Source of the DNA: Candidatus Gastranaerophilales bacterium
GTDB lineage: Bacteria; Cyanobacteriota; Vampirovibrionia; Gastranaerophilales; Gastranaerophilaceae
Assembly (NCBI GenBank): GCA_944324405.1
Contig: CALUWF010000009.1
Coordinates: forward strand, 1-52,292
DNA length: 52,292 nt
Reading direction: 5' to 3'
Shown: in pieces, positions 1 through 52,292 of the stretch
How the letters are laid out: each line of letters starts with the position of its first letter
Numbering within the stretch: the stretch's first letter is position 1
Made by a program: the position numbers and the translations under genes
Notes under the pieces: generated by a model
Databases searched by the model: none
Told to the model about the DNA's origin: nothing
What the model saw: only the letters and a program-made list of their open reading frames with translations

Positions 1-226
1 TAACGCGGCAAATCAACTTATTTAATTTTCAAATCCTTGTTAGCTCAGTTGGTGAATTTTCATATATTCTTGTTTCGCTTCACTCAACAAGGGCTAACGC
101 GGCAAATCAACTTATTTAATTTTCAAATCCTTGTTAGCTCAGTTGGTGAATTTTCATATATTCTTGTTTCGTTTCACTCAACAAGGGCTAACGCGGCAAA
201 TCAATTTATTTAATTTTCAAATCCTG
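1..226. repeat. 94-bp tandem repeat at contig edge
   Basis: Two full 94-bp units (1-94 and 95-188) differ at about one base (C/T near 79 and 173). A third partial copy starting at 189 runs about 38 bases and carries one more C/T change. Each unit can fold: CTTGTT near its start pairs with AACAAG near its end, and GTTGGTGAA is nearly complementary to TTCACTCAAC. Each unit also holds a 14-mer, TTAGCTCAGTTGGT, that matches the tRNA D-arm consensus, but no other tRNA part is present. On the minus strand the unit is open for about 17 codons before a stop. The contig probably ends here because the array was not assembled through. Confidence 0.9.
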
Positions 227-363
227 CTAATCATTTGCAGCAACTCGAACATGCAAAAACCATGAGCCAGTAAAATTATAATACCAATTCAAGCTCACAA
301 GTCAATATAAATATTTATTTTTAATCTTCTTTATGCTAATATATTTCAAACAAAGGAGGTTTT
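227..363 (+). promoter_or_regulatory. leader with strong ribosome binding site
   Basis: Non-coding AT-rich leader between the repeat array and the first gene. It ends in AAAGGAGG, spaced about 5 bases from the ATG at 364, a near-perfect Shine-Dalgarno. I could not assign a confident -35/-10 pair. Nothing else is recognisable in this stretch. Confidence 0.5.
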
Positions 364-726
364 ATGAAAATTAACAGTATATCGGGCAATGCTTTTGGAT
401 CAAAAGTAAAAGTTATTGACAATTTTTATCGCAATCCCGCAGACTGCCTCAACAATGGAGATGCATCAGTTTTAAAAAGAGCTCTCAGAAAATTGGAACA
501 AAATGAGCGTGATGATACCGTAAAAGTTTTCATGTTAGATGATGATATAGGAATTAAGGTAGAAACAGAAATTAAAGGTGTACGCTACGAAGGCAGGAGC
601 ATAGTACCTACTTTTTACAAAGATTTAAAAATCGAAGATATAAACGAAGCGTACGCAACTGCTTTTAGAGAAGCCGAAAGCAGGCAAACGCGCGCAAAAA
701 AAGGGCGTCTTGATGAATTTGTATAG
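364..726 (+). CDS. hypothetical protein, 120 aa
   Basis: I do not recognise this family. The product is soluble-looking, charged, and has no signal peptide or membrane segment. It begins MKINSISGNAFGS, reminiscent of the short N-terminal NxxFG-type segment in two other lineage-type proteins in this window (the pair after 38472). The middle (about residues 45-85) looks like alternating strands, and the C-terminus is helical and basic (QTRAKKGR). The start is fixed by the strong Shine-Dalgarno just upstream. It is convergent with the following dehydrogenase, with the two stop codons directly abutting and no space for a terminator between them. Function unknown. Confidence 0.7.
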   Translation: MKINSISGNAFGSKVKVIDNFYRNPADCLNNGDASVLKRALRKLEQNERDDTVKVFMLDDDIGIKVETEIKGVRYEGRSIVPTFYKDLKIEDINEAYATAFREAESRQTRAKKGRLDEFV

Positions 727-1764
727 CTAATTTTCCAATAAAACCTTTATTGCCTCGCCGTTTTGGTGCATTTCAAGCGCACGTTTTGCATATTTCATCG
801 GCAGCGTTTTTGTTATTAATTTTTCAACATCAACCTGCCCGCTTGAAATAAGCTCCAGCGCCTGCCTGAAGTATTTCGGCGTATGGTGGAACACGCTTAT
901 AATATTAACTTCATCATAATGCAATCTGCGCGTGTCAATGTTGACGCTTGTTCCGGATGAACAGCCGCCAAAAAGATGTACTATACCCCCTCGGCGCACA
1001 AGTGCAAACATTCTCTCCCAAATCTCGGGCAAACCTACGCACTCAATAGCCACATCAAGCCCCCTGCCTTCTTCCGTCATTGTCATAATAAGGTCTTTGG
1101 GGTCGGGATATTTTTTTAAATCAATAACTTCATCAGCCTGCGCAAACTCACGCGCCATTTTTAATTTCAGCGGATTTCTGCCCATGGCTATTACCTTTGC
1201 GCCCTTTAACTTTGCAAGGCGCGCGAACATAAGCCCTATTGGACCAATGCCCACTATTCCGACCGTGTCGCCCTTTTGAATAGGTGTCCTTGCAATGCCG
1301 TGCACCACATTTGCAAGAGGCTCGCAAAAAACAGCCCTTCTAAACGATACATCATCAGGTATTATCAAAAGATTTTTTTCGACAATCCTTCTTGGGATGG
1401 TTATATACTGCGCATACGCCCCGTTTAACAGGTTCAAATTCTCGCACAAATTTTCTTCTCCGCGCCTGCAAAAGAAGCACTCCCCGCATGGGGCGGAGTT
1501 TGCGGCAACAACCCTGTCGCCGACTTTAAAATTTTCAACCCCTTCGCCTAACTGTACAATAGTTCCCGCAAATTCATGCCCGAAACCCGAGGGTGTTTTT
1601 TTAATTAATACGGGGTGTCCGCGCCTTAAGGTTTTAACATCCGTCCCGCAGGTCAGAGCAGCCTCGACTTTAACCAGAACTTCGCCCTCATCAGGCATTT
1701 TAACACTGACTTCCTCATAGCGTATGTCTTTTGGACCGTAATATCTTATAGCTTTCATTTTCAT
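727..1764 (-). CDS. zinc-dependent medium-chain alcohol/polyol dehydrogenase
   Basis: Member of the zinc MDR family (threonine/sorbitol/alcohol dehydrogenase type), oxidising an alcohol or polyol with NAD(P). Visible parts are the catalytic zinc ligand Cys39 (CGTD), His63-Glu64 of the GHE motif, the structural zinc lobe Cys93/96/99/107, and the Rossmann motif GIGPIG near residue 172. Length (345 aa) is normal. Its ATG overlaps the TGA of the upstream dehydrogenase gene (ATGA), so the two paralogues are co-translated. Two in-frame ATGs (MKMK) make the start uncertain by two codons. The substrate cannot be read from sequence. Two different MDR enzymes in one operon suggest consecutive or alternative oxidation of related sugars or alcohols. 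Confidence 0.85.
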   Translation of the reverse strand: MKMKAIRYYGPKDIRYEEVSVKMPDEGEVLVKVEAALTCGTDVKTLRRGHPVLIKKTPSGFGHEFAGTIVQLGEGVENFKVGDRVVAANSAPCGECFFCRRGEENLCENLNLLNGAYAQYITIPRRIVEKNLLIIPDDVSFRRAVFCEPLANVVHGIARTPIQKGDTVGIVGIGPIGLMFARLAKLKGAKVIAMGRNPLKLKMAREFAQADEVIDLKKYPDPKDLIMTMTEEGRGLDVAIECVGLPEIWERMFALVRRGGIVHLFGGCSSGTSVNIDTRRLHYDEVNIISVFHHTPKYFRQALELISSGQVDVEKLITKTLPMKYAKRALEMHQNGEAIKVLLEN

Positions 1765-2735
1765 ATTTTTATATACGCCTTAAAAATCTTTCCGCAAATA
1801 CTATCTTCAATCGCGCGCGGCAAATTGTCAAGCGAATAAATCGTTGTAGTATCGCTGACATTGACCTTTTTATTGCACAAAAAATCGTAAGATATCTTAT
1901 AATCCTCAACAGAGGGCGAATAGCTTGCTATTACGCTTAATTCGCGATAATAGATATCATTATTCCTGTATCCCGAATCATTTTCAACGGAAGAAAAAAC
2001 TATTATCTTTCCGCCGTTCCTTACATACTCAAGTGCCGTGTCAATTGCTTTTGATGAGCCGGATGTCATAAAAATGCAGTCATAGCTGTCTTTTTTAAAT
2101 TCAACGCCGTATTTTTTTGCAAAGTCTGTTCTGCCTTTGTTTATATCATAGCCAAAAGCCTTTACACCAAAGGCTTTTAGAGCCTCAGCCGTAATTAAGC
2201 CGATTGAGCCGAGCCCTATTACAAGAGAATTTGATTTTGAATTATCAGAGTCAAGCGTATAGCCCGCGCGCCTTATTGCCCGAATAACGCACGCCAGGGG
2301 CTCAAGGTATGCAATTTCCTGATATTCAAGATTTTTTGGAACGCTGTATACCGTATATTTAAGGTGATTTTCGTCTACTTTTATAAATTCCGAAAATCCG
2401 CACGGCTCAATGTTTGATTTTTTAAACGTTTCACACATGGAATACGCGCCAATCCTGCAATAATCACAGTTAAAACAGGGGTAATGATGCCCGAGCGCTA
2501 CTATGTCGCCTTTTTTAAAATCCGTATCCGTATTAATCTCAACAATTTGCCCCACGACCTCATGCCCGAGCTTTATACTGCTTTCGTCTTTTGGTGTTGC
2601 GTGTTTTATTTTTACGATATCCGAGCCGCAAAGCCCGCAGCCAAAGACTTTTATTATCGCCCCTTTTGAATTGAGCCGGGGTTTTTCGACATCTGTAATT
2701 ACAACTTTTGAATTTATTAATTTTGCGCTTTTCAT
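1761..2735 (-). CDS. zinc-dependent medium-chain dehydrogenase, second copy
   Basis: Second zinc MDR dehydrogenase of the operon, clearly diverged from its neighbour. It keeps the catalytic Cys36 (GLCGSD), His58-Glu59 (GHE), the four-cysteine structural zinc lobe Cys87/90/93/101, and a Rossmann motif GLGSIG. At 324 aa it is about 20 residues shorter than the companion. The first ATG lies 7 bp after the stop of the 56-aa prepilin-like gene, and the end overlaps the next dehydrogenase by 4 bp, so all three minus-strand genes probably share one transcript starting near 2913. Substrate unknown. A redox enzyme in the sorbitol/galactitol-phosphate dehydrogenase neighbourhood is the best description. 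Confidence 0.82.
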   Translation of the reverse strand: MKSAKLINSKVVITDVEKPRLNSKGAIIKVFGCGLCGSDIVKIKHATPKDESSIKLGHEVVGQIVEINTDTDFKKGDIVALGHHYPCFNCDYCRIGAYSMCETFKKSNIEPCGFSEFIKVDENHLKYTVYSVPKNLEYQEIAYLEPLACVIRAIRRAGYTLDSDNSKSNSLVIGLGSIGLITAEALKAFGVKAFGYDINKGRTDFAKKYGVEFKKDSYDCIFMTSGSSKAIDTALEYVRNGGKIIVFSSVENDSGYRNNDIYYRELSVIASYSPSVEDYKISYDFLCNKKVNVSDTTTIYSLDNLPRAIEDSICGKIFKAYIKI

Positions 2736-2742
2736 TATTCAC

Positions 2743-2913
2743 CTACGGAGTCATCGGCGGCACAACAACGGTATTTGAGCCCTGCTCGCTTACCCCGAAA
2801 GTCGCCTGCTGCTCAATGCCTCTCATTTTAAAGCTGCTTAGAAAAATACTTATAAACATTAGCACAAAAGCTACGATTAAAGTAAATTCAATAATAGATT
2901 GAGCTTGTTTCAT
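2743..2913 (-). CDS. 56-aa TadE/Flp-pilin-like membrane microprotein
   Basis: Short ORF beginning MKQAQSIIEFTLIVAF. A Gln-Ser-Ile-Ile-Glu-Phe stretch runs directly into one hydrophobic helix (about residues 7-28), followed by a 28-residue hydrophilic tail ending in VVVPPMTP. The QS-(I/V)-(I/V)-E-(F/Y) start of a hydrophobic helix is the hallmark of TadE-like pseudopilins and Flp pilins, where the conserved Glu is at position 5 of the mature helix. The ATG sits 6 nt after a TATAAT box, with no Shine-Dalgarno. The gene is 7 bp upstream of the dehydrogenase pair. It may be a minor pilin-like protein, possibly assembled by the PilB/PilC machine at the far end of this contig. No prepilin peptidase Gly is obvious before the helix, so processing is uncertain. 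Confidence 0.65.
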   Translation of the reverse strand: MKQAQSIIEFTLIVAFVLMFISIFLSSFKMRGIEQQATFGVSEQGSNTVVVPPMTP

Positions 2914-2927
2914 ACTTGAATTATACT
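2899..2927. promoter_or_regulatory. divergent promoter with overlapping -10 boxes
   Basis: Plus strand: -35 TTGAGC (2899-2904), 17-bp spacer, -10 TATACT (2922-2927), then 6 nt to the ATG at 2934. Minus strand: -10 TATAAT (2925-2920), then 6 nt to the ATG at 2913. The minus -35 is weak (TTCATT, 2948-2943). The two -10 boxes share bases 2922-2925, so a single symmetric AT-rich element is predicted to fire both ways. Both transcripts would begin at or next to their start codons. Confidence 0.65.
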
Positions 2928-2933
2928 ACAATT

Positions 2934-4046
2934 ATGCACGACAATGAAGTAAAACAAAATATTTTTAAATGCTCCCGCTGCGGGCTTTGCCAGGGGGTCT
3001 GCCCTGTTTTTGAAGAAATTAAAAACGAAAACTCAACGGCGCGCGGCAAGCTTATGCAAATTTGGGGGCTGAAAAATGGCGATTTAAAATTAAACCGAAA
3101 AATTTTACAAAGTCTTGATTTATGCTTAAACTGTGAAAAATGTAAGCTTAACTGCCCCTCAGGAGTAGATACGACAGGCGTTTTTTGCAGTGAGAAAAAA
3201 CTGGGCACTTTTGGAAAAATTATAACAAGCGATTTTGTTTTTAAGCTTAAAATGTCAGCTCTTAAAGCTTTTTCGCTTCTAAAGAAAAAACCGAAATACG
3301 CCAAAAACTCAAAAATTCTCTATTTTGAAGGCTGCATTGCAAAAGAATTAAAAAACAAATTTGAAATAAAAGGGGTAAAAATTCAAAACGGGAATTTCTT
3401 GTGCTGCGCGCTTCCCTACCTTACCAAGGGAAGATTGGATATTTATGAAAAATACGCACGCTACAATGAAAAAATAATAGAAAGCGCAGACCTTGTTGTT
3501 TTTGACTGTGCCACCTGTTTAAGCGCAGTTAAAAATTATCCTTTTAAAAACCCGAAAAACAAGGAAAAACTCGTTTTCTACACTGATTTTTATAAAAAAT
3601 TTAATCTGCAAAGCAAAGAAAATCTAAAAGTAACTTTTCATATGCCATGCCACCTTGAAAGTGCGGGCAAAAGCCTTGGCGAAATTGAGGAAATACTTTC
3701 GTCAATAAAAAATGTAAATTACGTAAGACTTAACAATCCTCAGGCCTGCTGCGGATTTGGCGGAGATTTTTTCATTCGCCACCCTAAAATTGCCTTCTCG
3801 CTTTCCCTAAAAAAAGGTCTGGATATAATTAAAAGCAACGCTGATATTGCCCTGACCTCTTGTCCTACCTGTCTTTGGAGCCTTAATTTTTCACTTTTTA
3901 TGTGTAAATTGCTCTACAGGTACAAAAAAATACCAAAAGTGCTTAATATGGCTGAATTTTTAAACAGATGCGAAATAATTGCCAAAAATCAGCAGCCGTC
4001 AATAATAAAGGCGTCAAAAGAAGAAAAAGAACTAGTCAAGGTGTAG
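2934..4046 (+). CDS. GlcF/LutA-like (Fe-S)-binding oxidoreductase subunit
   Basis: Resembles the iron-sulfur subunit of glycolate or lactate oxidases and HdrD-type proteins, which pass electrons from a flavoprotein partner. There are two [4Fe-4S] motifs in the N-terminus (Cys13/16/19/23-Pro and Cys64/67/70/74-Pro). Then come two CCG-type cysteine-rich halves, the first carrying CC near FLCCALPY and the second carrying ACCGFGGDF followed by TSCPTC. The ATG is preferred over an upstream in-frame TTG at 2916 because a TATACT box would lie inside that extension. No FAD-binding GlcD/GlcE-type partner is adjacent, so the electron donor is unknown. The gene ends 15 bp inside the convergent membrane-protein gene. 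Confidence 0.82.
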   Translation: MHDNEVKQNIFKCSRCGLCQGVCPVFEEIKNENSTARGKLMQIWGLKNGDLKLNRKILQSLDLCLNCEKCKLNCPSGVDTTGVFCSEKKLGTFGKIITSDFVFKLKMSALKAFSLLKKKPKYAKNSKILYFEGCIAKELKNKFEIKGVKIQNGNFLCCALPYLTKGRLDIYEKYARYNEKIIESADLVVFDCATCLSAVKNYPFKNPKNKEKLVFYTDFYKKFNLQSKENLKVTFHMPCHLESAGKSLGEIEEILSSIKNVNYVRLNNPQACCGFGGDFFIRHPKIAFSLSLKKGLDIIKSNADIALTSCPTCLWSLNFSLFMCKLLYRYKKIPKVLNMAEFLNRCEIIAKNQQPSIIKASKEEKELVKV

Positions 4047-5033
4047 ATAGGTGTGCATAATCCAGACAATTTTGTCAAAATGATTTATGATACACACAAC
4101 CACAAGCGAAACAACAAGCCCGATTAGCGCTTTTGTAAAGTCTTTTGCAACGTGTTTATAAACTTTTTTCTGCGTTTCAAACCTTAATCTGTTATACATT
4201 GCAATTTCTCTGCCGGCTAAAAGTCCCAAAAACACCCAGGTAGTAGACATCGGGATATTATTTACGTTTTGAAAATAAAGAAGAATAGAGGCATAAGTTA
4301 TATCTATTATAGTTGCAGATCGCACATCCTGGGTATTCGTTTTTAATTTCACGATATTTTGAATTTCCCCGCCTCTTTTATACACGACCCAGGCTAAAAA
4401 TGTTGCAAATATACACAGCGTTGTAAACATCTGAGCAAAATCAAGCTTTCTTGGCAGATAAACATATAGATTTGCCGCATCCTGCATAAGCCACATTGAC
4501 CATAAATAAGCAGTTGCGCTCCACTTTGCCGCATACCACCATTTGGATATCTTTTTATCTTTTGTATATAAAAATCTTTTTTCAAGCGGGCGTGAAATTA
4601 TAAAATATAAAACTATTGAAATGCTAAATGCCAAAATATAACCTATGAAAGATTTTGTAAGCATAAGGCTTATAACAGTGCCGGAAGAAAAAATGCTTAA
4701 TATTAAAAAAGCCGTTGCAACAGGGATACCTTTTTTTGTTAAATATATAAGAATAACGGGCGGAAGGACATGCCACCAGTAAAATTGCCCCGCAAAAGGA
4801 ATTCTGTCCAGCCTGCCAAAAGCCATATCGCCGTCATTAAAATACCAGCCGCAAAAGAAAGTTATGACAAGCACGGTTGTTGCAAAAAGCCATATTATCC
4901 ATGCCGGCTTTTCTCTTGTTGTGCTTAAAAATGTACCGAGTGTCTGAATAACATCATTTGAAACGCACGAGTATAGAGAGAGGCAAAAGCCCAGTATCAT
5001 ATAGATTTCATTAAGTGAGATTATATTTGTCAT
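4032..5033 (-). CDS. polytopic membrane protein, PiT phosphate-transporter-like
   Basis: Integral membrane protein of 333 aa with about eight or nine hydrophobic segments. It carries two short stretches that resemble the duplicated signature of PiT-type sodium/phosphate symporters: SNDVIQTLGTFLS near residue 25, and NIPMSTTWVFLGLLAG in the second half (PiT proteins have NDxxNxxGT and VSTTHxxxG). The match is partial and the central part is unlike classical PiT proteins, so transport of phosphate is an inference; a related solute is possible. The start ATG has a weak upstream GGTGA. Monocistronic, and divergent from adhE across a 221-bp gap holding the adhE promoter. Confidence 0.55.
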   Translation of the reverse strand: MTNIISLNEIYMILGFCLSLYSCVSNDVIQTLGTFLSTTREKPAWIIWLFATTVLVITFFCGWYFNDGDMAFGRLDRIPFAGQFYWWHVLPPVILIYLTKKGIPVATAFLILSIFSSGTVISLMLTKSFIGYILAFSISIVLYFIISRPLEKRFLYTKDKKISKWWYAAKWSATAYLWSMWLMQDAANLYVYLPRKLDFAQMFTTLCIFATFLAWVVYKRGGEIQNIVKLKTNTQDVRSATIIDITYASILLYFQNVNNIPMSTTWVFLGLLAGREIAMYNRLRFETQKKVYKHVAKDFTKALIGLVVSLVVVCIINHFDKIVWIMHTYLHLD

Positions 5034-5118
5034 ACTTCACCAAGATTATTTTATCAAAAAAGTTATTAAAACCAATATTAAGTTTATATAAATTTTTCCT
5101 AATGTGTAGAAAATACAC

Positions 5119-5147
5119 TTGCATTTTGAATTTTTTTGTTTTAAAAT
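5119..5147 (+). promoter_or_regulatory. adhE promoter
   Basis: -35 TTGCAT (5119-5124), exactly 17 bp, -10 TAAAAT (5142-5147). The predicted transcript start is near 5154, inside the Rex-type operator, leaving a leader of about 100 nt that ends in TAAGGAG before the ATG at 5255. Confidence 0.7.
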
Positions 5148-5151
5148 TTTA

Positions 5152-5169
5152 TTGTGAAATAAATCACGA
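5152..5169 (+). promoter_or_regulatory. Rex operator overlapping adhE transcription start
   Basis: TTGTGA, six bases, TCACGA: 11 of 12 defined positions match the Rex consensus TTGTGA-N6-TCACAA. It begins 4 bp after the -10 box, so bound Rex would block initiation and NADH would relieve it. The rex gene follows adhE, supporting the assignment. A CRP/FNR-type regulator would recognise a similar TGTGA-N6-TCAC pattern, but no such gene is in the window. Confidence 0.75.
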
Positions 5170-5254
5170 ATAAAAATCGGAGACAAAAGTGTTTTTTAAA
5201 TTTATTTCAAATAAAAGACAAACTCAAAAAGAGCTATGTAATAAGGAGAACAAA

Positions 5255-7891
5255 ATGACACAAGAAAACATGGAACTCGAAAAGGTTCAAAACGAAGAAC
5301 CTCGTCGGCCGGTTACAAGCGCTGAAGATTTAGACCAGGTTATCGAAAGGGCAAAGGCTGCACAGAGAATTTTTGCAACCTACAGCCAGGAACAGGTCGA
5401 TAAAATCTTTAGAGCCGCAGCACTTGCCGCAAACAAAGCAAGAATTCCTCTTGCTAAAATGGCGCATGAAGAATCAGGCATGGGTATTGTTGAAGATAAA
5501 GTTATTAAAAACCACTTTGCTTCGGAATACATCTACCACAAATACAAAGATTCCAAAACTTGCGGTATTATTGAAGAAGACAAAGTTAACGGCATTAAAA
5601 AAGTTGCAGAACCTATCGGTGTTTTAGCAGGTATCGTACCTACCACAAACCCTACTTCTACAGCTATTTTTAAATCATTAATCGCTCTTAAAACAAGAAA
5701 CGCTATTGTTTTCTCACCCCACCCGAGAGCTAAAAAAGCAACAATTAAAGCCGCTCAAATAGTTTTGGATGCAGCAGTTGCAGCAGGTGCCCCCAGAGAT
5801 ATTATCGGCTGGGTAGACGAACCTTCGGTTGAATTATCCAACCAATTGATGCACCACCCGAAAATTGATATGATTTTAGCAACAGGCGGCCCGGGCATGG
5901 TTAAAGCCGCATATTCATCAGGCAAACCCGCACTTGGCGTAGGCCCCGGCAACACTCCCGCTATCATTGATGAAACAGCCAATATTAAAATGGCGGTTTC
6001 TTCCATTCTTTTGTCAAAAACATTTGATAACGGCGTTGTTTGCGCGTCTGAACAGGCAGTTATTGCAATAGACAGCGTTTATGAAGAAATTAAAAACGAA
6101 TTTATGTACAGAGGTGCATACTTCTGTAATGAAGAACAAAAACAGGCACTGAGAAACACGATGTTCCCCGAAGGCAGATTAAACGCTGCAATCGTCGGTC
6201 AAAGCGCTCATAAAATTGCTCAGATGGCGGGTTTTGAAGTTCCCGAAGATGCAAAAGTTTTAATCGGTGAAGTCAGCGACTACTCAATGGATGAACCTTT
6301 TGCGCATGAAAAATTGTCACCCGTGCTTGCAATGTACAGAGCCTGCGATTTTGATGACGCGGTAAACATCGCATTCACACTTGTTGATGCAGGCGGCGCA
6401 GGTCACACATCCGTTTTATACACCGATGAAAGAAAAAGAGAAAGAATTGACAAATTCGCAAAAACCCTGCACACAGGCAGAATTCTAATCAACTCGCCCG
6501 CTTCTCAAGGTGCAATCGGCGACATTTACAACTTCAGACTAGACCCGACACTTACAATCGGCTGCGGTTCATGGGGCGGCAACGCAGTAAGCGAAAACGT
6601 TGGTATTAAACACTTATTAAACTACAAAACAGTAGCCGAAAGGAGAGAAAACATGCTATGGTTTAAAGTTCCGCCGAAAGTATACTTCAAACGCGGCGCA
6701 ACCGATTTGGCACTTCGTGAATTAAAAGGCAGACAAAGAGCATTTATCGTTACGGACAGATACTTATTCGACTCAGGCACTGTTTACAACGTTACAAAAG
6801 TGTTGGAAGAAATCGGCGTAGATTTCCAAATCTTCTTTGATGTTAAACCCGACCCGACACTATCTACAATCAACGAAGCTATGCAGATGGTTAACGTATA
6901 CAAACCGGATGTAATAATAGCGCTTGGCGGCGGCTCGCCGATTGACGCGGCTAAAGTTATCTGGTTAATGTATGAACAGCCCGAAACAGTATTTGATGAT
7001 GTTGCAATGAGATTTATGGATATCAGAAAGAGAATTTGCGACCTTCCGGATCTTGGCAAAAAAGCCACAATGGTTGCAATTCCGACAACATCAGGTACGG
7101 GTTCCGAAGTTACACCGTTTGCGGTTATCACGGATGACAAAACCCACATCAAATATCCTCTTGCAGATTACGCACTAACACCCGATATGGCAATTATCGA
7201 CCCGAATTTCGTAGATTCTATGCCTAAAGGTCTTTGCGCCGCATCAGGTATCGATGCACTGAGCCACGCACTGGAAGCTTACGCAAGCTCAATGGCAACA
7301 AACTTCACAAACTCACCCGCCCTTGAAGCTGCTAAGTTAATATTCAGATACTTACCGCGTTCATACAAAAACGGCAAAGATGACCCGATTGCAAGAGAAA
7401 AAATCCACTATGCATCAGCTCTTGCAGGTATGGCATTTGCTAACGCATTCCTCGGTGTATGCCACTCAATGGCTCACAAACTGGGTGCAGCATTTAACAT
7501 TCCTCACGGTATTGCAAACGCAATGCTCTTAAATCAGGTAATTCGTTTCAACTCTAACGACTGCCCGAGAAAACAAGCAGCATTCCCGCAGTACAAATTC
7601 CCCAATGCCAAAGCTAAATATGCGCAAGTTGCAGATAACTTGGGACTTGGCGGAAACAGCGATGATGAAAAAGTTGAACTGCTGTTAAATGCGGTAACAA
7701 ACCTCAAGAAAGAACTTGATATACCGCTTTCAATAAGAGAATTAGGTGTCAGCGAAGATGAGTTCTATGCTAAATTAGACGAACTTGTTGAACTTGCATT
7801 TGACGACCAATGTACAGGTGCAAACCCTGCATATCCTCTTATGAAAGAAATCAGAGAAATGTACATCAAAGCCTACAACGGCGAAGTGTAG
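5255..7891 (+). CDS. adhE: bifunctional acetaldehyde-CoA/alcohol dehydrogenase AdhE
   Basis: Converts acetyl-CoA to acetaldehyde and then ethanol, regenerating two NAD+ in fermentation. The N-terminal half is an aldehyde dehydrogenase with the catalytic Cys in GVVCASEQ (about residue 263). The C-terminal half is an iron alcohol dehydrogenase with GGGSPIDAAK and the metal-binding run ending in IPHGIANA. Length 878 aa matches the family. An upstream in-frame GTG at 5189 would add 22 residues, but the ATG at 5255 has a good TAAGGAG and gives the normal AdhE N-terminus. Expected to form spirosome filaments, as AdhE does in other bacteria. Controlled by a Rex-type site over its start and ended by a strong hairpin before rex. 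Confidence 0.97.
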   Translation: MTQENMELEKVQNEEPRRPVTSAEDLDQVIERAKAAQRIFATYSQEQVDKIFRAAALAANKARIPLAKMAHEESGMGIVEDKVIKNHFASEYIYHKYKDSKTCGIIEEDKVNGIKKVAEPIGVLAGIVPTTNPTSTAIFKSLIALKTRNAIVFSPHPRAKKATIKAAQIVLDAAVAAGAPRDIIGWVDEPSVELSNQLMHHPKIDMILATGGPGMVKAAYSSGKPALGVGPGNTPAIIDETANIKMAVSSILLSKTFDNGVVCASEQAVIAIDSVYEEIKNEFMYRGAYFCNEEQKQALRNTMFPEGRLNAAIVGQSAHKIAQMAGFEVPEDAKVLIGEVSDYSMDEPFAHEKLSPVLAMYRACDFDDAVNIAFTLVDAGGAGHTSVLYTDERKRERIDKFAKTLHTGRILINSPASQGAIGDIYNFRLDPTLTIGCGSWGGNAVSENVGIKHLLNYKTVAERRENMLWFKVPPKVYFKRGATDLALRELKGRQRAFIVTDRYLFDSGTVYNVTKVLEEIGVDFQIFFDVKPDPTLSTINEAMQMVNVYKPDVIIALGGGSPIDAAKVIWLMYEQPETVFDDVAMRFMDIRKRICDLPDLGKKATMVAIPTTSGTGSEVTPFAVITDDKTHIKYPLADYALTPDMAIIDPNFVDSMPKGLCAASGIDALSHALEAYASSMATNFTNSPALEAAKLIFRYLPRSYKNGKDDPIAREKIHYASALAGMAFANAFLGVCHSMAHKLGAAFNIPHGIANAMLLNQVIRFNSNDCPRKQAAFPQYKFPNAKAKYAQVADNLGLGGNSDDEKVELLLNAVTNLKKELDIPLSIRELGVSEDEFYAKLDELVELAFDDQCTGANPAYPLMKEIREMYIKAYNGEV

Positions 7892-7899
7892 TAAAACTT

Positions 7900-7933
7900 A
7901 TACCGGATGGCAATATGCCATCCGGTATTTTTT
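7900..7933 (+). terminator. intrinsic terminator after adhE
   Basis: Perfect 13-bp stem (7900-7912 with 7916-7928), 3-nt loop, then a T run (7928-7933). It lies between the adhE stop and the rex ATG only a few bases later, so rex must rely on read-through, processing or an internal promoter. Confidence 0.9.
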
Positions 7934-7939
7934 AAAATT

Positions 7940-8560
7940 ATGGATAAAAAAATTTCAGACAATACAATTAATCGCCTTACCCTTTATCACTGCATTTTAA
8001 GTGATTTTTTGTCGTCGGGAGAAAGCACTATAACATCCGTTCAGATTGCAAACCTTCTAAAAATTGACGATTCGCAGGTAAGAAAAGATATTTCACTGCT
8101 TAAAAACAGCGGCAAGTCGCGCGTCGGCTATATTATTGCCGACTTAAAGAAAGCAATAGAGGGCACTCTTGGTTTTTCGCACCCGAAAAACGCTTTTATT
8201 GTGGGTGCGGGAAATTTGGGGCTTGCCCTTGCAAAATACGACAATTTTCTAAACTACGGCTTAAATGTTCTTGCGCTTTTTGATAATGACACCTTAAAGG
8301 TCGGTGCAACCATTAACAAAAAAGAAGTTTATCACATCTCAAAACTTCCAGAACTCGCGCAGGAAATGGGAGTTCAAATGGTGCTTTTAACCGTCCCCAG
8401 AAGTGCTGCCCAAAAAACCGCAGACTTTCTTGTAAATTCAAACATAAAATATATTTGGAATTTTTCCCCGTCAGTTCTTAATGTCCCTGAAGGTGTTGAA
8501 ATTTGGAACGAAAACCTCATGGGGAATTTTTTACATTTCTCCTATAAAATTTCTAACTGA
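7940..8560 (+). CDS. rex: redox-sensing transcriptional repressor Rex
   Basis: Rex senses the NADH/NAD+ ratio and represses fermentation and respiration genes. The N-terminus (about 1-75) is a winged helix with the characteristic SQVRKDISLL; the Rossmann domain carries VGAGNLGLALAKY, and the C-terminal helix is the swapped dimer arm. Length 206 aa is typical. The ATG at 7940 is chosen because an in-frame ATG at 7907 falls inside the adhE terminator hairpin. No Shine-Dalgarno is visible before it. Placement directly behind its probable target adhE, which carries a Rex-type operator, makes the pair a compact redox switch. The 3' end overlaps a convergent gene by 8 bp. Confidence 0.93.
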   Translation: MDKKISDNTINRLTLYHCILSDFLSSGESTITSVQIANLLKIDDSQVRKDISLLKNSGKSRVGYIIADLKKAIEGTLGFSHPKNAFIVGAGNLGLALAKYDNFLNYGLNVLALFDNDTLKVGATINKKEVYHISKLPELAQEMGVQMVLLTVPRSAAQKTADFLVNSNIKYIWNFSPSVLNVPEGVEIWNENLMGNFLHFSYKISN

Positions 8561-9083
8561 AAATTGAATTAAAATAGCTGTCATAATCAGTCAGAGAATC
8601 AAGGTTTATACAAGACTCATCAGCAATTGACTCGCTCAATTGATTTCTCAAATCTTCTATTGTTTGATTTGATGAATTATATGCCGCGGATGAATTAGCG
8701 CCGGAGTCGCCGCCAATATTATAATAAGGATCAAACATTGATGTATCGTAAGAAGGTTCACCTGAGCTGAAATCATAATTAAAGTTAAAATAAGGATCAG
8801 TCCAGCTGCTTGACTGGGAGCTTTCCTCACCATCCGATTCACCCGTTTGTTTTTTAAAATTATCTATTACATCATCATAGCTGCATGTATTATCATAAAT
8901 TGAACCTATATTATAATAATTTTCAAACATATTATAAGCGGGCTCGAAATTACCCGCATTAGAGTCTAAATCCCAATATTTTTCAAGGTAGCCGTTATTT
9001 GCAAAAGGTTTTGCATCTTCCAGTGCAACCGGATCAGGCTGAAACCAGAAGCCTTGAAGACTGTATGAGCCGTAATCTGACAT
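8553..9083 (-). CDS. acidic Tyr/Asn/Ser-rich hypothetical protein
   Basis: No family recognised. The 176-aa product is very acidic and rich in Tyr, Asn, Ser, Asp and Phe, with few Lys/Arg. A short motif recurs (NYYNIGSIYD near residue 55 and PYYNIGGDSG near 120), and several DPYFNFNYDF-like stretches suggest a low-complexity, perhaps disordered or surface-adhesive protein. There is no signal peptide or membrane helix. The start is secure: AAGGAGG lies 8 bases before the ATG. It stands alone, convergent with rex. The strong ribosome site suggests it can be made in quantity. Confidence 0.65.
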   Translation of the reverse strand: MSDYGSYSLQGFWFQPDPVALEDAKPFANNGYLEKYWDLDSNAGNFEPAYNMFENYYNIGSIYDNTCSYDDVIDNFKKQTGESDGEESSQSSSWTDPYFNFNYDFSSGEPSYDTSMFDPYYNIGGDSGANSSAAYNSSNQTIEDLRNQLSESIADESCINLDSLTDYDSYFNSIFS

Positions 9084-9145
9084 AAACTCCCTCCTTGTGT
9101 ATATTTAAATAAAAACATTTTGCATAAAAAAATTGCGCACAAAAA

Positions 9146-9184
9146 AACTCTTTGGATTTTTAGATAAAATCCAAAGAGTTTTTT
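9146..9184 (-). terminator. intrinsic terminator after rpmB
   Basis: Perfect 15-bp stem (9146-9160 with 9166-9180), 5-nt loop, flanked by A runs on one side and T on the other, so it works for the leftward rpmB transcript and is potentially bidirectional. Confidence 0.9.
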
Positions 9185-9199
9185 AAAAATGTTTAAAGC

Positions 9200-9391
9200 T
9201 TATAATGCTTTTTTAACTTTTCCTGCTCTAATGCAAGAAGAACAAGCTTTTACCCTTTTAACAACGCCGTTGATTTCAGCCTTAACCGTATGAAGGTTAG
9301 GGAGCTGTCTGTGTACGTGTTGTTTATGAGAAAAGGAAATTTTAGCCGCTTTGATGGATTTTTTTCCGCAAATTTCGCATACGATTGACAT
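9200..9391 (-). CDS. rpmB: 50S ribosomal protein L28
   Basis: Component of the large ribosomal subunit. The 63-aa length and the pattern (N-terminal CEICGKK, then SHKQHVHRQLPNLH, then KACSSCIRAGKVKK) match the zinc-binding (C+) form of L28, with Cys pairs CxxC and CxxC. Monocistronic, with AAAGGATG upstream and a strong terminator downstream. Confidence 0.95.
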   Translation of the reverse strand: MSIVCEICGKKSIKAAKISFSHKQHVHRQLPNLHTVKAEINGVVKRVKACSSCIRAGKVKKAL

Positions 9392-9426
9392 TTGTTCATC
9401 CTTTCAAGTGATAGTGTCTTATTTTA

Positions 9427-9454
9427 ATAATAAAATAAAAACAGATAAAATCAA
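9427..9454 (-). promoter_or_regulatory. candidate rpmB promoter
   Basis: Reading leftward: -35 TTGATT (9454-9449), 16-bp spacer, -10 TATTAT (9432-9427), about 35 bases before the rpmB ATG. Plausible but in a very AT-rich gap. Confidence 0.4.
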
Positions 9455-9461
9455 GCAATTT

Positions 9462-10181
9462 TTACTGCTGGTAAATCCAGACGTCGAAATTTTCCGCTCT
9501 AAACTTTGAGGCAACCTGCTTTGCAATGCTTAAATCCTGATAAGAGCCAACTTGCAGCGCATAAATGTCACCGACTTTTCGAATAAAAGGGGTTGCACCC
9601 CTATTGACTTCTCTTACCGAATCCTGTGCCGCGCGTGCATCTTCAAAAGTTGCATATTTACCGATTAATACTTTTGAATATGCTGCAATATCAGGCTCGT
9701 TTTGTTTTGTTTCAACACCGCCGATGTCCTCCGGTTTTTTAGTATCGATTACGCTTTCGCTCGCTGCGGGCTCCTCGTCAATTTTTCCCTCTTCTTTTAT
9801 TTTGGCATACTGCTCAAGGTCAATTACTTCGTTGTTTTCTTTTTCACTGGATATTATTTTTGCCTCATTAGGTGCGTTTTCTTCAAGCTGTATTAGCTTT
9901 AAACGCTTGTCAATCAATCTTTTTGCATCATTGCCAAAACCTTGCGATAAAATGGAATCATCCGCCTGTCTTGAAGCAGTGTCAATATTTCTTCCGTATT
10001 CAATGTCAATCCTTGTGGCATATCTTTTTGCAACCTGCACAACAAGAGCAAAAATAACAGAGAATGTAATAATAAAAATCCAAAAAGCAACACGGAATTT
10101 TGACATACGCCTTTTGTATTCCTGATGCGGATTTATTTTACTTTTTTTGTATGTAAGATAATCAGGAGAATTCATACTCAT
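9462..10181 (-). CDS. SPOR-domain membrane-anchored protein
   Basis: SPOR domains bind denuded glycan strands of peptidoglycan, often at the division site. The protein has a cytoplasmic basic N-terminus (about 1-28), one membrane helix (FWIFIITFSVIFALVV, about 33-50), a charged linker, and a C-terminal SPOR domain (about 168-239) with VLIGKYATFEDARAAQ and VGDIYALQVGSYQDLS. This is the type II topology seen in FtsN and DedD-like proteins. It directly abuts the DUF366 gene (no spacing) and closes the HEAT-queC-DUF366-SPOR directon. A role in cell-envelope maintenance or division is inferred from the domain only. Confidence 0.85.
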   Translation of the reverse strand: MSMNSPDYLTYKKSKINPHQEYKRRMSKFRVAFWIFIITFSVIFALVVQVAKRYATRIDIEYGRNIDTASRQADDSILSQGFGNDAKRLIDKRLKLIQLEENAPNEAKIISSEKENNEVIDLEQYAKIKEEGKIDEEPAASESVIDTKKPEDIGGVETKQNEPDIAAYSKVLIGKYATFEDARAAQDSVREVNRGATPFIRKVGDIYALQVGSYQDLSIAKQVASKFRAENFDVWIYQQ

Positions 10182-10739
10182 TTATTCAACTACACCTCTT
10201 ACCTTACTTTTTGCCATACTTATACTTTCGCACTCCGCGCAGAAAGCATTCATAATATCTTTTGCCAATTCTTCAATATTTTCAATGCCCAACTCGTTTA
10301 ATGATGATACCTCAATGGGCGCACCTTCTCCTATAATATTTAAAGCGGTATGAACAAGACTTGAAGTAATCGATTTTGTCGCAATTGAAACCGAGAGTTT
10401 TTTTCCTTTAAAAAATAAATCATCTCCGCTTCTTTGAAGGTTTATTCCTCTTTTTTCCAGTGCTTCTTTGATTATTGAAACAAAAAGCCTCTGGCACCAT
10501 ATCATTTCATCAAGAGATACACCAAAACGCTCTATTATAAAATTAAGCATTTTCTTGGAATAAATGGGCTCATTATTAATAACATCTTCAATGTCAACCA
10601 TCTCACCGATATTGACTTCAACTTCTCCTGCAAAAGCAACTATCGCATCACCTTGTATGTGAAAATTTTTATAAATCCAGTGAGGTGAAAGCTCCCTGCC
10701 AGTATATTTAATTTCTCTATCAATAAATAAACTTTTCAT
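10182..10739 (-). CDS. DUF366 family protein
   Basis: Resembles the uncharacterised DUF366 family, with a conserved opening (YTGRELSPHWIY) and an internal VDIEDVINNEPIYS segment; about 185 aa is the usual size. Soluble, no membrane segment. It follows queC by about 20 bp and precedes the SPOR gene without a gap. Proximity to queC makes a link with 7-deazaguanine or nucleotide metabolism conceivable, but this is guilt by association. The ATG at 10739 is taken; a GTG two codons upstream is possible. A TTTAAT box ends 7 nt before this ATG. Confidence 0.75.
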   Translation of the reverse strand: MKSLFIDREIKYTGRELSPHWIYKNFHIQGDAIVAFAGEVEVNIGEMVDIEDVINNEPIYSKKMLNFIIERFGVSLDEMIWCQRLFVSIIKEALEKRGINLQRSGDDLFFKGKKLSVSIATKSITSSLVHTALNIIGEGAPIEVSSLNELGIENIEELAKDIMNAFCAECESISMAKSKVRGVVE

Positions 10740-10759
10740 ACCCACAATTAAATTTTGGG

Positions 10760-11437
10760 TTAAAAAAAGAGTTTTAGCAAGTCTTTGTTAACACTTTTTA
10801 AAACAGCATTTCTTAAACGCTTGCAAGACTCGCATTTTCCGCAATGTTTCGCTCCGTTTTGAGCGGAAAAATTGTAACAACTTTTTACATACTTCAAGGG
10901 TGCATTTTTTTCTACTGCCAGGTTAATTATTTCATATTTTTCCAAATCTTTAAGCGGAGCAAACATTTTTGGTTTTTTAAGCGTAGAAAATTCAAAAAAA
11001 TCATCGGCTCTTTTTAAAAACTCTACACTGTTATCACTAAAAGTACCGGCCTCTTCTTTATTTGCACCGATAATTATGTAATCAAAACCAAACGCATCAG
11101 CATAGCTTGCGGCAATATTTAAAAACAAGCCGTTGCGGTTGGGCACCCAAACAGCATTTGCACTTGCTTTATCAAGTTTTTCAAATTCAAGATTTTTATT
11201 TATATCCACAAGTGCATTATTTGTAATTTCACCAAGAAAAGGTAATTTTATGACTTTGTGTTCAATTCTATAAAACCGTGCAATCTCGCCTGCCGCAATA
11301 ATTTCATCCTGTGCTGCGCGTTGAGAATAATCAAACGTAAGTGCAAGTTCAACATCGCAGTAATCATACGCCGCAGCGAGGCTTACAAGGCTGTCTAAGC
11401 CGCCGGAGAGAAGAATTATACCTTTTTTATTGCTCAT
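10760..11437 (-). CDS. queC: 7-cyano-7-deazaguanine synthase QueC
   Basis: ATP-dependent conversion of 7-carboxy-7-deazaguanine to preQ0, the precursor of queuosine in tRNA. PP-loop SGGLDS at residues 11-16, and a C-terminal zinc site (SCYNF, then HCGKCESCKR). Length 225 aa fits the family. The ORF extends upstream, but the ATG at 11437 (or the one two codons before) is preferred because it gives the normal N-terminus, lies behind GGAAG, and overlaps the HEAT gene end by only 11 bp. No queD, queE or queF is in the window. Confidence 0.93.
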   Translation of the reverse strand: MSNKKGIILLSGGLDSLVSLAAAYDYCDVELALTFDYSQRAAQDEIIAAGEIARFYRIEHKVIKLPFLGEITNNALVDINKNLEFEKLDKASANAVWVPNRNGLFLNIAASYADAFGFDYIIIGANKEEAGTFSDNSVEFLKRADDFFEFSTLKKPKMFAPLKDLEKYEIINLAVEKNAPLKYVKSCYNFSAQNGAKHCGKCESCKRLRNAVLKSVNKDLLKLFF

Positions 11438-12392
11438 CTTCATCTTCTTCCGTTTCAAAAAGCACTTTTTGCGCTTCTTCTCTGCAATCATCGCTTAGAG
11501 TATCATCCGATAGAATTCTTATCAGCTCGTCGCGCCCTTCAATATTATATAGCGCCACTACCGCATTTTTTCTGACTTCACGGTCAGAATCGTAGAGCAT
11601 TTTGCGAATTAAGTCTGCTGCTTCGTCAATTTCCGAATTCATAATTGATTCCATTGCATTAATTCTTACCTGCGCAGATTGGTCATCAAGCGCTTCAATT
11701 AAAGCATTTAACGCTCTTTTGTTTCCGGAAAAATCAATCCTGTTGAGTGCTTCAATAATGCGTTCTTTTAAAAAAGTAAACTTATTTAAAAAGCTCTTTT
11801 TAGCCTCCAAAATTCCGACAAAAGCATCAAGCGCACGCTTATCGCCAATCATTCCGAGTGCAAGTGCGGCCGATTCGCGCACATATACGGATTTTTCATT
11901 TTCATCGGATACAACGTCAATCAAAGACTCAACGGCATTTTTATCGCCGATTTTGCCCAGTGCCTCAGCTGCCGCAAGGCGCAATTTGTAATTTCCGGTT
12001 TTATCATTCAAGCAATACAAGAGAACCGGTACCGCTTTTACATCTTTATAATTTGAAATTGCCTTTATGCACAAAACCTTAAGGTTTACATACTCGCCGG
12101 CATCCGTGAAATCTTTTTTATCACAGTCCATAATGAAATCTATTAAATCATCCAGATTTCGAGGGTGCCTTAATTTGTCGGTTTCTTTTATAAGTTTTTG
12201 TAAAAAATTAGGGGCCTTAATCTCCCCCAAAAGTTTAGAATAAATTTCAGACAGTTCATCTTTACCGTATTCACCTTTTAATCCGGCAAAAATGGCTTCA
12301 AAGTTATCCTGAGATTTTTTAATCTCATCTTTGATTTCAAAGACGATTTCACCCGATAACTTCTTTTCGCTCATCAAACGACCTGACATCAT
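11427..12392 (-). CDS. HEAT-repeat protein
   Basis: The middle and C-terminal parts (about residues 95-310) consist of tandem 30-35 residue HEAT repeats with signatures such as AAAEALGKIGDKNAVESL, AALALGMIGDKRALDAF and VRKNAVVALYNIEG, similar to the PBS-lyase-type HEAT repeats widespread in Cyanobacteria. Such proteins are usually scaffolds; the partner is unknown. The C-terminus is very acidic (ETEEDEDEQ). First gene of the leftward directon with queC. The start ATG has GGTAGG upstream. Not itself expected to be catalytic. Confidence 0.8.
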   Translation of the reverse strand: MMSGRLMSEKKLSGEIVFEIKDEIKKSQDNFEAIFAGLKGEYGKDELSEIYSKLLGEIKAPNFLQKLIKETDKLRHPRNLDDLIDFIMDCDKKDFTDAGEYVNLKVLCIKAISNYKDVKAVPVLLYCLNDKTGNYKLRLAAAEALGKIGDKNAVESLIDVVSDENEKSVYVRESAALALGMIGDKRALDAFVGILEAKKSFLNKFTFLKERIIEALNRIDFSGNKRALNALIEALDDQSAQVRINAMESIMNSEIDEAADLIRKMLYDSDREVRKNAVVALYNIEGRDELIRILSDDTLSDDCREEAQKVLFETEEDEDEQ

Positions 12393-12454
12393 AACCTACC
12401 TATAGTATAAATGAGAAATTTTAAAATACAATATGCGGCTTATAAAATTTATGT

Positions 12455-12469
12455 TAAAATTTGAATATG
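12455..12469 (+). promoter_or_regulatory. -10 box adjacent to dgt start codon
   Basis: TAAAAT (12455-12460) in the extended form TG-T-TAAAAT ends 6 nt before the ATG at 12467. No Shine-Dalgarno; a leaderless transcript is predicted. The -35 is poor, as often with extended -10 promoters. Confidence 0.5.
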
Positions 12470-13417
12470 CCGACACTTGACGATTTAAAACAAATTAAAG
12501 AACTTTTATACCAAAAAGAAGAAGGGCTTTCTCCTTTTGCGCAAAAATCGAAAGAAAGCCGCGGAAGAAATAAAAAAGAAGAAAACGACGACCCTTTCAG
12601 AACTGAATTTCAAATTGATAAAGACAGAATTATAAATTCTAAAGCCTTCAGACGCCTTAAGAGGAAAACTCAAGTTTTTTACACCCCCAAAAACGACCAT
12701 TTAAGAACCCGCCTTACCCATACTCTTGAAGTATCTCAAATTTCAAGAACTTTAGCCTGCATTTTAAATCTTAATGAAGATTTAACCGAAGCAATTGCGC
12801 TCGGACATGATTTAGGGCATGCTCCCTTTGGGCACAGCGGCGAAGAAGCCCTTATGAAAATAACAAAAAACGGATTTAAACACAATGTCCATGGAATACG
12901 AGTCGTTGAAGTAATTGAAGGATTAAATCTTACAAAAGAAACACTGGACGGGATTTTAAACCATACAGGAATTGGAAAACCATATACCCTTGAAGGACAG
13001 ATTGTAAAAATAGCGGACAGAATTGCATATTTAAACCACGATATAGAAGATGCCATAAGAGAAGATGTAATAAAAGAGGGCGATATTCCAAAAGAATTTC
13101 GTGAATATTTCGGCAAGACAAAATCAGAGCGCATAAATACGGTTATTAAAGATATGTATTTAAACAGTGTAAATCAAAACGAAATAAAAATGTCCGAGAT
13201 TTGTGTAAACTTTTTAAACAATTTAAGAAGCTGGATGTTTAAAAATGTTTATTTTAGTGATAAAACAAAGCAGGAAGAGTACAAAATCAAAAAAATAGTA
13301 TCGGAACTGTTTAAGTATTACAAAAATCTTCACGGCGAAGTGGAAGCAATTGACTACGTAGCAGGCATGAGCGACCAGTTTGCAATCGCGGCGCACAAGG
13401 AAATATGTCAGAAATAA
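12467..13417 (+). CDS. dgt: dGTP triphosphohydrolase-like HD protein
   Basis: HD-domain dNTP triphosphohydrolase, releasing triphosphate from dGTP or other dNTPs. Visible: NDPFRTEFQ-like N-terminus, RRLKRKTQVF, HTLEV (first metal His), GHDLGHAPFGHSGE (HD pair), and later KIADRIAYLNHDIEDA (last Asp). At 316 aa it belongs to the shorter, deoxyguanosinetriphosphate-triphosphohydrolase-like subfamily. A TTG codon upstream is ignored in favour of the ATG. The stop overlaps the dnaG start by 13 bp, so dgt, dnaG and rpoD form one translationally coupled operon, a cousin of the classic macromolecular synthesis operon with dgt instead of rpsU. Confidence 0.92.
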   Translation: MPTLDDLKQIKELLYQKEEGLSPFAQKSKESRGRNKKEENDDPFRTEFQIDKDRIINSKAFRRLKRKTQVFYTPKNDHLRTRLTHTLEVSQISRTLACILNLNEDLTEAIALGHDLGHAPFGHSGEEALMKITKNGFKHNVHGIRVVEVIEGLNLTKETLDGILNHTGIGKPYTLEGQIVKIADRIAYLNHDIEDAIREDVIKEGDIPKEFREYFGKTKSERINTVIKDMYLNSVNQNEIKMSEICVNFLNNLRSWMFKNVYFSDKTKQEEYKIKKIVSELFKYYKNLHGEVEAIDYVAGMSDQFAIAAHKEICQK

Positions 13418-15288
13418 CTTACGGCGAGGCAGTAGAACAAATTAAAAACAGGCTTGATATTGTGGATGTAATTTCAAAATATGTTGTTTTGAAAAAATCA
13501 GGCCACAATTACAGCGGTCTGTGCCCCTTTCATAATGAAAAAACCCCATCTTTTGTAGTCACGCCCTCAAGGCAAATTTTTAAATGTTTTGGCTGCGGCG
13601 AAGGCGGCGATGTCATTGCTTTTTTAATGAAAATAAACAACCAAAACTTTAAAGAAGTTATCGAAGAGCAGGCGGCAGCACTCGGTATTGAACTGCCAAG
13701 GGGCTCTAAAGACTCATCATCAAAATTTAAACAGGAAAAAGAACGCCTTTTGGGTGCGATGGATGAGGCCATGAAATTTTATCACAAGAAACTTCTTGAA
13801 AATGAAGGCGCTCTTAAATACCTTGAAAAAAGAGGGGTTAAGGAACTTGCCATAGGTAAATTTTTCCTGGGCCTTGCACCTAATTCAAATTTTGAACTTA
13901 AAGAGCATTTAAGGCAAAAAGGCTATACAAACGATGAAATGTATAAAGCGGGACTTTTATATGAAAAAAACGGCGATTTCTTGGACAGATTTAAAAACCG
14001 CATAATCATCCCCATAATGGATATTAATTCAAATACGATTGCCTTTGGTGCACGCGCAATTATGGAAGGGCAAAACCCAAAATATTTAAATTCGCCCGAT
14101 TCTTCAATCTATAATAAAAGCTCTGTGCTTTTCGGGCTTAATCGCGCAAAGGATTACATTAAACAAGAAGACAGCGCAATTATTATGGAAGGCTATTTTG
14201 ATGTAATATCGGCTCATGTCGCAGGTGTACAAAACGCTGTTGCTTCCTGCGGAACAGCTCTTACGCATCAGCATATAAAACTAATTGCGCGCTACAGCCC
14301 CTCAAGGAAAATTTATCTCGCTTTTGACTCTGATAACGCCGGACAAAAGGCAACAAAAGCAGGTGCGGAAGTTATAAAAAACATTTTCTCAAACCTGGGT
14401 GATATTAAACAATACGACTCAAGCTACGGAGAAAATACAGACTCTGTCTGTGAAATACGCGTGGTATCGCAAGTCGGCGGCAAAGACCCGGATGAATTTA
14501 TAAGAGAATTCGGCGCGGACGAGTATAAAAAACACATTCAAAATGCTCCTTTATTTCTTGACTACAGGTTAAATAAAACCCTTGAAGAAATAAATACCGC
14601 AGATATTACACCGCTTCAAAAAAGCGAAGCGGTACAGCAAATAGCCGATATTTTGTCGGAAATTCAAAATCCCGTAATTTTATCCGAATATATTAAAAAC
14701 ACATCTTTTAAATTAGACCTTGAAGAAGAAATACTTAAAACACAGGTGCAAAAATCAAAATATAAAAACACCACTCTTGAACAAATACAAAACATCCCTG
14801 ATACACTGCCCGCGCGACATGTTTCAAAGGATTTAAATACAAGATACACTCTTATGGAAAATAATCTCATCAAACTGGCCTTTGCTGCAAACACTCCGGA
14901 AAAGAAAAATTTTTATATCCATGCCATAAATAACTACAAAGCACGCGATACAGCAAACGGCGAAATTATTGCAGCTATTGACAAAGAGCTCAATGAGATA
15001 AATAATATTGATGAACTGGCAAAAAAAATCTTTTGCGCGTTTTACAATAATACGGACATACAACAAAAACTTTCAGATGAAATATTCTCTTCAACACAAT
15101 ATGAAAATCTTGACTTTGAAAACTATATACAAGCCGTTAACGAAACTTTTGACCGGCTAAAAAGCATAAACGACAAGCTTAAAAAAAATGAGTTCAGGCA
15201 AAAAATAAAAGACAAAAGCCTGAGCGAAAATGAGAAGCTTAAACTACTTTTCAAACAATTTGAAGCAAACAGAATGGAGACACTTTAA
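13405..15288 (+). CDS. dnaG: DNA primase DnaG
   Basis: Makes RNA primers for replication. CHC2 zinc finger Cys40-His43-Cys61-Cys64, then the primase core with the TOPRIM glutamate in [11 protein letters not shown], the acidic pair in [12 protein letters not shown], and a C-terminal helicase-interaction region rich in charged helices. Length 627 aa is normal. Overlaps dgt at its start and rpoD at its end (TAATG). Confidence 0.97.
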
Positions 15289-16361
15289 TGAGCAGAAAAA
15301 GAAATTCCGATGATTCAGTTATAAGCGTGGTTGATAAAAGCACGGATATGATAGGTGATGACGGGTATTTTGACTCGACAGGACTTGAAACCGATAATAT
15401 CAGTAATATTATCGGCAATCATGACGTAAATCCGATGGACACCGGTATCTCCGGCGGCTTTTTTGATAAAGTCGACGAGGAAGACTCGCAAGACGAAGAC
15501 ATTACGCCTCCGCGCGGAATTTCTGTTGATGACCCTGTCAGAATGTATTTAAGAGAAATCGGAAGAATTAAGCTCTTGACGGCAGATGAAGAAATTGATC
15601 TTGCAAGAAAAATCGTAGCAGGCGGCGCGCCCGGTGCAGTTGCAAAAAGAAAACTCGTGCAGGCAAACTTACGTCTAGTTGTTTCAATTGCAAAAAAATA
15701 CGTAGGACGCGGCATGCTCTTTTTGGATTTAATTCAGGAAGGCAATTTAGGCCTTATTCGTGCCGCAGAAAAATTTGACCATGAAAGAGGCTATAAATTT
15801 TCAACCTATGCAACCTGGTGGATAAGACAGGCAATTACGCGTGCTATTGCCGATCAGGCAAGGACAATAAGAATTCCTGTCCATATGGTTGAAACAATCA
15901 ATAAACTTAAAAAAGTTACAAGAAAACTTGCCCAGGAACTTGCAAGAAAACCGACCGAAGAGGAATTATCGGTTGAGATGGGCATTTCAATAAATAAATT
16001 AAGAGAAATCATTAAAGTAGCTCAAGAGCCCCTCTCTCTTGAAACCCCGATAGGCAAAGAGGAAGACTCCCGCCTTGGCGATTTTATAGAAGATAAAGAC
16101 GCTGATGCGCCTGTAAAAACAGTAGCACATGAACTTTTAAGAGAAGATTTGGCAGAAGTTTTAGGAAGCCTGTCTGCCCGCGAAAGAGATGTTTTAAGAC
16201 TGCGTTTCGGTATGGATGATGGCAGACAAAGAACCCTTGAAGAAGTCGGACAGCTCTTTGGCGTGACACGTGAACGTATCAGACAAATAGAAGCTAAGGC
16301 TTTAAGAAAATTAAGACATCCGAACCGTTCAAAAAGATTAAAAGAATACATTGAGGTTTAA
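15288..16361 (+). CDS. rpoD: primary sigma factor RpoD (sigma70)
   Basis: Housekeeping sigma factor. A short acidic N-terminus replaces a full region 1.1. Region 1.2 starts at [17 protein letters not shown], region 2 has the -10-recognising [18 protein letters not shown], and region 4 has the helix-turn-helix [19 protein letters not shown]. Length 357 aa is like group 1 factors of Cyanobacteria and Firmicutes. ATG overlaps the dnaG stop. Its standard regions 2.4 and 4.2 justify searching this window for TTGACA/TATAAT-type promoters, which are indeed found. Confidence 0.97.
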
Positions 16362-16366
16362 CATTT

Positions 16367-16389
16367 AAGGCAGGCTGAGCACCTGCCTT
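16367..16389 (+). terminator. hairpin after rpoD
   Basis: 8-bp stem AAGGCAGG/CCTGCCTT with a 7-nt loop, followed by a weak T-rich stretch. Moderate terminator for the dgt-dnaG-rpoD operon. Confidence 0.6.
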
Positions 16390-16473
16390 AATATTTATTT
16401 ACAAAAAAGTCAATTTTTTTCTCTCAATTTTTTTTATTATTTCAAGAGATTAAAAATAAGAGAGGAATTTTTC

Positions 16474-17136
16474 ATGTCTACCAACGGTATTTACGGACAA
16501 ATGCAAACTTGGCTTCAAACGCACGGCGAAAATATGGAAACATATTCAAGCACCCTGAGCGGAATTGACAGTGAACTGGACAAAATAAACAAAGAACTTC
16601 AAGGTGAACTCACTCAAAAAGAAGCGCGCGAATTATCCCAGCGTTTGAATGAACTTGAAGTAGAATATCTGCAAGCGGAACTTGATTACCTTAACGAAAC
16701 AAAAGAAGCCGGCAAATACTTTGATTTTATGGAAGGCAACTATGATATAAGCGATGCAGAAACATTTATACCTGCCTATGCCGAACAAACAGGTAAACTC
16801 GCACAGGGCGATATGGATGCCTGGGAACAAGACGGCAAAGAAGGTGTAAGTCTTGAAGAATACACTCTTGGACAGCTCGGCTCAAAAGAAGACAGTGCTC
16901 TTAGCAAAGAAGAATACAGCGCAGCTTCAAAATATGCCAAAGAAACATTTGAAGGAATAGACATTAACGGCAACGGTACTCTTGAAAAAAATGAATTGCA
17001 AGGCTTTTATGCAGCACTTGATAACGCAGACGGTTCTGTAAACGGAAAAATCGACATTGACTCAACCGGTGTTGATTTCACTTCCAAAAAATTCCAGGAC
17101 AACATAAAAAGTTTCCAAAAATATCTTGAAGAATAA
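16474..17136 (+). CDS. EF-hand protein with coiled-coil N-terminus
   Basis: First of three related genes. The N-terminal half is a predicted coiled coil (SELDKINKELQGELTQ and LNELEVEYLQAELDYL). The C-terminal half has a WEQDGKEGVSLEEY segment and a canonical EF-hand loop DINGNGTLEKNE (D1, N3, N5, E12), followed by DNADGSVNGKIDID. The last 15 residues (FQDNIKSFQKYLEE) match the end of the third gene (IEFQERLEE). There is no LysM domain, signal peptide or membrane helix, unlike what one expects of a secreted calcium protein. Own ribosome site (AGAGAGGAA) and own tandem terminators. Function unknown; calcium binding is inferred from the loop geometry. Confidence 0.7.
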   Translation: MSTNGIYGQMQTWLQTHGENMETYSSTLSGIDSELDKINKELQGELTQKEARELSQRLNELEVEYLQAELDYLNETKEAGKYFDFMEGNYDISDAETFIPAYAEQTGKLAQGDMDAWEQDGKEGVSLEEYTLGQLGSKEDSALSKEEYSAASKYAKETFEGIDINGNGTLEKNELQGFYAALDNADGSVNGKIDIDSTGVDFTSKKFQDNIKSFQKYLEE

Positions 17137-17147
17137 AGTTTTCTATG

Positions 17148-17169
17148 CCGCCCTTTACGGGCGGTTTTT
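17148..17169 (+). terminator. terminator 1 after first EF-hand gene
   Basis: CCGCCC/GGGCGG stem with 5-nt loop and TTTTT tail. Confidence 0.85.
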
Positions 17170-17180
17170 GTGCTTATTTT

Positions 17181-17208
17181 ATGCCGCCCTTAAAAAGGCG
17201 GCATTTTA
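17181..17208 (+). terminator. terminator 2 after first EF-hand gene
   Basis: 8-bp stem ATGCCGCC/GGCGGCAT with 8-nt loop, T-rich tail. Its left arm repeats that of the preceding hairpin, so the two could also form alternative pairs. Confidence 0.75.
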
Positions 17209-17300
17209 TATTGTAAAGTTATGTAACAAAGTAAAAACTTTTTGAAATATCAAAATTATATACGTTTTATATAATATGTAAGCAAGAAAAAGGTAGCACC

Positions 17301-18059
17301 ATGAACTATACAATACAAAGCGGCGATTCACTCTGGGGCATAGCAACTCAACAATGCGGTGCAAAAAGCATAGCACAAATCCAATCAATGATAAATCAAA
17401 TAGTAAGCCTCAATAATCTGGGCAGCCAAAATGCCACAATATTCTCGGGTGTAACCCTTAAATTGCCGAGCGATATTTTTGAAATGACAGGCAGCAAAAC
17501 TTCAGAAGATAAAAACAACACAAACGATGAAAACCTTGCACAATCTAATCAACAAACAACGCTTGTCTCATTCAGTATTTTTGATGTTCTGAAAAACCTT
17601 AATAAAGTAAGCGATATAGGCACCCTGATGAACAGTTTGACAGAAGCGCTGAATTCCGCAATGAACGGAAAAAACAATGAAGACAATACCGTAAAACTCG
17701 GCTCTGAAGAAAAAGACGAAGAAGAACAGGAAAAATACGAAGAAAACCTCAAAAGTACCGCTAACGGAACCTTTAAAAACCTTAGCGAAGAAGAGGGCGT
17801 ATCTTATGATAACTTCTTAAACTGGTATAACCAAGGTCTGAGCGCGCAAAAAAGAGAAGTATATTCACAAAACGAAGCGCAGTTAAGGTCAGCTTTTGAC
17901 AGTTTTGATACAAATCATGATTCAATCCTTGATGCAACTGAAATTGAAAACATTTTTGAAGCATATAAAAAAATTAACAATCAAATTGATAAAATAATAA
18001 AACAAGAAAAATTAGACAACCCTGAAACAGATAAAGAAAACACGCTTGCAAGAGCGTAA
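17301..18059 (+). CDS. LysM plus EF-hand protein
   Basis: Begins directly with a LysM domain (about residues 1-54: YTIQSGDSLWGIATQQCG, later TIFSGVTLKLPSDIF). A low-complexity acidic linker follows (EEKDEEEQEKYEEN), then EEEGVSYDNFLNWY, and one EF-hand loop DTNHDSILDATE with Ser in place of the usual Gly at loop position 6. LysM binds N-acetylglucosamine polymers such as peptidoglycan, yet no signal peptide precedes it, so the export route, if any, is unknown. ATG chosen with AAAAAGG upstream; a TATAAT lies at 17270-17275. The gene ends in a strong hairpin of its own. Confidence 0.8.
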   Translation: MNYTIQSGDSLWGIATQQCGAKSIAQIQSMINQIVSLNNLGSQNATIFSGVTLKLPSDIFEMTGSKTSEDKNNTNDENLAQSNQQTTLVSFSIFDVLKNLNKVSDIGTLMNSLTEALNSAMNGKNNEDNTVKLGSEEKDEEEQEKYEENLKSTANGTFKNLSEEEGVSYDNFLNWYNQGLSAQKREVYSQNEAQLRSAFDSFDTNHDSILDATEIENIFEAYKKINNQIDKIIKQEKLDNPETDKENTLARA

Positions 18060-18062
18060 AAC

Positions 18063-18091
18063 AAAGGCGCACCAAAAGGTGCGCCTTTTTT
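18063..18091 (+). terminator. terminator after second LysM/EF-hand gene
   Basis: Perfect 11-bp stem AAAGGCGCACC with its complement, AAAA loop, T6 tail. Confidence 0.92.
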
Positions 18092-18189
18092 GTATTTAAA
18101 ATTCAATTTAACATTTTTTAACAAAATATTAAGTAATATAAGGCATCTGCCGACAATATTTGAGTCACAAGGAAGCAAAAGGTAAAAAT

Positions 18190-19101
18190 ATGGATTATCA
18201 AATTAAAAGCGGCGATACGCTCTGGAAAATCGCAAAAGAGCAATGCGGTGCAGCATCTAATGCTGACATTATGGCAAAAATTAACGAAATAGCAGAGCTT
18301 AACAATATAGAAAATCCTGACCTGATATTTGCAAATGACACACTTATGCTGCCCGGCGACACTTTTGAGCCTAACAGCGAAACTGAAGAGGCTGATGAAG
18401 ACAATCAGCCACAAACGCAAGAAGAAAACACTGAACAAAGCGGACAAAACAAACGGCAAACAGGACAACAAACCGCCATAGCTCAAGATTTTAACAACTG
18501 GGTGGATGAGCATGGAGCAGCAATGGACAGGTACTCGGATGCGCTTGATGAATACAGCGGACTGCTTGACAATTTTTACGAAGATTTAAACAACGGAGCG
18601 CTTGATACTGAAAAAATTCAAGAAGCAAATGATGCTCTTGCCGTGGCGGAGCAAAATTATCAAGATGAAACCGCACAAATAGGCGATTTTAGCTTTGTTG
18701 GCGAAGATGTTAATCTCTACAATGAAGACGGCAAGGTAAACTTTGATACATACGCAAGCCAGGGCGAAGCATTTGCGCAGGCAATGATTGACAGCTGGGA
18801 ACAAGACGGCGAAGAAGGCACTGACTATAAAGAATACTATAATGCCGAAATTGCCCGCATGGGTGATATGGAGATTACAAGCTACATAGAAGACACAATT
18901 AAAGACACATTTGATATGATGGATTTAAACAATGACGGCAAAATAAGCACAATTGAAGCACAAAGTATCTATTCTACGATTGATATGTCTGATGGAAGCG
19001 CTGACGGAAAAATTAACATTGATTCATACTCACAAGCCCCGCTTGCAAAAGACACAATAAAAGAAAGCGCTATAGAATTTCAGGAAAGACTTGAAGAATA
19101 A
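18190..19101 (+). CDS. LysM plus EF-hand protein, third member
   Basis: Combines the features of the two preceding genes. An N-terminal LysM (YQIKSGDTLWKIAKEQCG to LMLPGDTFEP, about 1-58) closely resembles the second gene; a Glu/Gln-rich linker follows. The C-terminal half matches the first gene: IDSWEQDGEEGTDYKEYY, EF-hand loop DLNNDGKISTIE, then DMSDGSADGKINID, ending FQERLEE. No signal peptide. The ATG at 18190 (with AAAAGG) is taken over an upstream in-frame TTG. The trio looks like a duplication series in which the LysM module was gained or lost. Confidence 0.8.
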   Translation: MDYQIKSGDTLWKIAKEQCGAASNADIMAKINEIAELNNIENPDLIFANDTLMLPGDTFEPNSETEEADEDNQPQTQEENTEQSGQNKRQTGQQTAIAQDFNNWVDEHGAAMDRYSDALDEYSGLLDNFYEDLNNGALDTEKIQEANDALAVAEQNYQDETAQIGDFSFVGEDVNLYNEDGKVNFDTYASQGEAFAQAMIDSWEQDGEEGTDYKEYYNAEIARMGDMEITSYIEDTIKDTFDMMDLNNDGKISTIEAQSIYSTIDMSDGSADGKINIDSYSQAPLAKDTIKESAIEFQERLEE

Positions 19102-19107
19102 AAAATT

Positions 19108-19132
19108 AAAGCGGTTTGAAACCGCTTTTTTT
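19108..19132 (+). terminator. terminator after third EF-hand gene
   Basis: GCGGTT/AACCGC stem extended by AAA/TTT, 3-nt loop, T7 tail. Confidence 0.88.
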
Positions 19133-19148
19133 ATAATTAAAACTGTTG

Positions 19149-19164
19149 TATAATAGCCTCTATG
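19149..19164 (+). promoter_or_regulatory. -10 box adjacent to gmk start codon
   Basis: Perfect TATAAT (19149-19154) ends 7 nt before the gmk ATG at 19162, directly after the preceding terminator. No Shine-Dalgarno; a leaderless transcript for the gmk-coaBC-nif3-aroCKB run is predicted. Confidence 0.6.
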
Positions 19165-19734
19165 AAAGAGCACAAGGCAAAATTATACGTTATAACCGGA
19201 CCCTCGGGCGTAGGAAAAGGAACCGTATTAAAAAAATTCTTTGAAAAAAACAAAGGAAGTATTATCTACTCTATCTCCGCAACAACAAGAAAGCCGCGCG
19301 AAGGAGAGCTTGAAGGTGTGAATTATTTTTTTATTTCAAAAGAAGAATTTAAAAAAGAAATAAAAGAGGATAATTTCCTTGAATGGGCAAAATATTCAGA
19401 TAATTACTACGGCACAAGAAAAGATTTTGTTCTGAATTCACTTGAAAAGGGTACGGATGTGCTTCTTGAAATTGAAACATCGGGTGCCAAAAAAGTTATG
19501 GAAAAATTCCCCGATTGTGTTTCAATTTTTATAATGCCGCCCGATATGGAAGAGCTTGAAAAACGTCTAAGGGGCAGAAAAACAGAGTGTGAAGAGGCAA
19601 TTTTAAAACGTCTTGAAATTGTAAAAACAGAACTTAGCGAAGCAAAAAATTACAAATATACAATTGTAAATGATAAAGTAGATAAAACATTTGAAGAACT
19701 TAATGAAATTTATCTAAAAGAGAGGATGTTATGA
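19162..19734 (+). CDS. gmk: guanylate kinase
   Basis: Phosphorylates GMP to GDP with ATP. P-loop GPSGVGKGTV near residue 13, the GMP-binding STTRKPREGE-type segment (here ATTRKPREGELEGVNYFF), and the lid region RLRGRKTE. 190 aa is typical. First gene of a tightly overlapping run. Its stop overlaps the coaBC ATG (ATGA). In many bacteria rpoZ (omega) lies between these two genes; it is absent here. Confidence 0.95.
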   Translation: MKEHKAKLYVITGPSGVGKGTVLKKFFEKNKGSIIYSISATTRKPREGELEGVNYFFISKEEFKKEIKEDNFLEWAKYSDNYYGTRKDFVLNSLEKGTDVLLEIETSGAKKVMEKFPDCVSIFIMPPDMEELEKRLRGRKTECEEAILKRLEIVKTELSEAKNYKYTIVNDKVDKTFEELNEIYLKERML

Positions 19735-20903
19735 AAAATATTTTAATCGGCATAACGTCCTCCATTGCTGCCTATAAAATTTGCGAACTCATAAGAATGT
19801 TTAAAAAGGCAAATTACAACACAAAAGTGGTTATTACACCAAGCGCTAAAAATTTTATTACACCGCTGACCCTTGAAACTCTGAGCTGCGAACGGGTGTA
19901 CGAAGGGCAATTTGACCCCAGGGACAATACAGAACATATAAGCCTTTGCGATTGGGCGGATATATTTGTCATCGCACCGTTAAGCGCAAATACCCTCTCA
20001 AAGTTTGCCGCGGGAATTTGCGACAATCTTTTAACTTCTGTTTTTTGCGCATATATGGGTACAAAAAAGCCTATAATACTTGCGCCTGCGATGAATACGG
20101 GTATGTGGGAAAATCCTTTTGTGCAAAAAAATCTTAATAGTTTAAAAAACGCCGGATGTAAAATTCTTGAACCGGAATACGGTTTTCTTGCCTGCGGGGA
20201 GCAAAACAAAGGCAGATTGTGTTCTTTGGATAAAATATTCAATGAAATACATAAAAATAAAAGCGAAAAGCCTCTTTTGGGCAAAAAAATCGTTATAACA
20301 TCAGGCGGAACAAAAGAAGCAATTGACCCGGTGAGATTTATTTCAAATTCATCTTCAGGTAAAATGGGTACGGCTCTTGCAGATTGCGCCTATAAAGCAG
20401 GAGCGGATGTTGTACTTATATCAACTTACGAACTTAAGAAGCCTTATAATGTCATAGTTGCAAGTGACTGCAAAAGTATGCTTAATGAAACAAGAAAATA
20501 TTTTATAGAAAATAAGGCTGATTGTCTGATTATGGCGGCAGCCGTGAGTGATTATCGCGTAAAAAATTATTCGGACACAAAAATTTTAAAAGAAAAAACG
20601 GGGCAAAATTTAACGCTTGAACTCGTTTTAAACCCCGATATATTAAAAACACTGTGTGAAGAAAAATCCCAAAACCAAATAGCAATAGGATTTTGCCTTT
20701 CAAGCGAAAATGTTGTGGATGCCGCAAAAGAAAAAATTATAAACAAAGGATGTGACATAATCATTGCTAATGAGGCGAGCACAGCGCTCGGAAGTGATGA
20801 AAACGAAGTTTGGATAATTGATAAAAAATTAAATGTTAAAAAAATAGAAAAAACGAGTAAAATAAATATAGCGCATGCAATTTTGGAGAATTTGTATGAT
20901 TAA
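19731..20903 (+). CDS. coaBC: CoaBC: phosphopantothenoylcysteine synthetase/decarboxylase
   Basis: Two consecutive steps of coenzyme A synthesis: CTP-dependent ligation of phosphopantothenate to cysteine (CoaB, C-terminal half) and flavin-dependent decarboxylation (CoaC, N-terminal half). Visible: ITSSIAAYK N-terminus, the PLSANT motif (family PASANT), APAMNTGMWENP, then the synthetase half starting at KKIVITSGGTKEAIDPVRF and containing KILKEK. 390 aa is a normal bifunctional size. Overlaps gmk by 4 bp and the Nif3-like gene by 8 bp. Confidence 0.95.
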   Translation: MKNILIGITSSIAAYKICELIRMFKKANYNTKVVITPSAKNFITPLTLETLSCERVYEGQFDPRDNTEHISLCDWADIFVIAPLSANTLSKFAAGICDNLLTSVFCAYMGTKKPIILAPAMNTGMWENPFVQKNLNSLKNAGCKILEPEYGFLACGEQNKGRLCSLDKIFNEIHKNKSEKPLLGKKIVITSGGTKEAIDPVRFISNSSSGKMGTALADCAYKAGADVVLISTYELKKPYNVIVASDCKSMLNETRKYFIENKADCLIMAAAVSDYRVKNYSDTKILKEKTGQNLTLELVLNPDILKTLCEEKSQNQIAIGFCLSSENVVDAAKEKIINKGCDIIIANEASTALGSDENEVWIIDKKLNVKKIEKTSKINIAHAILENLYD

Positions 20904-21633
20904 AACGGATGAAATTATTTCAAAAATCGAAAGATACGCCTCGCCCGACCTTGCCGAAAGTTGGGACAATACCGGTTGGCAGATTAATTTGCACCATGAT
21001 TACACAAACCGTGTACTTGTGGCACTTTCATTTACAAAAGAAGTGCTTGAACAGGCAATAACAAACGATTGCGACCTTATTGTCACCCATCATCCGCCAA
21101 TTTTTCGCAAATTAAGCAAAATAGATAATAATCTTTTTATTCAGGCAATCAAGCACAATATTTGTGTCTATAGCGCGCACACAAACCTTGATAAAACCTA
21201 TGGCTCTACAACTGACGCCCTTTGCGGAGTTTTGGGCCTCAAAAATCTTATTACGGTTAATGATTATATCAAAATTTCACACCTAAAAGATGAAATAGCA
21301 CTTGATGAATTTATTTTGGAAATTAAACAATCTCTTGAGTCTGAACGTATCAAGCTTATCAACCCCAACAACGTCCAAACCGTAAGAAATGTGGCCATTT
21401 GTGCCGGCGCCGGCAGCTCAAACATAGAAACGCTAAATGATTACGATGTCGACCTTTACATTACCGGAGATATAAAATTCCATGCGGCACTTGAAGTTAA
21501 CGGGTTTGCAGTGTGCGATATCGGGCATTTTGAGTCTGAAAGGCCGGTATTGCCTCTAATTCAAGGGCTGATTGCAAAAGCCGGCGTTGAAACAATTATC
21601 GCGCGTGAGCAAGTACCCTGGGTTTATGTTTAA
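20896..21633 (+). CDS. Nif3-like dinuclear metal center protein
   Basis: Nif3/YbgI/YqfO family, a hexameric protein with a two-metal site; often annotated as GTP cyclohydrolase I type 2, though its role is unsettled. Metal ligands are visible in VTHHPPIF, SAHTNLDKT and, at the C-terminal end, DIGHFESE. Length 245 aa corresponds to the short form without the inserted PII-like domain. The ATG at 20896 is preferred over one seven codons upstream because it has TTGGAG at the right distance and the standard N-terminus (IISKIERYASPDLAESWDN). Overlaps coaBC by 8 bp; 12 bp before aroC. Confidence 0.9.
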   Translation: MIKTDEIISKIERYASPDLAESWDNTGWQINLHHDYTNRVLVALSFTKEVLEQAITNDCDLIVTHHPPIFRKLSKIDNNLFIQAIKHNICVYSAHTNLDKTYGSTTDALCGVLGLKNLITVNDYIKISHLKDEIALDEFILEIKQSLESERIKLINPNNVQTVRNVAICAGAGSSNIETLNDYDVDLYITGDIKFHAALEVNGFAVCDIGHFESERPVLPLIQGLIAKAGVETIIAREQVPWVYV

Positions 21634-21645
21634 GGAGAAAATGTT

Positions 21646-22752
21646 ATGCCTCTTCGTTTTTTAACATCCGGAGAATCACACGGAAAATGTCTCAATGCCA
21701 TAATTGAAGGTATTGGCGCAAATTTTGAACTTGATTTCGACTTTATAAACTCGGAACTAAAAGCTCGCCAGGGCGGCTTGGGTCGCGGGGGCAGAATGAA
21801 AATCGAAACCGACAGAGTAATATTCAACTCCGGTGTACGCTTTTCAAAGACAACAGGAGCGCCGATATGCATTGAAATTCAGAACCTTGACCATAAAAAC
21901 TGGATTTTACCGTTAAGTGTTGAAAAAATAGACATCAACTCCTTAAGTGAAGAGGAAAAACAAATTTTAAAGTCTAAGGAAATTGAACGAGTACGTCCCG
22001 GACATGCTGATTTTGCCGGCGCAATAAAATATAATCAAAAAGATATAAGAAATATCCTCGAACGCTCCAGCGCAAGAGAAACCGCAACTCGCGTTGCGCT
22101 TGGCGCAATATGTCAAAGCATATTAAAAAACTTTAATATTGAATTTACAAGCGAAGTTGTATCACTTGGCGGCGAAACAAATCCGGAATGCTTTGAAGCA
22201 AAAGTAAAAGAGGCGCAAGAACTCGGCGAAAGCCTTGGCGGGAAAGTAAAAATAACAATAAAAAACTGTCCTGTCGGACTTGGCAGCTGTATGCATTGGG
22301 ACAGAAGGCTTGACGGAAGGCTTGCCGGAGCGGTCATGAGCGTGCCCGCAATAAAAAGCGTTGAAATCGGTCTTGGTGCAAAAAGTGCGGATAAATTCGG
22401 CTCTCAGGTACATGACGAAATATTTTTGGATGAAAACGAGAGAATTTTAAGACACACAAATAACGCCGGCGGGCTTGAAGGCGGAATGACAAATGGCGAA
22501 GATATTATAATAAACGCCGCAATGAAGCCCATACCGACAATGAAAAAACCTCTTCAATCTATTAATTTAAACACAAAAGAGCCTTTTTTGGCACACTTTG
22601 AACGTGCGGACACATGCGCTGCGGACGCTTGCGGGATTGTTGTTAAAAATATGTGCGCAATTGTGCTCCTCGATGCGTTTTTTGAAAAATTTGGCAGTGA
22701 CAGCTTTGAAGAAGTTATGAAAAATTTTAAAAACAATGCAAAAAAACTCTAG
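21646..22752 (+). CDS. aroC: chorismate synthase
   Basis: Last shikimate-pathway step: EPSP to chorismate, needing reduced FMN. Signatures: GESHGKCLNAIIEG at the start, ARQGGLGRGGRMKIE, RPGHADFAGAIKY, and ERSSARETATRVA. Length 368 aa typical. AAGGAG precedes the ATG. Its 3' end overlaps aroK by 17 bp; aroC, aroK and aroB are thus coupled, and DAHP synthase is encoded separately at 40333. Confidence 0.97.
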   Translation: MPLRFLTSGESHGKCLNAIIEGIGANFELDFDFINSELKARQGGLGRGGRMKIETDRVIFNSGVRFSKTTGAPICIEIQNLDHKNWILPLSVEKIDINSLSEEEKQILKSKEIERVRPGHADFAGAIKYNQKDIRNILERSSARETATRVALGAICQSILKNFNIEFTSEVVSLGGETNPECFEAKVKEAQELGESLGGKVKITIKNCPVGLGSCMHWDRRLDGRLAGAVMSVPAIKSVEIGLGAKSADKFGSQVHDEIFLDENERILRHTNNAGGLEGGMTNGEDIIINAAMKPIPTMKKPLQSINLNTKEPFLAHFERADTCAADACGIVVKNMCAIVLLDAFFEKFGSDSFEEVMKNFKNNAKKL

Positions 22753-23248
22753 AAATGTTATTTTGACAGGCATGCCCGGCTCGGGCAAAACAAGTACGGG
22801 ACGAGAACTTGCCCGAATTCTCGACTGCGATTTTTTAGACCTTGATGAAATAATTGAAAAAAAATACGGAAAAATATCGGATATTTTTAAAAACAAAGGT
22901 GAAAACCACTTTCGCGAACTTGAAACAAAAGAACTTAAAAACCTTGAAAAACAAGAAAATTTTGTCCTGTCGCTTGGCGGCGGAACGGTTTTAAAAGATG
23001 AAAACATTAAAATTTTAAAAAAACTCGGGCGGATTTTTTACCTTGAAACACGGGCTGAAACAATATTTGAGCGGATTAAAAACGAAACCCACAGGCCGCT
23101 TTTAAACACACCCGACCCCAAAAAAACAATAGAGGAAACTTTAAAAGCACGGCAGGAAAAATATGAAAAATCCGGCGAAAAGATAAAAACAGACAACAAA
23201 AGCCCAAAAGAAACAGCAGGAGAGATTTATGAAAAACTTATGCGTTAA
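22736..23248 (+). CDS. aroK: shikimate kinase
   Basis: Phosphorylates shikimate at O3. P-loop GMPGSGKTSTGRELA near residue 11, DLDEIIEKKYG with the substrate Asp, FRELETKEL, and the GGGTV loop. 170 aa is normal. Start inside the end of aroC, end inside the start of aroB (20-bp overlap). Confidence 0.95.
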   Translation: MQKNSRNVILTGMPGSGKTSTGRELARILDCDFLDLDEIIEKKYGKISDIFKNKGENHFRELETKELKNLEKQENFVLSLGGGTVLKDENIKILKKLGRIFYLETRAETIFERIKNETHRPLLNTPDPKKTIEETLKARQEKYEKSGEKIKTDNKSPKETAGEIYEKLMR

Positions 23249-24296
23249 TTTAAAAAAAGAAATCGATTTAAGTTATCCCATAATTATTCAGTGCGGAATT
23301 TTAAAAAACATTGAAAACCTGCTTGATAACAGGCGTTATTTCCTTATTACAAATGACAAAATTGCAAAAATATACAGTGAAATCGTAAATAAATTTGATA
23401 AAGACAACAGGATAATAATAAAAGACGGCGAAAAATATAAAAATTTAAAAACCGTGGAGTTTATTTTAAGCAAACTGCTGGATAAAAAAATAGAGCGCAA
23501 AGACTGCATTATTGCTTTTGGCGGCGGGGTAATCGGCGATATGGCAGGCTTTTGTGCTTCTTGTGTTCTTCGCGGAGTTGATTTTATTCAAATCCCCACC
23601 ACCCTTTTATCTCAAGTCGACTCTTCTGTCGGCGGGAAAACCGGCTTTAATGACACTCATGGAAAAAACCTCATAGGTGCTTTTTATCAGCCAAAAAAAG
23701 TCTTTATTGACCCGGATGTACTTGATACGCTTGATGGAATAAATTTTAAAAGCGGCATGGGCGAAGTTATAAAATATGCTTTTATTGAAAAAAGCTGCGG
23801 AGCAAAAGAATTTTTTAACCTCTTTTCTCTTTTTGAAAAAACCAGACCTGATGAGATAAAAGAGAAAATTGAGGATATAATTTTTGCCTGTGTAAATTTA
23901 AAGGCGGCAGTTGTAGAGCAGGATGAAAAGGAAAAAGGCTTAAGGGCAATTTTAAATCTCGGGCACACATACGCACATGCCATAGAAAAAATTTCAAACT
24001 ACAAAATTCCTCACGGGCAAGCGGTCTGCATTGGCATTAAAATGGCACTCAGAGCTTCTTATATAAGAGAGTTGATTAATGAAAATTATTATAATTACGG
24101 CACATCGCTAATCGACAAATTTGACTTGGCCGGTGAAATTAAAAAATTAAATCCTCACAAGATGCTTGAAATTATGAAATCTGACAAAAAAGTAAAAAAT
24201 TCAAAAATTAACCTTATACTGCCTCTGCCATCTGCGCAAGCTGCGCTCTTTGACGATACAGACGAGCTTTTGATAAAAGATTCTCTGCTTTTGTAA
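23229..24296 (+). CDS. aroB: 3-dehydroquinate synthase
   Basis: Converts DAHP to 3-dehydroquinate, with NAD+ and a divalent metal. Signatures: FGGGVIGDMAGFCAS, IPTTLLSQVDSSVGGKTG, the GMGEVIKYAF lysine motif, and metal ligands in LNLGHTYAHAIE and PHGQAVCIG. 355 aa is usual. Last gene of the gmk-to-aroB run. Its final 83 bp overlap, antisense, the end of the leftward TPR gene, which is unusually long for two intact genes. Confidence 0.96.
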   Translation: MKNLCVNLKKEIDLSYPIIIQCGILKNIENLLDNRRYFLITNDKIAKIYSEIVNKFDKDNRIIIKDGEKYKNLKTVEFILSKLLDKKIERKDCIIAFGGGVIGDMAGFCASCVLRGVDFIQIPTTLLSQVDSSVGGKTGFNDTHGKNLIGAFYQPKKVFIDPDVLDTLDGINFKSGMGEVIKYAFIEKSCGAKEFFNLFSLFEKTRPDEIKEKIEDIIFACVNLKAAVVEQDEKEKGLRAILNLGHTYAHAIEKISNYKIPHGQAVCIGIKMALRASYIRELINENYYNYGTSLIDKFDLAGEIKKLNPHKMLEIMKSDKKVKNSKINLILPLPSAQAALFDDTDELLIKDSLLL

Positions 24297-25962
24297 TATT
24301 TCCGAGCCTGTCCATAACTCCTGCCGCATCTTCATAACTTTGGGCGCAGAGTTCGTATGTTTCTATATCTTCAACGGCGCCATTCAGTGCTTTTACCGCA
24401 TTTTTATAACTATCAAGCGCTGCAAAGTCTTCGCCTAAATATTCATAATTTCTGCCTGCTTGGGTATAGGTTTTTGAAATCAAAAAGGCATCTCCCGATT
24501 CATATGCCGCATCAATAGACAAATCAGCCAGCATACGCATGCTTTCTGTGTCATATCTGTCTGCAAACATTGAGGACATTTCGGTTAAAATTTTTGTCTG
24601 CGCACGAATATTGCTTGCTTCGCCGCTATAGCCGACAGCATCCTGATAATGTTCAAGAGCGGGCTCAAAATCCACATAATCATCGTAAATTCTTGCCATT
24701 TTAAGATGTGCTTGGGATTTTAGGTTGTTATCTTCACATTTTGTTGCCTCGTAAAAATCCCTGAGCGCGTAGTTTACATAATCATAATCATCAAAAATTT
24801 TTCCGCGCTCAAAATGAAGTGCGGCACGAAGGTTTGGATTAGTATCCTCATTTGCTTCTCCCAGTGCATCATTTAGAGTTTCAAGCGCCGAAGCGGGATC
24901 ATCATCAAGCGTCAAAAACGTTTTTGCTTCTTTTAGGGACTTTGATAAAACCCTGTCATGTTCCGAGCTTACATATTGGGGCTTTTGCGGCTTTGAAGTT
25001 TCAATTAGCTGTATTGGCTGAGAGATTGTAATTTCTTCATTTAAAACTTCATCCAAAGAATTAACTTCGGGAGCTTCAAAATCCTCGCCTTCCGTATAAT
25101 TTTCAACAAGTTGCACAGTCTGCGGCTCGGGCTGTTCAATTTGAGATATTTGAATATTTTGCGCAGGCCCTATTGTTTTGAATTCTATTGTGTCATCGTT
25201 GTTATTAATACTTTTTGGCTGATTGCTTATCTGCTGAACGTATTGAGTATCAGACACATACGGAGTATCATCTGCGGCAGGGATTTCAAGGGTATCTTGC
25301 CTTGGAATTTCTCTTGCAAAAGGCTGTATTTCTCTTATTTGGGTTTTAAATTCACTGTTTTCAGCCGGTTTTGAAGACTCGAAAACATCCTGCTTTACTA
25401 AATTTTCAGGCTGCGCGTCCTGAATTTGGGCAGAGGCGGGTTTTTTCCTTTCCGGAATATCAAGTTGAAAATCAGGGTTAATTTGAGTCGGGTCAGCTTT
25501 TAAATCCACTTTTTGTTTAAATAAAGCGTCAATCCAACCCTCTACAACATTTTTAGGAGCATTTCCGTTTTTCTTTGAAAGCTCTTGGTGGATATATTTG
25601 TCGGAAATTTTTGAGGCATTAATAAGATTTGAAAAGATAATCTCGCGCGAAGGATTTTGTTTTTTAGATTCGCGCTCAACAAGGGACAAATAGGAATTTA
25701 CTTCATCCGAGATATCATCGGGAGCGCCTATTGCAATAACAGTACTTTTAAAATCCGCAACAATCTGGGAGATATTTACGGTATTTTTTGTATAATCAAT
25801 TGCAACTTTTGTACCGTTGGGGAATTCACGGTTATTGCCGCGGCTGCCTTGTTCATAAGACACGGGAGTCTGTTCGGCATTTTGTCCCTCCTGATTATTA
25901 AGAGGGTTTGCCTGCCTTGGGTTTCTATATGTTATATTTATAGGATTAATTGAATTATACAA
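24214..25962 (-). CDS. TPR protein with long disordered middle
   Basis: Product of 582 aa. The first 150 residues look globular (KVAIDYTKNTVNISQIV onward). Residues about 170-340 are Pro/Glu/Gln-rich and probably disordered. The C-terminal half (about 345-570) holds tetratricopeptide-like helical repeats, e.g. ALRDFYEATKCEDNNLKSQA, HYQDAVGYSGEAS and DSYKNAVKALNGAV. No signal peptide. TPRs imply protein binding; partner unknown. The start is probably TTG at 25962, preceded by GGGGA; no early ATG exists in frame. It converges on and overlaps aroB by 83 bp. Confidence 0.78.
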   Translation of the reverse strand: MYNSINPINITYRNPRQANPLNNQEGQNAEQTPVSYEQGSRGNNREFPNGTKVAIDYTKNTVNISQIVADFKSTVIAIGAPDDISDEVNSYLSLVERESKKQNPSREIIFSNLINASKISDKYIHQELSKKNGNAPKNVVEGWIDALFKQKVDLKADPTQINPDFQLDIPERKKPASAQIQDAQPENLVKQDVFESSKPAENSEFKTQIREIQPFAREIPRQDTLEIPAADDTPYVSDTQYVQQISNQPKSINNNDDTIEFKTIGPAQNIQISQIEQPEPQTVQLVENYTEGEDFEAPEVNSLDEVLNEEITISQPIQLIETSKPQKPQYVSSEHDRVLSKSLKEAKTFLTLDDDPASALETLNDALGEANEDTNPNLRAALHFERGKIFDDYDYVNYALRDFYEATKCEDNNLKSQAHLKMARIYDDYVDFEPALEHYQDAVGYSGEASNIRAQTKILTEMSSMFADRYDTESMRMLADLSIDAAYESGDAFLISKTYTQAGRNYEYLGEDFAALDSYKNAVKALNGAVEDIETYELCAQSYEDAAGVMDRLGNITKAENLLSKARLYRQRAQLAQMAEAV

Positions 25963-26121
25963 AATATATCCCCGATTTAATTAAACCTGATACTCCCAAC
26001 TACAGTATAAAATATATGCATAAAAGAGTATTCATTCAAACGACCTAAATGTATTACAATAACACTTTTAATTAATTTTTATAAAAATTCAACAAACACA
26101 TATAAATTTTTGTTAAAATAT

Positions 26122-26150
26122 TTGTGAAATCAACATAATTGTATGATAAT
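26122..26150 (+). promoter_or_regulatory. candidate promoter of the 41-aa gene/spmAB run
   Basis: -35 TTGTGA (26122-26127), 17-bp spacer, -10 GATAAT (26145-26150), 24 bases before the ATG at 26175. A second -10-like TGTTAAAAT lies at 26111-26119. The 212-bp gap before it is otherwise featureless AT-rich DNA. Confidence 0.5.
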
Positions 26151-26174
26151 AAAATTAAAAAGAGGGAATTTACA

Positions 26175-26300
26175 ATGGCAGAATACGTTTTTAAAATGAA
26201 AAAAGGCGAAATTGAAATCGAGCTGTCCTCAGATGATGCGGAATTTGTGGAACAACAGCTTGCAAAATGGCGCGAAGAAATACTGAAAAAACAAGGTTAG
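26175..26300 (+). CDS. 41-aa charged microprotein
   Basis: Small ORF MAEYVFKMKKGEIEIELSSD onward, ending KKQG, with a good AGAGGG ribosome site. It aligns without gaps to the first 40 residues of the next protein: both have Met1, Tyr4, Lys9, Ile15-Glu16-Leu17, Val25 and Glu34, plus many similar residues (Trp/Tyr32, Lys/Arg31). It therefore seems to be a stand-alone copy of that N-terminal module: two short strands followed by a helix. Three bases separate the genes, so they are co-translated. A role as partner or competitor of the longer paralogue is a guess. Confidence 0.7.
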   Translation: MAEYVFKMKKGEIEIELSSDDAEFVEQQLAKWREEILKKQG

Positions 26301-26303
26301 TAA

Positions 26304-27065
26304 ATGAGTACATATCGTTTAACAATTAAATGCGATAACGCTCAAATCGAGCTTATTGCAAAAAACGGAGCACTTGTCGGTTATGAAATGGACAGGTATC
26401 TTGAAAGTTTTGTAAACAGAAAAATAGAAAGTGCGCCATATGCAATGCAAAAATCGCAGGCGCCGTTTAACAACCAGGCAGCACAGCAATACAGCGCACC
26501 GCAGCCTAATTTTGCTCCTCAGCAGGAATATACGGCTCATATAGAACAGCCGGCATACAATATGCCGCCGCAACAGCCGCAGCCGCAAGTACAACAGCCT
26601 CAGGTGCAATATAATTACAATCAGCCGCCGCAACAACAGGCAGCACCCGTACCGGAGGCAAATGAAATACATTTTGTGCAAAGCGAACCCGCACCGCAGC
26701 CGCAAGTACAGCCGCAGGTACAGGAAAATTACACTCAAGCCGAAACTCCCGCACAAAATACTTATGCAGAGCAGGAGGCTTATATCAGCTTGGGCGATTT
26801 TTTGGCATCAAACAAGTCTACAGATGTCTTTAGCGAGTTTATAATAAGCGCATATTACATAAAGAGAGTTTTAAACATCGGGCATTTTACTCTTAAGATG
26901 CTCAACGGAAAATTTTACCCCGCGACAGGCACACTTATTGATATGGCAATCATTGATGAGGCAAGGACACGCGGCTTTATCGAATCACTAGAAGAAGACG
27001 GCTCGCTTAAATACACGTTGAGTTCAGCCGGTGAATCATATTTCATAAACCAATTGCGCGGATAA
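26304..27065 (+). CDS. three-part protein: small N-module, Pro/Gln linker, C-domain
   Basis: No known family recognised. Residues 1-45 resemble the 41-aa protein encoded just upstream. Residues about 45-155 are a Pro/Gln/Ala-rich low-complexity linker (QQPQPQVQQPQVQ). The C-terminal domain (about 155-253; AYISLGDFLASNKSTDVF, then FIISAYYIKRVLNIGHF, then YTLSSAGESYFINQL) is helical and could be a winged-helix-like fold. Cytoplasmic by appearance. It is followed after 2 bp by spmA, so it may act with the SpmAB membrane complex. Confidence 0.72.
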   Translation: MSTYRLTIKCDNAQIELIAKNGALVGYEMDRYLESFVNRKIESAPYAMQKSQAPFNNQAAQQYSAPQPNFAPQQEYTAHIEQPAYNMPPQQPQPQVQQPQVQYNYNQPPQQQAAPVPEANEIHFVQSEPAPQPQVQPQVQENYTQAETPAQNTYAEQEAYISLGDFLASNKSTDVFSEFIISAYYIKRVLNIGHFTLKMLNGKFYPATGTLIDMAIIDEARTRGFIESLEEDGSLKYTLSSAGESYFINQLRG

Positions 27066-27067
27066 AA

Positions 27068-27643
27068 ATGAATTATATTTGGCTTTTTCTTATAATCACG
27101 TCTTTTATTTTTGCTTTTATTAACGGCAGAATGGAAGATGTTGTCAACGCCATGTTAAAATCTTCTCAAAACGCGGTAATGGTAGCCTTTTCTCTTATCG
27201 GCATTATGGCTTTCTGGCTTGGTATTGTGCGCATTGCAAAAATTTCGGGACTTATAAATTTATTTTCCGGGGTTATTTCACCTCTTTTGCGGCTTATTTT
27301 TAAGGATGTAAAAAAAGACTCGGACGCTTTTTCAAATATTGCGCTCAACTTCAGCGCAAATGCACTGGGGCTTGCAAATGCGGCGACGCCTTTTGGCATA
27401 AAAGCAATGGAAGATTTGCAAAAAGAAAACAAGGGGGATAAAAAAACCGCGACAAATGCAATGTGTACGCTGCTTGCAATGAATACGGCCGGTTTTCAAC
27501 TCGTACCTGCGAGCGTGCTTGCGATTTTAACTGCTGCAGGTGCAAATAATCCTGCGCAAATAATCCTGCCCACTCTTATTGTTACTTCTCTTACTTTTAT
27601 TTGCGCCATCATCATCTCAAAGGTTTTAGAGAAAGTATTTTAA
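27068..27643 (+). CDS. spmA: spore maturation protein A homologue (nucleoside recognition/Gate family)
   Basis: SpmA-type integral membrane protein, about 190 aa with five or six hydrophobic segments. Family signatures: NGRMEDVVNAMLKSSQNAV, the conserved NFSANALGLANAATPFGIKAM stretch (read in two parts: NFSANALGLANA and ATPFGIKAMEDL), and NTAGFQLVPASV. In Bacillus SpmA/SpmB affect spore core dehydration; the family is common in non-sporulating bacteria, where the role is unknown. Followed 1 bp later by spmB. Confidence 0.92.
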   Translation: MNYIWLFLIITSFIFAFINGRMEDVVNAMLKSSQNAVMVAFSLIGIMAFWLGIVRIAKISGLINLFSGVISPLLRLIFKDVKKDSDAFSNIALNFSANALGLANAATPFGIKAMEDLQKENKGDKKTATNAMCTLLAMNTAGFQLVPASVLAILTAAGANNPAQIILPTLIVTSLTFICAIIISKVLEKVF

Positions 27644-27644
27644 T

Positions 27645-28181
27645 ATGAAAGAAATTTTAAACACAATTTCAATATGGATTTTACCCGTAATAATAAGTAT
27701 AATTTTGCTCCACGGTGTATATAAAAAAGTGCCTGTTTACGAAACTTTTGTACAGGGCGCAAAAGAAGGTTTTTGGACGGCAGTTAAAATCATTCCTTAT
27801 CTTGTTGCCATAATGGTTGCGGTTGCTATGTTTCGTGCCTCCGGTGCAATTGATTTTATATATAACATTTTAAAAACTTGGCTTGACGCGCTTAAAATAC
27901 CCGCCGATACACTCTCGCTTATGATAACGCGCTCACTCTCCGGCAGTGCGACTTTGGGTCTTTTGGGAGAAATAGTGAACACGCACGGCGCAGATTCTTA
28001 TGCCGCAAAGTTAAGTGCGGTTATAACGGGAAGCTCTGAAACAACATTTTATGTGCTTGCCGTTTATTTTGGCTCAATTGGCATAACAAAATTCCGCCAT
28101 GCCGTACTAACAGGCATTTTGGCTGATATCACCGGGGTAATTTTTGCAATCCTTGTTTCAAGATTTTTCTTTTACTCGTAA
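27645..28181 (+). CDS. spmB: spore maturation protein B homologue
   Basis: Partner of SpmA. Shows VYETFVQGAKEGFWTAVKI, PYLVAIMVAVAMFRASGA and the SLSGSATLGLLGEIV and ITGSSETTFYVLAVYFG motifs of the family. 178 aa, membrane embedded. Genes 26175 to 28181 form one run. The 3' end overlaps hpt by 10 bp, convergently. Confidence 0.92.
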   Translation: MKEILNTISIWILPVIISIILLHGVYKKVPVYETFVQGAKEGFWTAVKIIPYLVAIMVAVAMFRASGAIDFIYNILKTWLDALKIPADTLSLMITRSLSGSATLGLLGEIVNTHGADSYAAKLSAVITGSSETTFYVLAVYFGSIGITKFRHAVLTGILADITGVIFAILVSRFFFYS

Positions 28182-28699
28182 TATCCGATATATGGCAAAT
28201 TTCTTTGAAGTTCCATATAATCAAGCCCAAAGCCGACAATAAACTTATCGTCAATATCAAAGGCACTAAAATCAGGCTTTAGCGGAAATTTACGCGCACA
28301 TTTTTTATCAAACATTACCGCAAGTTTAACGTCTTTTGCCTTGCATTTTGAGCGCATAAAATCCAAAAGAAAATTAAGCGTAAGGCCCGTATCCATAATA
28401 TCCTCAACCACAAGGACATTTTTATCTTCAAGCGGCGGCAGGGATAAATTTAGTGCAGATACGCGCCCGGATGATTTTTGGGCATCACCGTAGCTTGAAA
28501 GGCTGACAAATTCCATTCTGACAGGCATTTTAAGATGTTTTGCAAGCTCGCAGAAAAACATAACCGCGCCCTTTAAAACACAGACAATGGTAAGCTCTTC
28601 GTTTGCCCCATAATGCGCGTTTATATCGTTAGCAAGCTCTTTAATGCGCTCTGTTAGTGTTTTTTCATCAATTAAAACTTTTAACTCTTTATTTGACAT
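28172..28699 (-). CDS. hpt: hypoxanthine phosphoribosyltransferase
   Basis: Purine salvage: hypoxanthine or guanine plus PRPP to IMP or GMP. The PRPP loop VLVVEDIMDTGLTLNFLL, the early VCVLKGAVMFFCEL and the C-terminal FIVGFGLDYMELQRNLPYIG are all present. 175 aa typical. Overlaps tilS by 19 bp; the tilS-hpt order is common in bacteria. Last gene of the leftward eleven-gene directon. Confidence 0.95.
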   Translation of the reverse strand: MSNKELKVLIDEKTLTERIKELANDINAHYGANEELTIVCVLKGAVMFFCELAKHLKMPVRMEFVSLSSYGDAQKSSGRVSALNLSLPPLEDKNVLVVEDIMDTGLTLNFLLDFMRSKCKAKDVKLAVMFDKKCARKFPLKPDFSAFDIDDKFIVGFGLDYMELQRNLPYIGYYE

Positions 28700-30009
28700 G
28701 TCCGCTCCGAAATTTTTACTTCATAACAGCTGCAAATATCCTCAACTGCTGCTTTTTGACTTATTTGTACACCTAAAATACAAAGAATTTCATCATTATT
28801 TGCTAATAATACCAGATTTTCGCGCTCTTGTCGCGGTATTTTTTTATTAATCAGATAATCCTTTAGCTTCATTTTGCCGCTCTTAAGGCCAAAGGGAGAA
28901 AAAACGTCACCTGCGCGCCTTGTCCTTAGAATTAAATCTGAATTAAAATCAAGATTGAGATAATTTACCCCGGGTTTTTTTAAATCAACCCCCTTGCAGG
29001 CTTTTTTAATTTCTACAATTTTTGAACCGAAAACGTAAATGCCGGGCTTGTCAACCCTTATAAACTCATTGTTTACATGCTGCCGCACAGGGGATAAAAA
29101 AGCATATCCGTCAGAAATTTCAAGAAAAAAATCTTTATTCAGAGATTTTTTTATTTTATTTGAATAATTATTCTCCATAAATTCGACAAATGTTTTAATT
29201 CGCAAAAAATCACGATATTTAAGATATTTGCCCAAAAAATCATTTACTAATTCCAGTTTGAGAGCATAATCAAGCCCTAAAAATTTACTTAAATTAATCT
29301 TGCCATCTTTAATAACATTTTTTTTAACATCATTAAGCACGCTTGAAACTGTTTCATATTGAAGTTTTGCAAGATTTGCAAGAGATAAAAGCGCCTCTTG
29401 CGCATGCGGATTAATTTGCTCCAAAAGGGGCATAATCTCTTTTCTTATAAGGTTTCTTTTATATTTTATATCGTCATTTGAGCTGTCAAACACATAATCC
29501 AGCCCGGCACTTTTTGCGTATTGCTCAATTTCATCCCTTGAAATTTCAAGCAGCGGACGGCAAAAAATACCCCGTTTTTTTGGAATTGCACACAGGCCCT
29601 TTATCCCGGTACCCTTGATTATGCGATAGAGAACCGTTTGTGCGTTATCGTCTTTATTGTGTGCAAGAAAAACCGCATTTGCGTTGAATTTCCCGACACA
29701 ATTTTCAAAAAATTTGTATCTTGCCTCCCTTGCGTCATTTTCCGTTTTTTTAACATCAGCACCAAGCTTTTCGCAGTAAAATTTAATGCCGAGTTTTTCA
29801 GAATACTTACGGGAAAAATCTTCATCTCTCTGCGATTGCTCACCGCGCCAATTGTGATTAAGATGTATTGCAATACAGTCAACATTAAGAATACTCAAGA
29901 CGTGCAAAAGAACAACACTGTCGCAGCCGCCCGAAAGTGCGCACAGCACTTTTCCTTCAATATGATTTTCAGATATAAAATTTTTAACGGCATTAACAAT
30001 TTTATCCAC
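28681..30009 (-). CDS. tilS: tRNA(Ile)-lysidine synthetase
   Basis: Converts C34 of the CAU-anticodon isoleucine tRNA to lysidine, needed to read AUA, which matters in an AT-rich genome. The PP-loop SGGCDS is at residues 26-31 if the GTG at 30009 is used. Further signatures: HLNHNWRGEQSQRDE, HNKDDNAQTVLYRIIKGTG and the C-terminal domain TRRAGDVFSPFGLKSGKMKL (20 residues). GTG is preferred to the ATG at 30054 because it gives a standard N-terminus and a short (8 bp) overlap with ldpA. 442 aa. Confidence 0.93.
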   Translation of the reverse strand: MDKIVNAVKNFISENHIEGKVLCALSGGCDSVVLLHVLSILNVDCIAIHLNHNWRGEQSQRDEDFSRKYSEKLGIKFYCEKLGADVKKTENDAREARYKFFENCVGKFNANAVFLAHNKDDNAQTVLYRIIKGTGIKGLCAIPKKRGIFCRPLLEISRDEIEQYAKSAGLDYVFDSSNDDIKYKRNLIRKEIMPLLEQINPHAQEALLSLANLAKLQYETVSSVLNDVKKNVIKDGKINLSKFLGLDYALKLELVNDFLGKYLKYRDFLRIKTFVEFMENNYSNKIKKSLNKDFFLEISDGYAFLSPVRQHVNNEFIRVDKPGIYVFGSKIVEIKKACKGVDLKKPGVNYLNLDFNSDLILRTRRAGDVFSPFGLKSGKMKLKDYLINKKIPRQERENLVLLANNDEILCILGVQISQKAAVEDICSCYEVKISERTCQIKS

Positions 30010-30907
30010 GGGAACTACCGCCTTCCGAATGTTTGACAAAATTCTTTGCCGCAATAAGAGCTTCTTTTTGGCTTAAATTTTTAACGATTTTTCTCGCGTA
30101 GCTGCCGTATGCAATTGCACAGGGGGCAAGAAAAAGATTATCACAAAGCGTTTTTGTATATTCATTTGTACCGCCGCTTAAAATAATTTGACTTTCTTTT
30201 ATGCCATATTCTTTAAGAGCAAGAGCAAAAGCCGCACATTCAAGCGTAGAAGCCATTTCGGTATTTGCAAAATTCATTGAATTACCGTCAGCCTGGATAT
30301 AGAAATTTGAATTTTCGGCCGCAATTTTTCTGACATTTTCCACAATTTCCGCACAATCTTCAGTTGAAAAATATTTGCGCGAAATACACAGACTGAAATC
30401 GCCTTTAAATTTTTTGCAAATGTCTTTTGCAGCCTTATATATCGCCTTTTTAGGGCCACAAGAGGCATGCAGCTCAACGCAGTCAAGTTTTAAATTTGTT
30501 TTTAAAAGGCTCTTGAACTCATTGAAATAGCCTGTTTTATCAAAAAGCTTAACTGCACCGTGTTTGCAGACTTTTTTACAGGCAGAGCAGCCAATGCATT
30601 TATTTTCATCAACACAAAAGTCTTTTATCGCGCCTTGCGGACAAATTTTAACACACTTTGCGCATTTTTTACATTTTTTAGGCAAAATTTTTGCCTTCTT
30701 GCCATGCGCGTCACCTTCAACAGGAAGTGAAATACAAAATTTAAAATCCCGCGGATTTAATCCTTCTTCCGTAATCGCATCATTCAAGGCTTTTAGCGCA
30801 TAAGGCGAAACGTCAAAAATGTGCGCCCCTGCCTTTGCATAAAGCTTGACAAGGGCTTTAACATTTTCAATATCACAATTTCCAAGTCCGCAAATCAGTT
30901 TAAACAT
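30002..30907 (-). CDS. ldpA: LdpA-like [4Fe-4S] protein
   Basis: Resembles cyanobacterial LdpA (light-dependent period A), an iron-sulfur protein that feeds cellular redox state into the circadian clock. The N-terminus MFKLICGLGNCDIENVKALV followed by AKAGAHIFDVSPYALKALN fits LdpA's opening (FKLICG, then AGADCIDVAADPAV-type). A two-cluster ferredoxin module spans about 79-120 (CKKCAKCVKICP and CIGCSACKKVC). The rest looks like a TIM-barrel-like LdpA C-terminal domain with LSGGTNEYT. 301 aa, somewhat shorter than cyanobacterial forms. It abuts lysC and overlaps tilS. No kai genes are in the window, so a non-clock redox role is more likely here. Confidence 0.7.
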   Translation of the reverse strand: MFKLICGLGNCDIENVKALVKLYAKAGAHIFDVSPYALKALNDAITEEGLNPRDFKFCISLPVEGDAHGKKAKILPKKCKKCAKCVKICPQGAIKDFCVDENKCIGCSACKKVCKHGAVKLFDKTGYFNEFKSLLKTNLKLDCVELHASCGPKKAIYKAAKDICKKFKGDFSLCISRKYFSTEDCAEIVENVRKIAAENSNFYIQADGNSMNFANTEMASTLECAAFALALKEYGIKESQIILSGGTNEYTKTLCDNLFLAPCAIAYGSYARKIVKNLSQKEALIAAKNFVKHSEGGSSRG

Positions 30908-32167
30908 CTAAACGGGGAGGTCACCTTTAACATCGGCAACCGCTGCGCCGTCAAGTTCAAAAGCTTTGCATAATGCAATAACCGCCTCTTTGGCATGACA
31001 TTTTTCAACAAGACAGCTTATTTTAATTTCCGAGGTTGCAATCATTTTAATATTGATATTAAGGGCCGCAAGTGTTTCAAACATTTTTGCCGCAATACCC
31101 GGTCTGTCTATCATGCCGGCTCCGACAATAGAAACTTTTGCAATGTCTTCATCAATATGGATATTGCTTGGGTTCATGGCGTTTTTAATTTCCGATACAA
31201 CTTCGTCAAACTTTGGCACGTCACCCTTATCTATTGTGAAGGCAATGTCATTTGTATTGTTTGAGCTTCTTGCGTAAGATTGAATAATCATATCAACACT
31301 CAAGCCTTTATTTGCAAGCATGCTGAATAGTTTACCTGCATTACCTGGTTTGTCCGGAACGTCACAAATTACTATCCTGACTTGTGAACTATCACAGGCA
31401 AGCCCTGTTACGGGTTTATGCAATTCCATTTTATCTACTCCTATTATAAGTGTTCCTAAATCGTCGAGTTTAAAAGAGCTGCGCACGCGCATAGGCACAT
31501 TGCAGAGTTTTGCCGTTTCAACCGAACGCGGGTGAAGGACATTTGCACCGACGCGTGCAAGCTCAAGCATTTCCTCATAAGAAATAACTTCAAGTTTTTG
31601 GGCGGTGGGGACAACTCTTGGGTCTGTGGTATAAACACCTTCGACATCAGAGTATATGTCGCATCTGTCAGCCTTAAAAGCAGCCGCCAGCGCAACTGCG
31701 GATGTATCCGAACCGCCGCGGCCCAAGGTAGTAATTTCGCCGTTTTCGGTCACACCCTGAAAACCTGCAATAATAACTATTTCACCGTTATCCAGATGTT
31801 TATTTACCCTGCTGTGCTTAATATTTACAATCCTTGCTCTTCCATGATCGGGTTCGGTCATAATACCGACTTGCATGGCATTAAGACTTACAGCTTTGTG
31901 TCCTTTGTGGTTTATTGCCATTGCAAGAAGCGCCATTGAAACTTGTTCACCTGTCGACAAAAGCATATCCATCTCGCGCTCCGGCGGAGTTGTTGTAATT
32001 TCTTTTGAAAGTTTTATTAAATTATCTGTCGTGTGCCCCATGGCGGAAACCACAACTATTACTTTATTTCCGTTTAATTTTTCCTTTATTACCGCATCGG
32101 CCACATTTTTAATTTTATCGGCGTCTGCTACCGATGTACCGCCGAATTTCTGAACTACAATTCCCAT
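30908..32167 (-). CDS. lysC: aspartate kinase
   Basis: First step of the aspartate pathway to lysine, threonine and methionine. VQKFGGTSVADADKI at the start, the ATP/aspartate-site TLGRGGSDTSAVALAA and DPRVVPTAQKL, and two C-terminal ACT domains (from about residue 265) that usually give feedback inhibition. 419 aa; monofunctional. Placed between a TPR gene (3-bp gap) and ldpA (no gap). MetX/MetW at 46929 use the homoserine made downstream of this enzyme. Confidence 0.96.
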   Translation of the reverse strand: MGIVVQKFGGTSVADADKIKNVADAVIKEKLNGNKVIVVVSAMGHTTDNLIKLSKEITTTPPEREMDMLLSTGEQVSMALLAMAINHKGHKAVSLNAMQVGIMTEPDHGRARIVNIKHSRVNKHLDNGEIVIIAGFQGVTENGEITTLGRGGSDTSAVALAAAFKADRCDIYSDVEGVYTTDPRVVPTAQKLEVISYEEMLELARVGANVLHPRSVETAKLCNVPMRVRSSFKLDDLGTLIIGVDKMELHKPVTGLACDSSQVRIVICDVPDKPGNAGKLFSMLANKGLSVDMIIQSYARSSNNTNDIAFTIDKGDVPKFDEVVSEIKNAMNPSNIHIDEDIAKVSIVGAGMIDRPGIAAKMFETLAALNINIKMIATSEIKISCLVEKCHAKEAVIALCKAFELDGAAVADVKGDLPV

Positions 32168-32170
32168 TGC

Positions 32171-33883
32171 TTATCCCTTATCATCTTCGTTGTTTTGCTT
32201 CTTTTGATATTCTTCTTTTACACTCTGTACCCAGGCATCATCTCCCCAAGCAGTTAATATTTTATCACAAATCTCTAAAATTTGGCCAATTAAATAATTA
32301 TTTTGCTCTGTTTCATCTATTTTTAAATATGCAAGGAGATTTAACATCATAAATTCTTTTTTATCTCCATATTCCTCTCTGAATTTTTCAAGCTCTGCCA
32401 TTGCCTCTTTTGGCTTATTTGTCTTTATTTTACATTCAATTAAAGCAAATTTTGCGCCGGTAAGCTCAGGCTTGATTTCAAGAGCCTCTTCAAATTTTTC
32501 TCTTGCACCGTAAATGTCGCCTTCCTTCAATAAAATAATTGCATATCCCATAATTACATCTGGGTTTTTCTTATCCAAAAGGTAAGCGCTCCTTGCTTTT
32601 CTGAGCGCGAGCACTGAATCCCCCAAGCTTAAATATGCATTTGCAAGATTTAAAAGTGCGGCCGTATTATCCTTGTCATACTCTGCTGATTTCTCCCAAT
32701 ATTTAACAGCTTTCTGGATATCGCCCTTCATTTGATAAGCACCGGCAATATTAAAATAAACTCTTATAAGTTTTGCATCAATACTGAGTGCTTTTTTATA
32801 ATATTCAATTGCTTTATCATAATCCGCTTCTTTAAAGTAAAGCTGTGCAAGATTAAAAATTGAAATAGTATGTGACGGATTAAGCTCGATTGTTCTCAAA
32901 AGTTCTTTTCTTGCTTCTTGCGGTTTTTCGGTTTTTAAATACGAAAGAGATAAACCGTAATGCGCAAGAAAATTTGCTTCATCCAAAGCGATTGCCGATT
33001 TAAAAATTTCCGCCGCTTCATCCCACATATCAAAAGCCTGATAAGCGACACCTTTTGAGTACAAAAACCTATAAGAAACAAGTCCTGCTTTTTTTGCTTC
33101 ATCAAAAACTTTAAAGCATTCTTCCTTGTTTTTAAGTGCAACGCAGCTTTCTGTAATTATAATGAAATTTTCAATTTTGGAAGGGCTTGCGCTTTTTGAT
33201 TTTTTAGCATAATTAATAGCAAGTTCATAATTTTTTATTTGAAAATAACAGTATGCAAGATGGTAAAGCGCCTCTGCATGAAAAGGGGAAATTTTAACTG
33301 CGAGCTTAAATTTTTTAATTGCTTCTTCATAATCCTGTTCTTGCGAATATAAAATACCTGATAAAAAGACGCTCTGTGCCTCGTTTGGATTGAGCATATA
33401 CGCATTTCTGAAGCTGTCAAGGGCTTTTTGTACTTCGCCGATTTTTGCATAAAAAATGCCGCGGTTCAAATATGTTTGAAAATTTCTTCTGTCAATTTTT
33501 ATAGACATTTTAAAGGCTTTATCAGCCTCTTTTTTATTGCCCAATTCGCCATGTGCACTTCCAAGCAATGCCCATGCTTTTGCACAAGTGCTATCCAGTT
33601 TAAGTGCTTTATTAAAAAAAGTTATTGCTTCTTCGTATTTTCCTTTTTTGGCACAAATAATACCAAGATTAACAAAAGCATCCGGAGTTGAATTCAGCAT
33701 GTTTGCGCTCTGTTTAAATTTTTCAAGCGCCTCTTCTTCTCTGCCTTCTTCAACAAGCTGCATACCCCAATTTACATAGGCATAAGAAGGAAGAGAAACT
33801 TCCCTTCCCGAAGCCCTGTAGTCGTTTACATAGGTATTGAGTTTATTTACCTGTTTTGCAATTTTTTGAAAAAACTTAAACAT
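32171..33883 (-). CDS. TPR-repeat protein, about 14 repeats
   Basis: Nearly the whole 570-aa product after residue 40 is a ladder of tetratricopeptide repeats, for example AFVNLGIICAKKGKYEEAIT-like units recurring every 34 residues (EEAITFFNKALKLDSTCAKA, DKAIEYYKKALSIDAKLIRV, QKAVKYWEKSAEYDKDNTAA). The first 20 residues are basic and hydrophobic (MFKFFQKIAKQVNKL) but not a clear signal peptide. A scaffold for protein assembly is likely. A -10 box with a good -35 precedes the ATG inside the operon, so it may also be expressed independently. Confidence 0.88.
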   Translation of the reverse strand: MFKFFQKIAKQVNKLNTYVNDYRASGREVSLPSYAYVNWGMQLVEEGREEEALEKFKQSANMLNSTPDAFVNLGIICAKKGKYEEAITFFNKALKLDSTCAKAWALLGSAHGELGNKKEADKAFKMSIKIDRRNFQTYLNRGIFYAKIGEVQKALDSFRNAYMLNPNEAQSVFLSGILYSQEQDYEEAIKKFKLAVKISPFHAEALYHLAYCYFQIKNYELAINYAKKSKSASPSKIENFIIITESCVALKNKEECFKVFDEAKKAGLVSYRFLYSKGVAYQAFDMWDEAAEIFKSAIALDEANFLAHYGLSLSYLKTEKPQEARKELLRTIELNPSHTISIFNLAQLYFKEADYDKAIEYYKKALSIDAKLIRVYFNIAGAYQMKGDIQKAVKYWEKSAEYDKDNTAALLNLANAYLSLGDSVLALRKARSAYLLDKKNPDVIMGYAIILLKEGDIYGAREKFEEALEIKPELTGAKFALIECKIKTNKPKEAMAELEKFREEYGDKKEFMMLNLLAYLKIDETEQNNYLIGQILEICDKILTAWGDDAWVQSVKEEYQKKQNNEDDKG

Positions 33884-33890
33884 TACAATA

Positions 33891-33919
33891 ATTTTACTAT
33901 GAACTCAAAAGAGCTTCAA
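33891..33919 (-). promoter_or_regulatory. internal leaderless-type promoter before TPR gene
   Basis: Leftward: -35 TTGAAG (33919-33914), 17 bp, -10 TAAAAT (33896-33891), then 7 nt to the ATG at 33883. The -35 lies in the last codons of kdsC. No Shine-Dalgarno is present before the ATG. Confidence 0.6.
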
Positions 33920-34376
33920 CAACCTCACGAATTGCGCCCGCTCCGCCCGAATTTTCCGTTATCTGAATTCCCGGATAAACTTTTACAATAGGATTTGCAT
34001 TATTTGGTGCTATTTTATATGAAACACAGTCAAAAGCCGCAATATCATTGATATCATCACCGATATACAAAACTTCGTCCGGGGTCAAATTGTACTTTTG
34101 CATAATTTCATTCAGCACAATTCCTTTTTGCCTGACGCCGCCGTGAATTTCTTCAATATTAAATTTATCCTTAAAGTAGTTTAAAATATTTGACGTTTCG
34201 CCGGAAATTATTGCAAATTTATAACCTGCTTTTATAAGGCGCGAAACTCCCATAATATCTGAGAAATTGAGTCTTTTTGTCTGTTCGAGTTCTTCATTTA
34301 AATAAAGTGAACCGTCGGTAAAAACCCCGTCAAAATCCGAGGCAAAGAGTTTTATATTTTTAGATAATTTAAGCAT
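33897..34376 (-). CDS. kdsC: KdsC/YrbI-family HAD sugar phosphatase
   Basis: Small cap-less HAD phosphatase that removes phosphate from 3-deoxy-octulosonate 8-phosphate or nonulosonate 9-phosphate. Nucleophile Asp14 and Asp16 in SDFDGVFTDG, motif II Ser/Thr in IISGET, and motif IV VLYIGDDINDIAAF. 159 aa typical. Its start overlaps the neuB-like gene by 8 bp, so it probably dephosphorylates that enzyme's product; which sugar is made cannot be decided. Confidence 0.85.
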   Translation of the reverse strand: MLKLSKNIKLFASDFDGVFTDGSLYLNEELEQTKRLNFSDIMGVSRLIKAGYKFAIISGETSNILNYFKDKFNIEEIHGGVRQKGIVLNEIMQKYNLTPDEVLYIGDDINDIAAFDCVSYKIAPNNANPIVKVYPGIQITENSGGAGAIREVVEALLSS

Positions 34377-35250
34377 TGTATGTTTTCTTTCTTCTTAATT
34401 TTTTAATTATCGGCAATTCAGAGTCATAAACTTTTTTTACGCCGTCACCTTTTAGTGTGTTTAATAGTCTTATATCTCTGACAAGCCTCCTTAAACCTTC
34501 CGGCTCAAGGCTTGCCGCATGATCGGAACCCCAAAGAGTTCTATCGGTTGTAATGTGGCGCTCAATTGCACATGCTCCCATGGAAGCCGCAAGAACCGAG
34601 GGCAGAACACCTTTTTCATGTCCGCTGTAGCCTATGGGGCAATCATAACGCGAAATATAGCTTGGAATAACATTTAAATTAAGCTCTTTGTCATCACTCG
34701 GATAAGTCGAAGTGCAGTGCATTAAAACAAGATTATCCGTGCCCAAAATTTCAAGCGCATGGTCAATTTCACTTTGCGTGCTCATTCCTGTTGCAAGAAA
34801 TATCGGGCGCCCTTTTGATTTAACATATAAAAGTAAATCATCATCGGTTAAAGATGCCGAAGATATCTTGTGGCAAGGCGGGTCAAACTGCTCTATAAAA
34901 TCAACGGAAGCTTCGTCCCAGCATGAGGCAAACCACATTATACCGAGTCTTTTTGCATAATCATCAATTTGCTTATATTCATCAAAACCAAACTCCAAAG
35001 CACGTTTTAAATCACCGTTAGTGTTACCGAAGGGGTTTGGACGCTCCATTTCAAGTTCATGCTTTGTATAAACAACGTCAATCGTTCTTTTTTGGAATTT
35101 GACCGCATCACAGCCAAGGTCATACGCCGTTTTAATAAGTTTTTTGGCAAGGTCGATACTGCCGTTGTGATTTATCCCGATTTCGGCGATTATAAAACAA
35201 TGGGATAAATCTCCGATGTTATATTTGCCCACTCTAACCGTTTTGCTCAT
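34369..35250 (-). CDS. neuB: NeuB-family nonulosonate synthase without SAF domain
   Basis: Condenses phosphoenolpyruvate with a hexosamine-derived sugar to give sialic-acid-like nonulosonates. Signatures: FIIAEIGINHNGSIDLAKKL, DAVKFQKRTIDVVYT, ISSASLTDDDLL, LATGMSTQSEI, LMHCTSTYPS, and GYSGHEKGVLPSV. The product is only about 293 aa and stops right after the barrel (LPIIKKLRRKKTYNA), so the C-terminal SAF/antifreeze-like domain of classical NeuB is missing. The ATG at 35250 is fixed by GGAGGTG; it overlaps the FliO-like gene by 17 bp. The next gene is the KdsC-type phosphatase. Confidence 0.85.
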   Translation of the reverse strand: MSKTVRVGKYNIGDLSHCFIIAEIGINHNGSIDLAKKLIKTAYDLGCDAVKFQKRTIDVVYTKHELEMERPNPFGNTNGDLKRALEFGFDEYKQIDDYAKRLGIMWFASCWDEASVDFIEQFDPPCHKISSASLTDDDLLLYVKSKGRPIFLATGMSTQSEIDHALEILGTDNLVLMHCTSTYPSDDKELNLNVIPSYISRYDCPIGYSGHEKGVLPSVLAASMGACAIERHITTDRTLWGSDHAASLEPEGLRRLVRDIRLLNTLKGDGVKKVYDSELPIIKKLRRKKTYNA

Positions 35251-35668
35251 TTTGCACACCTCCGAGCTTCTGCTGCTCAAAAGAATTAAATTCCCTTAAA
35301 AGATTGACTTGATTTTGTGTTGCGCCGAGAACAAGCGTTTTGTCTTTTACCTGTACGATATAAATATCCTTTCCCTGCCCGAGCGGAGTGTGCGAAATGA
35401 CTTTTGCTTTTGTAATTTTTTCAAGCTCGTCATTTGCCTTCTTATTAATTTTAGAATTAACGCCTATTAATTTTTGATAAAAAAATCCCGTTAAGTAAAT
35501 TAAAAATATAACAAGTATGAGCCCGAAAATGAGCGTAAAATAATTAGGCTCGTAGGTGTCCTGTTTTAATACTTCCCTAAATTCATCGCTTGCGTAGGGG
35601 CCTTCCTGCGCATATGCGCATAATGCAAAAAAGAAAGTATATAAAGCACAAAGGATTTTACTTTTCAT
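35234..35668 (-). CDS. FliO-like membrane protein
   Basis: Architecture of flagellar export component FliO: signal-like start (MKSKILCALYTFFFALCAYA), short periplasmic part, one membrane helix (FTLIFGLILVIFLIYLTGFF, about 42-61), then a small cytoplasmic domain with KAKVISHTPLGQGKDIYIV and the typical KDKTLVLGATQNQVNLL. 144 aa. In flagellated bacteria FliO sits with fliP/fliQ/fliR; none are here. Either the flagellar genes are elsewhere, or this is a related membrane protein retained for another job. Coupled to both neighbours (4-bp and 17-bp overlaps). Confidence 0.65.
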   Translation of the reverse strand: MKSKILCALYTFFFALCAYAQEGPYASDEFREVLKQDTYEPNYFTLIFGLILVIFLIYLTGFFYQKLIGVNSKINKKANDELEKITKAKVISHTPLGQGKDIYIVQVKDKTLVLGATQNQVNLLREFNSFEQQKLGGVQNEQNG

Positions 35669-36081
35669 CTTCTGAAATTAGCACCTATTACATCTGAAAT
35701 AAAAGGAATATAAGGGTATTTACCGAGCAGCGCAAAAAGCGCCAGATAACAAATTATAACAAAAATTATCAATCCCCACAGGCTATAGCCAAAGTATATC
35801 GGGGTTTGAGTAAAAAACAGAGTAAATTTATTTACAAGTTCGCCCAAAAACGGCACGGCACTCAATAGTCCCGCTGCTATTGAACAGGTTAGAGAAAGGA
35901 TATAGAGGAAAAACGAAAAAAATATTGACTGATAAACGTTATAAGAACAAAAAGGCGACATGTGATTTTTGGCAATATAGCTGACTACAACCCAAACAAC
36001 ACCTGCTATACCGAATGTTATGTATGAAAGAGCGCATATTATACGCTCCATCAGCTGTACCCTTATACCGTTTGAGCGCAT
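35665..36081 (-). CDS. four-helix membrane protein, possibly Tic20-like
   Basis: 138 aa with four hydrophobic segments: IICALSYITFGIAGVVWVV, a second after the conserved-looking FCSYNVYQSIFFSFFLY, a third around TPIYFGYSLWG, and IIFVIICYLALFALLG. It ends with PYIPFISDVIGANFRR. The arrangement, the FNxxQ-like SYNVYQS and the terminal PxISD motif recall the Tic20/DUF4870-type proteins of Cyanobacteria, but similarity is too short to be sure. Start: first ATG, with AAGGTCGG upstream in the end of the preceding TPR gene (gap 1 bp). Confidence 0.5.
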   Translation of the reverse strand: MRSNGIRVQLMERIICALSYITFGIAGVVWVVVSYIAKNHMSPFCSYNVYQSIFFSFFLYILSLTCSIAAGLLSAVPFLGELVNKFTLFFTQTPIYFGYSLWGLIIFVIICYLALFALLGKYPYIPFISDVIGANFRR

Positions 36082-36082
36082 T

Positions 36083-37123
36083 TTAGCCGACCTTTTTTAA
36101 TATATAATTGTTTGCCACATCAATATATATAAGTTTAATTTCAAGATTTTCCGGATCTTCCTTCATGGCAAGACGATAATATTTAGCCGCGTTTTTAAGT
36201 TCGTCAAGCATAATATAAGCATTTGCCATAAGTACATATATTTTTGTTTTTTGATTTGATAGCTTTAAAGCTTTTTCATACAACGAAATTGCTTCACTGT
36301 AGCGTTTTTCCCCTATTAAAATATTTGCAAGCAGTAAATACGCATTGGGCTTTGAAACATCAAGTTCAATGGCATGTTTAAAGAGTATTATTGCTTTATC
36401 CAAATCACCTTCATCGGCTTTTGCTATTGCCCAACAAACCCAAGCAGGGTAATAATTCGGGTCTATCATTGTCGTGCGCTCAAAATAACTTTGTGCCTGT
36501 TCAAAATTTTCCAAAGACGCATACGCATTTGCAAGGCAAAGACATGCTTTTTTATCCGATTTATCATACTCATACGCTTTTTTATAATGTTCGCATGCAG
36601 AGTCAAATTCATTTAGTTTTTGGTAAATATTTGCAATATTTATATGGTATTCGGCGCAATTGGGGTCAATGTCAATTGCTTTTTGATAATACCTTCTTGC
36701 TTCCTGATAATCTTCATTATCCTGATACAAAAAACCTATTGCGTTATAAACATCGCTTGTGCCGGGTTTAATTTCTAACGCATTGTTATAATATTTAAGC
36801 GCATTTGCAAAACTTCCCACCTCTGCATAAACATTGCCAAGATTGTAATTAACAGCATAAGACTCAGGTTCTGTTTTGTATGCTTTTAAATAGTTTTCAA
36901 TTGCTTTATCATAATTTTTTTTATAAAAATAAATACTTCCCGTATTTATGAGCGCCTGCATGTCTTGAGGAAATTTTTCCAAAAGCTCTTCATAAACGCA
37001 AAGAGCATTTGCATAATCCTCATCCGCCACATAAATATTTGCAAGAGCTCTGTAATTTTCGTCACACTCCGGGTTTTCTTGTATTTTCTTTTTAAAATCC
37101 TCAATTAAAATTTCTTTATGCAT
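36083..37123 (-). CDS. TPR-repeat protein, about 9 repeats
   Basis: Product of 346 aa composed almost entirely of 34-residue tetratricopeptide repeats (NALCVYEELLEKFPQDMQAL, KAIENYLKAYKTEPESYAV, EARRYYQKAIDIDPNCAEYH and so on). No signal peptide or membrane segment. The repeats suggest a protein-binding scaffold. It is second in the leftward directon, 23 bp after the small Cys protein gene, and 1 bp before the Tic20-like gene. Confidence 0.88.
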   Translation of the reverse strand: MHKEILIEDFKKKIQENPECDENYRALANIYVADEDYANALCVYEELLEKFPQDMQALINTGSIYFYKKNYDKAIENYLKAYKTEPESYAVNYNLGNVYAEVGSFANALKYYNNALEIKPGTSDVYNAIGFLYQDNEDYQEARRYYQKAIDIDPNCAEYHINIANIYQKLNEFDSACEHYKKAYEYDKSDKKACLCLANAYASLENFEQAQSYFERTTMIDPNYYPAWVCWAIAKADEGDLDKAIILFKHAIELDVSKPNAYLLLANILIGEKRYSEAISLYEKALKLSNQKTKIYVLMANAYIMLDELKNAAKYYRLAMKEDPENLEIKLIYIDVANNYILKKVG

Positions 37124-37146
37124 TTTTAAATCATCTTTCCCGATTT

Positions 37147-37350
37147 TTATTTATATACAGTAGTATTTTCAAACAAATAACGCGACTGTGCAAGCGCCAT
37201 TGATTTAAGCGAACATATACCGCCATATTCATCCGCAAAAACTCCGATTGCCTTGAGCCTGTTTACAACAAGTTCATTCAGCTCGTTTTTTGAAACAAAC
37301 AAAGCGCAAGTGTCATCGCAAAATTCATGTTTAAAAGGACATTTTTTCAT
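37147..37350 (-). CDS. 67-aa cysteine-containing protein heading the operon
   Basis: Begins MKKCPFKHEFCDDTCALFVS, with Cys4, Cys11 and Cys15 in a tight cluster and a further Cys in GGICSLKSMALAQSRYLF, so a small zinc or iron-sulfur site is plausible. No family recognised. The ATG at 37350 is chosen: it starts 7 nt after TATAAT (37363-37358), whereas an upstream in-frame TTG would place that box inside the gene. As the first gene of the eleven-gene run it may be highly transcribed. Confidence 0.65.
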   Translation of the reverse strand: MKKCPFKHEFCDDTCALFVSKNELNELVVNRLKAIGVFADEYGGICSLKSMALAQSRYLFENTTVYK

Positions 37351-37357
37351 AGTCTGA

Positions 37358-37363
37358 ATTATA
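37358..37363 (-). promoter_or_regulatory. -10 box of the eleven-gene leftward operon
   Basis: TATAAT on the minus strand, 7 nt before the ATG at 37350. -35 is weak (TTTTAA with 17-bp spacing). No Shine-Dalgarno; leaderless start predicted. Confidence 0.5.
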
Positions 37364-37405
37364 CTATACAAATTGATATTTTAAAATCGTACGTTTTGTT
37401 TATTA

Positions 37406-37421
37406 TATAATTTGTAATATG
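37406..37421 (+). promoter_or_regulatory. -10 box adjacent to gshB-like start codon
   Basis: TATAAT (37406-37411), then 7 nt to the ATG at 37419; no Shine-Dalgarno. It is divergent from the leftward operon promoter 43 bp away. Confidence 0.55.
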
Positions 37422-38408
37422 AAAATACTTTTTATTATAGATGATTTAGAATTAAAATATTTTGAATTCAACAAGCTTGTAACAAACTTTTGGCTTAATG
37501 TCGAATTTCTGAAACGCTCGCATGAAGTTTTTGTCGCAACAAAAAATATGCTTAATGTTTTTGAAGCAAAAGCACATTGCTTCTGCACAAATACTTATTT
37601 TAAAAATAACGAACTCTACAAAAATGAAAGCTTTAAAAATATACCATGTGAGAATTTTGACGTTATTTTCTTTCGCCCGGATCCGCCCGTTGATATCAAC
37701 TACATTAATGCAAGCTATATTTTAAGCATGACGGATAAAAATAAAACCCTTATTTTAAATTCACCCGAAGCCATAAGAGATAAAAACGAAAAACTCTACA
37801 TTAACGACTTTCCTTCTCTTGCGCCAAAGAACATAGTAACATCGGATGTTAATTTTATAAGAGAATTTTTAAAAGAAAATAACGAAATAATTATAAAGCC
37901 GCTAAATCGCTGCTTTTCAAGCGGTGTATTTTATCTTTACCACGGAGATAAAAACACAAATACAATTATCAACACCGCAACGGAAAACGGGAAAACAAGC
38001 GTTATGGTGCAGGAATTTTTACCCGGAATTAAAAAAGGCGATAAAAGGCTTATTTTTATATGCGGAGAAATACTTGAGTATTGCGTACAAAAAGTCGCAA
38101 CTAATGACGATTTTAAATTTAACGAGCACTGTGATAAAAATTTAAAATTCGGAGCAATTACAAAAGAAGAAAAAAATATAGAAAATGTAATTTCGGATAA
38201 ACTTTTAAAAGACGGCGTCGTAATGGCGGGGCTTGATACAATTGATTCAAAAATTATCGAAATAAATATCACAAGCCCATGCTTTTTTATAAAAGAAATT
38301 AATTCTTTATATGGCATAAATTTAGAAAAAATCATCGTCGATAAACTGGAAAACTATATTTTTAAAAATTTAAAACCTTGCAGCACACGCGTTTTAACCA
38401 ATTGTTAA
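37419..38408 (+). CDS. gshB: glutathione synthetase-like ATP-grasp ligase
   Basis: GshB joins gamma-glutamylcysteine and glycine. Recognisable elements: N-terminal MKILFIIDDLE, FFRPDPPVDINYI, LNSPEAIRDKNEKLYI, the ATP-grasp lysine in IIKPLNRCFSSGVF, GDKRLIFICGE, and the metal-binding IIEINITSP (family EVNVTSP). 329 aa normal. No gshA or bifunctional ligase is nearby, so the substrate may be a different dipeptide. Monocistronic, with no Shine-Dalgarno. The end lies 63 bp before the next gene. Confidence 0.82.
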   Translation: MKILFIIDDLELKYFEFNKLVTNFWLNVEFLKRSHEVFVATKNMLNVFEAKAHCFCTNTYFKNNELYKNESFKNIPCENFDVIFFRPDPPVDINYINASYILSMTDKNKTLILNSPEAIRDKNEKLYINDFPSLAPKNIVTSDVNFIREFLKENNEIIIKPLNRCFSSGVFYLYHGDKNTNTIINTATENGKTSVMVQEFLPGIKKGDKRLIFICGEILEYCVQKVATNDDFKFNEHCDKNLKFGAITKEEKNIENVISDKLLKDGVVMAGLDTIDSKIIEINITSPCFFIKEINSLYGINLEKIIVDKLENYIFKNLKPCSTRVLTNC

Positions 38409-38459
38409 CATTTGTAAATCTATATTGAGCAACACGCAAAAAAAATTATTTTTTCGCTT

Positions 38460-38474
38460 TATACTAGTATCATG
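38460..38474 (+). promoter_or_regulatory. -10 box adjacent to start codon at 38472
   Basis: TATACT (38460-38465), 6 nt, ATG. No clear -35 and no Shine-Dalgarno. Confidence 0.45.
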
Positions 38475-39368
38475 AAAATCGAGCATTTAACATCTCACTT
38501 AAATTTTAATTCTTCGCCGCATATGCATAGCGCAAAGGGCAAAGCCAAAAAAGGTGCAGTCTATTTAGGCGAGAGAACGAGTGTAGAGAATAAAAGTGTA
38601 AATAAAAACAGACCCGCTAAAAGTGTAAACTTTAGCGGGTCTGTAAGTTTAAATGACGTAATAGAGGCAAAACCGGCGCAAATAATACAAGAAGAGCTTA
38701 CAAAACTTGTAACGGAAGGCAAAACAAAAGATTTTAAAAACATAAATCTTAACGCAGGCAAATTGTCTTACAACTTTATAAATTCAAAATTCATGACAAG
38801 GGCACTCACTATTGTTAATGAAAACGAATCAAAATTTGAAAATATTATTACAATTTTTCTTGCAGGTATGTTAAAACCTTTGTGTGTACTTGCCATGCCG
38901 GGAGCAGAAAAAGAAGACAAACAAATGTCTGCCACCAAAAACTTCGTATCGGCAGTAATAGGTTTTGGACTTTCCTGCTTAATTCTTACCCCTGTTTCAA
39001 AGTCTGTTAAAAAAGTTACAAAAAATCTCAATAAATTTATAAAAGACCCTGACTATATAAGACTCATAGATAAAAAAGAATTTGGCGATTTTGTAAAATA
39101 CGGCGGTAAAGAAGTTGAAGTCGGCAGCATGGCTGATGCGTTTTCAACATTTTATAAAAAAATTCCGGACTTAGCCATCACTCCTACAAAAGCAGCTATT
39201 TCAATTGCACTTACGCCATATGTCTTAGACTTTATCTTTAAGAAAGACAAAAAAGAAGCGGCAAAAGCGCAAACAGCACAGCCTAATATTCAAACACAGC
39301 CATCAGGCATAGAGCTTAAAGAAAATGAACAAATATTTAACCAATTTAGGGGAGGTGCGATAAGATGA
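38472..39368 (+). CDS. lineage-type membrane protein with N-terminal NFSG motif
   Basis: No named family. Residues 1-50 are basic and low in structure and end in VNFSGSVSLND. Then come helices, a hydrophobic segment (ENIITIFLAGMLKPLCVLAM, about 130-149), a second (FVSAVIGFGLSCLILTPVS, about 160-178), a basic middle, and a third (TKAAISIALTPYVLDFIF), followed by a charged Ala/Gln-rich tail. Together with the next gene, which shares the VNFG start, a late hydrophobic segment and a Gln/Ala tail, it forms a co-translated pair (ATGA overlap). Membrane location is inferred; function unknown. Confidence 0.68.
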   Translation: MKIEHLTSHLNFNSSPHMHSAKGKAKKGAVYLGERTSVENKSVNKNRPAKSVNFSGSVSLNDVIEAKPAQIIQEELTKLVTEGKTKDFKNINLNAGKLSYNFINSKFMTRALTIVNENESKFENIITIFLAGMLKPLCVLAMPGAEKEDKQMSATKNFVSAVIGFGLSCLILTPVSKSVKKVTKNLNKFIKDPDYIRLIDKKEFGDFVKYGGKEVEVGSMADAFSTFYKKIPDLAITPTKAAISIALTPYVLDFIFKKDKKEAAKAQTAQPNIQTQPSGIELKENEQIFNQFRGGAIR

Positions 39369-40204
39369 AAATAGCACCTGTTCAAAATAGCCCGAAAAAC
39401 AACGTAAATTTTGGCGCGGTGTCCTCCATTTCAAAATACGGCGACAACCTCCAAAATGCCATAGTAAAATCCATAGATAAATCATTCGATAATATTTTGC
39501 CCAAAATTAGCGACAACGAGAAAGAGCTTGGGCCGATTTACGATAAAATAACCGACGGCATAGCTTCTATAATCGGTACGGCGGCAAATACCGGCGTTTC
39601 CAAAAAACTTGTGAACACTTTAAATAAATTTAAAAAACCATCCGCAAGAATGGCAGACCTTGCCTCTTTTGCAATTACTTTCTTTTATGTTAATAACACA
39701 AGAAAATCTAAAAAGATTGAAGAAGAGCGCAAAATGCCTCTTATGGTTAACAATATCGCAATAACCATTGTGTCTTCAACAATGGCGGCATTAATTGATA
39801 AATTCAGCGATGTCGCTCTGGACAGAGTAAAAGGTGCGCTTTACAATCAAAAGGGCACACAGGTGCTTGAACAAACTCTTGATACAATAAAAAGTGCAAA
39901 TTTAACAAACGAACTCAATGGCCACAGCATTGAAGAACTCGGCAAAGACATCTTAAGCTCGCAAGAATTTATTAAAAATATAAGAGAATACTCAAAACGC
40001 TTTGAAAAAGCAAAATCGCTTACAATTTTCTCAATTACCGTAAGATTTCTCGTAACGGTTCTTATGGTTCCCGTTGTCGGTAAACTCGTTAAGATGATAA
40101 AAGAAAATGTCAATAAAGACCCGCAGCAAGCACAAGCCCAACAGACGCAAGCACAGCCGAAAGCCGATGATATCGACAAAGATGATAACGATGATGACGA
40201 TTAA
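39365..40204 (+). CDS. lineage-type membrane protein, partner of preceding gene
   Basis: Starts MKIAPVQNSPKNNVNFGAVS, the same VNF-small pattern as its neighbour. It has three hydrophobic helices (MADLASFAITFFYVN about 96-110, then KMPLMVNNIAITIVSSTMAA, then FSITVRFLVTVLMVPVVGKL near 235), then a Gln/Ala repeat and a very acidic tail (DDIDKDDNDDDD). 279 aa. The start is certain: GGGGAGGTG lies before the ATG, which overlaps the upstream stop by 4 bp. A strong hairpin follows. Function unknown; the pair may form one membrane complex. Confidence 0.7.
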   Translation: MKIAPVQNSPKNNVNFGAVSSISKYGDNLQNAIVKSIDKSFDNILPKISDNEKELGPIYDKITDGIASIIGTAANTGVSKKLVNTLNKFKKPSARMADLASFAITFFYVNNTRKSKKIEEERKMPLMVNNIAITIVSSTMAALIDKFSDVALDRVKGALYNQKGTQVLEQTLDTIKSANLTNELNGHSIEELGKDILSSQEFIKNIREYSKRFEKAKSLTIFSITVRFLVTVLMVPVVGKLVKMIKENVNKDPQQAQAQQTQAQPKADDIDKDDNDDDD

Positions 40205-40255
40205 TAAAAGATAATTTAACAACAACATTTTAAATAATAAGTTTTATAAACTTTT

Positions 40256-40299
40256 AAAGCACAAAAGTACACAAAAATTAAACTTTTGTGCTTTAATTT
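40256..40299 (+). terminator. terminator after membrane-protein pair
   Basis: Perfect 13-bp stem (40256-40268 with 40282-40294), 13-nt loop, followed by AATTTTT. Confidence 0.85.
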
Positions 40300-40332
40300 T
40301 TCTGTTAGAGTACTAAGTTGGAGTATAAACAC

Positions 40333-41367
40333 ATGATTGTCGTAATGGAACCAAAGGCAACCGAAGACCAGATTAACAAAGTCGTAGACTATGTGCAATC
40401 AAAAGGCTTAAGGGTAAACATCAACAGAGGTGAGCATTTAACCGTTGTTGCAGTTTTGGGAGATAAAACAAAATTAAATCCCACAAGCATAAATGCAATT
40501 GACGGCGTGCATGAAATAAAAATTATTCAGGAACCCTATAAACTCGTTTCAAGAAGCACAAAAGAAGAAGATACAATTATCGAATTTAAAAACGGCGTTA
40601 AAATAGGCGGACTTGAAAGACCCGTTATTATGGCAGGGCCTTGCAGCGTTGAAAAAGATTTTAACGGTCTTTTAAAAGTAGCGCAAGCCGCAAAAGAAAT
40701 GGGCTGCCAATTTTTAAGAGGGGGTGCTTTTAAGCCCAGAACCTCGCCCTATGATTTTCAGGGATTAGAAGAAAAAGGGCTTGAATATCTGGCAGAAGCA
40801 AGAAAACAAACAGGCCTGCTTGTTGTAACCGAAATTATGGATACAATGGACATCCCGCTTGTATGCAAATACGCCGATGTTCTGCAAGTCGGCGCAAGAA
40901 ACATGCAGAACTTTAAAATGCTAAAGGCACTTGGGAAAATTGATAAACCCGTTATGATAAAAAGAGGCCCCGCCGCAACCATTAGAGAATTTTTACTCGC
41001 GGCAGAATATGTTGTATACAACGGCAACCCGAATGTTATTTTATGCGAAAGAGGTATAAAAGGCATTGACAATGATTTTACAAGAAATACTCTTGATATT
41101 GCCGTAGTGCCGATTATAAGAAAATACTCTCATCTGCCAATAATAGTAGACCCCTCCCATGGTACCGGAAAACGCTATTTAATTGAGCCGATGGGAAAAG
41201 CGGCACTTATAGCGGGTGCTCACGGTCTTATGATAGAAGTTCACCATGACCCCGATCATGCATCCTCAGACGGTGCCCAAAGCTTAAGCATAGAGCAATT
41301 TAAAGATATTGCAAAAAGACTTAATAAGCTTATAGGCAGAATAGACTACGATAATAAAAATATGTAG
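40333..41367 (+). CDS. aroF: 3-deoxy-7-phosphoheptulonate synthase (type I-beta)
   Basis: First shikimate-pathway step: PEP plus erythrose 4-phosphate to DAHP. An N-terminal ferredoxin-like regulatory domain (about 1-75, MIVVMEPKATEDQINKVV) precedes the barrel, with MAGPCSVE, RGGAFKPRTSPYDFQG, LQVGARNMQNF, KRGPAATIREFL, ERGIKG and DPSHGTGKR. This layout is the Thermotoga/Bacillus-type enzyme, usually inhibited by aromatic end products through the N-domain. The ATG has GGAG upstream; an in-frame TTG five codons earlier is less likely. It supplies the aroBKC genes at 21646-24296. Confidence 0.95.
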   Translation: MIVVMEPKATEDQINKVVDYVQSKGLRVNINRGEHLTVVAVLGDKTKLNPTSINAIDGVHEIKIIQEPYKLVSRSTKEEDTIIEFKNGVKIGGLERPVIMAGPCSVEKDFNGLLKVAQAAKEMGCQFLRGGAFKPRTSPYDFQGLEEKGLEYLAEARKQTGLLVVTEIMDTMDIPLVCKYADVLQVGARNMQNFKMLKALGKIDKPVMIKRGPAATIREFLLAAEYVVYNGNPNVILCERGIKGIDNDFTRNTLDIAVVPIIRKYSHLPIIVDPSHGTGKRYLIEPMGKAALIAGAHGLMIEVHHDPDHASSDGAQSLSIEQFKDIAKRLNKLIGRIDYDNKNM

Positions 41368-41373
41368 ATAAAT

Positions 41374-41412
41374 AAGGAAGCCGTTTTATTTCATTAAAAA
41401 GGCTTCCTTTTA
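41374..41412 (+). terminator. terminator after DAHP synthase gene
   Basis: 9-bp stem AAGGAAGCC/GGCTTCCTT with an 18-nt loop and T-rich tail. Confidence 0.8.
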
Positions 41413-41424
41413 TAAAATCTTAAT

Positions 41425-41463
41425 TTGCGTAAATTTTACCATTGTAATAGAATTTAAATTATG
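41425..41463 (+). promoter_or_regulatory. leaderless-type glyQ promoter
   Basis: -35 TTGCGT (41425-41430), 17 bp, -10 TAGAAT (41448-41453), 7 nt, ATG (41461). No Shine-Dalgarno. One of the cleanest examples of this start layout in the window. Confidence 0.65.
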
Positions 41464-42336
41464 GCTTTAACATTTCAGGAACTTGCACTAAATCTATCAA
41501 AATACTGGTCGGACAACGGCTGTATTATTCAGCAGCCCTACGACATTGAAAAGGGCGCATCCACCATGAACCCCGCTACTTTTCTAAGGTCGCTCGGGCC
41601 CGAGCCATATAGTGTTGCAATGATTGAGCCTTGCAGGCGCCCGACCGACGCCAGATACGGCGAAAACCCGAACCGTCTGGGGCATTACTTTCAATATCAG
41701 GTAATTTTAAAACCATCTCCGGATAATGCCCAGGATATTTATTTAAAATCTCTTGAAGCAATCGGGATAGATTTAAAAAAACACGATGTAAGATTTGTTG
41801 AGGACAACTGGGAAAGCCCTACTTTAGGAGCGGCAGGCGTAGGCTGGGAAGTATGGCTTGACGGAATGGAAATAACACAATTTACATATTTCCAGCAGGT
41901 AGGCGGTTTAGAGGTCAAACCTGTTGCGCTTGAAATTACATACGGTTTAGAGCGCATCGCTATGTATCTGCAAAATGTCAACTCCGTATTTGACGTTATG
42001 TGGAACAAAAAATTAAAATACGGCGATATTTACCTGCAAAATGAAATAGAGCAGTCTAAATACAATTTTGAATACTCAAACGCCAAAAGGCTTTTTGAAA
42101 TGTTTGATTTGTGCGAAGCGGAAGCTTTTTCCTGCCTTGAAGCGCAAATAGTGCTCCCGGCATACGATTGGGTTTTAAAGTGCTCTCACACCTTTAATCT
42201 GCTTGATGCAAGGGGCGTTATCTCAAAAGATGAAAGAGTTAACTATATTAACAGAGTAAGAACAATGGCGGCGGAAGTTGCCAAATTATATGTAAAACAA
42301 AGGGAGAGCCTTGGTTTTCCTTTACTTAAAAAGTAG
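41461..42336 (+). CDS. glyQ: glycyl-tRNA synthetase alpha subunit
   Basis: Catalytic subunit of the bacterial alpha2beta2 glycyl-tRNA synthetase. Signatures: [57 protein letters not shown], YYQFQVIxKPSP-type [13 protein letters not shown], and [20 protein letters not shown]. 291 aa normal. The beta subunit gene glyS is not adjacent, which is less usual; a permease follows 20 bp later. Confidence 0.97.
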
Positions 42337-42356
42337 ATAGGAAAAATCACTTAAAG

Positions 42357-43928
42357 ATGAAAAAGATTAACAACAACTTGCACAATGGGTGCAGCGAAAA
42401 GCATGAAGTCGGAGCAATCGGCAATTTTGTAACAAACTTATTTAAAACAAAAAACCCTGACGATATGATTGAAAGTGCCAACAAGGGCGGTCTTGAAAAA
42501 ACGCTCGGTGCTTTTGACCTTATTATTTTAGGGGTAGGTGCAATTATAGGCTCGGGTATTTTTACGGTCGTAGGAATAGCTGCGGCAGGCTCGCCGGAAA
42601 GTGCGGGTGCAGGCCCGGCGCTTGTTGTATCAATGGTTCTGGCATCATTAGCGTGTGTATTTTCAGCTATGTGCTACAGTGAATTTGCCTCTATGATTCC
42701 CGTTGCAGGTTCTGCATATTTATACACCTATGCTACAATGGGCGAGTTTTTAGCCTGGATTGTCGGCTGGGTGCTGATTTTAGAATATTTAGTCGGCTAC
42801 ATAGCCGTTGCAAATGCCTGGAGCGGCTATTTAATACAATTTTTAAAGGGTTTCCCCTTTTTGCCACAGTGGCTTACTAATCCGCCCGTGTGGCTTGTTA
42901 ATGACTATTCAAGCGCGCTTGATACGCTTGCAAAGCAAGGGCTGGATCCCGCAGGGGTAATCCCGCATATAGCAGGAATTCCAATTGCTTTTAACTTACC
43001 CGCGCTTTTAATTACCATACTTATGGCTGCAATACTAATTAAAGGAATTAAAGAATCAACCAATATGGCAGGACTTATGGTAGTGATTAAGCTTGCAGTA
43101 ATTGCGCTTTTTATAATAACGGGCGCGTTTTATGTAAAGCCCGAAAACTGGGTGCCCTTTGCTCCGAACGGTTTTGAGGGTATCTTTATGGGTGCTTTTA
43201 TAATATTCTTTGCTTACATCGGCTTTGATGCCATAGCAACAGCGGCAGAGGAAACAAAAAACCCGCAAAAAAACCTTCCCATAGGCATTATAGGCTCGCT
43301 TGCCGTCTGTACCATAATATATGTTTTTGTGGCAATTGTGCTCACAGGCATGGTTCCGATAAATCAAATTGATGCACACGCTCCCATAGCTCATGCTATG
43401 CGCCTTGCAGGACAAGATTGGGTGGCGGGATTAATATCCCTTGGCGCGCTTACCGGTTTAACATCGGTTTTATTGGTTCTAATGCTCGCGGGTACAAGGA
43501 TTTTATTTGCAATGAGCCGCGATAACTATTTGCCATCAATATTAAAAACCGTTCACAAAAAATATAAAACACCGCACGTTATAACGATTATGACAGCTAT
43601 CATATGCATTTTCGGCTCACTGTTTTTAAATATTTCAACAGCGGCGGAACTTTGCAACTTCGGCACATTTACATCATTTATAATTGTGTGTGTTGCGGTG
43701 CTGATTTTAAGAAAAACAGACCCGAACAGAAAAAGACCTTTCAGGGTGCCTTTTTCACCTTTGTTTCCCATACTCGGAATTGTTTGCTGCGGCGGACTTA
43801 TGATTTATTCAATGCAATTTTTAACCACATCAAGGTTCCTTTTCCCGCTGTGGCTTATAATAGGGGTGATAATCTACCTTACATACGGCTATAAAAAACA
43901 AAGAAAAATGGAAAATAATGAAAATTAA
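42357..43928 (+). CDS. APC-family amino-acid permease
   Basis: Twelve-helix or more amino-acid/polyamine/organocation transporter of the CAT-like branch. The first helix holds LGVGAIIGSGIFTVVG, the family substrate-binding glycine run; later IPVAGSAYLYTYATMGEF and FFAYIGFDAIATAAEETKNP are hallmark stretches. 523 aa. A cationic amino acid is a likely substrate by family but not proven. It overlaps the next, closely similar permease by 11 bp; the pair is a tandem duplication. Confidence 0.9.
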   Translation: MKKINNNLHNGCSEKHEVGAIGNFVTNLFKTKNPDDMIESANKGGLEKTLGAFDLIILGVGAIIGSGIFTVVGIAAAGSPESAGAGPALVVSMVLASLACVFSAMCYSEFASMIPVAGSAYLYTYATMGEFLAWIVGWVLILEYLVGYIAVANAWSGYLIQFLKGFPFLPQWLTNPPVWLVNDYSSALDTLAKQGLDPAGVIPHIAGIPIAFNLPALLITILMAAILIKGIKESTNMAGLMVVIKLAVIALFIITGAFYVKPENWVPFAPNGFEGIFMGAFIIFFAYIGFDAIATAAEETKNPQKNLPIGIIGSLAVCTIIYVFVAIVLTGMVPINQIDAHAPIAHAMRLAGQDWVAGLISLGALTGLTSVLLVLMLAGTRILFAMSRDNYLPSILKTVHKKYKTPHVITIMTAIICIFGSLFLNISTAAELCNFGTFTSFIIVCVAVLILRKTDPNRKRPFRVPFSPLFPILGIVCCGGLMIYSMQFLTTSRFLFPLWLIIGVIIYLTYGYKKQRKMENNEN

Positions 43929-45453
43929 TACCGCACAATTTAAAAATTTTATATCAAATTTACTTGAAAAAAAAACTGTTGACGAAGTAATAGAAACGGC
44001 TAAAAAATCCGAGCTCAAAAAAACTCTCGGGGCTTTTGACCTTATAATTCTCGGTATCGGCGCAGTTGTAGGTACGGGGATTTTTACAATCGTCGGCAGT
44101 GCGATAGTGGGCGGCCCCGAGGGAGCGGGTGCAGGCCCGGCCATTATACTTTCAATGGTATTGGCTGCAATTGCAAGTATTTTCTCGGCGCTTTGCTACT
44201 CTGAAATTGCCGCAATGATACCTATTGCAGGCTCTGCCTACACTTACACCTATATTACAATGGGCGAGTTTATGGCATGGCTTGTAGGTTGGATTTTAAT
44301 GCTTGAATACGCTATAGGCAACATAACGATTGCAAGCGCCTGGAGCGGATATTTTGCACAGTTTTTAAAAGGCTTTAAACAAGTTTTGCCCGATTTTATA
44401 ACAACCTTTCCAATTTGGCTGAGAAATGACTATCGCTCAATAAGCCTTATGTGTGACAGATTTGGCTATGATATTCATGATAAAGTCCCTTTTTTATTCG
44501 ACAAAATACCTTTTGCCATAAACCTTCCCGCAATTTTTATCGTGGTATTGCTGACTTTAATACTTGTAAAGGGTGTCAGGGAATCTACGCGCTTTGCGGG
44601 GATTATGGTTGCGATAAATCTTTTTATAATATCAACCTTTATTTTTGTCGGCGCACACTATGTACAGCCTGAAAACTGGACGCCTTTTATGCCAAACGGC
44701 TTTTCGGGGGTTGTAATGGGAGCATTTTTGATTTTCTTTGCCTACATCGGTTTTGATGCCATATCAACAACGGCAGAGGAAACAAAAAACCCGCAAAAAG
44801 ATATCCCTATAGGAATTTTGGGCACACTGTGCATTTGTACCGTTTTATACATAGGCGTCGCACTTGTACTTACCGGTATGGTGCCCTGTAAATTAATTGA
44901 TATTCAAGCACCCATAGCTCATGCTATGCACCATGTGGGTAAAGACTGGTTTGCGGGTTTTATCTCGGCGGGCGCATTGGCAGGGCTGACTTCAGTTTTA
45001 CTTGTCTACCAGCTCGGCACGGTAAGAATACTCTATGCCATGAGCCGTGATAAGTTTTTACCAAGAAACTTAAGGGTTGTAAACAGAAAAACAAGAGTAC
45101 CCAACCTTTTAACCTGGGTTTGCGGTCTTGTAGTTATTATAGGCTCTTTATTTATGGATTTAAATATATCGGCGGAGCTTTGTAACTTCGGTACATTTAC
45201 ATCTTTTATCATAATTTGTATTATAGTTTTAATTTTAAGAAAAACTGATCCTGACAGAAAAAGACCCTTTAAGGTGCCTTTTGTACCTCTGTTTCCGATT
45301 TTAGGCATACTCTTTTGCGGCGGACTGATTGTTTTTTCGCTCAAAACCCTTAAAACTTCATCGGTTTTATTCCCAATCTGGATAATAATCGGCGTTATGA
45401 TTTACTTTGCCTACGGATATCGCGCACACAGAAATAAAAATCAAAAAAGATAA
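43918..45453 (+). CDS. APC-family amino-acid permease, tandem paralogue
   Basis: Closely related to the upstream permease, with the same blocks: LGIGAVVGTGIFTIVGSA, IPIAGSAYTYTYITMGEF, FFAYIGFDAISTTAEETKNP, and FGTFTSFIIICIIVLILRKT near the end. 511 aa. Differences concentrate in the loops and the middle, suggesting a different substrate range. Co-translated with the first copy. Ends 55 bp before the convergent HD-GYP-like gene. Confidence 0.9.
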   Translation: MKINTAQFKNFISNLLEKKTVDEVIETAKKSELKKTLGAFDLIILGIGAVVGTGIFTIVGSAIVGGPEGAGAGPAIILSMVLAAIASIFSALCYSEIAAMIPIAGSAYTYTYITMGEFMAWLVGWILMLEYAIGNITIASAWSGYFAQFLKGFKQVLPDFITTFPIWLRNDYRSISLMCDRFGYDIHDKVPFLFDKIPFAINLPAIFIVVLLTLILVKGVRESTRFAGIMVAINLFIISTFIFVGAHYVQPENWTPFMPNGFSGVVMGAFLIFFAYIGFDAISTTAEETKNPQKDIPIGILGTLCICTVLYIGVALVLTGMVPCKLIDIQAPIAHAMHHVGKDWFAGFISAGALAGLTSVLLVYQLGTVRILYAMSRDKFLPRNLRVVNRKTRVPNLLTWVCGLVVIIGSLFMDLNISAELCNFGTFTSFIIICIIVLILRKTDPDRKRPFKVPFVPLFPILGILFCGGLIVFSLKTLKTSSVLFPIWIIIGVMIYFAYGYRAHRNKNQKR

Positions 45454-45454
45454 T

Positions 45455-45480
45455 AAAAACTCCCTTAATATTAAGGGAGT
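45455..45480 (-). terminator. terminator of HD-GYP-like gene
   Basis: Perfect 22-bp palindrome (45459-45480). On the minus strand it is followed by a TTTT run, so it stops the leftward transcript; it may also stop the permease transcript. Confidence 0.8.
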
Positions 45481-45508
45481 GGTCTAACTTTTGACTTATG
45501 CTTAAAAT

Positions 45509-46792
45509 TTAAGATTTTAATTTTACAAGCGCATCCACAACAACAGGATCCCATTTAACTGCGCTCTCACTCTTTAAGACTTCAAGAGCAGCCTCATTTG
45601 TAAGAGCTTTCCTTTGCGGTCTGTCTTCCAAAAGGGCGCAATAGGCGTCAGCAACAGCAATAATTCTTGAGCCAAAAGGTATGGAATTACCGTTTAAGCC
45701 TTCCGGTGCGCCTTGTCCGTTCCAGCGCTCGCGCTGATAATGGATATAAGGCACAACTTCTGACATAAAGTTTATATTCATAAGAAGGCTAACGCCCGCA
45801 TTTGGGTGTTCCTGTAATTTTTCCCACTCTTCTTTTGTGAGCTTTTCTTTTTTGCAGAACAATTCGTCGCTTAATGTAATTTTGCCGATATTTTGCAAAA
45901 GTCCCGCGTAATATATCAAATCTGTTGTTTTTTCATTTAATTCAAGGTAATGACAAATTTCGCGCGACAATTCCGCCGTTCTTCTTGAATGGTTGTTTTC
46001 GTATTTTCCTTTGCAATCAACCGCATAGGCAAGTTTTTCAACAAATGCCTGCTGCTGGTCACCAAGGTCACCTATTATCGCGGTGAGCTGGGCACGAAGA
46101 TTTTGAAGTTCTGATGTCGACACCACTTTTTGGCAGATAAGACGATTAACTTCATCAATTAATTTTTGCAAACCCAAAGAAGTTACAAAAAGCCCTGCGG
46201 TAATTTTTATTAAATCAGCAAATTGTTCTTCAATTGGTTTATCCTGTGCTCTTATAACCTCAATTGAGCCTATGCATTCAAAGTTGTTTTTCATCGGAAA
46301 AACACTTATCTGCCGGCCGTCTTTTATAAAAACAATGTCTTTTTCATCTTTATGACAGTTAAGAATATAATCTTCAATTTTATCTGTTTTTTTGTCATTA
46401 CTGCTTCCGCAGAGTTTTAATTTTTCACCTTTTTTGGAAAGATAAATATTGCACTCATCAAGCGAGAGCATAAGTTTTATGGTCTTTGCTATCGAATTAT
46501 ATATAACGTAATCTTCGTTATTTTTAAAGCCTAAAAGCGACAGGGTGTTATCAATCGAATAAATCGAAACGAGCTCTCTCAGCTGTTCTTTTAAACTTTC
46601 ATTTTTGTCGCGCACCTTATCGCCGATTTTATGCGCCAATTCGGGATTTATAAGGTGCTCTGTTAAAAAATCACCAAGATTAAGCGCAAAAATTTCTTCC
46701 AACGGATCGTCATCAAGCAGGTTTATAGAGCGCGAGTATATAGAAACCCCCTGTTCTTTACCTTCACTTTTACGGTTTCCAAAGTTTTCCAT
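45509..46792 (-). CDS. GAF plus degenerate HD-GYP domain protein
   Basis: N-terminal helices, a GAF-like region (about 85-210), a coiled-coil linker, then an HD-GYP-like domain (about 255-427) with HSRRTAELSREI, EEWEKLQEHPNAGVSLL, SRIIAVADAYCALLEDRPQR. The metal-binding HD pair is replaced by Gln-Asn (LLQNIGKI at about 300), the HHE is QRE, the D of WDG is Asn, and GYP is GAP (RWNGQGAPEGL). Cyclic-di-GMP phosphodiesterase activity is therefore unlikely; a sensor or binding role is more plausible. AGGA precedes the ATG. Divergent from metX. Confidence 0.85.
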   Translation of the reverse strand: MENFGNRKSEGKEQGVSIYSRSINLLDDDPLEEIFALNLGDFLTEHLINPELAHKIGDKVRDKNESLKEQLRELVSIYSIDNTLSLLGFKNNEDYVIYNSIAKTIKLMLSLDECNIYLSKKGEKLKLCGSSNDKKTDKIEDYILNCHKDEKDIVFIKDGRQISVFPMKNNFECIGSIEVIRAQDKPIEEQFADLIKITAGLFVTSLGLQKLIDEVNRLICQKVVSTSELQNLRAQLTAIIGDLGDQQQAFVEKLAYAVDCKGKYENNHSRRTAELSREICHYLELNEKTTDLIYYAGLLQNIGKITLSDELFCKKEKLTKEEWEKLQEHPNAGVSLLMNINFMSEVVPYIHYQRERWNGQGAPEGLNGNSIPFGSRIIAVADAYCALLEDRPQRKALTNEAALEVLKSESAVKWDPVVVDALVKLKS

Positions 46793-46875
46793 ACAATTTT
46801 CCTATATGTGTTTTCTTGTAATTATACTATCGGCACATTTTTGAAAAACTTTTGCCGTTTTTACAAAAACTATAC

Positions 46876-46901
46876 TAAAGTTTACATAAAGATAAACTTT
46901 A
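46876..46901 (+). promoter_or_regulatory. inverted repeat, candidate metX operator
   Basis: 9-bp arms TAAAGTTTA and TAAACTTTA separated by 8 bp, ending 13 bp before the metX -10 box. Its symmetry and place suit a dimeric repressor or activator; the protein is unknown. Confidence 0.5.
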
Positions 46902-46910
46902 ATTTGATTA

Positions 46911-46931
46911 TGTTAAAATGCTGATGTTATG
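46911..46931 (+). promoter_or_regulatory. extended -10 promoter next to metX start codon
   Basis: TG-T-TAAAAT (46911-46919) ends 9 nt before the ATG at 46929, with no Shine-Dalgarno; identical in sequence to the box before dgt. Confidence 0.5.
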
Positions 46932-48026
46932 GATGAAAAAATTATTGTTGAAACAAAATATTATAAAATTAACAAACCCGTCGAGCTTGAGTGCAAAAGA
47001 GAGCTAAAAGACATTCAGGTTGCATACGAAACGTACGGGACACTAAACGAACAGGGCGACAATGCAATATTAATCCTCCATGCGCTCACGGCAGACGCGC
47101 ATGCTGCGCACTATAACTCACCCGACGATAAAAAACCCGGATGGTGGGATACAATGATTGGCGATGGCAAAGCTTTTGATACCAAAAGATTTTTTGTTAT
47201 CTGCTCAAATGTGCTTGGCGGCTGCAAAGGCACCACCGGGCCAAGCTCCATAAACCCGCAGACAGGCAGGGAATACGCCCTTGATTTTCCGGTTATAACC
47301 GTAAATGATATGGTAAAAGTGCAAAAAGAACTTATTGACTATCTTGGGGTAAAAAAATTAATCGTCGTAGGCGGTTCAATGGGCGGTATGCAGGCTCTGG
47401 AGTGGAGCATTGAACATCCCGATATGGTAAAATCAACAATCATCATCGCCTGCACCCCGAGGCTTACAGCCCAGGGTATAGCATTTAACGCAGTCGGCAG
47501 AAACGCAATAATATCAGATAAAAACTTTAATAACGGCAACTATTACCACGGCGAGCACCCCGAACGCGGCTTAAGCATAGCACGCATGATAGGGCACATA
47601 ACATATCTTTGCGAAGAAGCAATGCACAATAAATTCGGCAGGGATTTTAAAGACAAACCTTCTTTTGACTTTGGCGTTGATTTTCAGGTTGAGAGCTATC
47701 TTGAACATCAGGGAAGAATTTTTGTAGACAGATTTGACGCCAACAGCTACCTCTACATTACAAAAGCCGTCGATTATTATGACCCTGCAAGGAAGTACGG
47801 AAGCCTTGAAAACGCCCTTAAGGACACAAAATCGAGGTTTTTAATAATTTCTTTTTCTTCCGACTGGCTTTTTTCTACAGAGCAGGCAAAAATTATGGCT
47901 GATGCGCTTATTCATATAAATAAAGAAGTGTCTTTTGTGGAATTGAAGAGTAACTGCGGGCATGACGCTTTTTTAATAGAGTGGGAAAAGCAGACAAAAA
48001 TTATAGAAAGTTTTTTGAAAGGTTAA
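46929..48026 (+). CDS. metX: homoserine O-acetyltransferase MetX
   Basis: Alpha/beta-hydrolase enzyme that acylates homoserine to start methionine synthesis. Nucleophile Ser150 in GGSMGGMQALEWS, oxyanion-region NVLGGCKGTTGPSS, the conserved THALTxxxH-type ILHALTADAH, and the catalytic His in LKSNCGHDAFL. 365 aa typical. Acetyl versus succinyl specificity cannot be settled here. metW follows after 1 bp. Confidence 0.95.
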   Translation: MDEKIIVETKYYKINKPVELECKRELKDIQVAYETYGTLNEQGDNAILILHALTADAHAAHYNSPDDKKPGWWDTMIGDGKAFDTKRFFVICSNVLGGCKGTTGPSSINPQTGREYALDFPVITVNDMVKVQKELIDYLGVKKLIVVGGSMGGMQALEWSIEHPDMVKSTIIIACTPRLTAQGIAFNAVGRNAIISDKNFNNGNYYHGEHPERGLSIARMIGHITYLCEEAMHNKFGRDFKDKPSFDFGVDFQVESYLEHQGRIFVDRFDANSYLYITKAVDYYDPARKYGSLENALKDTKSRFLIISFSSDWLFSTEQAKIMADALIHINKEVSFVELKSNCGHDAFLIEWEKQTKIIESFLKG

Positions 48027-48027
48027 A

Positions 48028-48618
48028 ATGCTAAACTACAGGGCAATTATAAAACTTATAAAAGAAAAATCAAAAATACTTGACCTTGGCTGCGGAAACG
48101 GCACTTTGTTTAAAATGCTTGTGGATGAGAAAAAAGTGCACGGTGTCGGAGTTGAAATAGATGAAAATTGCGTCATAGAGTCGCTCAAAAAAGGACTGAG
48201 TGTCATTCAGGGCGACCTTGACGAGGGCTTAAAACAATTTCCCGACAAAAGCTTTGACTATGCAATTTTAAATCAAACGCTGCAATCCACAAATAACCCA
48301 CAATATGTAATTGAGGAAATGTTAAGGGTAGCAAAACGCTCAGTGGTAAGCTTTCCGAATTTTGCCTACTGGAAGGTAAGGTTTTATCTTTTCTTTAAAG
48401 GCAAAATGCCAAAAAGCAGAGCACTTCCGTATGAATGGTATAACACTCCAAATATTCACCTGCTCACCGTAAATGACTTTTTTGAATTTTGCAAAAAAAG
48501 AAATATAAAAATTGAGGAATCTATATATCTTACAAGAAAAAAGGCAAGAAGCGGAATATTAATAAGGACAATTACAAACTTTTTTACGGAAGAAGCCGTT
48601 TTTGTAATTTCAAAATAA
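48028..48618 (+). CDS. metW: methionine biosynthesis protein MetW
   Basis: Methyltransferase-like partner of MetX; in some bacteria it forms a complex needed for full MetX activity. SAM-site-like ILDLGCGNGTLFKML, GVEIDENCV, then NQTLQSTNNPQYVIEEMLRV, SFPNFAYWKVRFYLFFKGKMP (split by the family at FPNFAYW), and YNTPNIHLLTVNDF. 196 aa normal. The metX-metW order is conserved in many phyla. Confidence 0.95.
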   Translation: MLNYRAIIKLIKEKSKILDLGCGNGTLFKMLVDEKKVHGVGVEIDENCVIESLKKGLSVIQGDLDEGLKQFPDKSFDYAILNQTLQSTNNPQYVIEEMLRVAKRSVVSFPNFAYWKVRFYLFFKGKMPKSRALPYEWYNTPNIHLLTVNDFFEFCKKRNIKIEESIYLTRKKARSGILIRTITNFFTEEAVFVISK

Positions 48619-48625
48619 AACTTAC

Positions 48626-48659
48626 ACAAAAAGCGCCCTCAATAGAGCAAGGGCGCTTT
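48626..48659 (-). terminator. bidirectional terminator between metW and tpiA
   Basis: 10-bp stem AAAGCGCCCT with its complement, 10-nt loop (48630-48639 with 48650-48659). The minus strand has a T5 run, so it best serves tpiA; it also ends metXW. Confidence 0.88.
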
Positions 48660-48676
48660 GCATATTTTATAATGTT

Positions 48677-49456
48677 CTACTTCATTGCACCTTTTATGAT
48701 TTCAACGAAGCTTTCAGCTTTTAAGCTTGCACCGCCGACCAAAGCACCGTCAATATCAGATTGTGCCATCTGTTCTTTTATTGTTTCCGGTTTTACGGAG
48801 CCGCCGTATAAAATTCTTACTTTTTCAGCGTTTTCTCTTCCGGCAATTTGAGCTAAAGTATTTCTTATAACCTTAATTACGCGGTTGGCTTCTGTGCTGT
48901 CACAGGTTTTGCCCGTGCCGATTGCCCAGATGGGTTCATACGCAATTACGACATTTGCAATGTCAGACGGCTTAACATTATCCAGTGCTTTTACTATTTG
49001 TGAAGCGATATGAGAATCCGTAACGCCTAATTCACGCTGTTCAAGCGTTTCACCGCAGCAGATAATAGGAGTTAAACCTGCTTCAATTATAGCAATTGCT
49101 TTTTTGTTAATCATTTCATCTGTTTCAGAGAATATTTGACGACGTTCCGAATGACCGATAATTATAAATTTTGCGCCAAAATCTTTAATCATATCAATTG
49201 ATACTTCACCCGTAAATGCACCTTTTGGTTCAAAATAGCAATTTTGCGCAGCGAGTTTAATTCTTTCACATCCGCAGTGGCAGATATTTTCAGACACAAC
49301 GCCCAAGGATGTGAACACAGGCGCAACAACAACTTCGGGAAGCGCATCTTTGTCAATATCTTGGATTGCTTCTTTTATGGCACATACAAGTTTAGCACTT
49401 TCGGCACGATTGTTGTGCATTTTCCAGTTACCCGCAATAATAGGTCTTCTGCTCAT
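48677..49456 (-). CDS. tpiA: triosephosphate isomerase
   Basis: Glycolytic interconversion of dihydroxyacetone phosphate and glyceraldehyde 3-phosphate. Signatures: IIAGNWKMHNN, FIIIGHSERRQIF with catalytic His, the catalytic Glu in AYEPIWAIGTGKT, and ILYGGSVKPE. 259 aa. The ATG at 49456 (with AAGGAG) is used instead of an upstream in-frame start. Monocistronic. Confidence 0.97.
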   Translation of the reverse strand: MSRRPIIAGNWKMHNNRAESAKLVCAIKEAIQDIDKDALPEVVVAPVFTSLGVVSENICHCGCERIKLAAQNCYFEPKGAFTGEVSIDMIKDFGAKFIIIGHSERRQIFSETDEMINKKAIAIIEAGLTPIICCGETLEQRELGVTDSHIASQIVKALDNVKPSDIANVVIAYEPIWAIGTGKTCDSTEANRVIKVIRNTLAQIAGRENAEKVRILYGGSVKPETIKEQMAQSDIDGALVGGASLKAESFVEIIKGAMK

Positions 49457-49539
49457 TTTATAACTCCTTAAATATATATTTAACAATCAAATAATAGCAC
49501 AAAAAGCAAATTCAAGGAATAAAATTTTTAGAACAATGC

Positions 49540-49682
49540 AAGCCGCGCAACTAATTTATTTCTAATTGGGAACGGTTTCGCCCTGTCGGCAAGGCTCTCG
49601 CCTTCCCGTTCGGGCTCACACACCTAAGCCTGCTCATAAATTTCAACGCGGCACAAGCCGCGTAAGAAATTTATTTCGCAGG
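49540..49682. repeat. repeat-rich, hairpin-forming intergenic element
   Basis: Within the 234-bp gap between tpiA and pilC, AAGCCGCG-N5-AATTTATTTC occurs twice (about 49540-49562 and 49655-49676). A perfect hairpin ACGCGGC-ACAA-GCCGCGT lies at 49646-49663, and nested pairs GAACGG/CCGTTC and AAGGC/GCCTT fill the middle. The GC-richer middle contrasts with its surroundings. The core ACGCGGC also occurs in each unit of the 94-bp repeat at the left edge (TAACGCGGCAAATC), hinting at a family of interspersed elements. On the minus strand the middle reads open for about 26 codons. Confidence 0.6.
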
Positions 49683-49690
49683 TAATCTTT

Positions 49691-50917
49691 TTAGCCGTAG
49701 GCTGCAAATAGAGGCATATAGAGTGATAATGCCAGGAATAAAACTATACCGCCGATAAAGATTAACATTGCGGGCTCTACGAGTTTTGTAAATTTATCGA
49801 TAATTGCATCGAGTTTTTGGTCAATAAATGTAGTACAGTGATGCAGCAGTTCGCCCAGACGACCTGATTGTTCACCGGTTGCAATCATAAAGGTCATCAT
49901 GCTCGGTATTTGATTTGATGCCCTAAGTGCAACGGATAAGTGGGTACCTTGTTGAACCTTGGCCGTTGCCTGGAAAATAGCATCTTTCAAAACAAGGTTG
50001 TCAAGCGTCATATTTGCAAGGTACAAACAGTCTACAATCGGTATACCTGCCTCATATGCAACCTGCAAGACTGCAAGAAAGTTTGAATAATTGGCAAATC
50101 TTAACAAGTCGGACAATAGCGGAGTTTTGAGAAAAAATGCGTCAACGGGGCGTTTTGTAACGTCATTTGAAAGAATGTGTTTAATTGCCAACACAATGAA
50201 AGTTATAAACACAATCGGTACAAACCAAAACTTGCGGATGAAAAGCCCTAATGACATACAAATTTGTGTCATAAGCGGAAGTTCACGACCCAAATTATCA
50301 AACATATCTTTAAAAGCAGGGAATACAAACACAAGCATAACCGTAACAACGACACATGCAAGCAATATAACGAATATAGGATAAACAAGCGCGCCTATTA
50401 CCTTGCTTTTAATATCGTCTTGTTTTCTTAAAAGCTCCAACATACGAGTCAGGGTCTTGTCCAATTCTCCGGAGTCTTCCCCGGCTTTAACAAGACCTAC
50501 GTATACTCTGCCAAAAACTTTTCTGTGTCTTTCAAGAGTTTCCGCAAGAGTCAAACCGCCCGTGATAATATTTCTTCGAAGCTCATGGGCAATCGCTCTG
50601 ATACCTTTTGATTCCGCATTGTTTTCAAGGAACACAAGCGTTTCAATAATCGGAATACCGGTAGAAGTAAGAATTTGAAGCGTCTGGGTAAATTCAATTT
50701 TATCTTTAAGGGAAAAGGAGCTTATTTTGTTTACGGAAATATTTTTTGCGCCCGAACTCTGCGCACCCCTGTCCGCTATAGAATCGTCCGAAATTTTTGT
50801 CGGCAAAAGCCCCATTCTTTTAACCGCTTCACGCGCTGCGCGGGCGTCCGGGGCATCAACCTTGCCCTTCACTATATCTTTGTTATTTTTAAGTGCTGTA
50901 TAAGAAAATGTTGGCAT
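49691..50917 (-). CDS. pilC: type IV pilus/type II secretion inner-membrane protein PilC/GspF
   Basis: Platform protein of the pilus or secretion machine. Starts PTFSYTALKNNKDIVKGKVD, with two T2SF domains (about 65-190 and 270-395); the repeated FSLKDKIEFTQTLQILTSTG, LVKAGEDSGELDKTL and IATGEQSGRLGELL motifs mark each. Three hydrophobic segments (about 170, 225 and 380). 408 aa typical. It lies 8 bp after the ATPase gene. May work with the prepilin-like microprotein at 2743. Confidence 0.95.
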   Translation of the reverse strand: MPTFSYTALKNNKDIVKGKVDAPDARAAREAVKRMGLLPTKISDDSIADRGAQSSGAKNISVNKISSFSLKDKIEFTQTLQILTSTGIPIIETLVFLENNAESKGIRAIAHELRRNIITGGLTLAETLERHRKVFGRVYVGLVKAGEDSGELDKTLTRMLELLRKQDDIKSKVIGALVYPIFVILLACVVVTVMLVFVFPAFKDMFDNLGRELPLMTQICMSLGLFIRKFWFVPIVFITFIVLAIKHILSNDVTKRPVDAFFLKTPLLSDLLRFANYSNFLAVLQVAYEAGIPIVDCLYLANMTLDNLVLKDAIFQATAKVQQGTHLSVALRASNQIPSMMTFMIATGEQSGRLGELLHHCTTFIDQKLDAIIDKFTKLVEPAMLIFIGGIVLFLALSLYMPLFAAYG

Positions 50918-50925
50918 CTACACCT

Positions 50926-52292
50926 CTACTGCTCGCTTGCAAGACCGAGAATTCTGACAAACTCGTCTATTGTCGTAATACCGTTTAAAATATGTTCCAA
51001 ACATGACATTTTAAGAGTCTTCATGCCATGTTTTACCGCATAATCTTCCAATTCAACATCATGCGCCCTTTGTGCTATCATTTTTTTCATGTCTTTGTTT
51101 ATAAGCATAATTTCAAATACGCCGGTACGGCCGGAATAACCGGTGTCATTGCAGTAAGGGCAGCCTTTTGCGCGATATATTGTTGTTTCTGTAAGTCTTT
51201 TAATGTCCTGCGGGTCTGTGAGTATTTTTCGTGCATCTTCCAGGGTGGGCTGATAAGCCTCTTTGCACTCGGGGCAAAGCTTTTTGACAAGTCTTTGGGC
51301 AATTACACCGGTAATTGTAGAAGATACGAGATAGTCTTTTGCACCCATTTCAATAAGCCTTGTAATAGTAGCGGCGGCCGAGTTTGTGTGAATTGTGCTT
51401 AATACAAGGTGACCTGTCAGAGAAGCCGATATAGCGACCTCTAGCGTTTCAAAGTCACGAATTTCGCCGACCAGGATAATATCGGGGTCTTGCCTCAAAA
51501 TTGCCCTTAGGCAATTTGCAAAAGTAATACCTGCTTTCGGGTTAACCGCAGACTGGTTAACGCCGTCCATCTTGATTTCTATAGGATCTTCAATTGTTGT
51601 TATGTTAACATCTTCCGAATTCAATGTCCTTATAAGAGAGTAAAGAGTCGTTGTTTTACCGGAACCTGTGGGGCCGGATGTAAGGACAATTCCGTTTGGC
51701 AATGAAATCAAATATTCGACTTTCTTTCTGTCTTCATCCGAAATTCCGTCGATTTTAATTTCTTTGTCATTATTCATATCGGTAATAGCGGGAGCCAAAA
51801 TCCTTATTACCATTTTCTCTTTATTGCCGACAGGGAGGGTGTTTACACGAAAGTCGTGTTGATTTTTCTTGTATTTAATTGAAAAGTTACCGTCCTGCGA
51901 ACGTCTGTGCTCGGCAATATTCATACGCGCAAGTACTTTAAAACGCGAAACAACGGCTGAGTCAACCTTAGCTGGAATTTTCAAAACTTCTCTCAGTGTA
52001 CCGTCAATACGAAAACGCACTACATAGCCCACAAGACGCGGCTCAATATGGACGTCGGAAGCATGCTGGTCAATTGCAAGGGTTATAATTTTGTTTGCAA
52101 ATTTTGCAACAGTACCTGACGTGTCCTGAATTTCGTTTTCAACCTGATCCCAAAGAGAATCTTCATTTGTATTTTCTATGCGCTCATTTTCAATTTCTTT
52201 GAGCATTTTATTTGCAGCTTCACGTTCATTTACATAGTAGCATTGGTTCAGTCGGACGATGTCCATGCGGTCCTGGTGATTTTTTTTTTTTT
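50926..52292 (-). CDS. pilB: type IV pilus/type II secretion ATPase PilB/GspE, 5' truncated
   Basis: Hexameric motor ATPase. Present: HASDVHIEP (start of the core), Asp-box, Walker A GPTGSGKTTTLYSL, Walker B region ILVGEIRDFETLEVA with the HLVLSTIHTNSA His-box, and the tetracysteine zinc site (CPEC, then GCPYCNDTGY). The last ATG visible is at 52266, but the frame stays open to the edge (codons for NHQDR precede it) and the N-terminal domain of about 100-150 residues is missing, so the gene continues beyond the contig. The final 12 bases are all T. Confidence 0.93.
   Translation of the reverse strand, partial: KKKNHQDRMDIVRLNQCYYVNEREAANKMLKEIENERIENTNEDSLWDQVENEIQDTSGTVAKFANKIITLAIDQHASDVHIEPRLVGYVVRFRIDGTLREVLKIPAKVDSAVVSRFKVLARMNIAEHRRSQDGNFSIKYKKNQHDFRVNTLPVGNKEKMVIRILAPAITDMNNDKEIKIDGISDEDRKKVEYLISLPNGIVLTSGPTGSGKTTTLYSLIRTLNSEDVNITTIEDPIEIKMDGVNQSAVNPKAGITFANCLRAILRQDPDIILVGEIRDFETLEVAISASLTGHLVLSTIHTNSAAATITRLIEMGAKDYLVSSTITGVIAQRLVKKLCPECKEAYQPTLEDARKILTDPQDIKRLTETTIYRAKGCPYCNDTGYSGRTGVFEIMLINKDMKKMIAQRAHDVELEDYAVKHGMKTLKMSCLEHILNGITTIDEFVRILGLASEQ

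Follow-up and report, generated by a model that had tools for sequence, protein, structure and literature searches.

EF-hand proteins with exchangeable LysM domains and no Sec signal in Gastranaerophilales: possible wall-associated calcium binders

Introduction

Where does a protein act when it carries EF-hands, in some cases headed by a LysM domain, and begins without an export signal? The question is raised by three adjacent genes of a Candidatus Gastranaerophilales bacterium, located in the window studied here, a stretch of 52,292 nucleotides that makes up a whole contig (C9) of a 1.80-Mb genome in 48 contigs. Should the trio reach the wall, Sec-independent delivery would apply to a large part of the LysM and EF-hand proteins in an entire order of gut bacteria, against the usual mode for such domains. 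If it stays inside the cell, it would represent a bacterial calcium-sensor family that is new and specific to the order. Secretome predictions based on signal peptides would miss such proteins in Gastranaerophilales.

Results

Three genes between rpoD and gmk

The interval between rpoD (15288-16361) and gmk (19162-19734) is occupied by three plus-strand open reading frames, each followed by at least one terminator-like hairpin.

16365-16391, + strand: terminator-like hairpin 3' of rpoD, upstream of gene 1 (hairpin scan)
16474-17136, + strand: gene 1, 220 aa, without LysM; predicted N-terminal helical hairpin, then a C-domain made up of an EF-hand pair and a third acidic loop (open reading frame, Pfam, orthologues with dN/dS ~0.2, model)
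17147-17204, + strand: two terminator-like hairpins 3' of gene 1 (hairpin scan)
17301-18059, + strand: gene 2, 252 aa; LysM at the N-terminus, followed by a variable linker, one EF-hand and a C-terminal tail of its own (open reading frame, Pfam, orthologues)
18063-18088, + strand: terminator-like hairpin 3' of gene 2 (hairpin scan)
18190-19101, + strand: gene 3, 303 aa; LysM at the N-terminus, then a disordered, acidic linker and a C-domain homologous to that of gene 1 (open reading frame, Pfam, homology of genes 1 and 3, model)
19108-19128, + strand: terminator-like hairpin 3' of gene 3 (hairpin scan)

Shuffled controls gave an expectation of 2.8 terminator-like hairpins for the whole region, both strands. 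The start of gene 3 was placed at the ATG at 18190, directly ahead of LysM; the TTG at 18160 is a mechanical open reading frame start only. All three products are strongly acidic (pI 4.0–4.4), with 0–1 Cys each. An earlier note on this DNA had described three adjacent genes, each with its own terminator, and both points are borne out, the former by the same-strand arrangement between rpoD and gmk, by orthologues and by purifying selection.

Three congeners (G091, G252 and L075, the last a named GTDB record) have orthologues of genes 1 and 2 at this rpoD–gmk position. For the orthologue pairs that could be computed, dN/dS was 0.15–0.25; by this sequence measure, genes 1 and 2 are under purifying selection. 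Compared with G091 and L075, they are also the least conserved of 15 syntenic genes and, by analogy, such low conservation is common among surface proteins. Gene 3 was absent from the rpoD–gmk position in the three congeners, and the closest relative found for its C-part is in L166, of genus g22 (47%). At the same locus in iMGMC-526, a Melainabacteria genome from the mouse gut, a single 393-aa open reading frame combines LysM and EF loops.

A calmodulin-like EF-hand pair with a third acidic loop

The loops recognized in the three C-terminal parts are as follows.

16822-16863, + strand: gene 1, segment WEQDGKEGVSLEEY, a degenerate first EF-hand loop (aligns with the canonical EF loops of homologues; Glu at position 12 invariant)
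16960-16995, + strand: gene 1, canonical EF loop DINGNGTLEKNE (Pfam, homologue alignment)
17020-17055, + strand: gene 1, third loop DNADGSVNGKID, non-canonical and acidic (first Asp invariant and both Gly nearly so in alignment A1)
17907-17942, + strand: gene 2, EF loop DTNHDSILDATE (Pfam EF-hand_6, E = 1.5e-4; orthologues)
18796-18837, + strand: gene 3, segment WEQDGEEGTDYKEY, a degenerate first EF-hand loop (homologue alignment, model)
18922-18957, + strand: gene 3, canonical EF loop DLNNDGKISTIE (Pfam, genome search, homologue alignment)
18982-19017, + strand: gene 3, third loop DMSDGSADGKIN (homologue alignment)

A WEQDG-type segment, an EF-hand loop and a similar C-terminus had been thought common to all three proteins. 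This is the case for genes 1 and 3, whose C-domains are homologous (31–36% identity; E = 5.6e-19 for the 32% alignment), but not for gene 2, which has the EF-hand, lacks WEQDG and ends in another tail. The C-terminus of gene 2 is 19–23% identical to those of genes 1 and 3, and the common ground is limited to the EF-hand plus some of the sequence just ahead of it. Its loop carries Ser instead of Gly at position 6; the L075 orthologue has a canonical loop (DTNGDGVLDSDE). With single proteins, Pfam EF-hand E-values were 1e-3 to 2e-5 for all three genes, below the gathering cut-offs; in the genome search, the gene 3 EF-hand scored 29 bits, above the cut-off of 25.9.

Homologue alignments and models show that WEQDG is not an additional motif but a derived EF-hand, the first of a pair whose other member is canonical. 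In an alignment of 12 homologues, the C-domain consists of a Trp-containing helix, 'FDFxEG', the first EF-hand, the second EF-hand and 'DxxDGxxDGKI', in this order. Other members have a canonical first loop (DYNKDGEVAFEE in L010 and DKNNDGTISKEE in L020) and, judged from these comparisons, the WEQDG-type loop of genes 1 and 3 is a drifted form of it. Across homologues 18–62% identical to gene 1, the columns that never vary are those of the Glu at position 12 in each EF loop and, in the third loop, of the first Asp. Calcium-ligand positions are thus the invariant ones, which refutes the idea that the loops might not be conserved among homologues.

The C-domain profile matched calmodulin chains at E ~1e-14, and the acidic ligands and Glu12 of calmodulin-type EF pairs (Pfam EF-hand_5 and EF-hand_7) are conserved in the trio family too. 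As modeled, the C-domain shares with these pairs the two helix-loop-helix units with a short strand per loop; it differs in the degenerate first loop of genes 1 and 3 and in the added third loop, which is extended and non-canonical. The AlphaFold models are of low confidence (pLDDT 51 for gene 3 and 60 for gene 1). In both, the WEQDG loop and the canonical loop each contain a short strand and have helices on either side, so that structure prediction returned the topology of an EF pair but at low overall confidence. Foldseek searches with the predicted models gave no match at E ≤ 0.001. From the chemistry of the loops, we predict that the trio would bind calcium; the calcium-responsive system suggested in the earlier note would have its basis in this same loop chemistry.

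The LysM head is exchangeable

Two of the three proteins begin with a LysM domain.

17307-17468, + strand: gene 2, LysM domain, residues 3–56 (Pfam, 34.7 bits; genome search)
18196-18354, + strand: gene 3, LysM domain, residues 3–55 (Pfam, 38.8 bits; genome search)

Both scores exceed the curated Pfam cut-off for LysM (PF01476; 20.9 bits), and the Pfam scan detected no LysM in gene 1, in agreement with the earlier description of a domain at the extreme N-terminus of genes 2 and 3 that is absent from gene 1. Most LysM-bearing homologues likewise keep the domain at residues 2–3. Compared with the usual wall-binding LysM modules, those of genes 2 and 3 start at residue 3, follow no signal peptide and have no catalytic domain attached.

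The domain had also been called mobile, and the second gene at the G252 locus is a case in point: its LysM is closer to that of gene 3 (72%) than to that of gene 2 (60%), whereas its C-part is of the gene 2 type (44%, versus 22% to gene 3). The loci of G007 and G013 encode first a protein that has the unit twice and no LysM, then one that does bear LysM, and other relatives have quite different N-termini in place of LysM. On the strength of these three observations we regard the LysM head as exchangeable.

With the C-domain profile, matches at E ≤ 1e-3 were found in 133 of 240 genomes of the class. Strong matches (E of 1e-8 or better) were restricted to the window's order, and the weaker ones outside it cover mainly generic EF segments. 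Going by these profile matches, the C-domain family is essentially confined to the order, which supports the suggestion that it is special to this lineage. Gene 1 alone, used as a query for related loci, retrieved no relatives, and a LysM-only alignment retrieved mostly generic LysM proteins from other phyla.

Absence of a signal peptide is an order-wide habit

Hydropathy analysis revealed no signal peptide or transmembrane segment in genes 1–3 (maximal 11-residue values of 0.11, 1.31 and 1.19 in the first 60 residues). The lack of an export signal, already pointed out in the earlier note, is therefore real by this measure, but it is not peculiar to the trio. Among the best 30 LysM loci and ~27 interpretable EF-hand loci of 60 order genomes, hydropathy identified essentially no Sec-type N-terminus, and the apparent exceptions look like mis-starts. 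The order also has a LysM family of ~190 aa that is apparently membrane-anchored, with LysM near the C-terminus.

Domains of phage-type lysozyme, amidase_3 or glucosaminidase are found in many of the LysM proteins without signal peptide, and the window's genome encodes an EF-hand protein without signal peptide that contains a CHAP domain. Because their relatives carry these hydrolase domains, the LysM and EF-hand proteins of the order that lack a signal peptide are, to go by their domain content, apparently destined for peptidoglycan. The survey thus extends the habit to enzymes whose substrate lies beyond the cytoplasmic membrane. A SPOR domain had been mentioned as part of the trio; the SPOR-like protein, assigned by eye, is an unrelated gene on the minus strand (9462-10181), 6 kb away, with an N-terminal transmembrane segment of its own.

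A second flagellar-type secretion apparatus

According to earlier papers, some members of the lineage have complete flagella, while the flagellar genes of others form only a partial set (PMC3787301, PMC4040986); in non-motile Gastranaerophilales, Soo 2014 took such sets to be flagellar remnants (PMC4040986). We found two types of FlhA and FliP in the order. The flagellar type is present in part of the genomes only, while the second type (FlhA ~720–735 bits, FliP ~213–220 aa) occurs in nearly all of them, including genomes that lack the flagellar FlhA/FliP pair; some FliP was detected in 145 of 146 genomes. The second FlhA scores below the curated cut-offs for both flagellar FlhA (705.8 versus 772.1) and the injectisome protein SctV (594.7 versus 692.25). 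In the window's genome it is encoded on contig C3 (17539-24168), together with proteins resembling FliH, FliF and FliE, a lytic transglycosylase without signal peptide and a 313-aa product that matched nothing in Pfam. No literature was found that treats the second flagellar-type gene set as a secretion system, though such work may exist. If the trio reaches the wall, the supposed remnants in non-motile members may be a working export machine. The broader pattern is of an order with abundant peptidoglycan-active proteins lacking signal peptides and a near-universal second export apparatus.

A LysM–EF pair lies convergent with the fliR–fliQ–fliP genes of the second apparatus, ~206 bp away, in G007 and G013. 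These belong to one genus, and none of the other family loci in the ~35 lineages scanned is near the apparatus, so that we treat this adjacency as weak evidence. A class-wide control revealed no association. In families f9, f14 and f15, the second FlhA is present (~64–66% identity where listed), and the sampled genomes have just one LysM protein, which belonged to the membrane-anchored type wherever it was examined. Families f8 and f13 gave no FlhA match yet have LysM proteins without signal peptide, and no recognizable hydrolase was found in the seven of these that were scanned. As a general explanation of such LysM proteins, the second apparatus was rejected on this control and, for want of a class-level association, secretion through it is here a hypothesis, not a conclusion.

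Discussion

Our preferred reading, to which we assign a probability of about 0.45, is that the trio consists of wall-associated calcium-binding proteins that exit the cell independently of Sec and become ordered by the calcium outside it. They would be assembled from exchangeable modules: LysM at the N-terminus, which may be missing, then either a variable linker or a helical hairpin, and finally a C-domain in which a calmodulin-like EF-hand pair (here with a degenerate first and a canonical second loop) is followed by an extended acidic third loop. They would be synthesized in the cytoplasm with no Sec signal and may exit by a non-Sec route, for which the second, divergent flagellar-type type III secretion system (T3SS) is one candidate. 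Outside, millimolar Ca2+ would order the EF domain and LysM would anchor the products of genes 2 and 3 on peptidoglycan, giving calcium-dependent structural or adhesive proteins attached to the wall. Calcium binding, calcium-induced folding, location and peptidoglycan binding of the trio are what we infer here.

The missing export signal and the low-confidence structure models weigh against this reading, and other organisms offer precedents for LysM and EF-hand proteins that reside in the cytoplasm. It is possible, if doubtful, that the trio never leaves the cytoplasm and that its EF-hands read or buffer cytosolic Ca2+, with LysM as an internal binding module, as in Kbp/YgaU. The lack of a Sec signal and the f8 and f13 proteins, without recognizable hydrolase in genomes without FlhA, are consistent with such a role, as is the organization of the trio near rpoD, where each gene forms a separate unit. 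Against it speak the patchy distribution of the family, its paralogues, the swapped LysM heads and the speed of divergence, and so do the peptidoglycan hydrolase domains of related proteins lacking a signal peptide, which in the cytosol would have no use or would do damage. In another reading, the proteins stay inside until the cell lyses and then coat the peptidoglycan of siblings or debris. PHROG endolysin and transglycosylase profiles do match genes 2 and 3 through the LysM part, and many LysM relatives without signal peptide in the order are phage-type lysozymes. Release by lysis is nevertheless improbable for the trio: Pfam detects no catalytic domain in it, and its place on the chromosome is conserved and lies amid housekeeping genes rather than in a prophage.

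Within the wall-associated reading, the narrower case in which the trio is threaded unfolded through the second T3SS and folded by Ca2+ outside strikes us as unlikely. In its favor are the near-universal second FlhA/FliP, the transglycosylase encoded in the cluster and the G007/G013 pair. On the other side, adjacency is confined to that one genus, a LysM fold starting at residue 2–3 is unusual for a T3SS substrate and leaves little room for a disordered signal, and no chaperone or signal was identified. Less likely again is the wider proposition that Gastranaerophilales export a whole Sec-signal-less repertoire of peptidoglycan-binding and EF-hand proteins, the trio included, through this apparatus, with external calcium as the folding switch. 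Export by the ordinary flagellar T3SS is very improbable. The window's genome does have a flagellar fliP–flhB–flhA cluster and five flagellin matches, but family members occur in G089, G095, G109, G126 and G141, all without flagellar FlhA or FliP, which disfavors this route, and no flagellar genes flank the family loci examined.

Returning to the trio as wall-associated calcium binders, we compared it with known systems that share one of its features. PHROGs and NCBIfam profiles gave LysM-driven or weak EF matches only. The spore-coat SafA/ExsA model (TIGR02899) scored 16.2 bits against a cut-off of 67.85; SafA has an N-terminal LysM without signal peptide, belongs to spore formers and is not known to carry EF-hands. 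Kbp/YgaU (PRK11198) gave a weak match confined to LysM (23.7 bits, cut-off 134). Kbp is a cytoplasmic, potassium-binding protein without signal peptide in which LysM is C-terminal and accompanied by a BON domain, whereas the trio's LysM is N-terminal and combined with EF-hands. The EF region of gene 1 matched lanmodulin (LanM, NF053806), a periplasmic lanthanide binder, at E = 1.6e-4 and 21.7 bits, below the cut-off of 135. We found no literature joining bacterial EF-hands, calcium binding and LysM. LysM and EF-hand domains are each ordinary; what is new is their combination in order-specific, module-swapping proteins without signal peptides.

A second flagellar-type T3SS and Sec-less proteins of the order

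A second, divergent flagellar-type T3SS, a candidate exporter, was found in nearly all genomes of the order, including those without flagellar FlhA/FliP. The cluster of the window's own genome (G000) has counterparts at loci L060-L065 and L069, and FliN/M-like, FliO-like, FliP, FliQ and FliR components were detected elsewhere.

G000:C3:17539-24168 (L040/L041): SLT, FliE, FliF, a 313-aa protein without a Pfam match, FliH, FlhA

In many proteins without a Sec-type signal (Sec-less), inspection by eye revealed an 'I/V-N-F-x-G/S/K'-like motif closing a short disordered N-terminal head, which is possibly their targeting signal. Several of these proteins adjoin second T3SS clusters.

Window, head-motif proteins: 364-726, 38472-39368, 39365-40204
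Other loci, head-motif proteins: L041:4251-5756; L060:3302-4204; L061:7308-7715; L065:2986-4308

Sec-less LysM proteins bearing a phage-type lysozyme, amidase_3 or glucosaminidase domain are common across the order, and a 459-aa Sec-less protein carries its LysM at the C-terminus, behind an N-terminal part that is calpain-like by eye (QGSRGDCYLLAAINGLAQ).

LysM with hydrolase domain: L179, L180, L182, L184, L190, L193, L194, L196, L206, L207; L021
Calpain-like LysM protein: L026:292-1671

Among EF-hand proteins without a signal peptide, one of ~185 aa, with a conserved N-terminus ('LLAGIYAGLTNTYSYL..'), recurs in many genomes of the order.

~185-aa protein: L220, L231, L232, L233; own genome, L046 (G000:C10)
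567-aa protein without a signal peptide, own genome: G000:C32 (L051/L073:6441-8144), EF-hand-like loop, coiled coil, C-terminal CHAP domain
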